A DNA stretch of 64,000 bases from assembly GCF_029626265.1 (NCBI RefSeq), contig NZ_JARUBN010000001.1, positions 7,133,001 through 7,197,000 on the forward strand, given 5' to 3'. The first letter of the stretch is position 1. Each line of letters opens with the position of its first letter. This document shows positions 1 through 64,000 of the stretch, piece after piece. Source of the DNA: Micromonospora sp. WMMD1102 (GTDB taxonomy: Bacteria; Actinomycetota; Actinomycetes; Mycobacteriales; Micromonosporaceae). The notes under the pieces are model-generated. The model was given only the letters and a program-made list of their open reading frames with translations. It had not been told where the DNA came from and searched no databases. The position numbers and the translations under genes were made by a program.

Positions 1-850
1 TCACCTCGGTGCCGGCGCCCTCCGCCGCACCGGCCGGCCGGACCGGCGGCGCGGGCGGCGCGTCCACGTGGAACAACTCGGCGTGTACGGCCCGCTCCGG
101 CACCCCCCGCCCGGTCAACACCTGCCGCGCGTCGAGCACCATCCCGTACGGGCCGCAGAGGAACCACTCGTCGATCCGCTCGGCCGGCACGACGGTGTCG
201 AGCAGCCGGCCGAGCCGGTCGGCGTCGATCCGGCCGGAGAGCAGCGGTGACTCGCCCGGTTCCCGGGACAGCACGTGCACCAGGTGCAGCCGTTCCGGCC
301 AGCGGTCCTTCAGGTCGGCCAGTTCCTCCACGAACATCACCGTGCGGCCGTGCCGGTTGCCGTACACGACGGTGAAGGTGCTGGCCGGTTCGACGGCGAG
401 CGCGGTCGCGACGAGCGAGAGCACCGGGGTGATCCCGGAGCCGGCCACCACCGCCGCGTAGTGCCGGACCCGATCCGGGGCGAACGCGCTGCCGAAGTGT
501 CCCAGCGGCGGCAGCACCTGCACGGTGTCGCCGGCCCGCAGCGCGCCGACCGCGAAGCTGGAGAAGGCGCCGCCCGGCACCTCCCGGACCCCGATCCGGA
601 GCCGCCCGGTGCCGGCCAGCTCCGCCGGGGTGGAACAGATCGAGTACGACCGCCGCACCTCGACACCGTCCACTCCGGAGCGTCGTACCGTCAGGTGCTG
701 GCCGGCCTGGAAGGCGAAGGTCTCCCGCAGTTCGACCGGTACCTCGAAGGTGACCGCGACGGCGTCGGAGGTGAGCCGGTCGACGGCCCGGACCGGCAGC
801 GGGTGGAAGACCGGCCGGCGCCGGACCGGCCGGTTGATGGTTACGCTCAA
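1..850 (-). CDS. paaE: 1,2-phenylacetyl-CoA epoxidase reductase subunit PaaE (partial, 3' end outside window)
   Basis: Reductase of the phenylacetyl-CoA epoxidase complex, passing electrons from NADPH through FAD and a 2Fe-2S centre to the diiron subunit PaaA. The visible 283 codons contain the FAD-binding stretch RRSYSICS, GGAFSSF, the nucleotide-binding VVAGSGITPV and the CGPYGM motif of ferredoxin reductases. The C-terminal plant-type ferredoxin domain expected for PaaE must lie beyond base 1. The only reasonable start is TTG at 850-848, overlapping the paaD stop (TTGA), which fits the coupled operon; no ATG or GTG is available near the conserved N-terminus. It is the last visible gene of paaABCDE. 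Confidence 0.9.
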   Translation of the reverse strand, partial: MSVTINRPVRRRPVFHPLPVRAVDRLTSDAVAVTFEVPVELRETFAFQAGQHLTVRRSGVDGVEVRRSYSICSTPAELAGTGRLRIGVREVPGGAFSSFAVGALRAGDTVQVLPPLGHFGSAFAPDRVRHYAAVVAGSGITPVLSLVATALAVEPASTFTVVYGNRHGRTVMFVEELADLKDRWPERLHLVHVLSREPGESPLLSGRIDADRLGRLLDTVVPAERIDEWFLCGPYGMVLDARQVLTGRGVPERAVHAELFHVDAPPAPPVRPAGAAEGAGTEV

Positions 851-1404
851 AACGCCCTCAGGTGGTCGAAGGGTTCCCGGCAGGCCCGGCACCGCCACAG
901 CGACTTGCAGGCGGTGGAGCCGAACCGGCTGACCTGCTCGGTGTCGGCGTCCCCGCAGTGCGGACAGCGCACACCCAAGGGCACAAGGAAGGGCCCCCGC
1001 TTATCGCTTTTTGTTGTAGAAGGGCCCCCGCCTATCACGTGGGCGGGGGCGGGGCCCGGCGGGGCGATGCCGGCGGCGGCCAGCTTGGCCCGGCCGGCCT
1101 CGGAGATCCAGTCAGTGGTCCAGGCCGGGGCGAAGACCGTGACGACCTCGGCCTCCGGGTGCCCGGCGGCGGCCAGCGCGGCCCGGATGTCGGCCCGGAT
1201 CACGTCCATCGCCGGGCAGCCGGTGTAGGTCGGGGTGATGGTCACGGTGACCCGGCCGGTCGACGCGTCCTCGGTGACGTCCCGCAGCACGCCGAGGTCC
1301 TCGATGGTCAGCACCCGCAACTCGGGGTCGAGCACCGCGGCGGCAGCCGCGCGCGGGTCGGCGGACCGCCCGGCAGGACGGCTGTCGGGGGCGGCGGCGC
1401 TCAC
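847..1404 (-). CDS. paaD: phenylacetyl-CoA epoxidase maturation/assembly subunit PaaD
   Basis: PaaD (185 aa) is a SUF/MIP18-type protein thought to mature the iron centres of the epoxidase complex. The N-terminal half has the family pattern PTYTGCPAMDVI and FAPAWTTDWI. The C-terminus has the cysteine-rich segment RCPHCG...CRACREPFDH, expected to bind metal. Start GTG at 1404 overlaps the paaC stop (GTGA). Oddity: between IAPPGP and RCPHC there is an insertion of about 25 residues (PAHVIGGGPSTTKSDKRG...) encoded by a repeated GC-rich DNA element (988-1049). From memory, PaaD proteins have a shorter linker there. The frame is preserved, so the protein is probably functional. Confidence 0.92.
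   Translation of the reverse strand: MSAAAPDSRPAGRSADPRAAAAAVLDPELRVLTIEDLGVLRDVTEDASTGRVTVTITPTYTGCPAMDVIRADIRAALAAAGHPEAEVVTVFAPAWTTDWISEAGRAKLAAAGIAPPGPAPAHVIGGGPSTTKSDKRGPFLVPLGVRCPHCGDADTEQVSRFGSTACKSLWRCRACREPFDHLRAF
988..1049. repeat. small repeat element inserted in frame in paaD
   Basis: An 18-bp unit GAAGGGCCCCCGCYTATC occurs twice in direct orientation (988-1005 and 1019-1036), 31 bp apart. A perfect 8-bp inverted repeat follows (CCCCCGCC 1025-1032 and GGCGGGGG 1042-1049, 9-nt loop). The sequence is unlike the surrounding coding DNA, with an AT-rich TTTTTGTTGT spacer. It resembles the short dispersed elements with a GGGGCCCTTC core that I recall from Micromonospora genomes; that comparison is from memory. 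Confidence 0.6.
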
Positions 1405-2147
1405 CAGCGGGCTCCGGGGTGTGCGCGGTGCAGCACCTGCATCTCGGCGAGCAGGTAGGAGAGGTGCTCGGTGTGCAGCCCGGCCCGGCCGCCGGTCGGC
1501 CCCCAGCCGTCGGCAGGGCGGTCCAGCGTCGCGGTGGCCAGCACCGGCTCGACGGCGGCGAGGAAGTCCGGACGCAGCCCGGCCGGGTCGACCGGCGCGG
1601 CCGGGTCGGCGGCGAACAGCTCGACGGTGTACGGCCACAGCTCGTCCACGGCCGCCTGCATCCGCCGGTGCGACTCCTCGGTGCCGTCGCCGAGGCGTAC
1701 CGTCCAGAGGCTGGCGTGGTCGAGGTGGTAGGCCACCTCCTTGCGAGCCTTGCCCGCGACGGCGGCCAGCCGTTCGTCGGCGCAGCGGCTCAGCGCGGTG
1801 TAGAGCGGAAGCTGGTACGCCGACAGGAAGAGCAGCTTCGCGATGCTGAACGCGAAGTCGCCGTTCGGCAGCTCGACCAGCAGGCAGTTGCGGTACTCCC
1901 GGTCGGAGCGTAGGTACGCCAGCGCGTCCTCGTCCCGGCCGGCCCCCTCCAGCTCCCCGGCGTAGCCGAGCAGCAGCCGGGCGGCGCCGAGCTGGTCCAG
2001 TGCGATGTTGGCCAGCGCGACGTCCTCCTCCAGCTCCGGTGCGGCGGTGACCCACTCGCCGAGCCGCTGCGCGGCGACCAGGGCGTCGTCGCCGAGCCCG
2101 AGCAGGTGGTCGACGGTCGTGCCGGCAGGCGCCTCGGGGGTGTTCAC
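1401..2147 (-). CDS. paaC: 1,2-phenylacetyl-CoA epoxidase structural subunit PaaC
   Basis: PaaC (248 aa) is the ferritin-like partner of PaaA, needed for subunit assembly and substrate binding in the ring-epoxidising complex. The four-helix ferritin-like pattern is visible in LGDDALVAAQRLGEW, LANIALDQLGAARLLLGYAG, the tyrosine-containing LRSDREYRNCLLVELPNGDFA, and KEVAYHLDHASLWTVRLGDG. GTG at 2147 is the start and overlaps the paaB stop (GTGA). Its own stop overlaps paaD. Four-base overlaps throughout the operon suggest translational coupling and fixed stoichiometry. Confidence 0.93.
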   Translation of the reverse strand: MNTPEAPAGTTVDHLLGLGDDALVAAQRLGEWVTAAPELEEDVALANIALDQLGAARLLLGYAGELEGAGRDEDALAYLRSDREYRNCLLVELPNGDFAFSIAKLLFLSAYQLPLYTALSRCADERLAAVAGKARKEVAYHLDHASLWTVRLGDGTEESHRRMQAAVDELWPYTVELFAADPAAPVDPAGLRPDFLAAVEPVLATATLDRPADGWGPTGGRAGLHTEHLSYLLAEMQVLHRAHPGARW

Positions 2148-2446
2148 AGGTGGGCCGCCCCGTCCGGTACCGGGTAGAACGTCGGGTGCCGGTAGACCTT
2201 GTCGGCGGCCGGCTCGAAGAAGGCGTCCTTCTCGTCCGGGCTGGACGCGGTGATCGTCCCGGCCGGGACGACCCAGATCGAGACGCCCTCCTGCCGCCGG
2301 GTGTAGAGGTCCCGGGCGTTGCGCAGCGCCAGCTCGGCGTCCGGGGCGTGCAGGCTGCCGACGTGGGTGTGCGACAGCCCGCGCCGGGCCCGGACGAAGA
2401 CCTCCCAGAGCGGCCAGCCGGCCCGGTCCTGCCGCGGGGCGGTCAC
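2144..2446 (-). CDS. paaB: 1,2-phenylacetyl-CoA epoxidase subunit PaaB
   Basis: Small (100 aa) subunit that bridges the PaaA-PaaC heterodimers in the epoxidase complex. Family features are [24 protein letters not shown] near the N-terminus, followed by [15 protein letters not shown] and [13 protein letters not shown]; the length is normal for PaaB. GTG at 2446 overlaps the paaA stop (GTGA), and the stop overlaps the paaC start, so it lies within one polycistronic message. Confidence 0.93.
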
Positions 2447-3540
2447 GCCGGCACCGCCGTACGCCCGGTTGCCCGCTCGGCGCTCCGCTTGGCGGCGTAG
2501 GCGGCGGCGGCCTCGCGTACCCAGGCGCCGTCGGCGTCGGCGCGGCGGCGGTGCGTTATCCGCTGCCGGTTGCACGGCCCGTCGCCGGAGATCACCCGCA
2601 TCAGCTCGGCGTAGTCCGGCTGGGTGTAGTCGTGCGCCTGCCGGGAGGAGTTCCACCGCAGGTCGGGGTCGGGCAGGGTGAGGCCGAGCACGCCGGCCTG
2701 CTGCACGCACATGTCGACGAAGCGCTGCCGCAGCTCGTCGTTGGAGAACCGCTTGATCTTCCAGGCCATCGACTGCCGGGAGTGCGTCGAGTCGCCGTCC
2801 GGTGGGCCGAACATCGCCAGCGACGGGTACCACCAGCGGTCCACCGCGTCCTGGGCCATCGCGTGCTGCTCCGGGGTGCCCCCCGCCAGGGTGTGCAGGA
2901 TCTCGTAGCCCTGCCGCTGGTGGAAGGACTCCTCCTTGCAGATCCGGATCATGGCCCGCGCGTACGGCCCGTACGAGCAGCGGCACAGCGGGACCTGGTT
3001 GACGATCGCGGCACCGTCCACCAGCCAGCCGATCGCGCCGACGTCGGCCCAGGTCAGTGTCGGATAGTTGAAGATCGAACTGTACTTCTGCCGGCCGGCG
3101 AGCAGCAGCTCGACCAGTTCGTCCCGGGTCACCCCGAGGGTCTCGGCGGCGGCGTAGAGGTAGAGCCCGTGCCCGGCCTCGTCCTGCACCTTGGCCAGCA
3201 GGATCGCCTTGCGCTTGAGCGAGGGTGCCCGGCTGATCCAGTTCGCCTCCGGCTGCATCCCGATGATCTCGGAGTGGGCGTGCTGGGCGATCTGCCGGAT
3301 CAGGGTCTTCCGGTACGCCTCCGGCATCCAGTCCCGGGGCTCGATCTTCTGGTCCGCCTCGATCAGGTCGGTGAAGTAGTCCTGCGGGTCGGTGCCGGTG
3401 CCCCGTCCACCACCGGGTCGGCCACCCCCGGGACGGCCACGGTCGGCGGCCACCCGGAGCGCCGCCTCGGCCGCCTCGACCTGATCGAGCAGGCCACCGG
3501 CGGGTCCGTCGTCCGGGACCGGGAAGTCATGTCCGTACAC
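2443..3540 (-). CDS. paaA: 1,2-phenylacetyl-CoA epoxidase catalytic subunit PaaA
   Basis: Diiron oxygenase subunit that epoxidises the aromatic ring of phenylacetyl-CoA, the first ring-attack step of aerobic phenylacetate degradation. Iron ligand regions are DEAGHG (about residues 120-125) and [10 protein letters not shown] (about 202-211). The N-terminal VYGHDFP matches the family start, so GTG at 3540 is preferred over TTG at 3561, which would lie inside the inverted repeat upstream. The protein (365 aa) is longer than the usual 310-330 because of a Gly/Arg-rich segment ([13 protein letters not shown], residues 37-49). First gene of the operon; no paa regulator is in the window. Confidence 0.93.
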
Positions 3541-3548
3541 GGACCAAG

Positions 3549-3587
3549 TGTTACAGCTCAACTAGCGAGTAACCAAGATGTGTAACA
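3549..3587. promoter_or_regulatory. inverted repeat upstream of paaA, possible operator
   Basis: TGTTACA (3549-3555) and TGTAACA (3581-3587) are perfect inverted copies, 32 bp centre to centre (about three helical turns), just upstream of the paaA GTG. The position and spacing suit a dimeric regulator binding the paa promoter. No regulator gene is adjacent, so its identity is unknown. Confidence 0.35.
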
Positions 3588-3937
3588 GAAATGCCGCTCG
3601 GAACCGGCTCCGGTCCGGCTCTGGTCCGGCGCGGTCTGCGGCACCAAATGTCGCACTGATGGGTGAATGACGCTGGTCACAGCTAGATAAAAATTCCGCA
3701 TCTATTACCACATAACAGCTTAATTCCGGGCGTGATCGACGAACTGCCCGGCTTCGCCATCTGGCGGATTGGACCGAGCCACGTAAACTTTCCCCGTTCC
3801 CGTACTGCCGCCTCCCCCGGCACGTCGGGCGCGGAGCAGACCGCCGGTGTGGGGCTGGCGGAGGCACCGCCGAGATCAACCGCACAGCGCCCCGGACACA
3901 GCGGCCCCCCGGCCTTCACCCTTGGAGCCCCATCCTC
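3588..3937. other. intergenic region between divergent paaA and serine hydrolase genes
   Basis: No coding region is visible. The stretch around 3680-3725 is markedly AT-richer than its surroundings (AGATAAAAATTCC, TAACAGCTTAATTCC), as expected for divergent promoters. A weak hairpin is possible at 3726-3751 (CCGGGC/GCCCGG). A GGAG at 3924-3927 lies 10 nt before the ATG at 3938. I cannot assign a specific promoter. Confidence 0.4.
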
Positions 3938-4891
3938 ATGCGTCCCCGCGTGGCCCTGGTGCTCGCCATCACGGCAGTCGTGCTTGGCGGCCTGCTGCTC
4001 GTACCCACCGCGTACGCCCGGTTGGTCGATTCCGGCGGCACCTCCCCGTCCGGAGAGACACCCGTCGGGATCGAGCCGTCCGCGCCACCCGCGCCGACCC
4101 TGGCCGCCGCGCCGGTGACGGTGAAGGGGGTGGACGGCTTCTTCGGCTGGGCACTGCTGGACCGGGAGAGCGGCAGGATCTCGGGCTCGAAGAACATGAC
4201 CGCGACCAACTCGACCGAGTCGATGATCAAGGTCTGGATCGTCTCCGACTACCTGCGCCGGCTCGGCGACAGGCAGCCACCGTCGTCGATGTTGAAGGCG
4301 GCCAGCACGGCCATCCGGGACAGCAACGACGACGCCACAAACAGCCTCTACAAGGCCGTCGGCGGGGTCGCCACCCTGGACCGCCTGATCAAGATCTGCG
4401 GGCTCGCCGAGACCCGCAAGGTGGTGCCGCCCGGCGAGAAGTCCATCTGGTGGAGTTACACCGCGATGTCCCCCCGGGACGCGGTGCGGATGGGAGAGTG
4501 CGTCAAGGACGGCACCGCCGCCGGACCGAAGTGGACCGAATGGGTGCTGGAAGAGATGACCAAGGTACGCGGCAGCACCGCCGCGAAGGACCAGAAGGCC
4601 AGGCAGGGCGGCGGCCGCTGGGGCATCATCGACGGTCTCTCCGAAGGGATCCTGGCGCAGGGCCCGGTCGCGATCAAGAACGGCTGGACGTTGATCTTTG
4701 CTGACGGCAAGTGGCACCTGAACTGCCTGGCCATCACCGACAGGTGGGTGCTCTCGGTGATGACGCGATACTCCGGCCGCAAGGGCCTCGACTACGGCGC
4801 CGACGTCTGCGCCAGCGTGGCCAGCCAACTGACCAGCATGCAGCCCGGTGCCGTGCTCCGGGTGCCCGTGCCGCTGTCGGCGAGGTCCTGA
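3938..4891 (+). CDS. membrane-anchored or secreted serine hydrolase, class A beta-lactamase-like fold
   Basis: 317-aa protein with an N-terminal membrane segment (LVLAITAVVLGGLLLVPTAYA, residues 7-27), a Pro/Ala linker and a beta-lactamase/PBP-like domain. The nucleophile motif SxxK is SMIK (95-98). At the SDN position the order is S-N-D (129-131, in RDSNDDATN) and the KTG box is KNG (247-249), so both second and third active-site motifs differ from true class A beta-lactamases. It overlaps the paralogue that follows (TGATG), with which it shares DRESGRISGS/DTRTGRISGS and GPKWT. Probable role is an extracytoplasmic peptidoglycan-related hydrolase or transpeptidase; antibiotic hydrolysis is not supported. 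Confidence 0.75.
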   Translation: MRPRVALVLAITAVVLGGLLLVPTAYARLVDSGGTSPSGETPVGIEPSAPPAPTLAAAPVTVKGVDGFFGWALLDRESGRISGSKNMTATNSTESMIKVWIVSDYLRRLGDRQPPSSMLKAASTAIRDSNDDATNSLYKAVGGVATLDRLIKICGLAETRKVVPPGEKSIWWSYTAMSPRDAVRMGECVKDGTAAGPKWTEWVLEEMTKVRGSTAAKDQKARQGGGRWGIIDGLSEGILAQGPVAIKNGWTLIFADGKWHLNCLAITDRWVLSVMTRYSGRKGLDYGADVCASVASQLTSMQPGAVLRVPVPLSARS

Positions 4892-5853
4892 TGGGCGCCG
4901 AGGAACGCGCCGCCGAGCGGCGGGCCCGGTCCAACCGGTCGACGATGCTGCGACTGACCCTGATCACCGGGGTACTGCTGGCGCTGGTACTGGTCGGACT
5001 ACGGCTGATGCCGGGCTCGCCGTTCGCGAGTACCGCCGCCGCCAGGTGGGGCGAGTCGAACAGTCCGGCCGGCTCGACCGGCACCACCCCCGGTCGGGAC
5101 CGGACGACGCCCACCCCGACACCCAGCCCCGAGCTGCCGCCGCTGCCGGTGGCACCGGCCAGGGTGAAGATCGACAAGGCCGGCTGGTGGAACTGGGCGC
5201 TGATCGACACCCGGACCGGCAGGATCTCCGGTTCGGCCAACATGGACGAGACCAACCCGACCGCCTCGATGATCAAGGCGTGGATCGGGGCGGACTTCCT
5301 GCGCCGGGCCGCCGAGCAGGGCGACACCCCGAGCGACACCCGGATGAACCAGGTCTCGATCATGATCCGGGACAGTGACAACACCGCCGCACAGACCCTC
5401 TACGAGGTCAACGGCGGTACGGCGTCGATCAAGCGGCTGATCAGCATCTGCGACCTCACCGACAGCAGTCCGGCCGCCGACGGCGGATGGAGCCGCACCG
5501 CGCTCTCGGCCCGGGACGCCGCCCGGCTGGGCGCCTGCATCGCCGACGGCCGGGCCGCCGGCCCGAAGTGGACGAAGTGGCTGCTCGACGAGATGCGCAA
5601 GGTGCGCGGTGGTGGCAACTTCGGCATCCGCAAGGCGTTCCCGGCCGCCGAGCAGAAGACGATCGCGATCAAGAACGGCTGGGTGGACCGGCAGCGCGAG
5701 CAGAAGTACACGGTGAACTGCCTGGCCATCGGCGACGGTTGGACGATGGCGGTGGAGACCCGGTACGCGATCAACCTCGGCTACGGGTACGGCGCCGAGA
5801 TCTGCCAGGACGTGGCCCGGCAACTCCGCGCCGCCTCCGAAGCCGCCACCTGA
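4891..5853 (+). CDS. membrane-anchored serine hydrolase, class A beta-lactamase-like (paralogue)
   Basis: 320 aa. A short basic cytoplasmic N-terminus precedes one membrane helix (LTLITGVLLALVLVGLRLM, 22-40), a Thr/Pro-rich linker (TPTPTPSPELPPLP) and the hydrolase domain. Motifs are SMIK (126-129), SDN (162-164, canonical here) and KNG (261-263) in place of KTG. The ATG at 4891 shares its A with the stop of the upstream paralogue, so the pair is translationally coupled and probably arose by tandem duplication. The two may form a heteromeric or redundant cell-wall enzyme; substrate unknown. Confidence 0.75.
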   Translation: MGAEERAAERRARSNRSTMLRLTLITGVLLALVLVGLRLMPGSPFASTAAARWGESNSPAGSTGTTPGRDRTTPTPTPSPELPPLPVAPARVKIDKAGWWNWALIDTRTGRISGSANMDETNPTASMIKAWIGADFLRRAAEQGDTPSDTRMNQVSIMIRDSDNTAAQTLYEVNGGTASIKRLISICDLTDSSPAADGGWSRTALSARDAARLGACIADGRAAGPKWTKWLLDEMRKVRGGGNFGIRKAFPAAEQKTIAIKNGWVDRQREQKYTVNCLAIGDGWTMAVETRYAINLGYGYGAEICQDVARQLRAASEAAT

Positions 5854-5962
5854 GCGGCCCCCGGCCGAGCCAACCGGACGGGCGGCCGGCCGGCGACAGC
5901 GGGAACCGCTCAGGCGAGAGCAGCCGGCAGCCGAGCAGCAGGCAGCCAGCGGGTCAGCAGGT

Positions 5963-8105
<2,143 letters not shown>

Positions 8106-8157
8106 CCCGGCCGCTGGGCAAGCGGCGGTCGCGGGCGGCCCCACCTCACCCGGGGGC

Positions 8158-9465
8158 TCAGGTCCGCGTGGGAAGGGTCGCCCGCTCCCGCGCCCCGGAC
8201 TGCTCCGGCGCGGCGGCCCGCTCCCGCCGGGCGGCCCGGAGCACCACCGGAGTCACCGCGAGGACCACGGCCAGTCCCGCCAGCCCGGTCACCGCGACCA
8301 GCGGGCGGGGCGGGAAGCCGGCCAGCATGATCCCGCCGGCCAGGTAGCCGAGGATCCCGGCACCCTGGATCGCGGCGCCCTGCGCGGCGAAGGCCCGACC
8401 GCGCGCCTGCGGCGGCACCCGGTTGACCATGACCAGGTTGGCGAAGACGTTCAGCCCGCCGTTGGCGATGCCGCCGACCAGCCAGAGCAGGACCAGCCAG
8501 CCGGCAGCCGGCACGGTGGCGCCGAGCCCGATCAGCAGGCAGGTCACCCCGAGCATGACCAGCACGCTGCGCACCAGGGCGGCGTCGTCCCGGGCCCGCC
8601 GGGCGGTGCCGGCCAACAGCCAGGCCCCGATCAGTACGCCGGCTGTCCAGGACGCGCTGACCAGACCGAACGTCGTGGTGGAGGCGTGCAGGGTCTCGCG
8701 TACGAAGAAGACCTCGATCACGTTCACCGCGCCCACCCCGGCCACCGTCGCGGCGACCGCGAGCACCATCGCCGCCAGCAGCGGGTCCCGGCGCAGCCGC
8801 CAGGCCGCTGCCGCCGCCGGTGTCGGCCCGGTTCCGCCGGTCGGGCCCGCCGTCCGCCGGCCACCCCGGCGGGTACGCAGCAGCAGCCCGGCCGCGATCA
8901 GCCCCAGATAGCCGCCGGCGTCGAGCAGCAGCGGGATCCGGGCGCCGAACTGGCCGACCAGCAACCCGGCCAGGGCCGGCGCGAGCAGGATGCCGACCGA
9001 GGAGGCGGTCTGGTTGACCGCGCTGGCCCGGGGCAGGTCGGACCGGCGCACCAGCTCGGGCAACAGGGCGGCCAGCGTCGGCTGGGTTACCGCCAGCCCG
9101 CAGGCGAGCAGCGCGGCGAGCAGCATGAGCACTGCCGTGCTCTCGGCGAAGGCGAGCGCGACGCAGACGGCTGCCTGGCCGGCCCCGGCACAGACCAGCA
9201 GGGTACGGCTGTCCACCCGGTCGGCCAGTCGTCCGGTCAGCGGGGCAAGCAGCACCAGCGGCAGCGCCGCGGCCAGCAGCACCCCGGAGACCGCCAGCCC
9301 GCCGGCTCCGGCCGATTGCAGGGTGAGCGCCAGCACGGTCGCGGCCAGGAAGTCCCCGCAGCTCGACACGGCCCGCGCCCCGGCGGCAAGATAGACGTCC
9401 CGCCAGCGGGAACCGTCCGGCGGCCCGTCGGCGGGTACGGCAGGATCGGCAGTTGCGAAGGACAT
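8158..9465 (-). CDS. MFS transporter, probable drug/metabolite exporter
   Basis: 435-aa major facilitator with about 12 hydrophobic segments (for example FLAATVLALTLQSAGAGGLAVSGVLLAAALPLVLLAP and AVLMLLAALLACGLAVTQPTL). Between TM2 and TM3 is the MFS motif A-like GRLADRVDSRTLL. The central loop (RTRRGGRRTAGPTGG) separates the two six-helix halves. Probably effluxes a hydrophobic compound. It lies downstream of a wHTH regulator on the same strand, 74 bp away. Its ATG (9465-9463) sits in the loop of a long hairpin (9448-9493) that also pairs the upstream GAAGGA, so translation or transcription is likely controlled there. Confidence 0.85.
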   Translation of the reverse strand: MSFATADPAVPADGPPDGSRWRDVYLAAGARAVSSCGDFLAATVLALTLQSAGAGGLAVSGVLLAAALPLVLLAPLTGRLADRVDSRTLLVCAGAGQAAVCVALAFAESTAVLMLLAALLACGLAVTQPTLAALLPELVRRSDLPRASAVNQTASSVGILLAPALAGLLVGQFGARIPLLLDAGGYLGLIAAGLLLRTRRGGRRTAGPTGGTGPTPAAAAAWRLRRDPLLAAMVLAVAATVAGVGAVNVIEVFFVRETLHASTTTFGLVSASWTAGVLIGAWLLAGTARRARDDAALVRSVLVMLGVTCLLIGLGATVPAAGWLVLLWLVGGIANGGLNVFANLVMVNRVPPQARGRAFAAQGAAIQGAGILGYLAGGIMLAGFPPRPLVAVTGLAGLAVVLAVTPVVLRAARRERAAAPEQSGARERATLPTRT

Positions 9466-9493
9466 ACTTCGAAAGTAATCCTTCACAACTGCC
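9448..9493 (-). promoter_or_regulatory. 15-bp hairpin enclosing the start codon of the MFS gene
   Basis: GGCAGTTGCGAAGGA (9448-9462) and TCCTTCACAACTGCC (9479-9493) form a 15-bp inverted repeat with one mismatch that becomes a G-U pair in RNA. The 16-nt loop contains the MFS ATG. In the transcript the purine-rich GAAGGA is in the 5' arm and would be hidden by pairing. It could also act as a DNA operator for the adjacent regulator. Confidence 0.55.
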
Positions 9494-9539
9494 GTACGCA
9501 ACCCCGGACCGGTCCGGGCCGCTCAGGTCGGGTCGGGGG

Positions 9540-10121
9540 TCACTCCATCGGCAGCGCCGCGAAGTGCACCATCACCGGTCGGGAACCCTCGGGCGGATCG
9601 ACCCGCTCGCGGCGCCGGTACGGCCGCATCAGCTCCCGGATCCTGCCGTTGAGTTCGACCAACTCCTCGGCGGTCAGCATCAACGTCACACCGCCGTACT
9701 GGGCGGCCTCGTACCACTCCTTCGGTTCCTCGCCGAGCCGCCGGGACCACTGGCGGATCCGCTCGGTGTCGCGGGCGACGTACACCTCGATCAGGGTCTC
9801 CTGGGCGGCCCGCGCCTCCGGCGGCGCGTCCTGGCCGACATCGACACCCCAGGAGCCGACGCTGCTGCGCCAGAGCCGCTCGCGGGCGTCACCCCGACTC
9901 GGCGCCTGCTCGACCAGGCCGAACTTCGCCAGCTCCCGCAGGTGGTAACTGACCGCGCTGGGCGAGAGCCCGACGATCTCCGCGCACTCGGTGGCGGTGA
10001 CCGCCGCCCCGGTGGTGCTGAGGTGCTCCATGATCTCCAGCCGGGCCGGATGCGCGAGCGCCCGCATCACCTGCGGGTCACTGATCATCAACGGCCGCTG
10101 CTCGACGGGCTGCTCGGTCAT
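9540..10121 (-). CDS. ArsR-like winged-helix transcriptional regulator
   Basis: 193 aa. The N-terminal winged helix is of HTH_20/ArsR type: DPQVMRALAHPARLEIMEHLSTTG, recognition region ECAEIVGLSPSAVSYHLRELAKFGLV. The C-terminal half (EARAAQETLIEVYVARDTERIRQW...) is typical of actinobacterial regulators of this group and may mediate dimerisation or ligand sensing. ATG at 10121 chosen as the start nearest the conserved domain. It is followed on the same strand by the MFS gene, suggesting control of that exporter. The divergent ATPase gene shares the 140-bp upstream region, which has paired operators (10203-10245). Confidence 0.85.
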   Translation of the reverse strand: MTEQPVEQRPLMISDPQVMRALAHPARLEIMEHLSTTGAAVTATECAEIVGLSPSAVSYHLRELAKFGLVEQAPSRGDARERLWRSSVGSWGVDVGQDAPPEARAAQETLIEVYVARDTERIRQWSRRLGEEPKEWYEAAQYGGVTLMLTAEELVELNGRIRELMRPYRRRERVDPPEGSRPVMVHFAALPME

Positions 10122-10202
10122 CCGCCCATGATTGCGCCTCCGGCCCGCCGGACGGCAACGACCCGGGGGGTGGCGGCCACGCCGGAGTCTGCAAGGGCAG
10201 TA

Positions 10203-10245
10203 CAAACTGTTTGTAGTACAAACAAGAGGTAGCACAAACAGTTTG
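10203..10245. promoter_or_regulatory. paired inverted-repeat operators in divergent promoter region
   Basis: CAAACTGTTTG (10203-10213) and CAAACAGTTTG (10235-10245) are each near-palindromic and are exact reverse complements of each other, 32 bp apart centre to centre. A further GTACAAAC half-site lies between (10217-10224). The arrangement suits two dimers on one DNA face, controlling the AAA ATPase at 10262 and possibly the regulator at 10121. Confidence 0.5.
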
Positions 10246-10248
10246 CAG

Positions 10249-10254
10249 TAGACT
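10249..10254 (+). promoter_or_regulatory. -10 element TAGACT for leaderless AAA ATPase transcript
   Basis: TAGACT ends 7 nt before the ATG at 10262, and no Shine-Dalgarno is present, so a leaderless mRNA is likely. It directly follows the second palindrome, which would place a bound repressor over the promoter. Confidence 0.45.
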
Positions 10255-10261
10255 CGATCGC

Positions 10262-11674
10262 ATGTCGATCGTGGGGCGGGTGGCCGAGTTGACCGAGCTG
10301 ACCTCGGCCTGGCAGCGGGCCGCCGGGGGAAGTCCCGAGCTGGCGGTCGTCTGGGGCCGCCGCCGGGTCGGCAAGACCTACCTGCTCACCCACTTCGCCC
10401 GGAACAAGCGGGCGGTCTACTTCACCGCCACCCGGCAGGACGCCGACGACCGGCAGCTCCGCCGGTTCGCCGGGGCGCTGCGCGAGCAGCTCGGCGAAGA
10501 GGTGGCCGACCTGGCCCCGGAGACCTTCCCGGACTGGGAGGCCGCGCTGCGGTTCGTCGCCCGGCTGGCCCGCACCGAACCGCTGCTGGTGGTCCTCGAC
10601 GAGGCACCCCGGCTGACCGGCGGGCACGCCGACTTCGCCGACACCGTCTCCGCCGCTTGGGAGAACCACCTGCGCGACCAGCGGCTGCTGCTGGTGCTCT
10701 CCGGGTCGGCGGTCGCGGTGATGGAGCAGATGCTCGGCCCGCAGGGCGGGCTGCACCGGCGGGCCGGCGTCGAGCGCCGGATGGATCCCTTCCCGCTGCC
10801 GGACGCCCGCGCCTTCCTGCCCGACCTACCCCCCGAGCAGTTCCTGGAGGCATACGCGGCCTGCGGCGGCTACCCACTGCACCTGCGGCGCTGGTCGGCC
10901 GGACGCTCCACGGAGGAGAACCTGGACGAGTTGGCCTTCACCCCCGGCGGTCTGCTGCTGCGCGACGCACCGGACATCCTCTCCGAGGACCTCGACTGGC
11001 GGGGCGGCTACGAGCGGGTGCTGACCGCGATGGCCGGCGGCGCCCGGCGACGCTCCCGGATCGCCGGCCGGGCCCAGCAGCGGATCGACTACACCCTCGA
11101 CCGGCTGCGCCGGGCCGGCTACGTCCGGGCGGTACGCCCGATCGGCTCCGGCGGCTCCGCCGACCCGATGTACGAGATCGCCGACGACTACCTCGCGTAC
11201 TGGTTCGCCGTGCTGCGTGACGACGCCGACCTGATCGACGGCGGCCAGGGTCCCGCCGTCCGGCGACGCACCTGGGGGCGGTGGCAGACGCACCTCGCCC
11301 GGGTTTTCGAGGCGGCTGCCCGCGAGCACGCCCAGCGGCTGGTGGCGACCGGTGCCCTGCCCGCCGAGACGGTGGTCGGCCGGTGGTGGAAGGACGAAAC
11401 CGCCGAGATCGACGTGCTCGGGCTGGTCGGCGACGATCCCGTACTCGTCGGCGAGGCCCGGTGGCAGACCCGGCCGCTCACCCTGCGCGACCTGGCCGAC
11501 CTGCGCCGCCGGGCCGGCCACCTGCCGCCGGGAGCGGCCGGCCCGACCTTCGGGTTCTGGTCACGCGGCGGCACCGACGAGGCGCTGGCCAGCCATCCGG
11601 AGGTCCGCACGTTCACTCCGGCCGACATGCTGGCCGGCACGCCCGGCCGGCGGCCGCGGCGGCGGCCCGGCTGA
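10262..11674 (+). CDS. AAA ATPase with C-terminal DUF234 (nuclease-like) domain
   Basis: 470 aa. N-terminal STAND/archaeal-type ATPase: Walker A GRRRVGKT (about residues 32-39), Walker B LLVVLDEAP, sensor LVLSGSAVAVMEQMLG, and the linker motif YPLHLRRW. A winged-helix segment follows (RSRIAGRAQQRIDYTLDRLRRAGYVRAVRP). The C-terminal DUF234 domain has EIDVLGLVGDDPVLVGEARW, resembling the D-x(n)-ExK core of PD-(D/E)XK nucleases but with R where K is usual. Cellular role in this family is unknown; DNA transactions or defence are guesses. Transcription starts in the operator-rich intergenic region. Confidence 0.8.
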   Translation: MSIVGRVAELTELTSAWQRAAGGSPELAVVWGRRRVGKTYLLTHFARNKRAVYFTATRQDADDRQLRRFAGALREQLGEEVADLAPETFPDWEAALRFVARLARTEPLLVVLDEAPRLTGGHADFADTVSAAWENHLRDQRLLLVLSGSAVAVMEQMLGPQGGLHRRAGVERRMDPFPLPDARAFLPDLPPEQFLEAYAACGGYPLHLRRWSAGRSTEENLDELAFTPGGLLLRDAPDILSEDLDWRGGYERVLTAMAGGARRRSRIAGRAQQRIDYTLDRLRRAGYVRAVRPIGSGGSADPMYEIADDYLAYWFAVLRDDADLIDGGQGPAVRRRTWGRWQTHLARVFEAAAREHAQRLVATGALPAETVVGRWWKDETAEIDVLGLVGDDPVLVGEARWQTRPLTLRDLADLRRRAGHLPPGAAGPTFGFWSRGGTDEALASHPEVRTFTPADMLAGTPGRRPRRRPG

Positions 11675-11855
11675 GCACCGGTGGACACCGGTCCAGCCGT
11701 CGGAAAACCGGTGGACCCCCGGGTTGAGCTGCCGGTAATGTTGCTGGCCGCTTGACGGCCGAGGTGAGCACGCACCGCAGCGGACGTCGCCGCGCCGGGA
11801 GCCGGCCATCCGCCCCCGGACACGCGAGCGAGCAACCGACGCGCTTTCCGCGCCG

Positions 11856-13865
11856 ATGGGAACCAGCATGCCCGCACAGGATCTCGACACCGACCTGGAG
11901 CACGAACGCGCACACCTGGCCGCCTCCCGGACCGCCCTGCGGCGGATGCGGGAGCAGGCCGAGTCGCTCTTCCGGACCGGTCAGGACGTGGCCGGCGACG
12001 CGTACGCGGCCGAGACGCTCGGCCGGACCCTGCACCGGCGGGTCGCCGAACTCGCCGACGACCCGAACACCCCGCTCTTCTTCGGCCGCCTCGACTTCGC
12101 CGACGCCAGCCACCACATCGGGCGGCGGCACGTCACCGACCCGGCCGGCGAGCCGATGGTGCTGGACTGGCGGGCCCCGATCTCCCGCTCGTTCTACCGG
12201 GCAACCGTCCGGGACCCGCAGGGCGTGCACGTCCGGCGGCGGTTCGGCTTCGGCGCCGGCCAGCTCACCAGCTTCGAGGACGAACACCTGGACCGGGGCG
12301 AGGAGTACGGCACCGCCAGCCGGATCCTGACCGCCGAGATCGAGCGGCCCCGGGTCGGGCCGATGCGGGACATCGTCGCCACCATCCAGCCCGAGCAGGA
12401 CGAGCTGGTCCGGGCCGACCTCGCCGACTCGATCTGCGTGCAGGGCGCACCGGGGACCGGCAAGACGGCGGTCGGGCTGCACCGGGCGGCGTACCTGCTC
12501 TACCTGCACCGGGAGCGGCTGCGCCGGTCCGGGGTACTCGTGGTGGGGCCGAACCGGGCGTTCCTGTCGTACATCTCGGCGGTGCTGCCGGCGCTCGGCG
12601 AGGTCGAGGTGACCCAGGCGACCGTCGAGGACCTGCTGGACACCCCGGTACGCGGGACCGACCCGCCGGCCACCGCCGCGCTGAAACACGATCCCCGGAT
12701 GGCCGAGGTGCTGCGCCGGGCACTGGCCGGGCTGGTGCGGGAGCCGGCGGAGCCGATGGTGGTCTCCGACGGCTCGTACCGCTGGCGGATCAGCGCCGAG
12801 GCGCTGCGCCGGGTGGTCGAGGAGGCCCGCCGGGAGGGGTTGCCGTACGCCACCGGCCGGGAGCGGGTCCGGGCCCGGGTGGTCGGCCTGCTGCAACGGC
12901 AGTCGGAGGCCCGCCGGGGCGACTCGCCCGGCGACGGGTGGCTGCGCCGGATGGGCCGGTGCAAGCCGGTCACCGGGTTCCTCGACACCTGCTGGCCGGC
13001 GGTCACCCCGGACGGGCTGCTGCACCGGCTGCTGGCCGACCCGCGGGCGCTGGCGGCGGCGGCCGACGGGCTGCTCAGCGAGGCCGAGCAGGCGATGCTG
13101 AGCTGGGCGAAGCCGCCCCGTACCCCGAAGGCGGCGAAGTGGACCGCCGCCGACGCCGTACTCGTCGACGAGGCGGCCGGGCTGGTCGAGCGGCTGCCCA
13201 GCTTCGGGCACGTGGTGGTCGACGAGGCGCAGGACCTCTCCCCGATGCAGTGCCGGGTGATCGCCCGGCGCAGCGAGCACTGCTCGGTCACGCTCCTCGG
13301 CGACCTCGCCCAGGGCACCGCACCGTGGGCGGCGACGGACTGGCGGGAGTCGCTGCGGCACCTCGGCAAGCCGGACGCCTCGGTGGTGCCGCTGACCATG
13401 GGCTTCCGGGTGCCGGCCGCGGTGCTGGCGCTGGCCAACCGGCTGCTGCCGGCGCTGGCCGTGGCCGTGCCGCCGGCCGAGTCGCTGCGCTCGGACGGCG
13501 CGCTGGACGTGCGTACCGTGCCGGACACGGTGGCGGCGACGGTGGCCGAGGTGCGCGCGGCGCTGGCGCAGGAGGGTTCGATCGCGGTGATCGCCGCCGA
13601 GGCCGAGACGGACCGGCTGGCCGAGGCGCTCGCCGCCGCCGGCATCCCCAGCACGGCCGCCGACGAGGTCGAGGCGGCGGCCCGGGTCAGCGTCGTGCCG
13701 GCCACCCTGGCGAAGGGTCTGGAGTACGACCACGTGATCGTGGTCGAGCCGGCCCGGATCGTGGCGGCGGAACCCCGCGGCCTGCACCGGCTCTACGTGG
13801 TGCTGACCCGGGCGGTGTCCCAGCTCGCCGTGCTGCACACCGAGCCGCTGCCCGCGCCGCTCTGA
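11856..13865 (+). CDS. helR: HelR/HelD-like RNA polymerase recycling ATPase (SF1 helicase-like)
   Basis: 669 aa. The N-terminal ~110 residues are coiled-coil-like and charged (EHERAHLAASRTALRRMREQAESLFRTG) followed by FFGRLDF and IGRRHVTD, as in actinobacterial HelR/HelD proteins that insert into RNA polymerase channels. SF1 motor motifs: Walker A GAPGTGKTAV, VVVDEAQDLSPMQCR (motif II), LGDLAQGT, and AKGLEYDHVIVVEP near the C-terminus. In Streptomyces HelR displaces rifampicin from RNA polymerase; I see no rifamycin-associated element upstream. A second in-frame ATG at 11868 is an equally good start. Monocistronic by spacing. Confidence 0.8.
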   Translation: MGTSMPAQDLDTDLEHERAHLAASRTALRRMREQAESLFRTGQDVAGDAYAAETLGRTLHRRVAELADDPNTPLFFGRLDFADASHHIGRRHVTDPAGEPMVLDWRAPISRSFYRATVRDPQGVHVRRRFGFGAGQLTSFEDEHLDRGEEYGTASRILTAEIERPRVGPMRDIVATIQPEQDELVRADLADSICVQGAPGTGKTAVGLHRAAYLLYLHRERLRRSGVLVVGPNRAFLSYISAVLPALGEVEVTQATVEDLLDTPVRGTDPPATAALKHDPRMAEVLRRALAGLVREPAEPMVVSDGSYRWRISAEALRRVVEEARREGLPYATGRERVRARVVGLLQRQSEARRGDSPGDGWLRRMGRCKPVTGFLDTCWPAVTPDGLLHRLLADPRALAAAADGLLSEAEQAMLSWAKPPRTPKAAKWTAADAVLVDEAAGLVERLPSFGHVVVDEAQDLSPMQCRVIARRSEHCSVTLLGDLAQGTAPWAATDWRESLRHLGKPDASVVPLTMGFRVPAAVLALANRLLPALAVAVPPAESLRSDGALDVRTVPDTVAATVAEVRAALAQEGSIAVIAAEAETDRLAEALAAAGIPSTAADEVEAAARVSVVPATLAKGLEYDHVIVVEPARIVAAEPRGLHRLYVVLTRAVSQLAVLHTEPLPAPL

Positions 13866-14030
13866 GCCCCCGACGCTTCCCGCTTCTCCCTCTCGCGGTG
13901 GAACCCGGCGGCGGACCGGGACCGCACGACTCGTCCGGGGTGCCGAGTCGCGGTTCGACACCGAAGTGGACGTTTTCGCCGCCGGGGCGGACCAGAATCT
14001 CCGGAGAAGAGATCGTCACGTCCAACCGGG

Positions 14031-14035
14031 GGAGG
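14031..14035 (+). promoter_or_regulatory. ribosome binding site that fixes a TTG start at 14041
   Basis: GGAGG with 5 nt to TTG. The TTG start puts the twin-arginine motif about 12 residues from the N-terminus; the next upstream in-frame start (13966) has no such site and would add an unusual leader. Confidence 0.65.
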
Positions 14036-14040
14036 AACCA

Positions 14041-15339
14041 TTGTCCGCGTACCGTCCACACCAGTCCCGTCGTGACTTCCTGCGCACCGTGGCAGGGTCG
14101 GCGGTCGCCGCCGGGGCACTCGCCGCCGGCGCCTCCCCGGCGCTGGCCGGGCCTGCCGCCACCGGCCAGCCCGGCTCCGGCGGCGCCCTGCCCGACGCGG
14201 CGCTGCGGGACGCGCTGCGCGCGATCACCGAGGCCGGGATGCCCGGCGCCTTCGCCGAGGTCCGCGACGGGCGGGAGACCTGGCGGGGGGCCAGCGGCGT
14301 CGCCGACATCGCCACCGGCCGGCCGGTGCGGCCGGACTTCCAGCACCGGGTCGGCAGCATCAACAAGACCTTCGTCTCGACGGCGCTGCTGCAACTCGTC
14401 GGCGAACGCCGGCTGGTGCTCGACGCGCCGCTGCGCCGCTACCTGCCCGGACTCGCCCCGGCCGGGGTGACCGTGCGGATGCTGCTCGACCAGACCAGCG
14501 GGATCAACGACTACGACCATGTTCTCTTCGGCTCGGTGGAGGGCGTCGAGAAATACCAGCACACCACGATCCGGCCGCGCGAGTTGGCCGCGATCGGGCT
14601 GGGGCAGCAGCCGACAAACGCGCCGGGCGAGCGGCACTCCTACTCGAACACCAACTACGTGCTCGCCGGGCTGCTGCTGGAGCGGGTCACCGGGCGGCCG
14701 GCCGCCGTCGAGATCGGCCGGCGCGTGCTGCGCCCGCTGGGGCTGCGCCGGACCTACTTCCCGGGTACGGACCCGCGCATCGACGGGCCGCACTCGGCCG
14801 GGTACGTCCCGTGGGTCGACGGGCTGCGGGACTTCAGCGTCTTCAACATGTCCTGGGCCTGGATGGCCGGGGAGATCGTCTCCACCACCGCCGACCTGAA
14901 CAGGTTCTTCCGGGCGTTGCTCGGCGGCCGGCTGCTGCGCCCGGCGGAACTGGCGCAGATGCGGCGTACCGTGCCGGCCGACCCGGCCAACCCGTCCGGC
15001 ACCGGGTACGGCCTGGGGCTGTTCACGGTGCCGTTGCCGAGCGGACCGGTCTGGGGGCACGACGGCGTGGTGCTCGGCCACCAGGCGATCTCGCTGCACT
15101 CGCCGGACGGCCGGCGTCAGGGCACCGTCGCGATGAACGCCACCCACTACTGGGTACCCGGGCAGCCCGACCCGATCGGCGCGGCGCTGTTCGAGTTCCT
15201 GTCCACCGCCTTCGGCAGTACGTCGGCGGCGGCGGGGCAGCGGGCCCTCGCCGGCCCGTCCGGGCACGGTCCGCTGAGCCCGGCGCCGGGGGCGGCGACG
15301 CTGCTCCGGCCGCTGCCCGGGGTCGGCGTCACCGGCTGA
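14041..15339 (+). CDS. Tat-exported serine hydrolase, class C beta-lactamase/DD-carboxypeptidase family
   Basis: 432 aa. Tat signal QSRRDFLRTVAGSAVAAGALAAGASPALA. The enzyme domain carries SINK (SxxK nucleophile, in HRVGSINKTFVSTALL), YSN (in RHSYSNTNYVLAGLLLE) and HDG (in VWGHDGVVLGHQ), the three motifs of AmpC/R61 DD-peptidase relatives; LLDQTSGINDY is also conserved. Closest functional analogues are D-alanyl-D-alanine carboxypeptidases and esterases such as EstB. Single gene flanked by non-coding DNA. A low-complexity Ala/Pro tail ends the protein. Confidence 0.8.
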   Translation: MSAYRPHQSRRDFLRTVAGSAVAAGALAAGASPALAGPAATGQPGSGGALPDAALRDALRAITEAGMPGAFAEVRDGRETWRGASGVADIATGRPVRPDFQHRVGSINKTFVSTALLQLVGERRLVLDAPLRRYLPGLAPAGVTVRMLLDQTSGINDYDHVLFGSVEGVEKYQHTTIRPRELAAIGLGQQPTNAPGERHSYSNTNYVLAGLLLERVTGRPAAVEIGRRVLRPLGLRRTYFPGTDPRIDGPHSAGYVPWVDGLRDFSVFNMSWAWMAGEIVSTTADLNRFFRALLGGRLLRPAELAQMRRTVPADPANPSGTGYGLGLFTVPLPSGPVWGHDGVVLGHQAISLHSPDGRRQGTVAMNATHYWVPGQPDPIGAALFEFLSTAFGSTSAAAGQRALAGPSGHGPLSPAPGAATLLRPLPGVGVTG

Positions 15340-15567
15340 CGCCAGCGGCATTCCGGGGGCGGGACGGTCGCCCGTCCTGCTGTGGGTTCTCAGTAAAGGG
15401 CCGCCGGCCCAGCGGAACAGCGGATGGGCGGGGCGGAGTAACTGTTCGGGCGCTGGATGATCGAGGCATCGGGCAGCAGGCACCCTCATCTCCGCCGACC
15501 GGGCGTTACGTTCAGTGACAGAGGTTGGTGTTGCTCGACGCACGGTCTTGCCGATGTGAGCGCGCTG

Positions 15568-15582
15568 ACCCGTGTCACGGGT
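15568..15582. repeat. short perfect palindrome over the 3' end of the zinc-ribbon gene
   Basis: ACCCGTG-T-CACGGGT, with the stop codon of the minus-strand gene at 15575-15577 inside it. It could be part of a terminator or coincidence. The rest of 15340-15574 shows no gene. Confidence 0.25.
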
Positions 15583-16159
15583 TGCCGGCAAACCTGCGTT
15601 TCCATATATTCCTCCAGCGACGCTCGGATGCAGGTGTCATGAGCGCGTGCGCCCCTACCGGGCCACGCGGGTCGACACCGCAGGCCGGACAGGGAGGGAA
15701 CTGACGAAATTGCCCGCAGACCGGGCAAGTTGTGGGAGGTACCTGGCCGGACGAATACACTCCGATCAACCGATCGACAACCACGGCGAGCTGCTCGGTA
15801 GGGTGCACCTCGGGATTTGGGCACCACGCCAGTAGGCCTCCCCAGGACAGCCAGTTGTCGCTTTTTCGTGGCATTCGCTGCCCGGCGGCTTTCTCCGTCC
15901 GACGTCGCTCGGCGAACGGCTGCCATACAGCCTGCCAGCGCAGGCGGGCCTCTTCCACCTCATCAATCGCCAGCAGCAGTGATCCGGAGTTCTGCTCCAG
16001 ACGTTGCGGGATGCCAGCGTTAAGGACGAGATGGTGCCAGGTGGCGCGGAAACCGTACGGCGCGAAGTGCAGCACACATTCCCGCAGCGCTAGCAAACGG
16101 CTGTGCGGGCTCCGCTCGATATCGCGGGCGCGGCGAGCTTGGGCAGGAAAGCTGGTCAC
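15575..16159 (-). CDS. hypothetical protein with C-terminal zinc-ribbon-like motif
   Basis: 194 aa, not recognised. The N-terminal part is mixed alpha/beta without a signal peptide (SPHSRLLALRECVLHFAPYGFRATWHHL). The C-terminus has two CxxC pairs, CPVCG...CPACG, separated by nine residues, suggesting a zinc ribbon, followed by a basic tail (RRWRNIWKRRFAG). GTG at 16159 is the chosen start because TAGGTT lies 6 nt upstream (leaderless promoter). Its base composition is visibly less GC-rich than its neighbours, which could mean recent acquisition. No operon partner. Confidence 0.6.
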   Translation of the reverse strand: MTSFPAQARRARDIERSPHSRLLALRECVLHFAPYGFRATWHHLVLNAGIPQRLEQNSGSLLLAIDEVEEARLRWQAVWQPFAERRRTEKAAGQRMPRKSDNWLSWGGLLAWCPNPEVHPTEQLAVVVDRLIGVYSSGQVPPTTCPVCGQFRQFPPCPACGVDPRGPVGAHALMTPASERRWRNIWKRRFAGNP

Positions 16160-16165
16160 CAACCG

Positions 16166-16171
16166 AACCTA
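16166..16171 (-). promoter_or_regulatory. -10 element TAGGTT for leaderless transcript
   Basis: On the minus strand TAGGTT is followed by 6 nt and the GTG at 16159, the typical leaderless spacing; it also discriminates that GTG from the TTG three bases upstream. Confidence 0.4.
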
Positions 16172-16370
16172 ACGGCGCTCCCGGCATACTGTCATGCCGC
16201 GGTGAGCGCGCACCCAGCCTGCGTGGCCTTCATTACTCAGTGTTACGTCCGTGGCGGCTCAACCCGGGCCTGACCTACCCATCCGTTCTGGAGATGGCGT
16301 ACCGATCTCGGGACTTCAGCCTGTCCCCCCGACAAGCGACGACCCAGACGGCGGCACGCAGCCCGGGTTC

Positions 16371-16441
16371 GGATCAAGTTCCGTGAGAACGGATCAGGTA
16401 CGGATCAGATCCAGTGAGAACGGATCAACTTCGCTGAGAAC
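16371..16441. repeat. three tandem 20-bp direct repeats in a gene-free region
   Basis: Units GGATCAAGTTCCGTGAGAAC (16371-16390), GGATCAGATCCAGTGAGAAC (16402-16421) and GGATCAACTTCGCTGAGAAC (16422-16441), with a partial copy GGATCAGGTAC between the first two. They lie in the 350-bp gap before the membrane-protein gene at 16516. Too few and too divergent for CRISPR. They may be repeated regulator or transposase binding sites. Nothing else is visible in 16160-16515. Confidence 0.6.
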
Positions 16442-16515
16442 CCACACCTGCCCCTCTGCCGTAGGTCGAAAACTAGTTGGCGCGGTCGTGGACTTTGCGT
16501 TGTGAACTCGTTTGC

Positions 16516-17226
16516 ATGAACGGGAACTTTGACGAGCTACCGCCCGCCGACCCGGCCGCCGCACTCCGCCTGATCGCCGACCAGCAGGTTGAGGCGGCCC
16601 GCCAGCTCAGCCCCAACCTGCTCTGGTACTACTGGCCCTGGGGCCTGGCCTGGCTGGTCGGCTTCGGACTCTTCTTCCTGCGCTTCGGGCCGGACGGTCG
16701 GGTCTTCGTCGAGCTGCCCACCTGGCTGCCGCTGTTCACCCTGCTCGCCCTGCTGATCGCCGCCGGGATCGTCTCCGGGATCGTCGGCGGCCGGACGTAC
16801 GGCCAGGTCGCCGGAGACTCGCGGCGACGCGGTCTCTGGTACGGGCTGGCCTGGGGCCTCGGCTTCAGCAGCGTCAGCGCGGTACTCGGTCGGGTCTCCG
16901 ACCAACTGCCCGACGACCTCGCCGGGCTGCTCTGGGCCGGCGTCACCGTCGGGCTGACCGGCGCCCTGCACATGGCCGGCGGCGCGGTCTGGCTGGACCG
17001 CAACCTCTTCCGGCTCGGCGTCTGGATCAGCATCATCAACATCGCCGGGCTGGCCGCCGGCCCCGGCTGGCACGCGCTGGTGATCTCGGTCCTCGGCGGC
17101 GGCGGGATGCTGGTGGCCGGCGTCCACTTCCTGCTCCGGGACCGGCGGCGGGGCCGGGACATCACCGCCGGCCTCTCCGCCGGTCACCCCGGCAGCGCGG
17201 GCGGAAGCCCCGGGAGTGCCGCGTGA
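16516..17226 (+). CDS. multi-pass membrane protein of a truncated ABC operon
   Basis: 236 aa with about six hydrophobic helices (LLWYYWPWGLAWLVGFGLFFL, LFTLLALLIAAGIVSGIVGG, GLWYGLAWGLGFSSVSAVLG, and others). The short acidic cytoplasmic N-terminus is MNGNFDELPPADPAAALRLI. No enzymatic motif. The stop overlaps the GTG of the next gene (GTGA), and an ABC ATPase follows, so it probably acts with that transporter. This trio of membrane protein, wHTH regulator and ABC transporter is common in actinobacteria. ATG at 16516 is chosen; the longer upstream reading has no support. Confidence 0.65.
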   Translation: MNGNFDELPPADPAAALRLIADQQVEAARQLSPNLLWYYWPWGLAWLVGFGLFFLRFGPDGRVFVELPTWLPLFTLLALLIAAGIVSGIVGGRTYGQVAGDSRRRGLWYGLAWGLGFSSVSAVLGRVSDQLPDDLAGLLWAGVTVGLTGALHMAGGAVWLDRNLFRLGVWISIINIAGLAAGPGWHALVISVLGGGGMLVAGVHFLLRDRRRGRDITAGLSAGHPGSAGGSPGSAA

Positions 17227-17543
17227 CCGGCCTGCCGGAACTCGACCCCGTGATCCACGCGCAGGCCCGGCTCCGGGTGACCGCGACCCTCGCCACCCTG
17301 CACGACGGCAACCGGATCACCTTCCCCCGGCTCCAGGACATCCTCCAGATGACCGCCGGCAACCTCTCGGTGCACCTGCGCAAGCTCGAAGAGGCCGGCT
17401 ACGTCGAGATCGTCAAGACCCACCACGGCCGTACCCCGACCACCCTCGTCGGGCTCACCCGGCGCGGCCGGTTCGCCTTCGAGGAGTACACCCTCGCGGT
17501 CCGCGCCCTGCTCGATCCCCCTTCAGCGGAGGAAAAGCCATGA
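17223..17543 (+). CDS. winged-helix DNA-binding regulator (PF13601-like)
   Basis: 106 aa. A compact winged helix: IHAQARLRVTATLATLHDGN, ITFPRLQDILQMTAGNLSVHLRKLEEAGYVEIVKTHHGRTPTT, typical of the small MarR/ArsR-like transcriptional regulators encoded with ABC transporters. GTG at 17223 overlaps the upstream stop and its stop overlaps the ABC ATPase start (ATGA), so all three are coupled. Probably an autoregulator of this operon. Confidence 0.8.
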   Translation: MTGLPELDPVIHAQARLRVTATLATLHDGNRITFPRLQDILQMTAGNLSVHLRKLEEAGYVEIVKTHHGRTPTTLVGLTRRGRFAFEEYTLAVRALLDPPSAEEKP

Positions 17544-18066
17544 TCCTCGCCCGCGCCGTCCAGGCCACCCGCCGGTACGGCGACGTCACCGCCCTCGACC
17601 GGGTCGACCTCGAACTCCCGGCCGGCGAACTGGTCGGCCTGCTCGGCCCGAACGGCGCCGGCAAGAGCACCCTGCTCAGCCTGCTGGTCGGGCTGCGCCG
17701 GGTGCACTCCGGCCGGGTCGAACTCTTCGGCACCGACCCCCGTGACCCGGCCGCCCGCCGGCAGATCGGGATGACCCCGCAGGAGACCGGACTGCCGCCC
17801 ACCATCCGGGTCGGCGAGGTGGTCGACTTCGTCTCCGCGCACTACGCCGATCCGGTGCCCCGGGCCGAACTGCTCGGCCGGTTCGGCCTCGACGACCTGG
17901 TCCGGCGGCAGACCGGCGGCCTCTCCGGCGGGCAGAAACGCCGGCTGGCGGTCGCGCTGGCCTTCGTCGACCGTCCCCGGCTGGTGTTCCTGGACGAGCC
18001 GACCACCGGACTCGACGTGACCGCCCGCCGGGAACTCTGGGACGGCATCCGCCAGTTCCACGCCGA
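17540..18066 (+). pseudogene. ABC transporter ATP-binding protein, 3' end lost at IS21 insertion
   Basis: About 176 codons of an ABC-2/drug-type ATPase remain: Walker A GPNGAGKST, Q-loop MTPQE, signature LSGGQKRRL, Walker B and D-loop LVFLDEPTTGLD. Homology stops after GIRQFHAD at base 18067, exactly where the inverted repeat of the IS element begins. The reading frame then runs into IS sequence and stops at 18136. The H-loop histidine (TTH) and the whole C-terminus are missing, so hydrolysis should be lost. Neither the remaining ATPase nor a permease gene is found on the other side of the element, indicating deletion as well as insertion. ATG at 17540 with GGAGG upstream. Confidence 0.9.
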
Positions 18067-18116
18067 TGAGTTCAGCACCTTGAGTGGGCACCACTCGGGC
18101 AGGTTCTTCGGGTACC
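18067..18116 (+). repeat. left terminal inverted repeat of the IS21 element
   Basis: Begins TGAGTTCAGCACCTTGA and continues through GGGCACCACTCGGGCAGG to TTCTTCGGGTACC. It matches the reverse complement of 21973-22022 with six differences. Confidence 0.85.
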
Positions 18117-18160
18117 AGTGGGATCGACCGTGCTAGGCATCTGCGTTCGCCGATGGGAAA

Positions 18161-18227
18161 GATCGGCATTTGGTTTCGGCGCCAACCGGTAGGTGGTCGT
18201 CATGATCGGCAACATGTTTCGGCACCA
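18161..18227 (+). repeat. left subterminal repeats of the IS21 element
   Basis: Two 24-bp copies, 18161-18184 and 18204-18227, share GATCGGCA and TTTCGGC with CCA at the end. They correspond to the inverted copies at 21875-21942 and are probably transposase binding sites. Confidence 0.7.
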
Positions 18228-18320
18228 CCCTCGACACGCGGGATGCCTGCTATGCCGTTCTTGCTCGACTTGTTGATATCGCCGGGTTTAGGTTGATCCC
18301 GGTCATATCGGGAGGCCGGG

Positions 18321-19989
18321 TTGTTCACGCGTGTCGAGTTGTTCGAGCGCATCCGCGCTGATCGGCGGGTGGATCCGTCGGTGTCTCAGCGGGAGTTGGC
18401 GCGCCGGCATCAGGTGTCACGTCGTACCGTTCGGGCGGCGTTGACGTCGGCGCTCCCGCCGCCGCGTCGGCGGCCTGCGCGGGGGCGTCCGCTGGCGTTG
18501 GCGCCGGTGCTTGCCGTGGTGGACGCCATGTTGCGTGAGGATGTGGTTGGCCCGCGTAAGCAGCGGCACACGATCGAGCGGATTTGCCAGCGTCTGGCTG
18601 TTGAGCATGGTTTCACTGAGGCGTCGTACTCGACGGTGCGTAATTACGTGGCCCGCCGGCGGCCGGAGATCCTGGCCGAGGCGCGGGAGGGGCGTGGTCA
18701 CCTCGACGGGATGGTCCCGCAGGTCCACGCCCCCCGGCGAGGAGGCGGAGGTCGACTTCGCCGAGGCGTTCGCGGTGGTCGCCGGCAAGTCGATGAAGTG
18801 TTACCTGTTCACGTTGCGGATGTCGTACTCGGGCAAGGCCGTGCATCGGGTGTTCGCCTCGCAGGGCCAGGAGGCGTTCATGGAAGGGCATGTGGAGGCG
18901 TTCCGGGTTCTCGGCGGGGTGCCGACCCGGCACATCCGCTACGACAACCTGAAGCCGGCGGTGCGGCAGGTGTTGTTCGGTCGGGGGCGGGTGGAGTCGC
19001 AGCGGTGGGTCGCCTTCCGCTCGCACTACGGCTTCCACGCGTTCTACTGCCTGCCGGGCAAGGACGGCGCGCACGAGAAGGGTGGGGTGGAGCACGAAGG
19101 CGGCCGATTCCGCCGCAACCACCTGGTCCCGCCGCCGCAGGTCGCCTCTTTGACCGACCTCAACGACCGCCTGGCCGTGATCGACGCCGACGAGGACGCC
19201 CGGCACGTCCACGGCGCACCCGCCAGTATCGGGTTCACCTTCGCCGCGGAGGCGCCGCTACTGCACCGGCTGCCCGCCGATGATTTCGAACTCGGCACCA
19301 CGCTGACACCGCTGGTGCGGCGCAACGCCCGCATCGTGGTGCGGCAGTGCTATTACTCGGTGCCGGCGCGGTTCATCGACCGCAAGGTCCGGGTCAGCCT
19401 GCGGGCCAACGAGATCGTCGTGTTCGACGGCCGGCAGGTCGTGGCCCGCCATCCACGGCTGTCGCGCCGCTACGACTACCGCGACGACCTGGACCACTAC
19501 CTGGAGATCCTGCTGGTCAAACCCGGCGCCCTCGCCGGGTCGACCGCTCTGGCGCAGGCCCGGGCAGAAGGGTCGTTCACCTCGGTCCACGACGCGTTCT
19601 GGGCCGCTGCCCGCGCCGCGCACGGCGAGGCGGCCGGCACCCGGGCGTTGATCGAGGTGTTGCTGCTGCACCGGCAGCTGCCGCACCCGGCGATGGTCGC
19701 CGGCATCGGCGCCACCGTCAACGCCGGCTCGTGCAGTCCGGAACTGGTCGCCATCGAGGCACGCAAGGCCGCCGACGCCGGCCCAGCACCGCAGGCCACC
19801 ACCTGCGAACCCGCTGACGCCATCGCCGAGGACGGTCAAGATCTGACCGAGCCGGTCGACGACGCTCCCGGCGCCCGGGTGATCTCCCTGCACTCCCGGC
19901 GGCTGCCCTCCGGAACCGAACACAAACCGCCGCCCATGAGCGTCTACGACCAACTGCTGCACCACCGACCGAAAGGCACAACCGCGTGA
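18321..19989 (+). pseudogene. istA: IS21 transposase IstA, split by a frameshift
   Basis: DDE transposase that cuts and joins the element ends. The N-terminal HTH part (ELARRHQVSRRTVRAAL) is read from TTG 18321 (GGGAGG five bases upstream). The catalytic part continues in the +1 frame from AEVDFAEAF, with D (EVDF), D (RYDNLK) and E (GGVEHE), to the C-terminal domain and stop at 19989. The frame changes at a run of six Cs (18730-18735) in codons for VHAPG; five Cs would restore one 556-residue protein. Either a disabling mutation, a sequencing error or slippage. The stop overlaps istB (GTGA). Confidence 0.85.
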
Positions 19990-20804
19990 GCTCGACCGCC
20001 TCCACCGGCAAGGTTTCCCGCACGCCGCGGCCCCGCCAGTCCGCCCCCGGCGTCGACCTCATCGACGCCGCTATCGACACCGCCTGCGCCGACCTGCGCC
20101 TGCCGACCATCCGCGACCGCTACGCCGAGATCGCCGAACAGGCCCTACGCGACCGCGCGAACTACAAGGGCTTCCTGTTGGACCTGCTCCGCGCCGAGAT
20201 CGCCGACCGCGACGAGCGACGCAAACAACGCCTGATCCGCGAAGCCGCCTTCCACCGCCCCAAACGCCTCGACGACTTCGACTACGACAAGAACCCCCAC
20301 GTCGACCCCGTCTACGTCAACAACCTCGCCAACCCGGCCTGGGTCAACGCCGGCGCCCCGCTGGTGTTGCTCGGCAACTCCGGCACCGGCAAGAGCCACC
20401 TGCTCATCGGAATCGGCACCGCGATCGCCGAACACGGCCTACGAGTGCGTTACTCCACCACCGCGAACCTGGTCAACGAACTCGCCGAAGCCCACAACGA
20501 GAAACGTCTGTCGCGGACCCTGCACCGCTACGCCCGCTACGACCTGCTCTGCCTCGACGAGTTCGGATACCTCAACCTCGACCGCACCGGCGCGAAACTG
20601 CTGTTCCAGATCTTCACCGAACGTGAGGAACGCAAAGCCGTCGCCGTCGCCTCCAACGCCCCCTTCTCCGAATGGGACAAGACCTTCACCGAGGAACGAC
20701 TCTGCGCCGCCATCGTCGACCGACTCACGTTCAACGGCTACCTGATCGAGACCGGCAGCGACTCCTACCGGCTGCAATCCACCCTCGAACGCAACCGCAG
20801 CTGA
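19986..20804 (+). CDS. istB: IS21 helper ATPase IstB
   Basis: 272-aa AAA+ ATPase of the DnaC clade that assists IstA in target selection. N-terminal helical domain (CADLRLPTIRDRYAEIAEQAL), Walker A GNSGTGKSHLL, Walker B LLCLDEFGYL, sensor region VASNAPFSEWDKTF and the C-terminal RLTFNGYLIETGSDSYRL. Complete and intact, in contrast to istA. GTG start overlaps the istA stop. Confidence 0.95.
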   Translation: MSSTASTGKVSRTPRPRQSAPGVDLIDAAIDTACADLRLPTIRDRYAEIAEQALRDRANYKGFLLDLLRAEIADRDERRKQRLIREAAFHRPKRLDDFDYDKNPHVDPVYVNNLANPAWVNAGAPLVLLGNSGTGKSHLLIGIGTAIAEHGLRVRYSTTANLVNELAEAHNEKRLSRTLHRYARYDLLCLDEFGYLNLDRTGAKLLFQIFTEREERKAVAVASNAPFSEWDKTFTEERLCAAIVDRLTFNGYLIETGSDSYRLQSTLERNRS

Positions 20805-20877
20805 CCGCAGCCCTCCACGAATAGGCTATTGACGCCTGATAGTTACGGTCTTCGTCCGGTTGGGTTGCTGTTCTCAT

Positions 20878-21603
20878 ATGCGAGAATTGCCTTCGATGAG
20901 TGAGCCAGGTCCCCCCGCCCAACTGCTTCGCCAGCTGACCGATCCGTATGCCGCAGAGGCCGCTGCCGCTGCGATGGTGGCTCAGGCTGCCTGGCTGCAA
21001 GGCCCTCCACCACCAGAGATGATCGTGGCCCTGGGCAACTGCGTGCCGGATGGCGCGATCGTTGACCTGGCCCGAGCTTGGCCACGAAGCGCTCTCGTCC
21101 CTGCGCTGGTGCATGCTGTGGACATCGAAGATGACCTGGAGCGTAGGCGGAGTCTGGCCTGGATCATCAAGCAGGTTCCTCTCGAAGGCGCGGTGGCGAC
21201 GCTGCTGTCGCGGGCGAGCCGGTCCAACGAGGATCGGATCGTCCGCCGATATCTGCTGGAAGCTGTGCAGCGCTGCGGAATCGTCGCCAACGATCCGTGG
21301 ATCCTTGTCGGACCGACCGTCCGTGTCCTCGTGGAGGATCCGGACCCTCTCATCCGGGAAACGGCGATTGCGCTGATCGGTAGCTGTGAAGGTTACGACG
21401 CCGAGCGCCGGGCGCTGCTGGTCGCCGCGCTGGCGGACCCCGACGCAACGGTGATAACGGTTGCCGCGCTGGCCCTGCGGGGCACGGGCGTGCGGGAGGC
21501 TGAGATCCCTGCAGAGCTAGCCAGGAACCTCCTCGAGCATCCCGACCTGCGGGTGCGGTGGTCGGTCGGTGACCTGTTCGAGCACCCCGACATGTCGCCC
21601 TGA
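20878..21603 (+). CDS. HEAT-repeat-like protein carried inside the IS21 element
   Basis: About 241 aa, not recognised. Helical repeats of HEAT/armadillo character: LVPALVHAVDIEDDLERRRSLAWIIKQV, RIVRRYLLEAVQRCG, LVEDPDPLIRETAIALIGSCEG, LLVAALADPDATVITVAALALRG, LLEHPDLRVRWSVGDLFEH. No signal peptide or enzyme motif. It is downstream of istB on the same strand and inside the right inverted repeat, so it moves with the element if the element moves. Start uncertain: ATGs at 20878 and 20896 are in frame and neither has a clear ribosome site. Possibly an immunity, regulatory or cargo function; unknown. Confidence 0.6.
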   Translation: MRELPSMSEPGPPAQLLRQLTDPYAAEAAAAAMVAQAAWLQGPPPPEMIVALGNCVPDGAIVDLARAWPRSALVPALVHAVDIEDDLERRRSLAWIIKQVPLEGAVATLLSRASRSNEDRIVRRYLLEAVQRCGIVANDPWILVGPTVRVLVEDPDPLIRETAIALIGSCEGYDAERRALLVAALADPDATVITVAALALRGTGVREAEIPAELARNLLEHPDLRVRWSVGDLFEHPDMSP

Positions 21604-21702
21604 AAAGAACCACGCCAGCATTCACGATCACCCTCCAGGCCGGTTGACAAGGAGTGTCGCTGGCTACCGCCGTTAGCAGGTCAGGCGGTCAAAGGCCGAA
21701 CA

Positions 21703-21733
21703 GCGGCGTCGGGACCGAACCTCCCGACGCCGC
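21703..21733 (+). terminator. strong hairpin downstream of passenger gene
   Basis: GCGGCGTCGGGA (21703-21714) and TCCCGACGCCGC (21722-21733) form a perfect 12-bp stem with a 7-nt loop; no T-run follows. The rest of 21604-22095 holds the IS right end and a short gap before btuD; no gene is seen there. Confidence 0.5.
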
Positions 21734-21874
21734 CGCGTCCTCACCCCACGCAGAGCCGGGCCCTTCAGACCCCGCATCGGGAGCGGAGCCTGAAAGAACC
21801 CGGTCTGCCCCGATCCTACCCAACCCCGGCACTCAACCCACCGGAGCGACCCGCTGACACCCACAGCCACCAAA

Positions 21875-21942
21875 CACCTGGTACCCGAACAAGCTGCCGA
21901 TCTTCGACGCCCAGCACCTGGTACCCAAAGAAGCTAACGATC
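21875..21942 (-). repeat. right subterminal repeats of the IS21 element
   Basis: Two 28-bp copies (21875-21902, 21915-21942) share CACCTGGTACCC, AAGCT and GATC, 40 bp apart. They are inverted relative to the left copies at 18161-18227. Confidence 0.7.
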
Positions 21943-21972
21943 AGCGGCCGTCGATCACCCGTCGCGTTCGGC

Positions 21973-22022
21973 GGTGCCCGAAGAACCTGCCCGAGTGGTG
22001 CCCGTTCAAGGTGCCGGAATCA
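21973..22022 (-). repeat. right terminal inverted repeat of the IS21 element
   Basis: Read on the minus strand it begins TGATTCCGGCACCTTGA and then follows the left repeat. The flanking bases (TAGGA after 22022, CCGA before 18067) do not match. Confidence 0.85.
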
Positions 22023-22095
22023 TAGGACTCCCGGCCGGAGTCGGCGCCCGCCCGACCCGGCACCGCCCGCCGACAACCGCTGGTCGCCGCCAGTA

Positions 22096-23007
22096 CTAGT
22101 CGGCGGTGCGCCGGGTGCGGACCGGGACGACGAGCGGGCCGTGTTCACCCTCGATGACGCGTACCCGGGCCCGGTAGTGCGTACCGAGCAGGTCGTCGGT
22201 GAGCACCGAGCGGGGCGGGCCGTCGGCGACCACCGCGCCGGCGGCGAGCAACACCATCCGGTCGGCGTACTCGCCGGCGACCGAGAGGTCGTGCATGGTG
22301 GCCAGCACGGTCAGGCCGTGGTCGGCGCGGAGCTGGTCGACGAGTTCCAGCACCTCCTGCTGGTGCCCGATGTCCAGCGCACTTGTCGGCTCGTCGAGCA
22401 GCAGCAGCGGGGCACCCTGGGCCAGCGCCCGGGCCAGGAAGACCCGCTGCCGCTCGCCGCCGGAGAGCGTCGCCAGCGGCCGGGCCGCGAAGCCGGTCAG
22501 GTCCAGCCGGTCGAGTACGTCGTGCGCCACCGCCAGGTCGGCGGCGGACTCCCGACCCAGCGGCGGCACGTACGGGGTGCGGCCGAGCAGCACGTAGTCG
22601 AGTACCGCCATCCCGGCCGGCACGACCGGGGACTGCGGCACCGTGGCCACCGTCCGGGCCCGGTCCCGGCGGCGGAGCCGGGCGAGCGGCGTACCGAAGA
22701 GGGAGATCGAGCCGGTGCTGGCCGGCAGCAGCCCGCCGACCGCGCGGAGCAGCGTCGACTTGCCGGCGCCGTTCGGGCCGATCACGGTGACCCACTCCCC
22801 GGCGGCGACCGAGAGACCGACCCCGGTCAGGATGGCCGCCCCGCCGAGTGTCACCCCGAGGTCGGTCACCTCGACGGCGACCCCGGTCGGCGCGGTCGCA
22901 CCGCTCGCACCCGTCGGGGCGGTCGCACCCGTAGGCGCGGTCGCACCCGTAGGCGCGGTCGAACTCGTCGCGCCCGTCGCACCACTCGCGCCGGTCGGGG
23001 CGGTCAT
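22096..23007 (-). CDS. btuD: cobalamin ABC transporter ATP-binding protein (BtuD/FecE family)
   Basis: 303 aa. Walker A GPNGAGKSTLL, Q-loop VPQ, signature LSGGERQRVFLARAL, Walker B LLLLDEPTSALD, H-loop MHDLSVA: a complete importer ATPase. The first ~42 residues are an unusual Ala/Thr/Gly/Pro repeat (TGATAPTGATAPTGA) encoded by an 18-bp minisatellite. ATG at 23007 overlaps the permease stop. With btuC and btuF, and under a cobalamin riboswitch, the substrate is most likely a corrinoid; sequence alone cannot separate this family from siderophore importers. Confidence 0.88.
   Translation of the reverse strand: MTAPTGASGATGATSSTAPTGATAPTGATAPTGASGATAPTGVAVEVTDLGVTLGGAAILTGVGLSVAAGEWVTVIGPNGAGKSTLLRAVGGLLPASTGSISLFGTPLARLRRRDRARTVATVPQSPVVPAGMAVLDYVLLGRTPYVPPLGRESAADLAVAHDVLDRLDLTGFAARPLATLSGGERQRVFLARALAQGAPLLLLDEPTSALDIGHQQEVLELVDQLRADHGLTVLATMHDLSVAGEYADRMVLLAAGAVVADGPPRSVLTDDLLGTHYRARVRVIEGEHGPLVVPVRTRRTAD
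22882..23004 (-). repeat. in-frame 18-bp minisatellite at 5' end of btuD
   Basis: Approximate 18-bp units encode APTGAT/APTGAS several times over residues 2-42, before the conserved domain begins at VAVEVTDLG. Likely dispensable and length-variable. Confidence 0.6.
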
Positions 23008-24119
23008 TCCGCCACCCGCCGGGTGGTGCGCAGCACGATCGCGAAGAACGGGCCGCCGAGCAGGGCGGTGACCACGCCGATCGGGATCTCGGCCGGCGCG
23101 GCGACGGTACGCGCGGTCAGGTCGGTCAGGGTGAGGAAGGCGCCGCCGAAAAGCACCGAGAGCGGCAGGATCGCCCGGTAGCTCGCCCCGGCCAGCATCC
23201 GCACCACGTGCGGGACGATCACGCCGACGAAACCGATCAGCCCGGAGACCGAGACGGCGGCGGCCGTGCCGAGCGAGGCCGCGGCGACCAGCAGCAGCCG
23301 GGAACGCTGCGGATGCAGCCCGAGACTGCTCGCCTCGTCGTCGCCGAGCGCGAGTACGTCGAGTTCACGCCGGTGCACCAGCACCACGGCGGTGGTGAAC
23401 ACCGCGTACGGCAGCACCACCAGCACGTCGTGCCAGCCGGCGGTGGCCAGCCGGCCGAGCATCCACGAGTAGACCTCTTGGATGCTCTCGGCGTTGCGTT
23501 GCAGCAGGTAGGTCTGTCCGGCGGCGAGGAAGGCGGAGACCGCCACCCCGGCCAGGATCAGCGTCGCCGGTGAGCGGTCCCGGCCGCCGGCCGCGCCGAG
23601 CAGGTAGGTCAGCAGCACCGCGCCGAGCGCCCCGACGAAGGCGGCCAGCGGCACGGTGACCGGCAGCCCGACCGTGACGTCCGCGCCGCTGACCCCGCGC
23701 AGCACGATCACGGCGGTCACCGCGAGACCGGCTCCGGCGGCGACGCCGAGCAGGTGCGGATCGGCCAGCGGGTTGCGGAAGACGCCCTGGTAGCAGCCGC
23801 CGGCCAGGGCCAGCATCCCACCGACGAGCAGGCCGAGCACCACCCGGGGCAGCCGCAGCTCGGTGACGATGGCGATCTCCCGCTCGTTCAGGCCGCTGTG
23901 CAGGTGCACCCCGGGGACCAGGTTGAGCAGCTCGATCGCGACGCTGCCCGGCGGCAGGCTGACCGGCCCGAACGCGATGCCGGCCAGGGCGGCGACCACG
24001 ACGGCGGCGAACCCGGCCGCCAGCCACCGCCGGCGCAGCCCGGCGGGCCGCCCCGGTTGGCCGCGCCCGGCGGGTGCGGCCGGCGTGCCGGGGCGGGCCA
24101 GGGCGGTGGCTCGGCTCAA
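23004..24119 (-). CDS. btuC: cobalamin ABC transporter permease (BtuC/FecCD family)
   Basis: 371-aa FecCD permease with about 9-10 membrane helices. Conserved stretches are RLPRVVLGLLVGGMLALAGGCYQGVFRNPLADPHLLGVAAGAGL and, near the C-terminus, VSGLIGFVGVIVPHVVRMLAG with the coupling region, then GGAFLTLTDLTARTVAAPAEIPIGVVTALLGGPFF. TTG start at 24119 overlaps the btuF stop (TTGA). Works as a dimer with BtuD and receives substrate from BtuF. Confidence 0.9.
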   Translation of the reverse strand: MSRATALARPGTPAAPAGRGQPGRPAGLRRRWLAAGFAAVVVAALAGIAFGPVSLPPGSVAIELLNLVPGVHLHSGLNEREIAIVTELRLPRVVLGLLVGGMLALAGGCYQGVFRNPLADPHLLGVAAGAGLAVTAVIVLRGVSGADVTVGLPVTVPLAAFVGALGAVLLTYLLGAAGGRDRSPATLILAGVAVSAFLAAGQTYLLQRNAESIQEVYSWMLGRLATAGWHDVLVVLPYAVFTTAVVLVHRRELDVLALGDDEASSLGLHPQRSRLLLVAAASLGTAAAVSVSGLIGFVGVIVPHVVRMLAGASYRAILPLSVLFGGAFLTLTDLTARTVAAPAEIPIGVVTALLGGPFFAIVLRTTRRVAE

Positions 24120-25048
24120 GCGGGTACCTTGGCGACCGCGTCCACGATCGCCCGGAGCAGGTCGACGACCCGGGGACCCCAGCGGGACGCGATGTCGTCA
24201 TCGAGCGCGACGACCTGGTTGTTCTTCACCGCGGTCAGCCCGGACCAGCCCTTGCGGGCCGCGACCGTCTGCGGGGACTGCTGGCAGCACTTGGTGTCGG
24301 CCAGGAAGACCAGGTCCGGGTCGGCCTTGATGATCGCTTCCTCGGCGAGCTGCGGATAGCCGCCCTTCGCGCCGTTCGCGTCGGCCGGGTCGGCGATGTT
24401 CTCCAGCCCGACCATCCCGAAGAGCGAACCGACGAACGTCTTGCTGGTCGCCGAGTAGTACTCCGGGCCGAGTTCGTAGAAGTAGGTCAGCTTCTCCGAC
24501 CGCTGCGGCAGGTCCCCGACCAGCTTCCCGATGTCGTCCTTCAGCCGGCCGACCAGGTCGGCCGCCTCGGTCGGGTGCCCGGTGAGGGTGCCGAGGTCGG
24601 TGATCTGCCGGTACGTGTCGTCGAGCGTCGTCGCCGCCGGTGCCAGGTAGTGCGGGATCTTCAACTGGCCGAGCTGGTCCACGATCTTGTTCAGGTCGTT
24701 GGTCAGGACCACCAGGTCGGGGTTCTTCGCCGCGATCGCCTCGGCGTTCGGGGTGAAGGCGGACAGCTCGCTCTTCGGCGCCTCGGCCGGATGGTTCGAG
24801 TTGTCGTCGACGGCGGTGACCTGGCTGCCGGCGCCGATCGCGAAGAGCATCTCGGTGGCGGTCGGCCCGAGCACGACGATCTTCTCGGGGCGCTTGTCGA
24901 GGGTGAGCGGGCCGACCGTCACCGGATAGCTGGCACCGCTCGCGCCGGGGCTCGGGGCCGGGCCGGGGTCGTCGGCGACGCAGCCGGCCAGGGCCAGGGC
25001 CGCGCTGGCCAGCAGCGCCGCCAGCAGCCGGGGGGTACGTCGGGTCAT
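24116..25048 (-). CDS. btuF: cobalamin-binding lipoprotein (BtuF-like)
   Basis: 310-aa substrate-binding protein with a lipoprotein signal (LLASAALALAGC, lipobox LAGC). Class III periplasmic-binding fold: EKIVVLGPTATEMLFAIGAGSQVTAVDD, KNPDLVVLTNDL and QLAEEAIIKADPDLVFLADT. First gene of btuFCD, 14 nt after an AGGAGG site. The leader upstream is a cobalamin riboswitch, which makes corrinoid binding the best assignment; expression should fall when adenosyl- or methylcobalamin is abundant. Confidence 0.88.
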   Translation of the reverse strand: MTRRTPRLLAALLASAALALAGCVADDPGPAPSPGASGASYPVTVGPLTLDKRPEKIVVLGPTATEMLFAIGAGSQVTAVDDNSNHPAEAPKSELSAFTPNAEAIAAKNPDLVVLTNDLNKIVDQLGQLKIPHYLAPAATTLDDTYRQITDLGTLTGHPTEAADLVGRLKDDIGKLVGDLPQRSEKLTYFYELGPEYYSATSKTFVGSLFGMVGLENIADPADANGAKGGYPQLAEEAIIKADPDLVFLADTKCCQQSPQTVAARKGWSGLTAVKNNQVVALDDDIASRWGPRVVDLLRAIVDAVAKVPA

Positions 25049-25127
25049 TCGGTCCTCCTGTCAGCCGAGGTCTGGTGCTCCGCCGACAGGTGCTGCTGCC
25101 CCCGCCCACGGGGCGCCCTTCCTCGAA

Positions 25128-25285
25128 GGCGCTTTCCGGGACCGCGCCGCAGGCGACCTGGCTGATCCCCCGCCGCACCACTCGACGCCGCCTGCGGCGG
25201 TGAGCGGGTCTGCGGGTGGCATCACAGTTGCGGGACAGCGCCGGTTTCGCACCGGCTTCGCTGCGGGGTGGTCGGGGAAACGGTA
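25128..25285 (-). promoter_or_regulatory. cobalamin riboswitch controlling btuFCD
   Basis: The minus-strand leader contains GAAGCCGGTGCGAAACCGG followed by CGCTGTCCCGCAACTGTGATG, the conserved core of cobalamin riboswitches, and further down the B12 box CAGCCAGGTCGCCTGC (25149-25164). The downstream segment has CCTGTC near 25078-25083 able to pair with GACAGG, part of the btuF ribosome site (GACAGGAGG), suggesting translational control. Boundaries are approximate. Confidence 0.9.
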
Positions 25286-25342
25286 GCGCATCCGAGCCGT
25301 GACCCGGCAGTGGCATGGCGCTGCCGCCGTCGTTCGCCCAGC

Positions 25343-25771
25343 TCAGCGTTGCGTGCTGAGCCCACCGGTAGCCGGGTCGAACGGGAAGGAGACGTGCTGG
25401 TGGACCATCTGCCACCGCCCGTCGACCTTCTGGAACACCCGCGTCCCGCGCGACCAGGTCTCGACGGGCTGGCCGCCGGGCTCCTGGACCCGCATCCGGT
25501 TGAGTCCCCAGGTGACGGCGACGTCGTCCCGGACCAGCACCTCCAGGTCCGGGATGTCCCACCGGAACTCGCCCCGGGCCAGTTCGAAGCCCTGCCGGCA
25601 GACCTCCCGGACCGCGTCCGCGCCCCGGTGGACCTGCGGCGCCGCGTGCTCGTACGAGACCACGTCGGGGGCGATCTTCGTCATCACCGCGTCGAGGTCC
25701 TTGGCGGCCGAGTCCCGGAACCACTCCGCGAACTCCCGGCGGATCTCCTGCTCGGCATCGGTGTCGGTCAT
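25343..25771 (-). CDS. SnoaL-like/NTF2-like protein
   Basis: 142 aa of the SnoaL-like polyketide cyclase/NTF2 superfamily: [79 protein letters not shown], and the terminal [26 protein letters not shown]. Function unknown; such proteins are often small-molecule isomerases or stress proteins. ATG at 25771 overlaps the stop of the SRPBCC gene (ATGA), so it is the third gene of an ArsR-SRPBCC-SnoaL operon. Its stop is about 57 bp upstream of the riboswitch. Confidence 0.82.
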
Positions 25772-26238
25772 CTGCTCTCCTTTCCGGTGGGCACCTCGGC
25801 GAGGTGCGTGTCGAGCTTGTCGAAGCAGCCCCGCCAGCCGTCGGCCACGGCGTCGCGTACGGCCACGGACTCGAAGCCGGTCTGCTCGAAGGTCATCTCG
25901 GTCTTGCCGTCCCGGTCGGCGAGCAGCACCGTCACCAGGGTCTCCAGCGTGGTGTTGCCGTCGGCGTCGACCTGGGCCAGCGTCAGCACCAGCCGCCCGG
26001 GCGGTACGACCTCGCGGAACTCGCCGTACTCCCGGTAGGTCCCGCCGCGCGCGGAGCGGTACTCGACCTGCCACCGCCCGCCGGGCCGGGCGTCCACCTC
26101 GCACCGGGTCACCTCGAAGCCCGGCGGGGCGAACCAGGTGCCGACCTCCTCGGCCCGGGTCCAGGTCCGGAAGACCAGTTCCCGGGGTGCGTCGAAGGCG
26201 CGGACGATCGGGATGCGGTGTCTGTCTGCTGTCGTCAC
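25768..26238 (-). CDS. SRPBCC (AHSA1-type) domain protein
   Basis: 156 aa of the AHA1/START-like family: [52 protein letters not shown] and the C-terminal [16 protein letters not shown]. These proteins bind hydrophobic ligands in a helix-grip fold; the exact role is unknown. GTG start at 26238 overlaps the ArsR stop (GTGA). The ArsR-AHSA1 pair is a widespread conserved operon. Confidence 0.88.
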
Positions 26239-26627
26239 GGTTTCCTGCTCTCCTCGTCTTCGTCGGCGGCTTCCCCGGCACCGTCTGCCCTACCGTCGGC
26301 ACCGTCCGCCTGGAGGCGGGCCAGCCGCTCGTCGAGCTGGTCGAACCGGTGCTGCCAGAGCCGCCGGTACGCCCCGAGCCAGGTGTCGATGTCGGCCAGC
26401 GGCTCGGCCCGGATCCGGCTCGGCCGGCGCTGCGCGTCCCGGGCCCGGGTGACCAGGCCGGCCGCCTCCAACACGGCGACGTGCTTGGAGACCGCGCGGG
26501 GGGTCATCGCGAACGGCTCGGCGAGGTCGGTGACCGAGGCGTCGCCGTGCAGCAGGCGGTCCAGGACCGCCCGTCGGGTCGGGTCGGCGAGCGCCGCGAA
26601 GACCGTGCTGAGCGTGTCCCGCCCCAT
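26235..26627 (-). CDS. ArsR-family transcriptional regulator
   Basis: 130 aa: [63 protein letters not shown] is a standard ArsR winged helix without the metal-binding cysteines, so the signal is not a thiol-bound metal. The C-terminal tail is acidic, low complexity ([18 protein letters not shown]). AGGAGG precedes the ATG at 26627. The perfect palindrome at 26639-26652 just upstream is the likely autoregulatory site. Confidence 0.88.
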
Positions 26628-26638
26628 TTGGCACCTCC

Positions 26639-26652
26639 TAGTTCCGGAACTA
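26639..26652. promoter_or_regulatory. perfect 14-bp palindrome, probable ArsR operator
   Basis: TAGTTCCGGAACTA, immediately upstream of the AGGAGG site of the ArsR gene; a repressor bound here would block initiation of the arsR-SRPBCC-snoaL operon. The divergent recQ start is 79 bp away. Confidence 0.5.
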
Positions 26653-26717
26653 ATTGGTACCGTAAGACTTTTCCACAGCCCGCGTCAAGCGGTCGGCCTC
26701 GCGTCGGGCGGGGCTCG

Positions 26718-26723
26718 TAGAAT
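26718..26723 (+). promoter_or_regulatory. -10 element TAGAAT for leaderless recQ transcript
   Basis: TAGAAT ends 7 nt before the recQ ATG (26731) and there is no Shine-Dalgarno sequence, as expected for a leaderless mRNA. Confidence 0.4.
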
Positions 26724-26730
26724 CCGCCGG

Positions 26731-28725
26731 ATGGCCCTCCCCACCGAGCAGCGCACCGACGACCGGCCCGCCGCCGCCCAGCGGATCGACGAACAGCCGG
26801 CCGTCGAGCAGGCGGCCGTCGAGCAGGCGGCCGTCGAGCAGGCGAGCGCCGACCAGCCGGCCGTCGAGCAGGCGAGCGCCGAGCAGGCGAGCGGCGAGCG
26901 GAAGGCCGGCGACGCGCTCGACGTGCTGCGCCGGGTCTTCGGCTACGACAGCTTCAGGGGCGAACAACGCGAGATCATCGACCAGGTGGTCGGCGGCGGC
27001 GGCGACGCGCTGGTGCTGATGCCGACTGGCGGCGGCAAGTCGCTCTGCTACCAGATCCCCGCCCTGGTCCGGCCCGGGGTCGGGGTGGTCGTCTCACCGC
27101 TGATCGCGCTGATGCAGGACCAGGTCGACGCCCTCACCACCCTCGGGGTACGCGCCGGTTTCCTCAACTCGACCCAGGACCTCGACGCCCGCCGCGCGGT
27201 CGAGGCGGCCTTCCTCGGCGGCGACCTCGACCTGCTCTACCTGGCCCCCGAGGCGCTCCGCTCGGAGTACGTGCTCCGGCTGCTCGACCGGGGCCGGATC
27301 GCGCTCTTCGCGATCGACGAGGCGCACTGCGTCGCCCAGTGGGGCCACGACTTCCGCCCCGACTATCTCGCCCTGTCGATGTTGCACGAGCGGTGGCCGG
27401 CGGTGCCCCGGATCGCGCTGACCGCCACCGCCACCCCGGAGACGCACGCCGAGATCGCGGCCCGGCTCAACCTCCGCGACGCCCGGCACTTCGTCGCCAG
27501 CTTCGACCGGCCGAACATCCAGTACCGGATCGTGCCGAAGCGGGAGCCGAAGAAGCAGCTCCTCGACCTGCTCCGCACCGAGCATCCCGGTGACGCCGGC
27601 ATCGTCTACTGCCTCTCCCGGGCCTCGGTGGAGAAGACCGCCGAGTTCCTGGTCCAGCAGGGCATCCCGGCATTGCCGTACCACGCCGGGCTGGACGCGC
27701 CGACCCGGGCCGCCAACCAGCATCGGTTCCTCCGCGAGGACGGGCTGGTGATGGTCGCCACGATCGCCTTCGGGATGGGCATCGACAAACCGGACGTACG
27801 CTTCGTCGCCCACCTCGACCTGCCGAAGTCGATCGAGGGTTACTACCAGGAGACCGGCCGGGCCGGTCGGGACGGGCTGCCCTCGACCGCCTGGCTGGCG
27901 TACGGGCTCTCCGACGTGGTGCAGCAGCGGAAGCTGATCGAGACCTCCGACGGCGACGCCGCCCGGCGCCGGGTGCTCGGCGCGCACCTCGACGCCATGC
28001 TGGCGCTCTGCGAGACGGTCCGCTGCCGCCGGGTGCAGTTGCTGGCATACTTCGGCCAGCAGGGCGAGCCGTGCGGCAACTGCGACACCTGCCTGACCCC
28101 GCCGGAGTCCTGGGACGGCACCGTCGCGGCGCAGAAGCTGCTCTCCACGGTGCTGCGCCTGCACCGCGAGCGCGACCAGCGGTTCGGCGCCGGCCAGTCC
28201 ATCGACATCCTGCTCGGCCGGCGGACCGACAAGGTGACCCAGCACCGGCACGACACGCTCAGCGTCTTCGGCGTCGGCACCGAGTTGACCGAGTCCGAGT
28301 GGCGTGGGGTGGTCCGGCAACTGCTCGCCCAGGGGCTGCTGGCGGTCGAGGGCGACTACGGCACGCTCGTGCTCACCGAGACCAGCGGCGACGTGCTCGG
28401 CAAACGCCGCGAGGTGCTGATGCGCCGGGAGGCGCCCCGGGCCGGGTCGACCGGCCGGGCCGGCAAGCCGCGCGCCGCCGGGACCGCCGCCGCCGTCGCG
28501 CTGGCGCCGGAGGCGGAACCGGTCTTCGAGCGGCTCCGGGCCTGGCGCGCGGCCACCGCCAAGGAGCAGGGCGTACCCGCGTACGTCATCTTCCACGACG
28601 CGACGCTGCGGCAGATCGCGGCCGAGCCGCCGACGACGCTCGCCGAGCTGTCCCAGGTCAACGGGGTCGGGGAGAACAAGCTGGCGAAGTACGGGCAGCA
28701 GATCCTGGAGACCCTGGCGGGGTGA
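26731..28725 (+). CDS. recQ: ATP-dependent DNA helicase RecQ
   Basis: 664-aa superfamily 2 3'-5' helicase of recombination repair. Walker A TGGGKS (99-104), DEAH box (196-199, [19 protein letters not shown]), motif [12 protein letters not shown], the RecQ zinc module C...CGNCDTC, an RQC winged helix and a C-terminal HRDC domain ([25 protein letters not shown] ... [11 protein letters not shown]). The first ~57 residues are an extra Ala/Glu/Gln-rich stretch encoded by 15-bp repeats. ATG at 26731 is preferred: upstream codons in frame belong to the opposite-strand operon and are not coding. Confidence 0.95.
26800..26898 (+). repeat. in-frame 15-bp minisatellite at 5' end of recQ
   Basis: The unit GCCGTCGAGCAGGCG (AVEQA) occurs at 26800, 26815, 26830 and 26860, interleaved with related ASADQP and ASAEQA units, up to about 26898. 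The repeats lie before the helicase core and are probably dispensable. Confidence 0.8.
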
Positions 28726-28755
28726 GCCGGCGCATCGGTGGCAGCGGCGGCCGGT

Positions 28756-29472
28756 TCAGGCCGGCAGCAGCAGCGAGCCGATCTCCTTGCCCTCCAGGAC
28801 GCACTTCACGCTCCACATGTCGGCCGCCGGCACCACGTGCACGGGCTTGCCGGACTGCCGGGCCAGGTCGAGCGCGGCGGCGTCCATCACCCGCAGGTTC
28901 CGCTCCAGCGCGGCGGAGGCGCTGATCTCGCGCAGGAAGACCGCACCCGGGTCGCTGGCCGGGTCGGCGCTGTAGATCCCGTCCACTCCGTACTTGACCA
29001 TCACGACCGCGTCGGCGCCGGTGTCGATCGCGGCGTGCACCGCCGGTACGTCGGTGGAGAAGCCGGAGACGCCCATCCCGCCGGCCAGCAGCACCGTGTG
29101 GCCCGAGCGCAGCGCCTCGACGACCTCGTCCCGCAGGTACTGCCGGCCGATGCCGGCGCAGGGTCCCCGGGAGAAGACCTGGGTCGGCACGTCGAGCCCG
29201 TTCAGCAGCCCCTCCAGCAGCAGTGCGTTGATCCCGGTGGCCAGCATCCCCACCGTGTCGGCCCGGCCGCGTTCCAGCTGCCAGTCCGCGCCACGGTCAC
29301 CCCGGAAGATGTTCCCGCCGCCGACCACGACGGTCACCGACACCCCCATGGTGTGTACGGCGGCCAGCGACAGCGCGACGTCGCGCAGCCGGGCCGGTTC
29401 CAGCGCCTGCCCGGACCCGAGCGACTCACCACTGATCTTCACGACAATGCGGTTGTAGCGGAGGTCTTCCAT
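28756..29472 (-). CDS. UMP kinase-like amino acid kinase (PyrH paralogue)
   Basis: 238 aa. Amino-acid-kinase fold with the UMP kinase pattern: VVKISGESLGSG (phosphate loop), VVVGGGNIFRG, LATGINALLLEGLLN, STDVPAVHAAIDTGADAVVMVKYGVDGIYSADP. The housekeeping pyrH normally lies between tsf and frr; this copy stands alone, three bases after a regulator, so it is probably a paralogue with a specialised nucleotide or related substrate. I would not assign it as the essential UMP kinase. It converges on recQ with 30 bp between the stops. Confidence 0.75.
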   Translation of the reverse strand: MEDLRYNRIVVKISGESLGSGQALEPARLRDVALSLAAVHTMGVSVTVVVGGGNIFRGDRGADWQLERGRADTVGMLATGINALLLEGLLNGLDVPTQVFSRGPCAGIGRQYLRDEVVEALRSGHTVLLAGGMGVSGFSTDVPAVHAAIDTGADAVVMVKYGVDGIYSADPASDPGAVFLREISASAALERNLRVMDAAALDLARQSGKPVHVVPAADMWSVKCVLEGKEIGSLLLPA

Positions 29473-29475
29473 CTG

Positions 29476-30504
29476 TCATGCCGCCCTTGCGTCCGGCCCG
29501 GACCAGAGATCCTGGGCAACTTTCCACACCACGTCGAGGGGTTCGTCCTGGCCCGACGGCCCGGATTCGGAGCGCGCCCGGAAGATGCCGGTCACCGCGA
29601 GCAGGTTGTGCGAGCCGGCACTGAAGTCGTACAGGTGGAAGCTCTTGTTCAGCCAGGCGAGTTTCTGCGACTCGGCCCGGAGTCCGTGCACGATCATCGC
29701 CGACTGTCGGACCAGTCGGCTGGAGAGGCACTTGAGTCCGTAGTCCAGGTCCGGCACCTCGATGTACTGGAACGGCCGCAGCTTCCGCCAGTCCGGGTAG
29801 CAGCGGTTGAGGAAGTCGAAGGCGGGCCCGCCGTGCGGGGTGAGGAAGGTGGTGCCGTTGTCGATCACTTCTTTGACCGTGACCGGGCGGCGGTAGCCGA
29901 GGTCCTCGACCGAAAGCATCCGCGGCACGTCGATCTCCAGCGGGATCACCTCGATCCGGTCGTTCCACTGTGCCACCGTGCCGATCCGGGGCTCCTGCTC
30001 GGTCGACATCAGCGTCGAGAGCAGGCAGATGTGCTCACCGGAGCGCTGGCCGAGCGCGGTGAGGTCGATCTCCGCCGTACGCCGGGGCAGCGGGATCACG
30101 TCGAAGCCCCGGTTTGCCGGCAGTGCGTCGTTGAGGTCGTGCAGGTAGCCGAGGCAGTTGGAGGTGCAGAGGATCGGCAACCGCTTGGTGGCGGCGGCCG
30201 CTGCCCGGATGGCCGCCAGGGTGGCCTCGGTGATCGGTTCGAGCAGGTCGACGAAGACCTCGCCGGCCGGGGTGAGCCGGTAGTTCTTGTGTCCCGGCGG
30301 CCGGTCGATGATCCGGACGTGCTGGGTGAGCCAGAACGCCTCGTCGATCTCGCGCAGGACCTTGGAGACCGTACGCTCGTCCCGGCCGAAGACGTTTGCC
30401 ACGTGCTTGAACGAACGCTCCTGGTGGTCGTCGGAACGCAGCGACCGGAGCATCTCGATCAGCTCGTAGCTCAGCTTCGCCAGGACCGGGTCGAGTTCGG
30501 ACAT
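29476..30504 (-). CDS. winged-helix regulator with LysR-like effector domain
   Basis: 342 aa from ATG 30504 (GGAG upstream). N-terminal winged helix: RSFKHVANVFGRDERTVSKVLREIDEAFWLTQHVRIIDRPPGHKNYRLTPAGEVFV. A large C-terminal domain reminiscent of type 2 periplasmic-binding domains follows (LPILCTSNCLGYLHDLNDALPANRGFDVIPLPRRTAEIDLTALGQ, FLTPHGGPAFDFLNRCYPDW). The HTH is not a canonical LysR helix set, so I describe it only as LysR-like. It is translated three bases upstream of the UMP-kinase paralogue, suggesting that the regulator and kinase work together. Ligand unknown. Confidence 0.6.
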   Translation of the reverse strand: MSELDPVLAKLSYELIEMLRSLRSDDHQERSFKHVANVFGRDERTVSKVLREIDEAFWLTQHVRIIDRPPGHKNYRLTPAGEVFVDLLEPITEATLAAIRAAAAATKRLPILCTSNCLGYLHDLNDALPANRGFDVIPLPRRTAEIDLTALGQRSGEHICLLSTLMSTEQEPRIGTVAQWNDRIEVIPLEIDVPRMLSVEDLGYRRPVTVKEVIDNGTTFLTPHGGPAFDFLNRCYPDWRKLRPFQYIEVPDLDYGLKCLSSRLVRQSAMIVHGLRAESQKLAWLNKSFHLYDFSAGSHNLLAVTGIFRARSESGPSGQDEPLDVVWKVAQDLWSGPDARAA

Positions 30505-30600
30505 CGTCAGCTCCGCTTTCGCGACGGGGTGGGTGCCGTGGTGTCCGGCGGCGACCGCGTTGTCGCCCCCGGACATCCGGCTGGACACGGCGTTCCTCGG

Positions 30601-30936
30601 CTACTGGCCGGGACGGCGGAAGTAGAAGTACGCGACCGCGGCGGCCGAGGCGCCGAGTCCGGCCACCACGGCAGCGACCAGTTGCTCGGCGAACCTGCCC
30701 GTCAGTCCCCCGACCACGACGAGCACCGAGACGATCCAGTATCCGAGATAGCAGACCAGGGCCAGCCGGTTGCGGGTCTGGACCGTGTCCGGGGTCCGAC
30801 TGATCGCCAGGTCGTCCGGCAGGTTGGTGATCAGATAGGAGGGTCGACTCTCGACAGGATCCTGAGCCGGCTCCTCCCCTTCCGGGTTGGGTAGGTATTC
30901 GGCCACGGCGCGCTCCTCGATGGGGTTGCATGCCAT
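30601..30936 (-). CDS. small membrane protein with two helices
   Basis: 111 aa. A soluble N-terminal half (VAEYLPNPEGEEPAQDPVESRPSYLITNLPDDLAISRTPDTVQ) is followed by two transmembrane helices (LALVCYLGYWIVSVLVVVGGLTG and LVAAVVAGLGASAAAVAYFYF) and a short cytoplasmic end. Not recognised. It is on the same strand as, and 97 bp upstream of, the regulator-kinase pair. Start ATG at 30936; no strong ribosome site. Confidence 0.55.
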   Translation of the reverse strand: MACNPIEERAVAEYLPNPEGEEPAQDPVESRPSYLITNLPDDLAISRTPDTVQTRNRLALVCYLGYWIVSVLVVVGGLTGRFAEQLVAAVVAGLGASAAAVAYFYFRRPGQ

Positions 30937-31095
30937 GTTCCGTGATCCGGAAGAGGCTTACAATAGCGAGATAGTGCAGTCATGACGCTCAGTGCACATT
31001 CCTTGCGGTTACTCGACCGCAATACCTCGCACCTATACCGTCCAATGCGGTACATCTACTTGCCGAAGTAGTACCTATGCCGTAGCGTCCGAGCC

Positions 31096-31398
31096 ATGAA
31101 CCAAGCGGCGGAAGACACCCCCGGCAACGGCGCTGACCGCGCTCGTGCACGCCCCTCCACCGGCTCGTCGCGGCAGGTCAACCGGCCTGAGCGGAGCAAG
31201 ATCAGCATCTCGCTGACCGGTAGTGCCGCCGCCAGCGTCGAGGAGATGGCCGACCAGCACCGGGTCTCGGACGGCGAGGTCGTCCGGCGCGCGGTCGCGG
31301 TCTTCAAGTTCCTCAACGACGAAATCTCCCGGGGGGCGGTGCTCAAGATCCAGACTCCGGACGGCCAGTCCGACCGGATCCAGATCCTCTACACCTGA
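31096..31398 (+). CDS. ribbon-helix-helix-like DNA-binding protein
   Basis: 100 aa. After a disordered N-terminus comes SKISISLTGSAAASVEEMADQHRVSDGEVVRRAVAVFKFLNDEI, which fits the strand-helix-helix pattern of CopG/Arc-type proteins (beta-strand KISISL, then two helices). The C-terminal LKIQTPDGQSDRIQILYT may form a second strand pair. It is divergent from the membrane protein at 30936 and could regulate the shared 159-bp promoter region. Followed after 30 bp by an unknown gene. Confidence 0.6.
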   Translation: MNQAAEDTPGNGADRARARPSTGSSRQVNRPERSKISISLTGSAAASVEEMADQHRVSDGEVVRRAVAVFKFLNDEISRGAVLKIQTPDGQSDRIQILYT

Positions 31399-31428
31399 TC
31401 CGGGGCTTCCACACGGGAGGCCGGTCAC

Positions 31429-31779
31429 ATGATCACCCTTAGTACCACCCGAGAGGCGGGCTGGCAGCACGCCCTCGCCGAACTCCTCGACCGGGCCAAC
31501 CACGAACGGCTGCCGTTGATCGCCTGGATCATCCGCAGCGCCGACGGCGTCCTGATCGGACGCTGCTGCGCCACCGACCCCGACCAGCGCCGCGCCGACT
31601 GGGAGACCTGGTGCCGCGCGCTCGGCGCGGTCGCCCAACCCCCGCAGCGGTACGGCGACTCGGTGCAGTTACGCGCCGCCGTACCCCGGGTCGGAGGTCT
31701 CAGCGGCATAGAAATTGTCATTTCGGCGGTCTGTCCGGATGCGAGCCCCGAGCGGGAATTCACCCTCGACTCGCCCTAG
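31429..31779 (+). CDS. hypothetical protein
   Basis: 116 aa with GGGAGG 9 nt upstream. Compact soluble protein: ISTTREAGWQHALAELLDRANHERLPLIAWIIRSADGVLIGRCCATDPDQRRADWETWCRALG, then a PERYGDSVQLRAAV-like strand. No signal peptide, cysteines not spaced as a metal site. Not recognised; by context it is co-transcribed with the ribbon-helix-helix gene. The first strand motif could be a nucleotide- or protein-binding scaffold, but nothing in the sequence tells. Confidence 0.5.
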   Translation: MITLSTTREAGWQHALAELLDRANHERLPLIAWIIRSADGVLIGRCCATDPDQRRADWETWCRALGAVAQPPQRYGDSVQLRAAVPRVGGLSGIEIVISAVCPDASPEREFTLDSP

Positions 31780-31807
31780 GCAATCCACCACCCACCGGAC
31801 TGCCGGA

Positions 31808-31840
31808 GCCCCGCCGACACGTCGCCGCGTCCGGCGGGGC
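31808..31840. terminator. bidirectional terminator hairpin
   Basis: GCCCCGCCG (31808-31816) and CGGCGGGGC (31832-31840), a perfect 9-bp stem with a 15-nt loop, between the convergent genes ending at 31779 and 31855. Confidence 0.55.
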
Positions 31841-31854
31841 CCCGGGTCGCGCCG

Positions 31855-33768
31855 CTACGAACTCGTGATGGTCACGTTGTCGATCGCCGCCTCCACCAGG
31901 CTGGCCCCGGAGGTGTCGGCCGCCTGCACCAGCAGCCGGACCGACTGCCCGGCGTACCCCGACAGGTTGGCGGTGGCCACCGCCCAGCTTCCGTTGCGGT
32001 TGCTGGCCGCACCGGCCTGGTTTACCAGCTGGGTCGTCCCACCACTGTGCACCACGCTGACCCGCAGGTAGTCCGCGGACGAGGAGTTCGACCCGTGCGC
32101 CAGATACCAGGCCAGGGAGAGCGTCAACGTGCCGCTGCCGGGCAGCGTGATCGCCGGCGACTGTGCCGTGGTCACCCCGCCGTCGACGTCGTGGTCACCG
32201 GCCCCCGAGCCGGCCAGCCGGCCGGTGACCAGGTCGTTGCTGCCGGCGTACGGGGCGAGCTGCTTGGCCCCGCTGGAGGTGGTCGGCTGGGCGGTGCCCC
32301 GTTCCCACGCCCCCGAGGTGGCGGTGTCGGTACCGGCCGGGTTGACCGTCCAGCCGGTCGCCGTCTCGAAGGTGTCCGACCAGACCGTGGTGCCGCCGCC
32401 GGTGCCGCAGTACGTCGCCTCGAGCCCGGCCACCCGGTACGGGCAGTCGGCGTACTCGCTGAGGATCAGTACCGCCTCGCGGTTGCGGGAGGTCTGCGCC
32501 GGGATCACCTCGTCGGGCGGGTAGAAACCGCCGCCGCCGGACGAGCCCGGGTACATCTCGAAGGTGTACGCGAAGATGTTGTGGGTGCCCCACATCCAGT
32601 CGATGCTGTCCCCGTCGGTGATGTAGAGGTCGCTGGACTGTTCCGGGGTGTAGCCGTTGGTGGCCGCCATCTGCTGGCCGAGGGTGCGGAAGGTCCGCTC
32701 CTGGTCGGCGTTCAGCCCCGGCCCGGTGTTCGCGGTCGTGTAGCCGTACGGCCAGAGCACGAGTTGCGAGTAGGTGTGGAAGTCGATGTTCACCTTGATC
32801 TGCTGGGTGCCGCCGACGACCCGGCTGTTGACGAAGTCGCGCAGCCGGGAGGTCTCCGGCGCGGAGAACGCCGACGGGCCCCGGTAGGTCTCCGAGGAGG
32901 TCGAGCCGGAGGAGCCGCCGCAGCAGCCCCAGTTGTAGGCCCAGTTCCGGTTCAGGTCGGTGCCGACGTACGACGAGCCGCTGTTCGGCTGCCGGTTCTT
33001 CCGCCAGGACCGGTAGGAGCCGGTGGCGATGTCGTACTCGCTGCCGTCCGGGTTGACGGTCGGGACGATCCAGATCTCCCGGCTGTTGACGATGTTCGTG
33101 ATCCGGGAGTCCGAGCCGTAGTTGTCGGTGAAGAGGTTGAGCAGGTAGATCGCCATCTCGACGGTCAGGTGCTCGCGGGCGTGTTGCTGCGAGTTGAACA
33201 GGATCTCCGGCTCGTTCTCGTCGGTGCCGACGTTGTCGGAGATCTTGATGACCGGCAGGTCGCGTCCCTCGTAGGAGGTGCCCATGCTGGACCGGCGGGC
33301 GATGCTCGGATGGTCGGCGACCACCTGGTTGATCACCGCGGTCAGCTCGGCGTAGTTGTGGTAGGCCGAGTCGGCCGGCGGGAAGTCGAGCACGCCGACG
33401 TCGCCGTCGTGCTGGTGCTGGCCCCGGTCCGGCGGTGCCGGTACGGCGGCCACCTGGAAGCCGAGCGCGGTGATCGCCTTGACCTCGGCCGGGGTCGCGG
33501 TGACGTAGAGCGCACCGTGCTCGACGTAGTCGATGCTGGTGCCGGTGGCGGCCACCGCGTTGCGGTCGGCCAGGGTCCGCGGACCGGTCACCCGGTACTC
33601 GGCGCTGGTGGCGGTCTCCGCCTCGGCCCGGTCCGGTTGGGCGCTGGCGGTGCCGGCCGTCGGGCCGACGGTGGCCACGACGAGTCCGAGCACGACGGTG
33701 CCGGCGAGGGCGCCGGCCCTGGCCCGGTGCCGGATCGACGGCCCGGACTTCCAGGTGCGGAAGGGCAT
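31855..33768 (-). CDS. secreted M14 zinc carboxypeptidase with C-terminal beta-sandwich domain
   Basis: 637 aa. Sec signal peptide ([27 protein letters not shown]), a propeptide-like region to about residue 140, then the M14 domain: zinc ligands HAREH ([11 protein letters not shown]) and H in [18 protein letters not shown], substrate-binding RKNR and NRNW, and catalytic Glu in YTFEMYP. A C-terminal jelly-roll-like domain ([15 protein letters not shown] ... [13 protein letters not shown]) resembles carbohydrate- or protein-binding modules. Start ATG 33768 has AGGAGG upstream. Extracellular protein degradation. Confidence 0.93.
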
Positions 33769-33977
33769 GTAAACCTCCTGGGGGTAGGGAGGACTCCGCT
33801 GGGTAGTGCACACTGCACCATCCGTACCATGGTCATATCAATATTGATCACTGGACGTCCCATGCCAGATCGCCCCTCCTCTCGGCAAAGATTTTCTTGG
33901 CCTGAACATCTGGCGAAAATTCCTGACGGGCGGAATAGTGGCGGCAGGACCCCGACCTTCGTCCCCGCGGAGCATCG

Positions 33978-35336
33978 ATGGCCAGTTCCCCCGCCCCGAT
34001 CAGCCGACGCACCTTCACCCTCGCCGGCCTCTCCACGCTGGCCCTGCTCGGCACCGGCCTGCCGGCCCGAGCCGGCACGGCAGCCGGCCGCCCCCGCCCG
34101 GTACGGCACGACGAGCAGATCACCTGGCAGGAGTTCTCCGGTTACGCCGACTGGCGGCGCGGCGCCCACCAGGGCACCGTCGCGCTCCCCGGGCTGCGCG
34201 CCGGAATCACCATGCTGCGCCCGGCCGGCACCACCGAATACACCGACCCGCACACCGGCACCACCCGCGAATGGGCGTACGCCACCTGGACCTCCCCGGT
34301 CGTCCCGGTCGGGTTCGACGCCAGCGAACTCGTCGCCTCGTGGAACGCCGACACCCCGGCCGGCACCTGGATCCAGGTCGAACTCCAGGGCACCTACAAC
34401 ACCGGCGCGCTGACCCCGTGGTACGTCCTGGGCCGGTGGGCCGCCGGAGACCAGGACATCCGGCGGACCAGCGTGAACCGGCAGGGCGACCCGTACTCGA
34501 CGATCTGGACCGACACGTTCTCCATCGACGACGTGGCGGCCGGAGTGCTGCTGCGGGCCTACCAGCTCCGGCTGACCCTCTACCGTGCGCCGGGAAGCCG
34601 CCGGGCACCCCGGGTCCGGCTGCTCGGCGCGATGAGTTCACTGGTGCCGGACCGGTTCACCGTGACGCCGAGTGCCGGCCGGATCGCCTGGGGCCGCGAA
34701 CTGGCCGTGCCGCGCCACTCGCAGAACATCCACGCCGGCCACTACCCGGAGTACGACGGCGGCGGCCAGGCCTGGTGCTCGCCGACCTCCACCACGATGG
34801 TCCTGGAGTACTGGGGCAAGCGGCCCACCCTCCGGGAAACCTCCTGGGTCGACCCCAGCTATCCGGACCCGGCGGTGAACCACGCCGCCCGGATGACCTA
34901 CGACTACGCGTACTCCGGCTGCGGCAACTGGCCGTTCAACACCGCGTACGCCGCCTCGTACGGGCTGGACGCCAAGGTGACCCGGCTGCACTCGCTGGAC
35001 GAGCTGGAGCACTTCGTCGCCGCCGGCATGCCCGTGGTGACCAGTCAGTCCTTCCTGGCCGAGGAGCTGGAGGGAGCCAACTACGGCACCTCGGGGCACC
35101 TCTTCGTGGTGGTCGGCTTCACCGCCGACGGCGACGTGGTGGTGAACGACCCGGCCTCGTCGAGCAACGACGCGGTGCGCAACGTCTACCGGCGGGACCA
35201 GTTCGAGCAGATCTGGCTGCGGACCAAGCGGACCAACGCCAGCGGCGGGGTCTCCGGCGGGTCGGGCGGGATCGCGTACCTGGTCAAGCCGGCCTGGAAG
35301 CCCTGGCCGAGGCTGCCCGGCTCGACCAACTGGTAG
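33978..35336 (+). CDS. Tat-exported C39-like peptidase family protein
   Basis: 452 aa. Twin-arginine signal SRRTFTLAGLSTLALLGTGLPARA. The middle of the protein is a beta-rich domain (AGITMLRPAGTTEYTDPHTGTTREWAYATWTSPVVPVGF). The C-terminal peptidase_C39_2-like domain has the cysteine in GGQAWCSPTSTTMVLEYWG, the histidine in GTSGHLFVVVGF and the third residue in VVVNDPAS, the pattern of papain-fold C39-like enzymes. No transporter is linked, so it is not a bacteriocin processing peptidase. Divergent from the carboxypeptidase; both may serve nutrient scavenging. Confidence 0.82.
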   Translation: MASSPAPISRRTFTLAGLSTLALLGTGLPARAGTAAGRPRPVRHDEQITWQEFSGYADWRRGAHQGTVALPGLRAGITMLRPAGTTEYTDPHTGTTREWAYATWTSPVVPVGFDASELVASWNADTPAGTWIQVELQGTYNTGALTPWYVLGRWAAGDQDIRRTSVNRQGDPYSTIWTDTFSIDDVAAGVLLRAYQLRLTLYRAPGSRRAPRVRLLGAMSSLVPDRFTVTPSAGRIAWGRELAVPRHSQNIHAGHYPEYDGGGQAWCSPTSTTMVLEYWGKRPTLRETSWVDPSYPDPAVNHAARMTYDYAYSGCGNWPFNTAYAASYGLDAKVTRLHSLDELEHFVAAGMPVVTSQSFLAEELEGANYGTSGHLFVVVGFTADGDVVVNDPASSSNDAVRNVYRRDQFEQIWLRTKRTNASGGVSGGSGGIAYLVKPAWKPWPRLPGSTNW

Positions 35337-35445
35337 CCGCACCACCTCCGACAGCCTCCCGCCCCGAGCCACCCTGGGGAGGATCACCGGCCCCGTACCC
35401 GGCCAGCGACGTCCGGGCACGGGGCCGGTGCCGTACCCGTCGGGC

Positions 35446-35817
35446 CTACACCTTGTCCGTCGGCTTCCCGGTGTCCGTCTGCTTGCCGCTGTCCGTCGGC
35501 TTTCCGGTGTCCGTCGGCTTTCCGGTGTCCGTCGACTTGCCGGTGTCCGTCGACTTGCCCGGCTTGGTCGGCTTGTCGTCGCCGGCCAGCGCGGCGCGCA
35601 GCCGCTCCTTCTCCGCCCTGCGCTTCTCGGCCGACCCGGCCAACTGCCGGGCCATCTCGTCCCGCCAGCCGCGCAGCAGGAAGAAGGCCAGCGCGGCGGA
35701 GAACGCCACCGCCAGCATGAGCTTGAGGAAGAGGTTCATCTCGACCGGCCAGAGCGCGAGGGCGACCGCCAGGAACAGCCCGATCCGGCCCAGCGTGTAC
35801 TTCACCGCGGGACTCAT
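35446..35817 (-). CDS. DUF4229-type small membrane protein
   Basis: 123 aa. Two membrane helices (YTLGRIGLFLAVALALW and MLAVAFSAALAFFLLRG), then RDEMARQLAGSAEKRRAEKERLRAALAGD, the charged tail typical of actinobacterial DUF4229 proteins. The C-terminus is an 18-bp tandem repeat encoding TDTGKP/TDTGKS six times (35455-35560). In actinobacteria such genes often lie near the menaquinone genes, as here; function unknown. Confidence 0.7.
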   Translation of the reverse strand: MSPAVKYTLGRIGLFLAVALALWPVEMNLFLKLMLAVAFSAALAFFLLRGWRDEMARQLAGSAEKRRAEKERLRAALAGDDKPTKPGKSTDTGKSTDTGKPTDTGKPTDSGKQTDTGKPTDKV

Positions 35818-35831
35818 CCGTACATCTCCGA

Positions 35832-36260
35832 TCAGCTCGTCCGGCCGGCGAGCCAACGGACGCCGACAAACCAGACCAACGCGTACGCGATGGCGAAGAC
35901 CGCCGCGCCCAGCCCGCCGGAGACCAGCGGCGGGGTCGACGCGGCCAGCCCGGCGGCGAGCAGTCCGGCGGCGATCCCGACGGCCGCGGCCACCAGCGCC
36001 GCCGCGACCCGGGCCGGACCGAACCGCCAGGCCCGGAACTCCTCGACGAAGATCCAGGCCGGCAGCACCAGCGCCAGCCACCCGCTGGCCCGACCGAACT
36101 CGCCCAACCCGAGCAGCGAGAAGCCGAAATCGAAGACGAGCAGGGCCAGCATCCCGACCACCACCCCGACCAGGGCGACGCCGAGCAGGTCGGCGAGCAC
36201 CATGATCCGCCCCTGGTCGTCCCGACGGGGAAAGGGCGGCCGTTCGCTTCGCTCGCTCAT
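35832..36260 (-). CDS. four-helix membrane protein next to mqnE-like gene
   Basis: 142 aa. After a charged N-terminus (MSERSERPPFPRRDDQGR) there are about four transmembrane helices (VLADLLGVALVGVVVGMLALLVF, GWLALVLPAWIFVEEF, AAALVAAAVGIAAGLLAAGLAA, GGLGAAVFAIAYALVWFVGV). Not recognised. 14 bp separates its stop from the DUF4229 start and 53 bp separates it from the MqnE-like gene, all on the minus strand, so one operon is likely. Confidence 0.6.
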   Translation of the reverse strand: MSERSERPPFPRRDDQGRIMVLADLLGVALVGVVVGMLALLVFDFGFSLLGLGEFGRASGWLALVLPAWIFVEEFRAWRFGPARVAAALVAAAVGIAAGLLAAGLAASTPPLVSGGLGAAVFAIAYALVWFVGVRWLAGRTS

Positions 36261-36313
36261 GACCTGTCGAGGGTACGTGAGCGGTCCGCGAACCTCCTCG
36301 TCCGGCGGTCGGA

Positions 36314-37504
36314 TCAGGCCCAGACCTGCTGCGGCTCGGAACGGCGCTCCGCCAGACTCGGCGGCGCGTCGTACTCGCGCAGCACCGCGTACCGGCTGTC
36401 CCGCTCGACCGGGCGGAAGTCGGCCTCCCAGACCAGCTGGAGCAGCTCGTCCCGGGAGAGCGGGTCGGCCGTGCCGGACCCGCCGGTGGCCCGCTGGTCC
36501 GCCGGGGCGGCGGTCAGGTCGTCCACCCCGAAGTTGAGTGCGAGCTGCGCGACGGACGGCCCCTGCGCCGCCCAGCAGCAGCGCAGGTGCGGCACGTTGT
36601 CGAAGAGCAGCCGGGACACCGCGAAGGTCTTCAGCGACTCCGCCGGGGACGCCGACCAGGCCGAGGAGGCTGCCTCGCCGGCTGATGAGGCCGCGTCCCC
36701 TGCGGAGGAGGCCGCTTCCCCGGCCGGCCGCCCCGCTCCGGACCCGTGCGCCGGCCCCGCCGGCTCGGGGAAGCGCAGCGGCAGGAAGCTGGTGAAGCCG
36801 CCGGTCTCGTCCTGCAACTCGCGCAGCCGCAGTACGTGGTCGACCCGGTGCCGGGGCTCCTCGCCGCGACCGAAGCGCATCGTCGCCGGGATGCCGAGCC
36901 CGCGGGCCTGGGCGAGCCGGTGGATCCGGGACCAGTCCGCCCACGAGCAGTCGTCGACGCCGAGCCGGCGGCGGGCCTCCGGGTCGAAGATCTCCGCCCC
37001 GCCACCGGTCAGCGACACCAGTCCGGCCGCGACGAGTTCGTCGAGCAGTTCTCCGGCCGGCAGCCCGGTGGTCTGCTCCAGCCGGCACAGTTCGGTGACT
37101 GCGAACCCGGTCAGCCGTACGCCGGGCAGCGCCGCCGCCAGCGCGCGCAGCAGCTCCGGGTAGTGCCGCCAGGGCAGCGCGGGATGCACCGGGGCGACCA
37201 GCTCCAACTCGGTGACGCCGTCGACGGCCAGGCCGGTGGCGCGACGCACGGCCTCGTCCCGTTCCCGCTCCCCGGTGGCGTCCTGATCCGGTCGGCTGGG
37301 CGCATCGGGGTCGGTCGGTCGCAGTTGCCGGTTCCCGACGAACAGCACCCGCTCGGCACCCGCCGACCCGGTACGCCGGTGGTGCGCCAGCCGGCCGAGC
37401 CAGACCAGGTCGTCGCTGGCGTACAGCGCCTCGCCGTCGGCACGGTCGAGCCGCACCCCGGCATAGACCTTCTCTTCCAGCTCACGCTTGCGTCCGGCGT
37501 CCAT
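36314..37504 (-). CDS. MqnE-like protein lacking the radical-SAM cluster (possible pseudoenzyme)
   Basis: 396 aa, clearly homologous over its length to aminofutalosine synthase MqnE: MDAGRKRELEEKV at the start, SLTGGGAEIF (165-173), EEPRHRVDHVLRLRELQDETGGF (215-237) and LKTFAVSRLLFDNVPH. In true MqnE the segment after NRHL contains CxxxCxxC for the [4Fe-4S] cluster; here residues 57-75 read GNRQLRPTDPDAPSRPDQD with no cysteine, and the following NGLHP-type motif is APVHP. The other reading frames contain no such motif, so a simple frameshift is not the cause. A degenerate acidic/Ser repeat (AGEAASS, residues 261-290) replaces a conserved loop. Catalysis as a radical enzyme looks impossible. 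Confidence 0.85.
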   Translation of the reverse strand: MDAGRKRELEEKVYAGVRLDRADGEALYASDDLVWLGRLAHHRRTGSAGAERVLFVGNRQLRPTDPDAPSRPDQDATGERERDEAVRRATGLAVDGVTELELVAPVHPALPWRHYPELLRALAAALPGVRLTGFAVTELCRLEQTTGLPAGELLDELVAAGLVSLTGGGAEIFDPEARRRLGVDDCSWADWSRIHRLAQARGLGIPATMRFGRGEEPRHRVDHVLRLRELQDETGGFTSFLPLRFPEPAGPAHGSGAGRPAGEAASSAGDAASSAGEAASSAWSASPAESLKTFAVSRLLFDNVPHLRCCWAAQGPSVAQLALNFGVDDLTAAPADQRATGGSGTADPLSRDELLQLVWEADFRPVERDSRYAVLREYDAPPSLAERRSEPQQVWA

Positions 37505-37685
37505 CGCAGCACGTCCCTCCAGGCACGATCGGCATGACGAGCCTACGTGGACCGCCTGTGCCACCGGCCGGAGCGGTCGGCCGCAGCGACGTGCTTCACC
37601 CGTTCCCAGCTACTCTTAACCGGCTTCTCAGCGTCTCGTTACCCGGCCACGGATCGACATCCCCGACGCATTGAGGTAAGACAAA

Positions 37686-39266
37686 GTGGGACGCGACACA
37701 CCACCGATGGCGATACCACAGCCGCGCCGTGCGCTGCTGTGCAGGGACGGGAGCGGCATGGCCAGCAGCAGGCGCGGACGACCGGACCGGACCGTATACC
37801 CGTTTTCGCCGGTCCTACGCCCACTGCTCTGGTCGGCCCTGGTCGGCGCGATCGTCGCGGGTGCGATGGCCACCCCGGTCTACGCCGACCCGCCGCTGCC
37901 GAACACGGTTCCCGACGCCGGGGTACGCCCACAGCCGGTCGGGGCACCCCCCAACGTGCCCACCACCACCGGCGCGCCGACGACGTCCTACCCGCTGCCG
38001 CCGAGCGTGAACGGCCCGTTGGCGAGCCAGATCATGTCGCTCGAGGTCGAGGTGGCCCAACTCGGCGACCAACTGCTGCAACTGCGGCAGGAACGGGACA
38101 CGGCCACCACCGAGCTGACCAGCGCCGACGGCGTACGCCAGCAGGCCCGGCTGGCGTTGGCCAACGCGCGTACGGCGGCCGACAACGCGGCGGCGGGCGC
38201 GCTGAAGGACGCGGCCGGGCTGCCACCCGGTGCGTTCGGTTCCGACCTGCACGGCCTGGACCTGCTCAGCCGGATCGAGCGCGGCGAGGAACGCACCGGC
38301 GACAGCGAACTGGCCGCCGGTGAGGTGGCCCGGGCACAGCAGGCCGAACAGCAGGCGGAGGCGGCGTACCAGGCGGCGTCCGCCAGCTACCAGCAGAAAA
38401 TCGCCACCTTCACCGAGACGGAGACGCGGTACAAGACCCGCTCCGCCGCCCTGGTGAAGCTCAAGCGGGACAACGCCGAGCAGCTCAAGGCGATCGAGCG
38501 CGCCCGGGAGGCCGCCGAACAGCGCATCGGCGAGACGATCGGCAGCGACAGCGTCGCCGGGATGGTCGCGCACCCCAAGGCGCGCGCCGCCATGCGTTAC
38601 GCACTCGCCCAGCGGGGCGACCCGTACCTGTGGGGTGCCGAGGGTCCGAACCGGTTCGACTGCTCGGGCCTGATGCTCGCCTCCTACCTGTCGGTGGGCA
38701 AGCGGATCCCCCGGGTCTCCCGCGACCAGTACAACGGGACCCGCAACCAGAGCGTGGCCCGGGAGGCGCTGCTCCCCGGCGACCTGGTCTTCTTCGCCTC
38801 GGGCAGCAGCTGGACCACCATCCACCACGTCGGCATGTACATCGGCGGCGGCAAGATGGTGCACGCGCCGACCACCGGCGACGTGGTCAAGGTCTCCACC
38901 GTCTGGTGGTCGCGCTTCTACGCCGCGACCAGGATCTTCCCGGCCGTGCCGGCCCCGAACGCGACCACGCCGCCACCCACCACCCGGCCGCCGACGACCC
39001 CGCCGCCGACCACCAAGCCGCCGACGACCCCGCCGCCGACCAGCAAGCCGCCGACGGCTCCGCCCACGACTCCGCCGGCAACACCGCCCACCACGCCGAC
39101 CCCGCCGGCCACTCCGCCGGTGACACCGGCGCCCAACCCGGATCCGCCGGAGACCACTCGGCCGCAGTCACCACCGGTCACCACCTCGGCCGCCGAGCCG
39201 AGCGGCGGTACGCCCAGCGCCAGTCGGTCGACCCCGGCTGCGGACGGTAGCCCCAGCGGCGACTGA
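37686..39266 (+). CDS. secreted NlpC/P60 peptidoglycan endopeptidase
   Basis: 526 aa from GTG 37686 (GAGGT upstream). A signal/anchor helix (LRPLLWSALVGAIVAGAMATPVYA) is followed by a long coiled coil (SLEVEVAQLGDQLLQLRQERDTATTEL ... AERAREAAEQR), as in RipA-type enzymes, then the NlpC/P60 domain: Cys in FDCSGLMLASY, His in IHHVGMYIG, third residue in MVHAP. A Thr/Pro-rich tail of about 110 residues ends the protein. Cleaves stem peptides for daughter-cell separation or sporulation. No ydaO-type riboswitch is visible in the 120-bp leader. Confidence 0.9.
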   Translation: MGRDTPPMAIPQPRRALLCRDGSGMASSRRGRPDRTVYPFSPVLRPLLWSALVGAIVAGAMATPVYADPPLPNTVPDAGVRPQPVGAPPNVPTTTGAPTTSYPLPPSVNGPLASQIMSLEVEVAQLGDQLLQLRQERDTATTELTSADGVRQQARLALANARTAADNAAAGALKDAAGLPPGAFGSDLHGLDLLSRIERGEERTGDSELAAGEVARAQQAEQQAEAAYQAASASYQQKIATFTETETRYKTRSAALVKLKRDNAEQLKAIERAREAAEQRIGETIGSDSVAGMVAHPKARAAMRYALAQRGDPYLWGAEGPNRFDCSGLMLASYLSVGKRIPRVSRDQYNGTRNQSVAREALLPGDLVFFASGSSWTTIHHVGMYIGGGKMVHAPTTGDVVKVSTVWWSRFYAATRIFPAVPAPNATTPPPTTRPPTTPPPTTKPPTTPPPTSKPPTAPPTTPPATPPTTPTPPATPPVTPAPNPDPPETTRPQSPPVTTSAAEPSGGTPSASRSTPAADGSPSGD

Positions 39267-39375
39267 CCGTACCGATCACCCGCCAACTGTCCGGGCGTGC
39301 TGAGATATGGCACGGTGAGGGTTGACGTACTTCCGACCCGGCGTACCGGCCCGGGTGTGGGCGCGGGAGGCAACA

Positions 39376-41994
39376 ATGGACGAATCGCAGGTCAGACCGG
39401 CTGTCGGGGAGGCATCCCCGGACACTGACGGTCGGGCTGTGGCCTCCCGGTCCGATCGGGACGACACGGCGGGGGACGACGCGACGCCAAAGGACACGGC
39501 GGCCCGGAAGGACGCGACGCCGGACACGGCGGAGGCGGACACGGCCGGAGTCGACACGGCGGACGCGGACGAACTGTCGCCGTTGCCGCCGCCACCGCCG
39601 GTCGGCACCCCGCTGCCGGAATCCGCCGACGCCGAGGCACTCCCGGAGGCGTACCAGCCACCTCCCCCGCCCACGGCCGGAGCGCTCTGGGCGGACGTAC
39701 CGGAGGATCCACCGGCCCAGGCGCCGGCAGTCCCGACCGATCCCGTCGGTCCCCCAGAGCCCTCCCCGGTCGCGGAGCCCAGCGATTCCGTTCCCGGGAG
39801 TGGCGAGCCGACGGCGGAGGTTACCGAACCGCGCCAGGAAGCCGCCGAGTCGGGACCGGGACCGGAGACCGCCGAGCCTGGTGGGGATGCCGAACCGGAG
39901 CCGGGCACGGAACCGTCCGACCACGCCGACGTCGACACCGAGCCGGACGCCGAGGCCGCCGTCAACGCCGAGTCGGACGCCGCCATCAACGTCGAGTCGG
40001 ACGTCGACGCCGCGAGCGCCGGGTCAGAGGCTGGAGCCGACGCCACCGACGATGCCGTCGACGCCACCGAGGATGCCGACGCGCGGCCGGTCCGGGCCAC
40101 GGCGAGCGTGCCGTCGGCGCAGCCGGAATCGGCCTCTCCATCGGATACCCCGGGCGAGGCGGCGGTGGCTTCGTCGGCGGACTCGCCGTTACGGGGCCGC
40201 GCGGTGAGTACGGCGGCCACCACCCCCACCGCGGCGGAAATCGCCGCTATGCCCGCCGCCTCCTCGGGCAGCCGTACCTATCGGGCCGGTGAACTGACCG
40301 CGCCCGCCACCTCACCGGCTTCCGGGTCCCCCGCTGCGGCTCCCTCGGCATCTCCCGGCACAGCCTCCACGGCATCTCCCGGCACAGCCTCCACGGCATC
40401 TCCCGGCACAGCCACGTCGGCACCGGACACCGCAGCCGCCGCCTCGGCACCGCCGGTGGTGCGGCCGGCACCGCCGGGAACTCCGGTACCGCCGCTGCAA
40501 CGGCGGCGTCCGAAGACTCCGGCAGTCGACTCGCCGTGGTCGGCGTTCGCCAACGCCGTCAAGTCCCCGTCCGGTCCGTCGAGTGGATCAGCCGAGGTGG
40601 TGCCGCCTGGCGCGGCATCCCACTCACCCGCCGGCTCGGCAACCGTGCCGCCGGCCGCCACCGGAGGGTCCGGGGCGGATCCGGCCGCGTCGGCAGGTCA
40701 GCCTCGGGAGCGACCCGAGGCCGTGCAATTCACGACTCTGCCCGGTGCCGGGCAACCAACCCCGCCGGCCGCCCCCGGGCAGTCGTCCGAGGACGCCGGC
40801 GGCCGTGCCGGCGGTACGCCGTCGTACACGGTGCCGCCGCAGCGTCGCGCTCCGCGTGGCAGTGCCGGGGCAACCCGGGCCAGTGCGGCGGTGCCGGGCC
40901 TGTCTCCGGTACTGCCGGCCGAGGTCGCCGCCGCGGCCTCGGTACCGGGGGTGGCGAAGGTCTACCGCAGCACCGAGCCGGATCCGGCCAGCCCGCCTGC
41001 ACCGGCAGGTCCCCCGGAGCCGGCCGGACCGCCCGAGCCGGCGCAACCGCCGACACCACCGGCACCCGAGCCGCCGGAGCCGGGCCCCACGCCCACGCCG
41101 TTCCCCACACCCGCGCCGCCCGGACCGGAACCGGTCCCGCCGGTCCCCTCGCCGTACCCGCCGACGCCTCCCCGGCCCGCCCCGGCCCCCGGCCCGAGCC
41201 CCGTACCACCCGGCCCGAGCCCAATGCCACCGGGTCCGACGCCGTACCCGCCGATCCCACCCGGGCCGGTGGGACCGGTGCCGTACCCGACCACGTCGGC
41301 GGCGGCTTCGGTGGGGTACCCGGCGACGCCGGTTTCCGGCGGACCGGGCTCCCGACCGGCGGCCTCCGAGCCACCGCCTCCGCTGGTGGTGCCGGCGCCC
41401 GCCCTGCCGAGCTGGCCTCCACCGACCAACCCGATGTCGTCGGCCAACGCCGTCGGCGGCGGCGGTACGCCGGGCTACTCGCTGCCCACCGCCGACCCCG
41501 GCCCGGCCGTCGCCGCCGACCCGGCCGGGCGGATCCCGACCGGTAGCCGCCCGCCGGGCACCGGCCCGACCTCGTCGAACGTCCCGGGCATCGGCCTGAC
41601 CGGGCCGAACCTGCCGGGCATCGGGCCAGCCTCGCCGAACCTGCCGGGCGTCGGGCCGACCGCGCCGCACTCCCCGGGCTACCGGGACTGGGCCCGGGAC
41701 CAACGGGTGGAGACCGGCGGCGCCGCAACGGACCAGCGGGGCACCGTGTACGGCGGTCCCGAGGGCCACGTCACCGTCTCGATGCCCGTGAACGCGGTGG
41801 AGAACTCGGGCTCGCTGACCGGGCACATCCTGGCCCAGGGCTGGACGGACACCCCCGCGCAGAAGACGGACAACGCCAAGGTGGTGCTGGTACTGCTGGT
41901 CGGGCTCGGCATCCTGGTCGCCATCGGACTGCTGGTGGTGCTCATGCTCGGGGACGCGTTCAACAATCTCTTCGACGGACTGTTGAGCGGCTGA
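39376..41994 (+). CDS. very long Pro/Ala/Glu-rich protein with one C-terminal membrane helix
   Basis: 872 aa from ATG 39376 (GGGAGG upstream). No recognisable domain in the first ~780 residues: acidic, then Pro/Ala/Ser/Thr-rich, including tandem TASPGTAS units (about 40340-40410) and long PPAPxGPPEP runs. The last ~75 residues are ordered: HVTVSMPVNAVENSGSLTGHILAQGW, then a single membrane helix (VVLVLLVGLGILVAIGLLVVLML). This tail-anchored layout is like intrinsically disordered, extracytoplasmic or cytoplasmic tether proteins. It follows the NlpC/P60 gene. Codon usage is host-like, so it is not an annotation artefact. Confidence 0.65.
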   Translation: MDESQVRPAVGEASPDTDGRAVASRSDRDDTAGDDATPKDTAARKDATPDTAEADTAGVDTADADELSPLPPPPPVGTPLPESADAEALPEAYQPPPPPTAGALWADVPEDPPAQAPAVPTDPVGPPEPSPVAEPSDSVPGSGEPTAEVTEPRQEAAESGPGPETAEPGGDAEPEPGTEPSDHADVDTEPDAEAAVNAESDAAINVESDVDAASAGSEAGADATDDAVDATEDADARPVRATASVPSAQPESASPSDTPGEAAVASSADSPLRGRAVSTAATTPTAAEIAAMPAASSGSRTYRAGELTAPATSPASGSPAAAPSASPGTASTASPGTASTASPGTATSAPDTAAAASAPPVVRPAPPGTPVPPLQRRRPKTPAVDSPWSAFANAVKSPSGPSSGSAEVVPPGAASHSPAGSATVPPAATGGSGADPAASAGQPRERPEAVQFTTLPGAGQPTPPAAPGQSSEDAGGRAGGTPSYTVPPQRRAPRGSAGATRASAAVPGLSPVLPAEVAAAASVPGVAKVYRSTEPDPASPPAPAGPPEPAGPPEPAQPPTPPAPEPPEPGPTPTPFPTPAPPGPEPVPPVPSPYPPTPPRPAPAPGPSPVPPGPSPMPPGPTPYPPIPPGPVGPVPYPTTSAAASVGYPATPVSGGPGSRPAASEPPPPLVVPAPALPSWPPPTNPMSSANAVGGGGTPGYSLPTADPGPAVAADPAGRIPTGSRPPGTGPTSSNVPGIGLTGPNLPGIGPASPNLPGVGPTAPHSPGYRDWARDQRVETGGAATDQRGTVYGGPEGHVTVSMPVNAVENSGSLTGHILAQGWTDTPAQKTDNAKVVLVLLVGLGILVAIGLLVVLMLGDAFNNLFDGLLSG

Positions 41995-42133
41995 CGGCTC
42001 CGGCTGGCGGGCCCGCCGGGCAGGTGAGCCGAGGGGACCGGCCGCAATCGTGAGTGGTGAGCCTGCCCACTGGCAAGCGCGCCGAGGTGACGGTGTCGTC
42101 CGGTCCCCGTACACTTGGTTGGATTGTTGACCT

Positions 42134-42150
42134 GGCGCGTGCCACGCGCC
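42134..42150. promoter_or_regulatory. 17-bp palindrome in the leader of the DEAD-box gene
   Basis: GGCGCGTG-C-CACGCGCC, perfect around one central base, located 84 bp upstream of the TTG start and just after TTGACC (42127-42132). A regulator site is possible; the very short loop argues against an RNA hairpin. Confidence 0.3.
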
Positions 42151-42233
42151 TCTGGGCGATCTTGCGGGCGATTCAGCAGCGACCTCAGTCGCGGCGGGCC
42201 ATCGCGAAGATGCGCCCCGCTTGAGAGGTATCC

Positions 42234-44093
42234 TTGACAACCTTTGCTGATTCCAGCATGTTTCCGTCCGTGTTCGACGCACAATCTGTTCCCGCCGGAG
42301 CCTCCGGGCCCGAGCCCGACGGGCGAGCCGTCCCGGTCGTGCCCGCCGGGGACACCCCCGTTCCCGCGCCGACCAACTCGACGCCGCCGGTGACTGGCAC
42401 GCCGGCCGACGAGGCACCGGCCGACTCGGCACTGGCTGAGTCGGCAGCGGCCGATGTGGTGGGGCCAGCCGATGTGGTGGGGCCAGCCGATGTGGTCGTG
42501 CCAGCCGATTTCGGCGCCCTCGGACTGCCCCGGCAGCTCGTGCGGGCGCTGAGCCGGGAGGGCATCGACACCCCGTTCGAGATCCAGCGGGCCACCGTCC
42601 CGGACGCGCTCGCCGGACGGGACGTACTCGGCCGGGGGCAGACCGGCTCCGGCAAGACACTGGCGTTCGGGCTGCCCGTACTGGCCCGGATGGCGGCCGG
42701 TCCGAAAGCCCGGGCACACCACCCCAGGGCACTGATCCTGGTGCCGACCCGGGAACTCGCGATGCAGGTGAACGACGCGCTGATGCCGCTCGGCCGGGCC
42801 GTCGGAGTGTTCCTCAAGACCGCCGTCGGCGGCGTGCCGTACGACCGTCAGATCGACTCGCTGCGTCGTGGTGTGGAGATCGTGGTGGCCACTCCGGGGC
42901 GGCTGGCCGACCTGATCGAGCGGGGTGTCTGCCGCCTCGACGACATCGAGGTCACCGTACTCGACGAGGCCGACCAGATGGCCGACATGGGTTTCCTGCC
43001 GGACGTCACCGAACTGCTCGCCAAGACCCCGGCGGATGCGCAGCGGCTGCTCTTCTCCGCCACCCTGGACAACGACGTCGACGCGCTCGTCAGGCGTTTC
43101 ATGACCGATCCGGTCACCCATTCGACGGCACCGCCGACCGCCGCGGTCTCCACGATGGACCATCACATGCTGCTGATCCCGCCGCACGACAAGTTCGCGG
43201 TGGCGGCCTCGATCGCGGCCAGGCAGGGCCGGACCATGATGTTCGCCCGGACCCAGATGGGCGTCGACCGGCTGGTCGAGCAGCTGGCCTCGGTCGGCGT
43301 CCGGGCCGGCGCGCTGCACGGCGGCAAGACGCAGCGGGTACGTACCCGCACCCTTGCCGAGTTCAAGGAGGGTCGGACGAACGTGCTGGTCGCCACCGAC
43401 GTGGCGGCCCGGGGCATCCACGTCGACGGAGTCTCCCTGGTGGTGCACGTGGATCCGCCGAAGGACCCGAAGGACTACCTGCACCGGGCCGGCCGGACGG
43501 CGCGGGCCGGTGAGTCGGGTGCGGTCGCCACCCTGGTACTGCCGAAGCAGCGCCGTTCCACCCTGGCCATGTTGCAGAAGGCCGGTGTCGAGCCGGCGCA
43601 GACCCGGGTACGCTCCGGCGACGCCGCGCTGGCCGAGGTGACGGGTGCCCGGGAGCCGAGTGGCGTACCTGTGGTCGAGGAGCCTCCGGCACCCCGCCGG
43701 ACCGCCAGTACCCGCCCGGACCGGCCGCGTTCCGACCGCCGCCAGGGTGGCCGCTTCGACGGCGAGCGCCGTTACGGCGACCGCGACCGCGCCCAGGGCG
43801 AGCGCCGCTACGGTGACCGCGCCCCGGGCGAGGGCCGCTACGGCGACCGCCGGTTCGGTGACGGCGGCGGTACGCCCCAGCGTGGCCGTGCCGACCGGGG
43901 CGGCGAGTGGCGTTCCGGCGGGCGGCACGGGGGTTTCCGGCACGAGGCCCGGTCCCCCGGCGACCGGCCGGTCTGGGACCGTTCCCGGGACGAGCGTCCG
44001 CGCGACGACCGGACCGGCGGGGACCGGCCGGACGACCGGCGGGGCCGCCGTGACCACCGGTTCGACGGGCGGCGCCCGACACCGATCCACTGA
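42234..44093 (+). CDS. DEAD-box RNA helicase
   Basis: 619 aa. Q-motif region (FGALGLPRQLVRALSREGIDTPFEIQRATVPDAL), motif I GQTGSGKT, motif Ia PTRELAMQV, motif II DEAD in VLDEADQMADMGF, motif III SAT, and motif VI HRAGRTARAG. The ~85-residue N-terminal extension contains a triple ADVVGP repeat. The C-terminal ~130 residues are Arg/Gly/Asp/Tyr-rich (GERRYGDRAPGEGRYGD), typical RNA-binding tails. Probably unwinds structured RNA at low temperature or in ribosome assembly. Start is TTG 42234 (GAGAGG five bases before); ATG 42258 is an alternative. Confidence 0.9.
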   Translation: MTTFADSSMFPSVFDAQSVPAGASGPEPDGRAVPVVPAGDTPVPAPTNSTPPVTGTPADEAPADSALAESAAADVVGPADVVGPADVVVPADFGALGLPRQLVRALSREGIDTPFEIQRATVPDALAGRDVLGRGQTGSGKTLAFGLPVLARMAAGPKARAHHPRALILVPTRELAMQVNDALMPLGRAVGVFLKTAVGGVPYDRQIDSLRRGVEIVVATPGRLADLIERGVCRLDDIEVTVLDEADQMADMGFLPDVTELLAKTPADAQRLLFSATLDNDVDALVRRFMTDPVTHSTAPPTAAVSTMDHHMLLIPPHDKFAVAASIAARQGRTMMFARTQMGVDRLVEQLASVGVRAGALHGGKTQRVRTRTLAEFKEGRTNVLVATDVAARGIHVDGVSLVVHVDPPKDPKDYLHRAGRTARAGESGAVATLVLPKQRRSTLAMLQKAGVEPAQTRVRSGDAALAEVTGAREPSGVPVVEEPPAPRRTASTRPDRPRSDRRQGGRFDGERRYGDRDRAQGERRYGDRAPGEGRYGDRRFGDGGGTPQRGRADRGGEWRSGGRHGGFRHEARSPGDRPVWDRSRDERPRDDRTGGDRPDDRRGRRDHRFDGRRPTPIH

Positions 44094-44115
44094 CCGCTGA
44101 CCTCCTGCCGACCCC

Positions 44116-44153
44116 GCTGACCCGGGCCGCCCGATCGGGCGGCCCGGGTCAGC
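44116..44153. terminator. perfect 38-bp palindrome, terminator
   Basis: A 19-base arm GCTGACCCGGGCCGCCCGA is followed directly by its exact reverse complement. It lies 23 bp after the DEAD-box stop. No T-run, which is usual for GC-rich actinobacteria. Confidence 0.7.
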
Positions 44154-44230
44154 GTCGCGGTCGGGTGTTCCGGTGTCGGCGTCGCGGTTGCGCGTTCCGG
44201 CGCTGCTGTCGGACGGCGGCGGTAACGTCC

Positions 44231-44857
44231 ATGGACATGTCGAGCATGCCGAAGACGCTGTTCTGGAGCCGCACCGACGTGCCCGGTGCCGATCACGCGT
44301 TCGCCGCCGAACGCCGTGGGCTGGCCGCCCGGGGCACCGCGCTCGCCGTCGACCCGATCGCCTTCACCTGCCGCTACGAGGTGCACACCGACGAGCGCTG
44401 GGCGGCGGAGCGGCTGGAGGTGAGCTGCGAGGGAGCCGGCTGGCTGCGCACGCTGCGGCTGGAGCGGGCCGCCGGCCGCTGGCGGGCGAGCACCGCCGAG
44501 CAGGGTGACCTGGACGCGGCGCTGATCGCCGCCGGTCGGCCGGGTGCCGGGCTGCCCGGCACCGAGGAGCCGGAGCGGCTGGCCCAGGCGGTCGACGTCG
44601 ACCTGGGCGGCTCGCCGCTGTTCAACACCCTTCCGGTACGCCGCCTCGGGCTGCGCGACGCCGCCCCGGGTACGTCGCACCGGATCGTCGCGGTCTGGGT
44701 GCTGGTGCCCAGCCTCCAGGTGCTGCCGATCGAGCAGACCTACACCGTGCTGGAGGGCGGGGGCGTGCGCTTCGCCAGCGAGGGGTTCAGTGCGGACCTG
44801 ACTCTCGACGCCGACGGCTACGTCCTGCACTATCCGGGACTGGCCGACCGGCGCTGA
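44231..44857 (+). CDS. putative glycolipid-binding domain protein (DUF1089-like)
   Basis: 208 aa: TLFWSRTDVPGADHAFAAERRGLAARGTALAVDPIAFTCRYEVHTDERWAAERLEVSCEG and PLFNTLPVRRLGL, VWVLVPSLQVLPIEQTYT, YVLHYPGLADR match the putative glycolipid-binding family. No catalytic motif is known. ATG at 44231 is chosen, but ATGs at 44237 and 44246 are in frame and equally possible. It stands alone between a terminator and convergent Cds1. Confidence 0.75.
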   Translation: MDMSSMPKTLFWSRTDVPGADHAFAAERRGLAARGTALAVDPIAFTCRYEVHTDERWAAERLEVSCEGAGWLRTLRLERAAGRWRASTAEQGDLDAALIAAGRPGAGLPGTEEPERLAQAVDVDLGGSPLFNTLPVRRLGLRDAAPGTSHRIVAVWVLVPSLQVLPIEQTYTVLEGGGVRFASEGFSADLTLDADGYVLHYPGLADRR

Positions 44858-44907
44858 CCCACGTCGACCGACCCTCGCCAGCGCCCAGCACCTACCCGCG
44901 TTGGCGC

Positions 44908-45999
44908 TCAGCCGGGCCACTCGCCGCTGACGAGGAAACGCTCGACCGTGGACCGGTACGGCGCCAGGTCGAGGCCCCGGCCGGCCACCCACTCGTCGGA
45001 ATAGTAGGTGTCGGTGTAGCGCTCGCCGCCGTCGCAGAGCAGCGTCACCACGGACCCGGTCCGCCCGGCCGCCCGCATCTGCGCGATCAGGCCGAACGCG
45101 CCCCACAGGTTGGTGCCGGTGGACCCGCCGACCCGCCGGCCGAGCACCTTCGACGTGACGCGCATGGCGGCCAGCGAGGCCGCGTCCGGCACCCGGATCA
45201 TCCGGTCGACGACGCTCGGCTGGAAGGACGCCTCGACCCGGGGCCGGCCGATCCCCTCGATCCGGGATCCGGCGTCGACGGTGCGGGACCAGTCGGCCGA
45301 GGTCCACGCGGAATAGAACGCCGAGTTCTCCGGGTCGACCACGCAGAGCCGGCTGGCCAGTCGCCGGTAGCGGAGGTACCGGCCGATGGTCGCGCTGGTG
45401 CCGCCGGTGCCGGCCCCGACGACGATCCAGTCCGGAACGGGGTGCCGTTCCAGGGCCAGCTGAGCGTAGATCGACTCGGCGATGTTGTTGTTGCCACGCC
45501 AGTCGGTGGCGCGTTCGGCGTACGTGAACTGGTCCATGAAGTGCCCGCCCAGGTCCTCGGCGAGCCAGCGGGCCTCGACCACGACGGCGGCCGGATCGTC
45601 GACCAGATGGCACTTTCCGCCCTGGAACTCGATGAGTGCGATCTTCTCCGGCGAGGTGGCGGCCGGCATCACGGCGATGAACTCCACCCCGAGCATCCGG
45701 GCGAAATACGCTTCGGAGACCGCGGTCGAGCCCGACGAGGCCTCCACAATGGTGGTACGCGGTCCGATCCAGCCGTTGCAGAGTCCGTAGAGGAACAGCG
45801 AGCGGGCCAGCCGGTGCTTCAACGACCCGGTCGGGTGCACCGACTCGTCCTTCAGATAGAGGTCGATCCCCCACTCACGGGGCAGCGGGAAGCAGAGCAG
45901 ATGGGTGTCGGCGGATCGGTTCGCGTCCGCCTCCACCGCCGCGATCGCCTCGGTCACCCAGGCGCGTTCGGCGTCGTCGCACCGGTCGAGTTGTTCCAT
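44908..45999 (-). CDS. cds1: PLP-dependent L-cysteine desulfhydrase Cds1-like
   Basis: 363 aa of the cysteine-synthase superfamily. PLP lysine in [19 protein letters not shown], phosphate-binding [14 protein letters not shown], substrate-loop [12 protein letters not shown]. Overall it matches mycobacterial Cds1, which degrades L-cysteine to pyruvate, ammonia and H2S; the match is from memory of Rv3684. Downstream of an Lrp/AsnC regulator on the same strand, 39 bp away, so likely controlled by it. A TACGTT -10 element 7 nt before the ATG suggests also a leaderless promoter of its own. Confidence 0.85.
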
Positions 46000-46006
46000 G
46001 ACCAGG

Positions 46007-46012
46007 AACGTA
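46007..46012 (-). promoter_or_regulatory. -10 element TACGTT for leaderless cds1 transcript
   Basis: Minus-strand TACGTT followed by 7 nt and the ATG at 45999; no Shine-Dalgarno in between. Confidence 0.4.
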
Positions 46013-46038
46013 GCAAGCCGGCTCGGCGACCGGCCCGG

Positions 46039-46509
46039 TCAGGACGACCGGCCCGGTTCCGACGGGCGCAGCGGCTGGGGACGGTTCTCCCATTTCGTCG
46101 ACAGTGCGACGCCTGTCCGGGTCGAGGCGACTCCGGCCGTCCGGTTCAGCCGCAGGATGAGCTGCTCCAACTCGGCAATTGTGCCGACTCGTGCCTTGAG
46201 CAGGAACGATTCCACCCCGGCCATGAAGTAACAGGATTCGATTTCCGGCATGCCCCGGAACGCCTCCAGTACGTCGTCGGTGTCGCCGCCGGAGTCCTGC
46301 ACGATGCCGATCAGCGCCGTCACCCCGAGCCCGACCGCCTCCGGCTCGACGTCCGCCCGATAACCTCGGATGACGCCACCGGACTCCAGCTTGCCCACCC
46401 GCTCGTGCACCGCCGGCGCGGAGAGGCCGACCTGCCGGGCCAGTTCGGCGTAGGAAAGGCGGGCGTTGCCGCGCAGCAGCTCCACGAGGCTCAGGTCGAT
46501 GGCGTCCAC
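46039..46509 (-). CDS. Lrp/AsnC-family transcriptional regulator
   Basis: 156 aa: AsnC HTH (IDLSLVELLRGNARLSYAELARQVGLSAPAVHERVGKLESGGVIRGYRADV) and the RAM effector-binding domain (TALIGIVQDSGG ... ESCYFMAGVESFLLKARVGTIAELEQLILRL). GTG start at 46509. Its position next to cds1 suggests control by cysteine or another amino acid. In Streptomyces an AsnC gene (SCO4493) also lies by mqnE and ubiX. Confidence 0.9.
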   Translation of the reverse strand: MDAIDLSLVELLRGNARLSYAELARQVGLSAPAVHERVGKLESGGVIRGYRADVEPEAVGLGVTALIGIVQDSGGDTDDVLEAFRGMPEIESCYFMAGVESFLLKARVGTIAELEQLILRLNRTAGVASTRTGVALSTKWENRPQPLRPSEPGRSS

Positions 46510-46781
46510 GTTCGCAGACCCTAGTCGCCGGCGGCGGATCGGCCGCCGATCGGGCCGGCCATCGGGGCTCCCGGGGTAGCTGGCATTGTTACCGACAAAG
46601 TCCCTAAATGCCGTAAATCGTTCGGGCTAACCTCACACACGGTACGTTTTCGCGTTTGCCGGACACGACACTCCGGCGGTGTTGTAATTGCCGTACGTCC
46701 CTTAAACGAAGGCTCTGGCAAGCATGTGTTCTGGGGGCGGTCCTACCAGTCCGGGGGCTTCGTAGACGCGAGGAGGGGGCT
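46510..46781. other. divergent promoter region of Lrp and BldC-like genes
   Basis: No gene. Contains the AT-richer stretch around 46590-46700 (GTTACCGACAAAGTCCC, TGTTGTAATTGCC), consistent with promoters, and the AGGAGGGGG ribosome site at about 46771-46779. No defined operator could be identified. Confidence 0.35.
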
Positions 46782-47060
46782 GTGGACACTGGAGATCGTC
46801 TGCTGACGCCGGGCGAGGTGGCAGCGCTCTTCCGCGTCGATCCGAAGACCGTCACACGCTGGGCCGCGGCCGGGCGTATCGGCAGCATCCGAACACCGGG
46901 CGGACATCGCCGCTTCCGCGAGTCGGAGGTGCGCGCGCTGCTCGAGGGTGAGGGCATGCTCGACGAGGTGGACGAGGGCGCGAACCGTCCGCGCAACGCC
47001 GGACCCGCCGCCCCGAGTGGCCCCGGTCCGGCCGGCGCCGGCAACGTCGGCCTGCACTGA
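46782..47060 (+). CDS. BldC-like MerR-type DNA-binding protein
   Basis: 92 aa. The winged HTH LLTPGEVAALFRVDPKTVTRWAAAGRIGSIRTPGGHRRFRESEVRALLEGEG is nearly identical in pattern to Streptomyces BldC, the developmental regulator that binds direct repeats cooperatively. BldC is about 68 aa; here about 35 extra C-terminal residues are acidic then Pro/Gly/Ala-rich. GTG at 46782 has AGGAGGGGG upstream. Divergent from the Lrp gene across 272 bp. Whether this is the orthologue of bldC or a paralogue cannot be decided from the window. Confidence 0.85.
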   Translation: MDTGDRLLTPGEVAALFRVDPKTVTRWAAAGRIGSIRTPGGHRRFRESEVRALLEGEGMLDEVDEGANRPRNAGPAAPSGPGPAGAGNVGLH

Positions 47061-47121
47061 CCGAGCACCGATCCGGGACGGGCCCCGGCGGAACTCCCGC
47101 CGCCCCCGGGGCAACCGGTGC

Positions 47122-47751
47122 TCAGGTCCGGTGGGCCCCGAGCTCGCCGGACCAGCGCCGGAACAGGGAATGCGGCACGTCCAGCGCGTCGAGCACCTTT
47201 CCGGCCACGAAGTCGACGAGTTGCGGAGCGGAGGCGGCGGCCCCGGCACCGTAGAAGCCGGGGCTCGCCGGCAACACCACCGCGCCGGCATCGTGCAGGG
47301 TGATCAGGTGTTCCAGGTGGCTGCGGGTGACCGGAGTCTCCCGGGGCACCACCACCACCGGCCGGCGCTCCTTGAGGTTCACCTCGGCGGCCCGTTGCAG
47401 CAGGTCCTTGGAGAGGCCGATCGCGATGCCGGCGCACGCCGCCGTACTCGCCGGCACCACCACCATCCCGCTGGTCGGGTACGACCCGCTGCTCGGCCCG
47501 GCCGCGAGATCACCTGCCGGCCAGTACGCGAGGTCGGCGCCGGTCAGGTCCCGCCCCAGCCAGGCGGCGAGGTCGTCCTTCCAGTGCGCGTCCCGGAACG
47601 GGCGGCCGGTCTCGTCCAGGATCGTCAGCCGGGCCGCCCGGGACACGACCAGGTCCACCGCCTCACCGGCGTCCAGCAGCCCGCCGAGCACGGCGGCCGG
47701 ATACGGCGTACCCGATGCTCCGGAGACGCCGACCACCCACGGCCTTCTCAT
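47122..47751 (-). CDS. ubiX: flavin prenyltransferase UbiX (MqnM-like)
   Basis: 209 aa. Makes prenylated FMN for a UbiD decarboxylase from FMN and dimethylallyl phosphate. Motifs: VVGVSGASGTPYPAAVL, SSGSYPTSGMVVVPASTAACAGIAIGLSKDLLQRAAEVNLKERRPVVVVPRETP, LHDAGAVVLPASPGFY. In the futalosine pathway the pair UbiX/UbiD acts on the 1,4-dihydroxy-6-naphthoate series; the UbiD partner is at 50318. ATG 47751 is chosen; a GTG two codons upstream is possible. Confidence 0.93.
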   Translation of the reverse strand: MRRPWVVGVSGASGTPYPAAVLGGLLDAGEAVDLVVSRAARLTILDETGRPFRDAHWKDDLAAWLGRDLTGADLAYWPAGDLAAGPSSGSYPTSGMVVVPASTAACAGIAIGLSKDLLQRAAEVNLKERRPVVVVPRETPVTRSHLEHLITLHDAGAVVLPASPGFYGAGAAASAPQLVDFVAGKVLDALDVPHSLFRRWSGELGAHRT

Positions 47752-47947
47752 GCCCACCAGCCTGCCGCAAGCGTCGGAGTCGGCGCCGACCGACCCCGGC
47801 CGCGACCTGCGAGACGGGTTCGCAGGGCTTGCGGATCATCACCTGCTGCGAAATAGGACGTACCCGACGGTGATCACAGGAAGGTCGAAAACTGCAATGC
47901 TGCTCACGTCTGTCTGCCCGAGCGGCACGGATCGGAGGAGGCCGGGC

Positions 47948-49330
47948 ATGTACGGGATCAGCTCGTGGGCGACCGAGCTGAGGTGTCCGATACCGGCGCG
48001 CCTCTGCCCGCACTCCGACGCCGTGCAGGACTGGCTGGTCGACTGGGCCGACCGACTGATCGGCCCGCTCGACGCGGCGGCCCGGGAGCGGCTCGCCCGC
48101 AGCGGTGTCGCCCGGTACGCCGGCCGGCTCTATCCGGACGCCAGCGAGGCCGACCTGCGGGTGATCGCCGCGCTCTTCACCTGGTTCTTCCTGCTCGACG
48201 ACGCCTGCGACGCGGCCCGGCGCCCCCGCCCGGCCGAGGTGTCCGCGCTCTGCGACGGGGTGCTGCGACTGCTCCGGTCCGCACCAGCCGGCACCTCGGC
48301 CCGCCCGCCAGCCGGCCTTTCGGCCCGCCCGCCAGCCGGCCTTTCGGCCCGCCCGCCAGCCGCCGCTCCGGCGTCCCGGACCGGACCGGCCGGAACAGCG
48401 CACTCCCGGACCGGTAACCCTGGCGCGGCCCAGCCCCGGCAGGCCGGAGTCACCGGGACGGCGCAGCGGCAACCCGGTCAGCCGCAGGCCGGTCACCAGC
48501 AGGCCGGCCAGCCGCAGGCCGGTCAGCAGCAGGCCGGCCAGCCACAACCCGGCCAGCCGCAACCCGGCCAGCCGCAGCCGCCCGGCGCCGCGGGTGCCCG
48601 GACCCCGAACCAGCCGGCGGCCCGGCTCACCGTCCCGCAGCAGAGCCGGGCGGCGAACCGGCCGAGGCCGGAGGCGTTCGACGGGCCGCTGCGGCGGATG
48701 CTGGCCGACGCCTGGCGGACCCCGTACCAGCGGATGCCGGCGGCCTGGCGGGACCGCTTCGTCGACGCGGTCGCCCACCATCTGACCGGAGTGGTCACCG
48801 AGGCGACCAACAAGGCGAGCGGCCGGCTGCCCGGCGTCGACGAGTACATCCCGCTGCGCCGGGCGACCTCCGCCGCGTACGTCTCGTACACCCTGATCGA
48901 GTTCGCCACCGGTCGCCCGGTGCCGGACGCGATCTACCACCACCCGGCGGTACGCCAGGTCGCCGACACCGCCAACGACCTCCTCTCCTGGTTCAACGAC
49001 CTGCTGTCCCTGGAGCGGGACGCCGCCACCTCCGGCGGGCACAACCTGGTGCTGGCGGTGGCCCGGGAGGAGCGGATTCCGGTGCAGGCGGCCATCGAGG
49101 CGGTGGTCCGGCGCTGGCAGCGCGACATGCGGCGGTTCGTCGACCTGCGGGACGCCGTACCGTCGTTCGGGCCGGCGCTGGACGGGCCGCTGCGGCAGTA
49201 CCTGGACGGGCTCGGCAACTCGGTGCGCGGCACCATGGACTGGTCCATGGAGAGCGCCCGTTACCGGGACGCGCTGGCCGTCACCCGCCCGCCGGGGGCC
49301 GCCGGACCGGCCGACCGGCCGGACCGGTGA
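47948..49330 (+). CDS. type I terpene synthase with a long low-complexity insert
   Basis: 460 aa. Aspartate-rich DDACD (84-88) in TWFFLLDDACDAARR, the second metal motif N350-D351...S354...D358 (NDLLSLERD; D replaces the usual E), and the RY pair (438-439). Between the aspartate motif and the rest of the fold, residues 113-240 form a Pro/Ala/Gln-rich insert, including PAGLSARP (24-bp repeat) and QAGQPQ units; actinobacterial synthases normally have a short loop there. Product unknown. ATG 47948 with GGAGGAGG upstream. Encoded divergently from ubiX. Confidence 0.82.
   Translation: MYGISSWATELRCPIPARLCPHSDAVQDWLVDWADRLIGPLDAAARERLARSGVARYAGRLYPDASEADLRVIAALFTWFFLLDDACDAARRPRPAEVSALCDGVLRLLRSAPAGTSARPPAGLSARPPAGLSARPPAAAPASRTGPAGTAHSRTGNPGAAQPRQAGVTGTAQRQPGQPQAGHQQAGQPQAGQQQAGQPQPGQPQPGQPQPPGAAGARTPNQPAARLTVPQQSRAANRPRPEAFDGPLRRMLADAWRTPYQRMPAAWRDRFVDAVAHHLTGVVTEATNKASGRLPGVDEYIPLRRATSAAYVSYTLIEFATGRPVPDAIYHHPAVRQVADTANDLLSWFNDLLSLERDAATSGGHNLVLAVAREERIPVQAAIEAVVRRWQRDMRRFVDLRDAVPSFGPALDGPLRQYLDGLGNSVRGTMDWSMESARYRDALAVTRPPGAAGPADRPDR
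48284..48667 (+). repeat. in-frame low-complexity repeats inside the terpene synthase
   Basis: 24-bp units (PAGLSARP) near 48300-48370, followed by QAGQPQ/QPGQPQ repeats to about 48580. Encodes residues 113-240 without disrupting the frame. Confidence 0.7.
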
Positions 49331-49362
49331 AGCCGCCGCCGGCCTGACTTACGGAACACGCC

Positions 49363-50265
49363 TCAGGCCGAGAGGTGCAGCCGGACCACCAGGTCGAGCA
49401 GGGCGAAGACGAAGAGGGCGATCCCGACGAAGCCGTTGGCGGTGAAGAAGGCCCGGTTGACCCGGGACAGGTCGGTCGGGGTGACCACCACGTGCTGGTA
49501 GCCGAAGGCGGCGGCGGTCAACGCCAGTCCGACCCACCAGGGCCAGCCCAGCCCGACCAGTTCGCCGTACCAGAGGAAGAGGCCGAAGGTGACAACGTGG
49601 GCCACGGTCGAGGCGTGCAGGGCGAACCGGCGGCCGTAGCGGGCCGGGACGCTGCGTACCCCGATCTGGCGATCCACCTCGCTGTCCTGGCAGGCGTAGA
49701 TCAGGTCGAAGCCGCCGATCCAGAGCCCGACCGCCGCGCCGAGCAGCCAGGCCGGGCCGGAACCGGCGAGCGTGCCGGTGACCGCCAGCCAGGCGCCGAC
49801 CGGGCCGACCGCCTGGGCGATCGCCAGGATCGCGTGCGGCCAGTCGGTGAACCGCTTGCCGTAGGGGTAGACGACCAGCGGGATCGCGGCGAGCGGCGCC
49901 AACGCCAGGCAGAGCGGGTTGAGTGCCGCCGCGGCGCCGAGGAAGACCACCAGCGCGACGACCGCGCCGGTCCAGGCCGTCCGGACGCTCACCGCCCCGG
50001 TCACCAGTTCCCGCCCGGCGGTACGCGGATTGCGCGCGTCGATGCGCCGGTCGATGATCCGGTTCGCCGCCATGGCGAACGTCCGCGCCCCGACCATCGC
50101 GATGGTGATCAGCAGCAGGTCGAGCCAGCGCACCTGCCCGCCGTGCCGCTGCATCGCCGTCAGCGCCGACAGATAGGCGAACGGCAGCGCGAAGACCGAG
50201 TGTTCGATCGCGACCAGCCGGAGGAACGACTTGACCCGCCCCGGCGACTCCGCCACCGCCGTCAT
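49363..50265 (-). CDS. mqnP: UbiA-family prenyltransferase (MqnP-like)
   Basis: 300-aa membrane protein with about eight helices. First aspartate-rich motif NRIIDRRIDARNPRT and second YACQDSEVDRQIG, the divalent metal sites that bind the prenyl diphosphate. Most similar in layout to the prenyltransferase encoded with ubiX and ubiD in the actinobacterial futalosine cluster (SCO4491 type), where it attaches the isoprenoid chain. The ATG at 50265 is 53 bp after the mqnL stop, same strand. Confidence 0.88.
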   Translation of the reverse strand: MTAVAESPGRVKSFLRLVAIEHSVFALPFAYLSALTAMQRHGGQVRWLDLLLITIAMVGARTFAMAANRIIDRRIDARNPRTAGRELVTGAVSVRTAWTGAVVALVVFLGAAAALNPLCLALAPLAAIPLVVYPYGKRFTDWPHAILAIAQAVGPVGAWLAVTGTLAGSGPAWLLGAAVGLWIGGFDLIYACQDSEVDRQIGVRSVPARYGRRFALHASTVAHVVTFGLFLWYGELVGLGWPWWVGLALTAAAFGYQHVVVTPTDLSRVNRAFFTANGFVGIALFVFALLDLVVRLHLSA

Positions 50266-50317
50266 CTGCGTGGCCCTCCGTTCGCGACCGCGGGGCTCGC
50301 AAGCTCACTCCGCGCGC

Positions 50318-51781
50318 TCACGAGATCCCGTACTCCTTCCAGCGCTTGTCCACCAGGGACCGGATCTCCGGCGACATGGTCATCTCCTCCGGCCAGCCCC
50401 GGGTGTAGCCCTCGGACGGCAGCTTGCGGGTGGCGTCCACTCCGGCCTTGCCGCCCCAGAACTGCTGGTACGACGAGTGGTCCAGGTGGTCCACCGGCCC
50501 CTCGGTGAGCAGCAGGTCCCGGGCGTAGTCGACGTTGCCGAAGGCCCGCCAGGCCACCTCGGCGTAGTCGTGCACGTCGCAGTCGGAGTCCACGATCACG
50601 ATCAGCTTGGTCAGCGACATCAGGTGGGCGCCCCAGATCGCGTTCATCACCTTCTGGGCGTGCTTCGGATAGCGCTTCCGGATCGAGATGATCGCGCAGT
50701 TGTGGAAGACCCCGGCGGCCGGCAGGTCGTAGTCGACGATGTCCGGGATCAGCAGCTTGAGCAGCGGCTGGAAGATCCGCTCGGTGGCCTTGCCGAGCCC
50801 GTGGTCCTCCTGCGGCGGCTTGGAGGTGATGATCGAGTGGTAGACCGGCTCCCGCTGGGTGGTCATCGCCTCGACGTGCAGCACCGGGAAGGGCTCGACC
50901 GGAGTGTAGAAACCGGTGTGGTCGCCGAACGGGCCCTCCGGCAGCCGCTCGCCGGGCTCGATGTAGCCCTCCAGGACGATCTGGGCGTGCGCCGGCACCT
51001 GGAGCGGCACGGTCAGGCAGTCGACCATCTCGACCCGCTCGCCACGCAGGAAGCCGGCGAAGAGATATTCGTCGATGTCGCCGGGGAGCGGGGCCGAGGC
51101 GGCGTAGCTGACCACCGGGTCGCAGCCGATCGCGATCGCCACCGGCAGCCGCTGGCCGAGGCGCTCGGCGACGGCGTGGTGCGCGGTGGAGTCCTTGTGG
51201 ATCTGCCAGTGCATGCCGAGGGTGTTGGCCGAGTGCTGCTGCAACCGGTAGAGCCCGAGGTTGCGCTTGCCGGTCTCCGGGTGCTTGGTGTGGGTCAGCC
51301 CGTAGTTGTGGAAGATCCCGCCGTCGCCGGGCCAGACCTGGAGGCCGGGCAGCCGGTTCAGGTCGACGTCGGCACCCCGGTAGACCACCTGCTGGCAGGG
51401 GGCGGTCCGGACCTTCTTCGGGGGTACGGACTTGAGCTGCATCACCTTGCCGAGGCCCTCGCGGATGCCGGACCAGCCGACCGGCAGCTCCGGCTTGACC
51501 AGTGCGCCGATCCGCTCGCCGATCTCGTCCAGCCGGTCGACGCCGAGCGCCGTCGCCATCCGCCGCTCGGTGCCGAAGAGGTTGATCGCAACCGGCATCT
51601 CGCCCCGGGTCGGGCGCTCGAAGAGCAGGGCCGGCCCGTCCGCCCGGACCGTACGGGTGACCACCTCGCTGATCTCCAGCGTCGGGTCGACCGGCACCGA
51701 AACCCGGCGCAACTCGCCGGCGCCCTCCAGCGCGGTGAGGAACTCCCGGAGGTCGGTGTACGGGAAGCCACGAGCCGCCAT
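50318..51781 (-). CDS. mqnL: UbiD-family decarboxylase (MqnL-like)
   Basis: 487 aa. UbiD family markers: FPYTDLREFLTALEGAGELRRVSVPVDP, VGWSGIREG, NRLPGLQVWPGDGG, HWQIHKDSTAHH, GEMPVAIN, EGPFGDHTGFYTPVEPFPVLHVEAMTTQREPVYHSIITSKPPQEDHGLGK and the later SDCDVHDYAEVAWRAFGNVDYARD. It uses prenylated FMN from UbiX. In the menaquinone futalosine pathway MqnL decarboxylates the dihydroxynaphthoate intermediate; the sequence does not by itself distinguish MqnL from other UbiDs, context does. Confidence 0.9.
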   Translation of the reverse strand: MAARGFPYTDLREFLTALEGAGELRRVSVPVDPTLEISEVVTRTVRADGPALLFERPTRGEMPVAINLFGTERRMATALGVDRLDEIGERIGALVKPELPVGWSGIREGLGKVMQLKSVPPKKVRTAPCQQVVYRGADVDLNRLPGLQVWPGDGGIFHNYGLTHTKHPETGKRNLGLYRLQQHSANTLGMHWQIHKDSTAHHAVAERLGQRLPVAIAIGCDPVVSYAASAPLPGDIDEYLFAGFLRGERVEMVDCLTVPLQVPAHAQIVLEGYIEPGERLPEGPFGDHTGFYTPVEPFPVLHVEAMTTQREPVYHSIITSKPPQEDHGLGKATERIFQPLLKLLIPDIVDYDLPAAGVFHNCAIISIRKRYPKHAQKVMNAIWGAHLMSLTKLIVIVDSDCDVHDYAEVAWRAFGNVDYARDLLLTEGPVDHLDHSSYQQFWGGKAGVDATRKLPSEGYTRGWPEEMTMSPEIRSLVDKRWKEYGIS

Positions 51782-51906
51782 GGTCGCTAGTCTGTCGCAC
51801 CGCCGATCGGACCGGCACGGCCGGGTCCCCCGCCGTGACCCGGCTCCCGCCGATCCGTTCCGGCGTCGTCGCCGCGCCGACGACCCGCAGCCCGCCGACG
51901 GGTGCG

Positions 51907-52056
51907 TCAGAGCAGGCCGATGCCGGCGGCACTCCACCAGCCCCGCCCGCGACCGGCGGCCAGGGTGTTCCGGGTGACCACCGCGAAGTCCGGGCCGGGC
52001 ACCACGATCAGCACCACCGCGAAGACCAGGAAGCTGCCGTACGTCGCCCAGGACAT
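51907..52056 (-). pseudogene. LysE-family transporter remnant (N-terminal 49 aa)
   Basis: MSWATYGSFLVFAVVLIVVPGPDFAVVTRNTLAAGRGRGWWSA matches the start of LysE/RhtB exporters (the VPGPDFAVV motif of TM1), but a TGA after AAGIGLL ends it at 49 residues where about 210 are expected. No continuation of the family is found in either direction of the downstream 120 bp. A truncated gene, probably lost function. Confidence 0.7.
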
Positions 52057-52140
52057 GAGCCCCAGCCTACGACCGCGCCCCGACAGGCCCACGGCAGGCG
52101 GATACGCCCAGTCCACCGCCACACCGGCCCGGTCGCGGGA

Positions 52141-52157
52141 AACTTTTCGAGAAAGTT
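52141..52157. promoter_or_regulatory. short inverted repeat upstream of DUF998 gene
   Basis: AACTTT-TCGAG-AAAGTT, a small dyad in an otherwise GC-rich region 99 bp before the start at 52256. Such sequences resemble LacI- or TetR-type operators, but no regulator is adjacent. Confidence 0.25.
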
Positions 52158-52255
52158 CCGGCGCAGCTGTCGAATCCGGCGTCGTCCGTTCGAGGCAGGG
52201 GTAGCGGCCGGTCCGGGCGACGAACCGGACCGGTGGAGACCGGAGGAGGACGACG

Positions 52256-52987
52256 ATGACGAGGACGACGTACCGACAGGTTGCCGCCACCCGGGCGGCC
52301 GGGCCGCCGACCCACCCACCGGGCGGCGCCACCCGGACCCTGCTGGCCTGCGGCGTGCTCGCCGGGCCGAGCTACGTCCTGGTCTCGCTGGCCCAGGCGC
52401 TCACCCGGGACGGCTTCGACCTGACCCGGCACGCCTGGAGCCTGCTGGCCAACGGCGGGCTCGGCTGGATCCAGATCACCAACCTGGTACTGACCGGCGT
52501 GCTCACCTGCGCACTCGCGGTCGGCCTGCGCCGTGGCCCCGCCCCGGGACTGGGGGCGACCTGGGCACCCCGGCTGATCGGCGCGTACGGCCTCAGCCTG
52601 GTCGCCGCCGGCGCGTTCCGGGCGGACCCGGCCCTGGGCTTCCCGGTCGGCACCCCACCGACCGGTACGGCGGTGACCTGGCACGGCACACTGCACTTCG
52701 TGGCCGGTGCCGTCGGCTTCGCCTGCCTGGTGGCGGCCTGCCTGGTCCTCGGCCGCCAGTTCGCGGTCGAGGGGTCGCGGGGCTGGGCGGCCTTCTCCCG
52801 GTCCACCGGCGTGCTGTTCCTCGCCGGTTTCGTGGCGATGGCCGCCGGTGCCGGAGCCGCCTGGTCCAACCTCGCCTTCACCGGGGCGATCGTGCTGGCC
52901 TGGGCCTGGATCTCGGCGCTCGCCCTCCACCTGCGCCGCCGGGCCGCCCTCGCTGACACCGCCGCCCCCGCCGGCACCGACGGTTGA
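52256..52987 (+). CDS. DUF998-type membrane protein
   Basis: 243 aa with about six membrane helices: LLACGVLAGPSYVLVSLAQALT, GLGWIQITNLVLTGVLTCALAVGLRR, LIGAYGLSLVAAGAFRADPALGFPVGT (DUF998 pattern FRxDP...FPxG), LHFVAGAVGFACLVAACLVLG, STGVLFLAGFVAMAAGAGAAW, and AIVLAWAWISALALHL. The GGAGGAGGACGACG before ATG 52256 is a strong ribosome site. Followed by a YCII/DGPF protein and an ECF sigma factor, a common actinobacterial grouping. Confidence 0.8.
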   Translation: MTRTTYRQVAATRAAGPPTHPPGGATRTLLACGVLAGPSYVLVSLAQALTRDGFDLTRHAWSLLANGGLGWIQITNLVLTGVLTCALAVGLRRGPAPGLGATWAPRLIGAYGLSLVAAGAFRADPALGFPVGTPPTGTAVTWHGTLHFVAGAVGFACLVAACLVLGRQFAVEGSRGWAAFSRSTGVLFLAGFVAMAAGAGAAWSNLAFTGAIVLAWAWISALALHLRRRAALADTAAPAGTDG

Positions 52988-53062
52988 GTTGGTTCGGCAG
53001 CCCGACGACACACACCTCGGACCACAGAGCCATCCGGACAACCCAACGAAGGAGAACCGAAG

Positions 53063-53434
53063 ATGCGCTATCTGGCACTGTTGCGGGCCACCCGGACCAC
53101 GACCCCGCCGCCGCCCGGCCTGATGGAAGCGATCATGCAGCTCGGCGAGGATGCGACCGCGGCCGGCGCCCTGCTCGACCAGGGCGGCCTCGCCCCGAGC
53201 GCGGAAGGGGCCCGGTTGCAGGTCTCCACCGGCAGGCTGAGCCTGACCGACGGGCCGTTCGCCGAGGCGAAGGAGACGCTCAGCTACGCGCTCTACGAGG
53301 TGCGTTCGAAGGAGGAGGCCGTCGAGTGGGTCTCCCGGTTCCTCAACCTGCACCGCGACAGATGGCCGGGCTGGGAGGGCGAGGCAGAGGTCCTCCGGGT
53401 CTTCGGCCCCGAGGACTTCACCCCACCCGCCTGA
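53063..53434 (+). CDS. YCII/DGPF-domain protein
   Basis: 123 aa. YCII-related domain: MRYLALLRATRT, GGLAPSAEGARLQVSTGRLSLTDGPFAEAKETLSYALYEVRSKEEAVEWVSRFLNLH. The DGPF tetrapeptide (TDGPF) is the family signature. Genes of this family are usually paired with ECF41/42-type sigma factors with a C-terminal TPR-like or SnoaL extension, and the protein is thought to modulate the sigma factor; that inference fits here. Confidence 0.9.
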   Translation: MRYLALLRATRTTTPPPPGLMEAIMQLGEDATAAGALLDQGGLAPSAEGARLQVSTGRLSLTDGPFAEAKETLSYALYEVRSKEEAVEWVSRFLNLHRDRWPGWEGEAEVLRVFGPEDFTPPA

Positions 53435-53482
53435 CCCACCAACTCACCCCGCCCCCGCCCCGCGCCCGCGCCCGCGCCAGTC

Positions 53483-53532
53483 AGATCTTGACGACTTGTT
53501 GTCGTTGCCGCGACAACAAGTCGTCAAGATCT
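53483..53532. terminator. perfect 22-bp hairpin before sigma gene
   Basis: AGATCTTGACGACTTGTTGTCG (53483-53504) is followed, after six bases, by its exact reverse complement (53511-53532). It lies 39 bp before the sigma start. Such a long perfect stem is more than a simple terminator needs; it may be a repetitive extragenic palindrome or a sigma-gene leader. Confidence 0.5.
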
Positions 53533-53570
53533 ACCAGCGGCGGCGCCGCCGCGTGGTTGGATCGGGGAAC

Positions 53571-54887
53571 ATGGGGGTGGCGGAGCCGGGGCGGGTCGGC
53601 CGGGAGGCTGTCGAGGCGGTGTGGCGGATCGAGTCCGCCCGGATCGTCGCCGCGCTCGCCCGGCTGGTCCAGGACGTCGGGCTGGCCGAGGAACTCGCCC
53701 AGGACGCGCTGGTCCTCGCCCTGGAGCAGTGGCCCCGCTCGGGCGTACCGGCGAATCCGGGTGGCTGGCTGATGTCGACCGCCCGGCACCGGGCGGTCGA
53801 CCTGATCCGGCGGCGCAGCGTCTACCAGCGCAAGCTGCGCGAGCTGGGGCGGGAGGTGGAGAGCCGGCCGGACCCGACCGAGGCGGAGCTGGCCGCCGCG
53901 CTGGACTCGGAACGGATCGACGACGACCTGCTCCGGTTGATCTTCACGGCCTGCCATCCGGTGCTGCCCACCGAGGGGCGGGTGGCGTTGACGCTGCGTC
54001 TGCTCGGCGGGCTGCGTACCGACGAGATCGCCCGGGCGTTCCTGGTGCCGGAACCGACGGTCGGGCAGCGGATCACCCGGGCGAAACGTACCCTCGCCGC
54101 GAAGCGCGTACCGTTCGAACTGCCGCCCCGGGCCGAACTGGCCGACCGGCTCGGCTCGGTGCTGGAGGTGGTCTACCTCGTCTTCAACGAGGGCTACTCG
54201 GCGACCGCCGGAGACGACTGGACCCGGCCGGCGCTCTGCGCGGAGGCGCTCCGGCTCGGCCGGATCCTGGCCGGGCTGATGCCGGAGCAGGCCGAGGTGC
54301 ACGGCCTGCTCGCCCTGCTGGAGTTGCAGGCGTCCCGGATCCCGGCCCGGTCCGGCCCGGACGGCGAACCGATCCTGCTGCCCGACCAGGACCGCAGGCG
54401 CTGGGACCGGCTGCTGGTCCGGCGCGGCCTCGCCGCCCTGGACCGGGCCGAGTCGCTGGGCATCGGCCCGTACACCATCCAGGCCGCGATCGCGGCCTGC
54501 CACGCGCGGGCCCGGACCGCCGCCGAGACCGACTGGGTACGCATCGCCGCGCTCTACCGGGTACTCGTGCACGTCTCGCCGTCGCCGGTCGTCGAACTGA
54601 ACCGGGCGGTCGCGGTCGGGCACGCCAGCGGCCCGGCCGACGGGCTGTCCATCGTCGACACCCTGCTCGCCGAGCCCGCCCTGGCCGGCTATCCGCAGCT
54701 ACCCGCCGTCCGGGGCGACCTGCTGGCCCGGCTGGGCCGACACGACGAGGCCCGACGCGAGTTCACCCGGGCCGCCGAACTGACCCGCAACGCCCGGGAA
54801 CGGAGCCTCTTCCTCGACCGCGCAGCCGAGGCGGCTGGCCGACCCGGCGACGCGACCGGCGCGACCGGCGGTCACGTCCCGATGTAG
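53571..54887 (+). CDS. ECF-family RNA polymerase sigma factor (ECF42-like)
   Basis: 438 aa. Sigma2 region (SARIVAALARLVQDVGLAEELAQDALVLALEQWPRSGVPANPGGWLMSTARHRAVDLIRRR), then DDDLLRLIFTACHPVLPTEGRVALTLRLLGGLRTDEIARAFLVPEPTVGQRITRAKRTL (sigma4), and a long C-terminal domain with VYLVFNEGYSA and TPR-like repeats (LGRHDEARREFTRAAEL), typical of ECF42 factors partnered with DGPF proteins. No anti-sigma gene is present. ATG 53571 is the first good start; an earlier in-frame ATG at 53496 lies inside the hairpin and is unlikely. Confidence 0.88.
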   Translation: MGVAEPGRVGREAVEAVWRIESARIVAALARLVQDVGLAEELAQDALVLALEQWPRSGVPANPGGWLMSTARHRAVDLIRRRSVYQRKLRELGREVESRPDPTEAELAAALDSERIDDDLLRLIFTACHPVLPTEGRVALTLRLLGGLRTDEIARAFLVPEPTVGQRITRAKRTLAAKRVPFELPPRAELADRLGSVLEVVYLVFNEGYSATAGDDWTRPALCAEALRLGRILAGLMPEQAEVHGLLALLELQASRIPARSGPDGEPILLPDQDRRRWDRLLVRRGLAALDRAESLGIGPYTIQAAIAACHARARTAAETDWVRIAALYRVLVHVSPSPVVELNRAVAVGHASGPADGLSIVDTLLAEPALAGYPQLPAVRGDLLARLGRHDEARREFTRAAELTRNARERSLFLDRAAEAAGRPGDATGATGGHVPM

Positions 54888-55003
54888 AGCCGGGTCAGAT
54901 CGACAGGTACGACGTCCGGACGCCCGGCCGCCGTCGCCGCCAGCTGGTCGGTGAAGCCCTCGGCGCTGGCGAGCAGCAACCGGACGGCGGAACTGTACTT
55001 CTC
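54872..55003 (-). pseudogene. C-terminal remnant of an ATPase-like gene
   Basis: 43 residues, SSAVRLLLASAEGFTDQLAATA...PDVVPVDLTRLYIG, in a frame that overlaps the end of the sigma gene by 16 bases. It resembles the extreme C-terminus of actinobacterial AAA/restriction-type ATPases (GFT..L.....PDV.LVD..RLY) recalled from other genomes. No start or upstream part remains. Assignment is weak. Confidence 0.35.
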
Positions 55004-55015
55004 ACTCGTGGGCGA

Positions 55016-56023
55016 TCAGTCGAGACCGCCGTACGAGTGCAGGCCCTCGAAGAAGATGTTCACGCCGTACAGGTTCATCTGCATGGTCAGGAAGCCGAGT
55101 ACGGCGATCCAGGTCGCCACCGGACGCTTCACGCTCGGCGTCGCACGGGCGTGCAGGTAACCGGCGTAGACGACCCAGGAGATGAAGGCCCAGATCTCCT
55201 TCGGGTCCCAGCCCCAGTACCGCCCCCAGGCCGCCTCGGCCCAGACCGCGCCGGCCATCACCGCGAAGGTGAAGATCGGGAAGGCGAACGCGTGCAGCCG
55301 GAAGGTCAGCCGCTCCAGCGTGTCGGCGGCCGGCACCCGCGCCCCCAGGCTGTACGGGAAACTCCGCCGGCCCTGGTCGTAGCCGTGCCGGATCAGGTAC
55401 ATCACCGCGGGTACCGCGCCGAGCAGCAGGATGCCGGAGGAGGCCGCGATGGTCGCCACGTGCACCACGAACCAGTACGAGTCGAGCGCCGGCACCAGCG
55501 GCACGATCGGCACGTAGAGCACCAGCCCGGCGACGGCCAGCAGCAGCACCATGGCCAGCGCGACGAAGAGCCCGAGGTGCCGCAGGGTGGGGCGCCGGTA
55601 GAGCAGCACCAGCCAGCCGACCACCCCGACGAAGGTGACCGAGAGCAGGTACTCGTACATGTTGCCCCAGGGCATCCGCTCGGCGGCGATCCCCCGGGTG
55701 ACCAGCACGGCGAGGTGGACCGCGGCGGCCAGCACGGTGAGCGCGACGGCGGCCCGGCCGGCGAGTACCGCCCGGGGCGACCGCGACCCGGCATCGCCCG
55801 GGACCGGCGCCCCGCCGACCGGCGGCGTGGCGACCTTGACCGGGCCGGATCCGCCGGCCACGCCGACCCCGGCGCCGACCAGATCCCGGGCGCGGTCCGG
55901 TCGTGCCGCCGCCCGGCCGATCACACTCCGGCTGCCGAAGGCGTACTCGACCGCGTGGCAGATCATCGCCAGCAGGTAGCCCAGGATCGCGACCACCAGC
56001 AGTTGGTCGGAGAGCGCAGCCAT
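55016..56023 (-). CDS. ccsB: cytochrome c biogenesis protein CcsB (CcsA family)
   Basis: 335 aa. Haem-handling membrane protein of system II cytochrome c maturation. The tryptophan-rich WAEAAWGRYWGWDPKEIWAFISW (WWD domain) and histidines in AMICHAVEY, HVATIAASS and FRLHAFAFP are the family features; about eight membrane helices. An unusual Gly/Pro/Ala cytoplasmic loop of about 45 residues (AGVGVAGGSGPVKVATPPVGGAPVPGD) follows the first helix. ATG at 56023 overlaps the resB stop. Confidence 0.92.
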   Translation of the reverse strand: MAALSDQLLVVAILGYLLAMICHAVEYAFGSRSVIGRAAARPDRARDLVGAGVGVAGGSGPVKVATPPVGGAPVPGDAGSRSPRAVLAGRAAVALTVLAAAVHLAVLVTRGIAAERMPWGNMYEYLLSVTFVGVVGWLVLLYRRPTLRHLGLFVALAMVLLLAVAGLVLYVPIVPLVPALDSYWFVVHVATIAASSGILLLGAVPAVMYLIRHGYDQGRRSFPYSLGARVPAADTLERLTFRLHAFAFPIFTFAVMAGAVWAEAAWGRYWGWDPKEIWAFISWVVYAGYLHARATPSVKRPVATWIAVLGFLTMQMNLYGVNIFFEGLHSYGGLD

Positions 56024-57786
56024 CAGTCGGTCCCCTCTTCCGTCACCCCGTCGGCCCGGGTCCGCCCGTCAGGTCGGGCCTCCCCGGTCCGGACCGCGGC
56101 GACGAGCCGGTCGAACTCGTCGGCGAACCCGGCGTACTCGGTACGCGGCAGGCCACCGACCTGCACCAAACTACTACGCCCCGTCGTGGTCACGCCGGCC
56201 GGTGCCGGGGAACCGTCCTCCGGTGCCGGGGAACCGTCGGCGGCTGGTGCCGGGGTGACCCGGAACCAGACCCGGCGGCGCCGGCCGAAGAGCGACGGCA
56301 TCAGCCCGACCAGCAGCAGTACCGAGCTGACCAGCACGATCCGCTCGCCCGGGTCGGACCGGACCGAGATGGTGACGTACGGGCGGGTGCCGAGGAACTC
56401 CACCGACGTACCGTCGTCGAGCGTCCACTTCTCCCCCGGGCGCAGCAGCTTGGCGTCGCCGACCTGCTGAAGTCGGCCGCTGCTCACCTGGCGCTGGTCG
56501 AGCCGGTAGACCGAGCCCGGCACCCCGGCGTCCAGCCCGAGGTTGCCCCGGTAGGCGAAGAGCATCACCGCCGGGGAACGCTCGGCCGGGTACGTCGAGC
56601 GGACGAACGGCGGCGCGTCCGGCGCGGTCGGGAAGTAGAGCCCCTCGAAGGCGACCTGGAGGTCGGGGTTGCGTGCCCCGGTCGCCGGATCGAGGTTGAC
56701 GTCCGGGAACGCGGCCACACCCTCGCTGGTCAGGTTGCCGTCGATGGTCAGGAACGCGTCGTCGCTCTCCTGCGTCTCGCCGTTGCGGTCGGTGTACCGC
56801 AGGATCGGCGCGTAGCCGTGCCCGAGCAGGTAGACGCTGGCCCCGTCCAGCCGCAGCGGGTCGTTCACCGAGAAACCCGCCCGGTACGGCGCCCGGTCGC
56901 CCTCCTGCACCACGGTCGTCGCCCGGAACGACGACGGCTGCCCGCTGGGCAGGAAGGTCGCCGTGAAGTCGGCCAGTTCGAGGCAGAACGGCGGCAGGTC
57001 GGCGCCGTCCACCCGGTGCCCGAGCTTCGACTCGCTGTACTGCTGGAGGGTGTTGCAGAACGCGTTGTCCGGGCCGGCGACCAGCAGCCGGTTGCCGTGC
57101 CAGCCGTACCAGGAGCCGAGGCCGATGCCGAGCAGCACGCCGATCAGCGAGAGGTGGAACAGCAGGTTGCCGGTCTCCTTGAGATAGCCCTTCTCCGCCG
57201 AGACGGTGTCGCCGCGCACCACCACCCGCCAGCGCCGGGCCCGCAGCACCGCCGCGATCCGGGCCGGCTCGGCGCCGGCTTCGGAGTCGGAGCCGGTGAG
57301 CACGGCGTGCCGGGTCAGCCGGTCCAGCCGCTTCGGCGCGGGCGGCGGTGCGGCGCGCAGCGCGCGTACGTGGTCGCGTAGCCGGGGCACGATGCAGCCG
57401 ACCAGGGAGGTGAACAGCAGCACGTAGATCGCCGAGAACCACGGCGAGGCGTACACGTCGAAGCCGCCGAGCCGGTCCAGCACCGGGAAGAGGTCGGGAT
57501 GCTCGACCGCGTACCGGTTGACGTTCTCGATGTTGATGTTGCGCTGCGGGAGTATCGAGCCGGGGATCGCGGCCAGGGCCAGCAGGAAGAGCAGGATCAG
57601 CGCCGTACGCATGCTGGTGAGCTGCCGCCACGAGTTGCGGAGCAGGGCCAGTGGCGACGGGACCCGGCGTACCCCCGGCGGTGGCGCGTCCCCGGACGGG
57701 CCGGCGGTCGCCGACGGCTCGGCCTCGACCACACCGGCCGGCGCGACAGCCGCACCGGGCGGGGTCTTCCGGTCCGGCTCCGACAT
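56023..57786 (-). CDS. resB: cytochrome c biogenesis protein ResB (Ccs1)
   Basis: 587 aa. ResB/Ccs1 binds CcsB to transport and attach haem. Membrane helices near the N-terminus (ALILLFLLALAAIPGSILPQRNIN; WFSAIYVLLFTSLVGCIVPR) and GNLLFHLSLIGVLLGIGLGSWYG, a large extracytoplasmic domain, and a terminal helix (IVLVSSVLLLVGLMPSLFGRRRR). The N-terminal ~35 residues and the C-terminal ~75 are low complexity. ATG at 57786 overlaps the ccdA stop by one base. The order ccdA-resB-ccsB matches actinobacterial cytochrome c maturation operons. Confidence 0.92.
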   Translation of the reverse strand: MSEPDRKTPPGAAVAPAGVVEAEPSATAGPSGDAPPPGVRRVPSPLALLRNSWRQLTSMRTALILLFLLALAAIPGSILPQRNINIENVNRYAVEHPDLFPVLDRLGGFDVYASPWFSAIYVLLFTSLVGCIVPRLRDHVRALRAAPPPAPKRLDRLTRHAVLTGSDSEAGAEPARIAAVLRARRWRVVVRGDTVSAEKGYLKETGNLLFHLSLIGVLLGIGLGSWYGWHGNRLLVAGPDNAFCNTLQQYSESKLGHRVDGADLPPFCLELADFTATFLPSGQPSSFRATTVVQEGDRAPYRAGFSVNDPLRLDGASVYLLGHGYAPILRYTDRNGETQESDDAFLTIDGNLTSEGVAAFPDVNLDPATGARNPDLQVAFEGLYFPTAPDAPPFVRSTYPAERSPAVMLFAYRGNLGLDAGVPGSVYRLDQRQVSSGRLQQVGDAKLLRPGEKWTLDDGTSVEFLGTRPYVTISVRSDPGERIVLVSSVLLLVGLMPSLFGRRRRVWFRVTPAPAADGSPAPEDGSPAPAGVTTTGRSSLVQVGGLPRTEYAGFADEFDRLVAAVRTGEARPDGRTRADGVTEEGTD

Positions 57787-58703
57787 CAGATGCTCACCTC
57801 GCCGACCCCGAACGTGGTCTGCAACCAGATGACCAGGTCCTGCCAGCCGCCGGTGACCAGCGCCAGCCCGATCGCGATCAGCAGTGCGCCGCCGACCCGG
57901 GTGACCCACCGGCTGTTCCGGCGCACCGCCCGGAACAGCCCGAGCAGTCGGGAAAAGCCGAGCCCGAAGACCACGAACGGCAACCCCAGGCCCAGGCAGT
58001 ACGCGACGGCCAGCAGCGCGGCCCGGTCGGCCTGGCCGCTGGCGGTGCCCATCCCGACCACCGCGCCGAGGGTCGGGCCGACGCACGGGATCCAGGAGAG
58101 CGCGAAGACCGCGCCGAAGACCGGGGCGCCGAGCAGGCCGGCGGCGGGCAGCCGGCGGATCCGGAACTCCCGCTGCGTGCCGGGAACCAGCCCGAGGTAG
58201 GCCAGCCCCAACACCATGATCACGACGCCGATGCCGATCTCCAGCGGCCGCCGCTGCGCGAACAGCGCCTGCCCGACCGCGGTCACCAGCACCGCGGTCA
58301 GGGTGAAGACGGCGGTGAAGCCGGCGATGAAGAGCAGCGTGCCGGCCAGCACCCGTCCGCGTACCGCCCGGGGCGCCCGGACCGCCCGCGCGGCCACCGC
58401 CACCCCGCCCCCGGCCGGCGCCGCACCCGCTCCGCCGCTGCCCGACACTCCGCCTGAACCGCCGCCCGACCCGGCCGAGCCGCCCGGTCCAGTCGAGCCG
58501 GCCGGTCCGCCCGGGGCAGGCTCGGTCCCGGCGGCGCGTCGCTCCAGGTCGCTGCCGGCCAACCCGGTCACGTACGACAGGTAGCCCGGCACCAGCGGCA
58601 GCACGCACGGGGACAGGAAGCTCACCAACCCGGCGAGTACGGCCGCACCGACCGCCAGCAGCACCGGCCCGCTCTCGGCCAGCTCGGCGAAACTCTCGCC
58701 CAT
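57786..58703 (-). CDS. ccdA: thiol-disulfide transporter CcdA
   Basis: 305 aa. Transfers reducing power across the membrane to ResA for apocytochrome c reduction. Catalytic cysteines are in FLSPCVLPLVPGYLSYVTG (TM1) and SWIPCVGPTLG (TM4). About six helices. A Gly/Ser/Ala insert of about 55 residues (SAGSGGGSGGVSGSGGAGAAP) separates TM1 and TM2. ATG 58703 is preferred; a GTG two codons upstream is also in frame. Confidence 0.92.
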   Translation of the reverse strand: MGESFAELAESGPVLLAVGAAVLAGLVSFLSPCVLPLVPGYLSYVTGLAGSDLERRAAGTEPAPGGPAGSTGPGGSAGSGGGSGGVSGSGGAGAAPAGGGVAVAARAVRAPRAVRGRVLAGTLLFIAGFTAVFTLTAVLVTAVGQALFAQRRPLEIGIGVVIMVLGLAYLGLVPGTQREFRIRRLPAAGLLGAPVFGAVFALSWIPCVGPTLGAVVGMGTASGQADRAALLAVAYCLGLGLPFVVFGLGFSRLLGLFRAVRRNSRWVTRVGGALLIAIGLALVTGGWQDLVIWLQTTFGVGEVSI

Positions 58704-58793
58704 CAGCACCGACCGCCGATCGAGCCCGCCCGGCCGCCCATCAGCTTCGGCCCGCCGTCAGCACCGGCCCGGTCACCAGCATCGGCCCGGTCA

Positions 58794-59480
58794 TCAGTTC
58801 GGCCCGCCCGACGACTGCTCGTCGGCCACCCGGCCGACTATCGGCTCCAACCGCTCCCGGGTGACCCCGGCCCGGATCACCACCGCGATCCGGTTCTCCC
58901 GGTCCAGCACGATGGTCGCCGGGATCGAGTTCGGCGGAATGTCGAAGGCCAGCGCCAGCCGGCTCGGCGGGTCGAAGAGGCTCGGATAGCTCACCTGGTA
59001 GGCCGCCTCGAACGCCTTCGCCTTGTCCCGCCCGTCCTGGATGTTGATGCCGAGGAACCGTACGCCCCGGTCCCTGGTCGCCTGGTGGGTGGCCTCCAGG
59101 TCGTCGGCCTCGGCCCGGCAGGGCGCGCACCAGGAGCCCCAGAAGTTGACCACGACCACCTGACCGCGCTCCCGCGCCAGGTCGTACGCCTCGCCGTCCA
59201 GCAGCTCACCGGCGATCTGCGGGGCCGCCGGGCGATGCTCCGGCGCGCACTCGACGATCCCGTCCGACGTCGCGCAGTCGTCCTTCCAGTCGCTCCCGCT
59301 CCCGCTCCCGCCACCGCCGCCCGAGCAGCCGGCCAGGGCCAGCGTCGCGGCGACGGCGAGCAGCACCCCGAGGCCGGCGAGCCGCCCGGTGCCCCGGGAC
59401 CGGCCCGCGCGTCGACGCGCTTCCTCGGCGGGTACGCCGGGGCCGCGCTCCACCCGACCGGCGCGGGGGCGGCTCATCAT
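58794..59480 (-). CDS. resA: thiol-disulfide oxidoreductase ResA (TlpA family lipoprotein)
   Basis: 228 aa. Lipoprotein signal (GVLLAVAATLALAGC). A thioredoxin-fold domain with WCAPC active site (NFWGSWCAPCRAEADDLEA) and the central insert GINIQDGRDKAKAFEAAYQVSYPSLFDP typical of TlpA/ResA. Keeps cytochrome c CxxCH cysteines reduced. ATG 59480 overlaps the phosphatase stop (ATGA). Between its stop and ccdA there is a 90-bp gap with imperfect GGCCCGGTCA repeats, no separate gene. Confidence 0.93.
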   Translation of the reverse strand: MMSRPRAGRVERGPGVPAEEARRRAGRSRGTGRLAGLGVLLAVAATLALAGCSGGGGGSGSGSDWKDDCATSDGIVECAPEHRPAAPQIAGELLDGEAYDLARERGQVVVVNFWGSWCAPCRAEADDLEATHQATRDRGVRFLGINIQDGRDKAKAFEAAYQVSYPSLFDPPSRLALAFDIPPNSIPATIVLDRENRIAVVIRAGVTRERLEPIVGRVADEQSSGGPN

Positions 59481-60127
59481 GCCCCCTTGGCCGTCCGGGC
59501 CGTCGGCGACATGGCGACCAGGTGCGCGGCCGGCTCGGTGTAGCCGATTCCGACGATCTTGGCGCCGTCGAAGTGGAACGAGGTCAGGCTGGCCAGCCCG
59601 CACTGCCGCCGGCGCGGGTCGTGCCAGAGCCGCTTGCGTTCGACGTACCGGCGCAGGGTCCAGATCGGAAGCTGGTGCGAGACGCAGACCGCCTCCCGCC
59701 CCTCGGCGGCGATCCGGGCCGCGTGCAGCGCCGCGAACATCCGCTCCGCGATAAGCGTGTACGCCTCGCCCCAGGACGGGGTCACCGGATCCCGCAGCAC
59801 CCACCAGTTGCGCGGGTCCCGGAACGAGCCGTCGCCCGGCGAGACCCGCTTCCCCTCGAACCAGTTGGCGCTCTCGATCAGCCGCTCGTCCACCCCGACC
59901 GGCAGCCCGAACTGCGCCGCGATCGGGTCCGCGGTCTGCTGGGCCCGCTCCAGCGGACTCGCCACCACGTGCGTGACGTTCCGCTCCGCGAGCGCCTGGG
60001 CGGCGGCCTTCGCCATCTGCACGCCCAACTCGGAGAGACGGTAGCCGGGCAGCCGGCCGTAGAGGATCTTCTCCGGGTTGTACACCTCGCCGTGCCGGAG
60101 CACGTGCACGACAGTTGTGCTGCCCAT
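59477..60127 (-). CDS. histidine phosphatase family protein (phosphoglycerate mutase-like)
   Basis: 216 aa. RHG nucleophile in HVLRHGEVYNPEKILYGRLPGYRLSELG, second histidine in VCVSHQLPIWTLRRYVE, and Glu in SPLERAQQTADP. Conserved in Streptomyces between hemL and resA (SCO4470 type). Substrate unknown; acid-phosphatase rather than true mutase activity is likely. The ATG at 60127 lies 4 bp after the hemL stop, so the two are coupled. It belongs to the hemL-phosphatase-resA-ccdA-resB-ccsB operon. Confidence 0.9.
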   Translation of the reverse strand: MGSTTVVHVLRHGEVYNPEKILYGRLPGYRLSELGVQMAKAAAQALAERNVTHVVASPLERAQQTADPIAAQFGLPVGVDERLIESANWFEGKRVSPGDGSFRDPRNWWVLRDPVTPSWGEAYTLIAERMFAALHAARIAAEGREAVCVSHQLPIWTLRRYVERKRLWHDPRRRQCGLASLTSFHFDGAKIVGIGYTEPAAHLVAMSPTARTAKGA

Positions 60128-60131
60128 CCCG

Positions 60132-61469
60132 CTACCCCCCGTTACCGGCCGCCGCCGCAGCCTTCGCCGCGACCGGCAACACCGCCGCGACCTGCTCCAG
60201 CGCGGCGTCGTCCAGCGCTGTCGACACGAACCACGACTCGAACGAGCTGGGCGGCAGGTAGACGCCGCCGGCCAGCATCGCGTGGAAGAACGCCCGGAAC
60301 GCCGCGACGTCCTGGGTGCGGGCGGTGTCGTAGTCGTACACGTCCGCGTCGGTGAAGAAGACCGAGAACATGTTCCCGGCGTACGAGAGCCGGTGCGGCA
60401 CACCGGCGGCGGCCAGCGCCTCGCCGGCCAGTCTGCCCACGGAAGCGGCCGTCGCGTCCAGCCGCTGATAGGTCGAGGCGTCGGCCAGCCGCAGCGAGGC
60501 CAGCCCGGCCGCCGTGGCCAGCGGGTTACCGGAGAGCGTGCCCGCCTGGTAGACCGGTCCGGCGGGAGCGAGTCGCCCCATCACCTCGGCCCGCCCGCCG
60601 AACGCGGCGGCCGGCAGCCCGCCGCCCATCACCTTGCCGAAGGTGTAGAGGTCGGCGTCGACCGGATCGAGCCCGGCCCAGCCACCCGCCGAGACCCGGA
60701 ACCCGGTCATCACCTCGTCCATGATCAGCAGTGCGCCGTGCGCGTGCGCGATCCGGGCCAGCGCCTGGTTGAACCCGTCCCGGGGCGCCACCACACCCAT
60801 GTTCCCCGGGGCCGCCTCGGTGATCACCGCCGCGATCTCCGACCCCTGCGCCGCGAAGACCGCCTCCACCGCGCCCACGTCGTTGTACGGCAGCACCACC
60901 GTCTCGCCGGCCGCCGCGTCGGTCACTCCCGGCGAGTCGGGCAGCGCGAGCGTGGCCACCCCGGACCCCGCCGAGGCGAGCAGCGCGTCGACGTGCCCGT
61001 GGTAGCAGCCGGCGAACTTGACGATCCGGCTCCGGCCGGTGAACCCCCGGGCCAGCCGGATCGCCGACATGGTCGCCTCGGTCCCCGAGTTGACCAGCCG
61101 TACCTGCTCGACCGGGGTACGCGCGACGATCTCGGCGGCCAACTCGACCTCGGCCCCGGTCGGGGCGCCGAAGCTGGTCCCGCCGGCAGCCGCGGCCTGC
61201 ACCGCCGCCACCACCTCCGGATGGGCGTGCCCGTGGATCAGGGGCCCCCACGAGCAGACCAGGTCGACGTAGCGTCGCCCGTCCACGTCGACCAGCCACG
61301 CCCCCTCGCCCCGGGCCATGAACCGGGGTGTGCCGCCGACGGCCAGGAACGCGCGCACGGGAGAATTCACCCCGCCCGGCACCAGGGTGCGGGCGCGGTC
61401 GAACAGGGCCTGGGAAGCCGGTGCCGCGGCCGGATAGCGACCGGGGCCGGCGGGGTACGTCTCACTCAC
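60132..61469 (-). CDS. hemL: glutamate-1-semialdehyde 2,1-aminomutase HemL
   Basis: 445 aa. Converts glutamate-1-semialdehyde to 5-aminolevulinate, the committed precursor of haem. Class III aminotransferase fold; PLP lysine in [19 protein letters not shown], substrate-loop [29 protein letters not shown] and [12 protein letters not shown] 61469 is the start. It is the first gene of the haem/cytochrome c operon, consistent with synthesis of haem for the maturation proteins encoded downstream. Confidence 0.97.
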
Positions 61470-61691
61470 GGTGCCGCCATTCTGTCAGCGCTGCCTGGAT
61501 GCCCGGCATCCACCCCTCACCCCGTCGCCCACGTCACGTCCAGCCCCCGCACCCGCCCCGCCAACCGGTCCCGCCCGGCAACCGGCCGGACCCTCCCGCC
61601 CACCACTTCCGGCCCGCGACCACCCCCGGCCCGCCATCGCCACACCGGCGGGGCGGACAGCCATCAACAGGCCGGTTCGGTCAGGTCGCGA

Positions 61692-61697
61692 TAGGCT
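61692..61697 (+). promoter_or_regulatory. -10 element TAGGCT for leaderless STAS gene
   Basis: TAGGCT, then 6 nt, then GTG 61704: the leaderless spacing. A weak AGGCTGATCGG could instead be read as a ribosome site. Confidence 0.4.
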
Positions 61698-61703
61698 GAT
61701 CGG

Positions 61704-62039
61704 GTGAACCGGGCGGACCTGACCATCGCCGTGCAGCGCGGCAGCGACGAGGTGACCCTCCTCCTCGCCGGTGAGATCGACATGCTCACCGCCACCAGGT
61801 TGTCCAGCGCCGTGAACGAGATACTCGCCGACGCGCCGTCCCGAATCGTCCTGGATCTGTCGGATGTCACCTTCTGCGACTCGCAGGGTCTCGGCACGCT
61901 TGTCGTGCTCAGCCGCAAGGCGAGCCACTCGCAGAGCCTGCTGATGCTGACCAACGTCGGCGACTTCCTGCTCCGGGTGCTGGACATCACCGGCCTGCGC
62001 TCCGCCCTGATGATCCGCAACGAACAAGCCACCGGCTGA
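61704..62039 (+). CDS. STAS-domain anti-sigma factor antagonist
   Basis: 111 aa of the SpoIIAA/RsbV family: VTLLLAGEIDMLTATRLSSAVNEILADAPSRIVLDLSDVTFCDSQGLGTLVVLSRKA. The serine in DSQGLG is the phosphorylatable residue in such proteins. Probably regulates an anti-sigma factor not encoded in the window. It converges with a response regulator across a gene-free 305 bp. Confidence 0.88.
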   Translation: MNRADLTIAVQRGSDEVTLLLAGEIDMLTATRLSSAVNEILADAPSRIVLDLSDVTFCDSQGLGTLVVLSRKASHSQSLLMLTNVGDFLLRVLDITGLRSALMIRNEQATG

Positions 62040-62076
62040 CCCGAGCAACCGAGCGACCCCGGTGCCCGGCCCCCAC

Positions 62077-62182
62077 CCGGCTGGCCGGGCTCACAGCACA
62101 CACTGCCGCCTGATCCTCACCCGGCGGGCCAGGCACGCAGCGCACACCGCCGCTTGGCCCCGCCCGGCGGGCCAGGCACGCA
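62077..62182. repeat. 43-bp direct repeat units downstream of STAS gene
   Basis: CCGGCGGGCCAGGCACGCA at 62121-62139 and 62164-62182, with a diverged copy at 62077-62095; each repeat is followed by related CACAC/CCGCC sequence, giving a period of about 43-44 bp. No coding potential. Confidence 0.45.
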
Positions 62183-62204
62183 CCCGCCCACCGCCACCAC
62201 GTCA

Positions 62205-62278
62205 GGGGTTGGGGGCCGGATCGCCCGCGTCGGGATCAAGCCTGACCGCCCAGAGCGGGCGATCCGGCCCCCAACCCC
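62205..62278. terminator. perfect 24-bp inverted repeat between convergent genes
   Basis: GGGGTTGGGGGCCGGATCGC... (62205-62228) and its exact reverse complement (62255-62278) with a 26-nt loop. A strong bidirectional terminator or a dispersed palindromic element. The region 62040-62344 contains no gene. Confidence 0.6.
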
Positions 62279-62344
62279 CACCACGACGACGCGCAAGCAA
62301 CCCCAGAACCTCACCAACCCCAGAAACCGGACCCCAGGACCAGT

Positions 62345-62899
62345 TCAGGCCACCGCCCCCCACCGAGCCTGCTCCAACACCCGCACCGCCCGCTCCCGCC
62401 CCGCCGGATCGTCCGACCGCAGCAGCGCCACCGCGTCGTCCACCGCCTCGGTCATCCCCCGCCATTGGTTGTCCCGCTCCCGGACCAGCTCGGACTGCGC
62501 GGCGAGCTGCCGGGTCTTCACCCACAACTCGACGAATACCGAGACCTTCGCCCGCAGTACCCACGGATCGAACGGCTTGGTCAGGTAGTCGACCGCACCG
62601 ACCGCGTAACCCCGCAGGGCGAGTTGGGCGTCCCGGTCGGCGGCGGTGAGGAAGATGATCGGGACGTGCCGGGTACGTTCCCGCCGCTTGATGTGACTGG
62701 CGGTCTCGAAGCCGTCCATCTCGGGCATCTGCGCGTCCAGCAGGATGACCGCGAAGTCCTCGACCAGGAGCTGCTTCAGTGCCGCCTCGCCGCTCTCCAC
62801 CGCGATCGACTGCACCGGCAGCCCCTGGAGGATCGCCTCGAGAGCCATCAGGTTCTCCCGCCGGTCGTCGACCAGCAGCGCTTTGGCCAGCTCACTCAC
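62345..62899 (-). CDS. single-receiver response regulator
   Basis: 184 aa. Receiver domain: ALLVDDRRENLMALEAIL (acidic pair), phosphoacceptor D in VILLDAQMPEMDGFETASHI, T in IIFLTAADRD, K in YLTKPFDPWVL. The C-terminus is a helical extension (KTRQLAAQSELVRERDNQWRGMTEAVDDAVALL) without a DNA-binding or enzymatic output. Such stand-alone receivers connect a sensor kinase with other partners. Encoded 46 bp after the hybrid kinase, on the same strand, so it is likely its partner. Confidence 0.9.
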   Translation of the reverse strand: MSELAKALLVDDRRENLMALEAILQGLPVQSIAVESGEAALKQLLVEDFAVILLDAQMPEMDGFETASHIKRRERTRHVPIIFLTAADRDAQLALRGYAVGAVDYLTKPFDPWVLRAKVSVFVELWVKTRQLAAQSELVRERDNQWRGMTEAVDDAVALLRSDDPAGRERAVRVLEQARWGAVA

Positions 62900-62945
62900 C
62901 GGCTCGTCCCCCGTCCCCGGATCGTTCCCGTACCCAGCCGCGCGC

Positions 62946-64000
62946 TCACCCTTCGACCTCCCGTCCGTCCCCGCTGACCCAGGAGGCCATCAGTTCGATC
63001 AACTCGTCCAGGTCCACCGGCTTGGTGATGTAGTCGCTCGCACCCGCGCCGAGCGCCGACTCGCGGTCGCCGGGCATCGCCTTCGCGGTCAGGAACACCA
63101 CCGGCAGGTCGGTGAAGCGGTGGTTGCGGCGGATCGCCCGGGTCGTCTCGTAGCCGTCCTGGTCCGGCATCATCGCGTCCATCAGCACGATGTCGACCTC
63201 CGGATGCTCGGCGAGCAGGCGTACCCCGTCCACGCCGTTGTCCGAGTAGAGCACGGTCATGCCGTGCAGCTCCAACGCGCTGGTCAGGGCGAAGACGTTG
63301 CGTACGTCGTCGTCGATGATCAGTACGGTGGCGCCGTCGAGCTGCCGGGCCGCCGGGGTGATCGGCCGGTCCGGCTCGGTCGGGGTACGCAGCATCGCCG
63401 GCAGGCCGCCCCGGGGCGTCTGCATCGGCGGTACCGGCACCGGGGCGACCACCGCGTCCGGGGCGAGGACGTCCGGCACGAAGAGGGTGAACGTCGAGCC
63501 CTGTCCCGGCGCCGACGAGACGGTGATGGTGCCACCGATCAGTCTGGCCAGGTCGCGGCTGATCGACAGGCCGAGGCCGGTGCCGCCGTACCGCCGGCTG
63601 GTGGTGCCGTCGGCCTGCTGGAACGCCTCGAAGATCAGCCCGAGTTTGTCGTCGGAGATGCCGATGCCGGTGTCGATGACGGTGAACGCCACCACCTGAC
63701 GTGCGGTCGCCAGCGCGGGTACGTCGAAGAACGCCCCTTCCGGCGCCGGCCCGATCCGCAGTGTCACCGCCCCGTTGTCGGTGAACTTGACCGCGTTGGA
63801 GAGCAGGTTGCGGAGGATCTGCTGCAACCGCTGGGCGTCGGTGACCAGGGTCGGCGGCAGCTCCTTGGAGATCCGTACCTGGAAGTCCAGGCCCTGCTCC
63901 TCGGCCTGTGGCGCGAACGCCTGCTCGACGTAGCCGCGGATCTCGGAGAAGCGCACCTCGGTCGGCTCGACGTCCATCCGGCCCGCCTCGATCTTGGACA
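62946..64000 (-). CDS. hybrid histidine kinase (partial, 5' end outside window)
   Basis: 351 visible codons. Starts mid-protein in the HisKA region (SKIEAGRMDVEP), then the HATPase_c domain: N-box LLSNAVKFTDNG, G1 DTGIGISDDKLGLIFEAFQQADGTTSRRYGGTGLGLSISRDLARLIGG. A Pro-rich linker leads to a C-terminal receiver (VLIIDDDVRNVFAL, D in VLMDAMMPDQDGYETT, K in YITKPVDLDEL). The phosphoacceptor His and sensor domains lie right of base 64000. With the response regulator downstream it forms a multistep relay. Confidence 0.93.
   Translation of the reverse strand, partial: SKIEAGRMDVEPTEVRFSEIRGYVEQAFAPQAEEQGLDFQVRISKELPPTLVTDAQRLQQILRNLLSNAVKFTDNGAVTLRIGPAPEGAFFDVPALATARQVVAFTVIDTGIGISDDKLGLIFEAFQQADGTTSRRYGGTGLGLSISRDLARLIGGTITVSSAPGQGSTFTLFVPDVLAPDAVVAPVPVPPMQTPRGGLPAMLRTPTEPDRPITPAARQLDGATVLIIDDDVRNVFALTSALELHGMTVLYSDNGVDGVRLLAEHPEVDIVLMDAMMPDQDGYETTRAIRRNHRFTDLPVVFLTAKAMPGDRESALGAGASDYITKPVDLDELIELMASWVSGDGREVEG

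Follow-up and report, generated by a model that had tools for sequence, protein, structure and literature searches.

The gene at positions 36314-37504 of the analysed window (a contiguous stretch of 64,000 nucleotides) is the genome's own MqnE, probably turned pseudoenzyme: all three cysteine ligands of the 4Fe-4S cluster are missing. In the futalosine pathway of menaquinone biosynthesis, the enzyme known to make aminofutalosine is MqnE, and the known reaction requires a 5'-deoxyadenosyl radical. Judging from the sequence comparisons reported here, we consider it probable that this protein and its shortened relatives are non-catalytic remnants retained for a structural or partner role, with aminofutalosine being made by another enzyme.

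The 396-residue ORF begins with ATG at 37504, preceded by GGAGG, and its product matches the MqnE profile TIGR03700 over nearly the whole model, at 266.4 bits and so under the cut-off of 434.55. It shares whole-length homology, predicted fold and orthologous chromosomal place with MqnE (TIGR03700; PDB 6xi9/6xig), from which it differs in its low score, an altered VNGLHP segment and the absence of CxxxCxxC, and in having relatives whose core is deleted. Its four cysteines (residues 140, 186, 309 and 310) lie away from the cluster site, which reads NRQLRPTDPDAPSRP. The earlier note had described an MqnE homologue devoid of radical-SAM cysteines that a single indel would not explain, and on both points it was correct: CxxxCxxC occurs in none of the three minus-strand frames across the gene and in none of the six frames at 37240-37370, so that an indel concealing the motif was rejected. 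The change that it had reported in the NGLHP segment is equally real (VNGLHP to VAPVHP). A sequencing slip is disfavoured because an independent protein, P0002 of Plantactinospora sp. WMMB782 (88% identical), carries the same cysteine-less stretch. Pfam recognizes CofH_C in the 396-residue protein and no Radical_SAM domain (PF04055) at E<=0.1; P0002 scores 28.0 for that domain, below the gathering score of 29.5. The enzyme MqnC (cyclic dehypoxanthinyl futalosine synthase, TIGR03699) belongs to the same enzyme group and has a CofH_C-type C-terminus, but it is encoded by a separate gene about 41 kb away, has intact cysteines and exceeds its own cut-off, whereas the protein described here reaches 195 against the TIGR03699 cut-off of 428.1. 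Among the 120 homologues listed of 2752 matches, the window protein included, the motif is present in 111 and absent from nine; database names can mislead in this respect, "aminofutalosine synthase MqnE" being attached to the motif-less proteins P0002, P0082, P0094 and P0125. In the structure model pLDDT falls below 50 at residues 252-276. Features of the gene and its surroundings are collected in Table 1.

Table 1. Coordinates, within the window, of the mqnE-like gene, its segments and neighbouring genes.
Feature	Position	Strand	Basis
PF02621 match (MqnA/MqnD family, taken as mqnA), inside ORF 5963-7522	6020..6790	-	profile search
DUF4229 protein	35446..35817	-	domain scan
Small hydrophobic 142-aa protein directly downstream, between the DUF4229 and mqnE-like genes	35832..36260	-	membrane protein by eye
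Cysteine-less MqnE orthologue, 396 aa	36314..37504	-	ORF, profile match, translation
C-terminal part, residues 285-396, CofH_C, kept in all remnant size classes	36317..36652	-	Pfam, alignment
Ala/Ser/Gly-rich variable stretch, residues 247-284	36653..36766	-	alignment, structure model
Former radical-SAM core, residues 59-203, mostly deleted in mini and micro forms	36896..37330	-	alignment, dN/dS
VAPVHP replacing conserved VNGLHP, residues 103-108	37181..37198	-	alignment
Residues 62-72, site of CxxxCxxC in relatives, no cysteine here	37289..37321	-	alignment, translation
N-terminal part, residues 1-58, kept in all remnant size classes	37331..37504	-	alignment, dN/dS
AsnC-type regulator	46039..46509	-	domain scan
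UbiX-type flavin prenyltransferase	47122..47757	-	domain scan
UbiA prenyltransferase	49363..50265	-	domain scan
UbiD decarboxylase	50318..51937	-	domain scan

The gene occupies the place of an orthologue: it has an NlpC/P60 gene on one side and a DUF4229 gene on the other, as does the intact mqnE of genome G058, which has about 6 kb of additional DNA before DUF4229. The old mqnE place of the remnant was confirmed in the four defective genomes inspected (G000, G139, G084 and G050), the blocks examined from G057, G066 and G047 stopping short of it. Domain scans upheld the neighbour labels of the earlier note (DUF4229, AsnC, UbiX, UbiA and UbiD); the 142-residue protein has no match in Pfam or NCBIfam. 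No gene near mqn proved specific to defective genomes, since window genes that matched the G139, G084 or G050 blocks also matched G058, with the exception of genes 58794 to 62039, which extend beyond the end of the G058 block. A trio of genes resembling the BtuF/BtuC/BtuD (FecCD-type) ABC transporter lies at 22096-25048 on the minus strand of the window, and relatives of this trio occur near the mqnE place in G139, G084, G050 and the intact G058.

The genome itself is 100% complete, with a main contig of 8.67 Mb, and its nearest named relatives among the matches listed appear to be Plantactinospora. It retains MqnC (482.7 bits, above cut-off, cysteines intact), two PF02621 genes, presumed to be MqnA and MqnD, the futalosine hydrolase MqnB, a MenG-type methyltransferase, and UbiA, UbiD and UbiX; no MenD was found above cut-off, the best match scoring 76 bits against 244.2. 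A TIGR03700 search at E<=0.001, a threshold applied to this genome alone to reach divergent MqnE below the cut-off, retrieved MqnC, two FO synthase stretches, the gene at 36314-37504 and a weak match of 82 positions; it revealed no second MqnE with CxxxCxxC and no separate core. The suggestion that this is a decayed duplicate, the true MqnE lying elsewhere, therefore fails, and so does that of a paralogue, as the gene is the only MqnE-like one besides MqnC, FO synthase and the weak match and stands where G058 has its intact mqnE.

Loss of the catalytic part extends well beyond a single strain, contrary to the possibility raised in the earlier note. We surveyed 150 genomes of a family that named relatives indicate to be Micromonosporaceae, perhaps in a wide sense. 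MqnE exceeds its cut-off in 121 and not in 29, PF02621 is found in 148, and MenD exceeds its cut-off in none of the 150 as against seven of 14 control genomes, so that a return to the Men pathway was rejected. Two of the 29 were set aside, G005 (69% complete, no match) and G059 (82% complete, with a match to MqnC only). The other 27, from nine genera, are 89% complete or better; each has two or more PF02621 matches, encodes an MqnC in which the cysteine motif can be read, and keeps an open MqnE frame free of in-frame stops. In three of them (G032, G078 and G104, from the genus of the window; 408, 418 and 396 residues) a divergent MqnE retains CxxxCxxC. From the remaining 24, here called defective, the motif, the barrel core or the two together are missing; the motif is gone in 23, while G066 keeps it (CPQRCAFC) in a 306-residue frame without the barrel. 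Apart from G066, which was added separately, defective proteins measure 396 (the window gene), 355, 333, 204-254 and 165-173 residues, with start codons picked by script. Among 187 proteins from the matches listed, CxxxCxxC is present in 132 and absent from 55, including all 31 shorter than 270 residues, of which P0155 (130 residues, on a 2.4-kb contig) is an apparent fragment and other short metagenome entries may be too.

Comparison with intact MqnE places these deletions in a graded series. Long cysteine-less forms most often lack loop 61-80, mini forms lack 61-200 and micro forms 61-260, while the ends stay; the order of deletion varies, G066 and P0139 having lost parts of the barrel before the cysteines. 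None of the 27 genomes has lost either end, and a C-terminal RR..PQ is invariant in 24 and in 18 aligned remnants. A different situation was observed in G044, G081, G106 and G115 (genus code g44): besides a second MqnE-like gene, which exceeds the MqnE cut-off and shares about 51% identity with the query, they have four, not two, PF02621 matches, which may represent another futalosine set.

The loss recurred independently. As a stand-in for a species tree we used 47 MqnC rows (G059 excluded): 24 from defective genomes, three from intermediate ones and 20 from those of the 121 intact genomes whose MqnC coordinates were available. On this tree the defective state requires nine changes, of which well-supported branches force at least four (six with G059 included), and a single defective clade is rejected (p-AU 1.2e-49). 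Because loss recurred, redundancy for the aminofutalosine step is probably either old and family-wide or easily acquired.

Selection on the shorter remnants is real but weak. By Nei-Gojobori counts over the whole length, each of the 32 short-remnant pairs, formed within four genera, has a dN/dS below 1 (range 0.15-0.75); 20 closer pairs that were bootstrapped gave 0.15-0.54, with a highest upper 95% bound of 0.90. Corresponding values for MqnC in those genomes are clearly lower (0.02-0.20), and short segments of some remnant pairs exceed 1 (e.g. 1.63, 1.09 and 2.03), so that slow decay under weak selection is conceivable. For the window gene against six members of its genus, comparisons whose branches include cysteine-containing relatives, dN/dS is 0.16-0.43 in residues 1-58, 0.50-0.90 in the core (59-203), 0.43-1.14 in 204-284 (1.14 versus G058) and 0.28-0.66 in 285-396; an intact MqnE pair (G113/G058) gives 0.03-0.08. 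The earlier note envisaged purifying selection on a conserved form devoid of the cysteines; this is supported by the shorter remnants more than by the window protein itself.

By the logic of radical-SAM chemistry, a protein missing the three cluster cysteines would be unable to generate the 5'-deoxyadenosyl radical by cleaving SAM, and hence to make aminofutalosine by the known route. Within the family the motif and then the barrel core have been discarded repeatedly, while the helical N-terminal portion and the CofH_C portion at the C-terminus stayed in frame under weak purifying selection. On the explanation that we favour, the retained part therefore most likely has a non-catalytic job, for instance as a partner, structural or for docking, of a further Mqn enzyme. 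The aminofutalosine step would be carried by another enzyme, MqnC or some further one being suspected, given that MqnC and two MqnA/MqnD-type genes are kept, MenD is absent and the quinones of the family are menaquinones. That the protein is a non-catalytic partner had been one alternative of the earlier note; its first half is borne out by the predicted effect of the missing cysteines, whereas neither a partner nor a replacement enzyme emerged when the radical-SAM genes of five genomes were surveyed and MqnC sequences compared. Pseudoenzymes in general likewise lose catalytic residues while selection keeps the protein; here, however, the catalytic domain itself is progressively deleted, in frame, in several lineages and with no known substitute.

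The survey covered 81 PF04055 matches in three defective (G000, G066 and G050) and two intact genomes (G058 and G097). None of the 81 represented a gene present in all three of the former yet absent from both of the latter, a filter blind to a replacement that intact genomes also possess or that is not a radical-SAM enzyme; a family-wide replacement would escape it, and the repeated loss suggests just such a replacement. Among the genes common to G000, G066 and G050, MqnC is the sole member of the MqnE/MqnC/CofH group, the others inspected resembling house-keeping enzymes by eye (look-alikes of MoaA, MiaB, HemW and a B12-type protein, shared by all). It is accordingly worth considering that MqnC performs both radical steps and that the MqnE remnant is its partner or a vestige, a proposal that overlaps our favoured explanation and fits an old, family-wide redundancy, under which MqnC of defective and intact genomes need not differ. 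Against it, MqnC evolves slowly, and no MqnC column cleanly divides the 25 defective genomes (counting G059) from the 20 intact genomes compared: the best has a Glu in 14 of 25 versus none of 20, and an arginine found in 6/6 versus 1/20 of a small sample fell to 16/25 versus 1/20 in a larger one. In this specific form we judge the proposal unlikely. Two further radical-SAM genes of the own genome, both outside the window, were noted in passing. A B12-type gene at C1:1746965 is common to G000 and G050 only (75% identical), with no match in G058, G066 or G097 in the survey; and near C1 8433617 a CxxxCxxC appears by eye to be split close to its third cysteine by an intein-like insert, which a G050 relative (705-residue frame) may also carry.

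Were MqnE replaced by another enzyme and its remnants functionless relics slowly vanishing, one could account for the graded shrinkage to 165 residues and for the relaxed core of the window gene (at the 0.50-0.90 given above); we think this unlikely when not one of 27 frames has acquired a stop, all 27 keep both ends, every remnant pair stays below 1 in dN/dS and RR..PQ is invariant in both sets of aligned remnants. It is very improbable that the 396-residue protein has kept aminofutalosine synthesis through a route that needs no cluster, for the known reaction needs its radical, VNGLHP is altered too and many similarly placed relatives are nearly without a barrel. Least credible is a misassembled locus, or a true MqnE that the assemblies have missed: although the assemblies of the 27 genomes span 1 to 480 contigs, several are single-contig, nine genera agree, the own genome is 100% complete, with a main contig of the size given above, and the independent P0002 concurs.

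A fuller proposal is offered tentatively, as possible rather than probable: that the futalosine pathway operates in many Micromonosporaceae without MqnE, MqnC or another enzyme making aminofutalosine, and that the former MqnE has become a small non-catalytic subunit whose barrel was excised several times independently. Titles and abstract openings of the papers listed gave no account of MqnE loss in Micromonosporaceae and no case like the present one among radical-SAM pseudoenzymes; in the portion available, PMC4746308 predicts other non-orthologous replacements in quinone pathways and none for MqnE. The pathway presumably runs in the family, as the predominant quinones given in the accessible part of a description of the family are the MK-9 and MK-10 series (PMC6113628). 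Menaquinone is the respiratory quinone of the family, which gives the missing step its weight. The presence of MqnC and MqnA/MqnD-type genes (with MqnB in the own genome) without a working MqnE implies another aminofutalosine synthase, and the graded remnants set the catalytic part of MqnE apart from a part that may be kept for some other reason, making a second role for this protein open to test.
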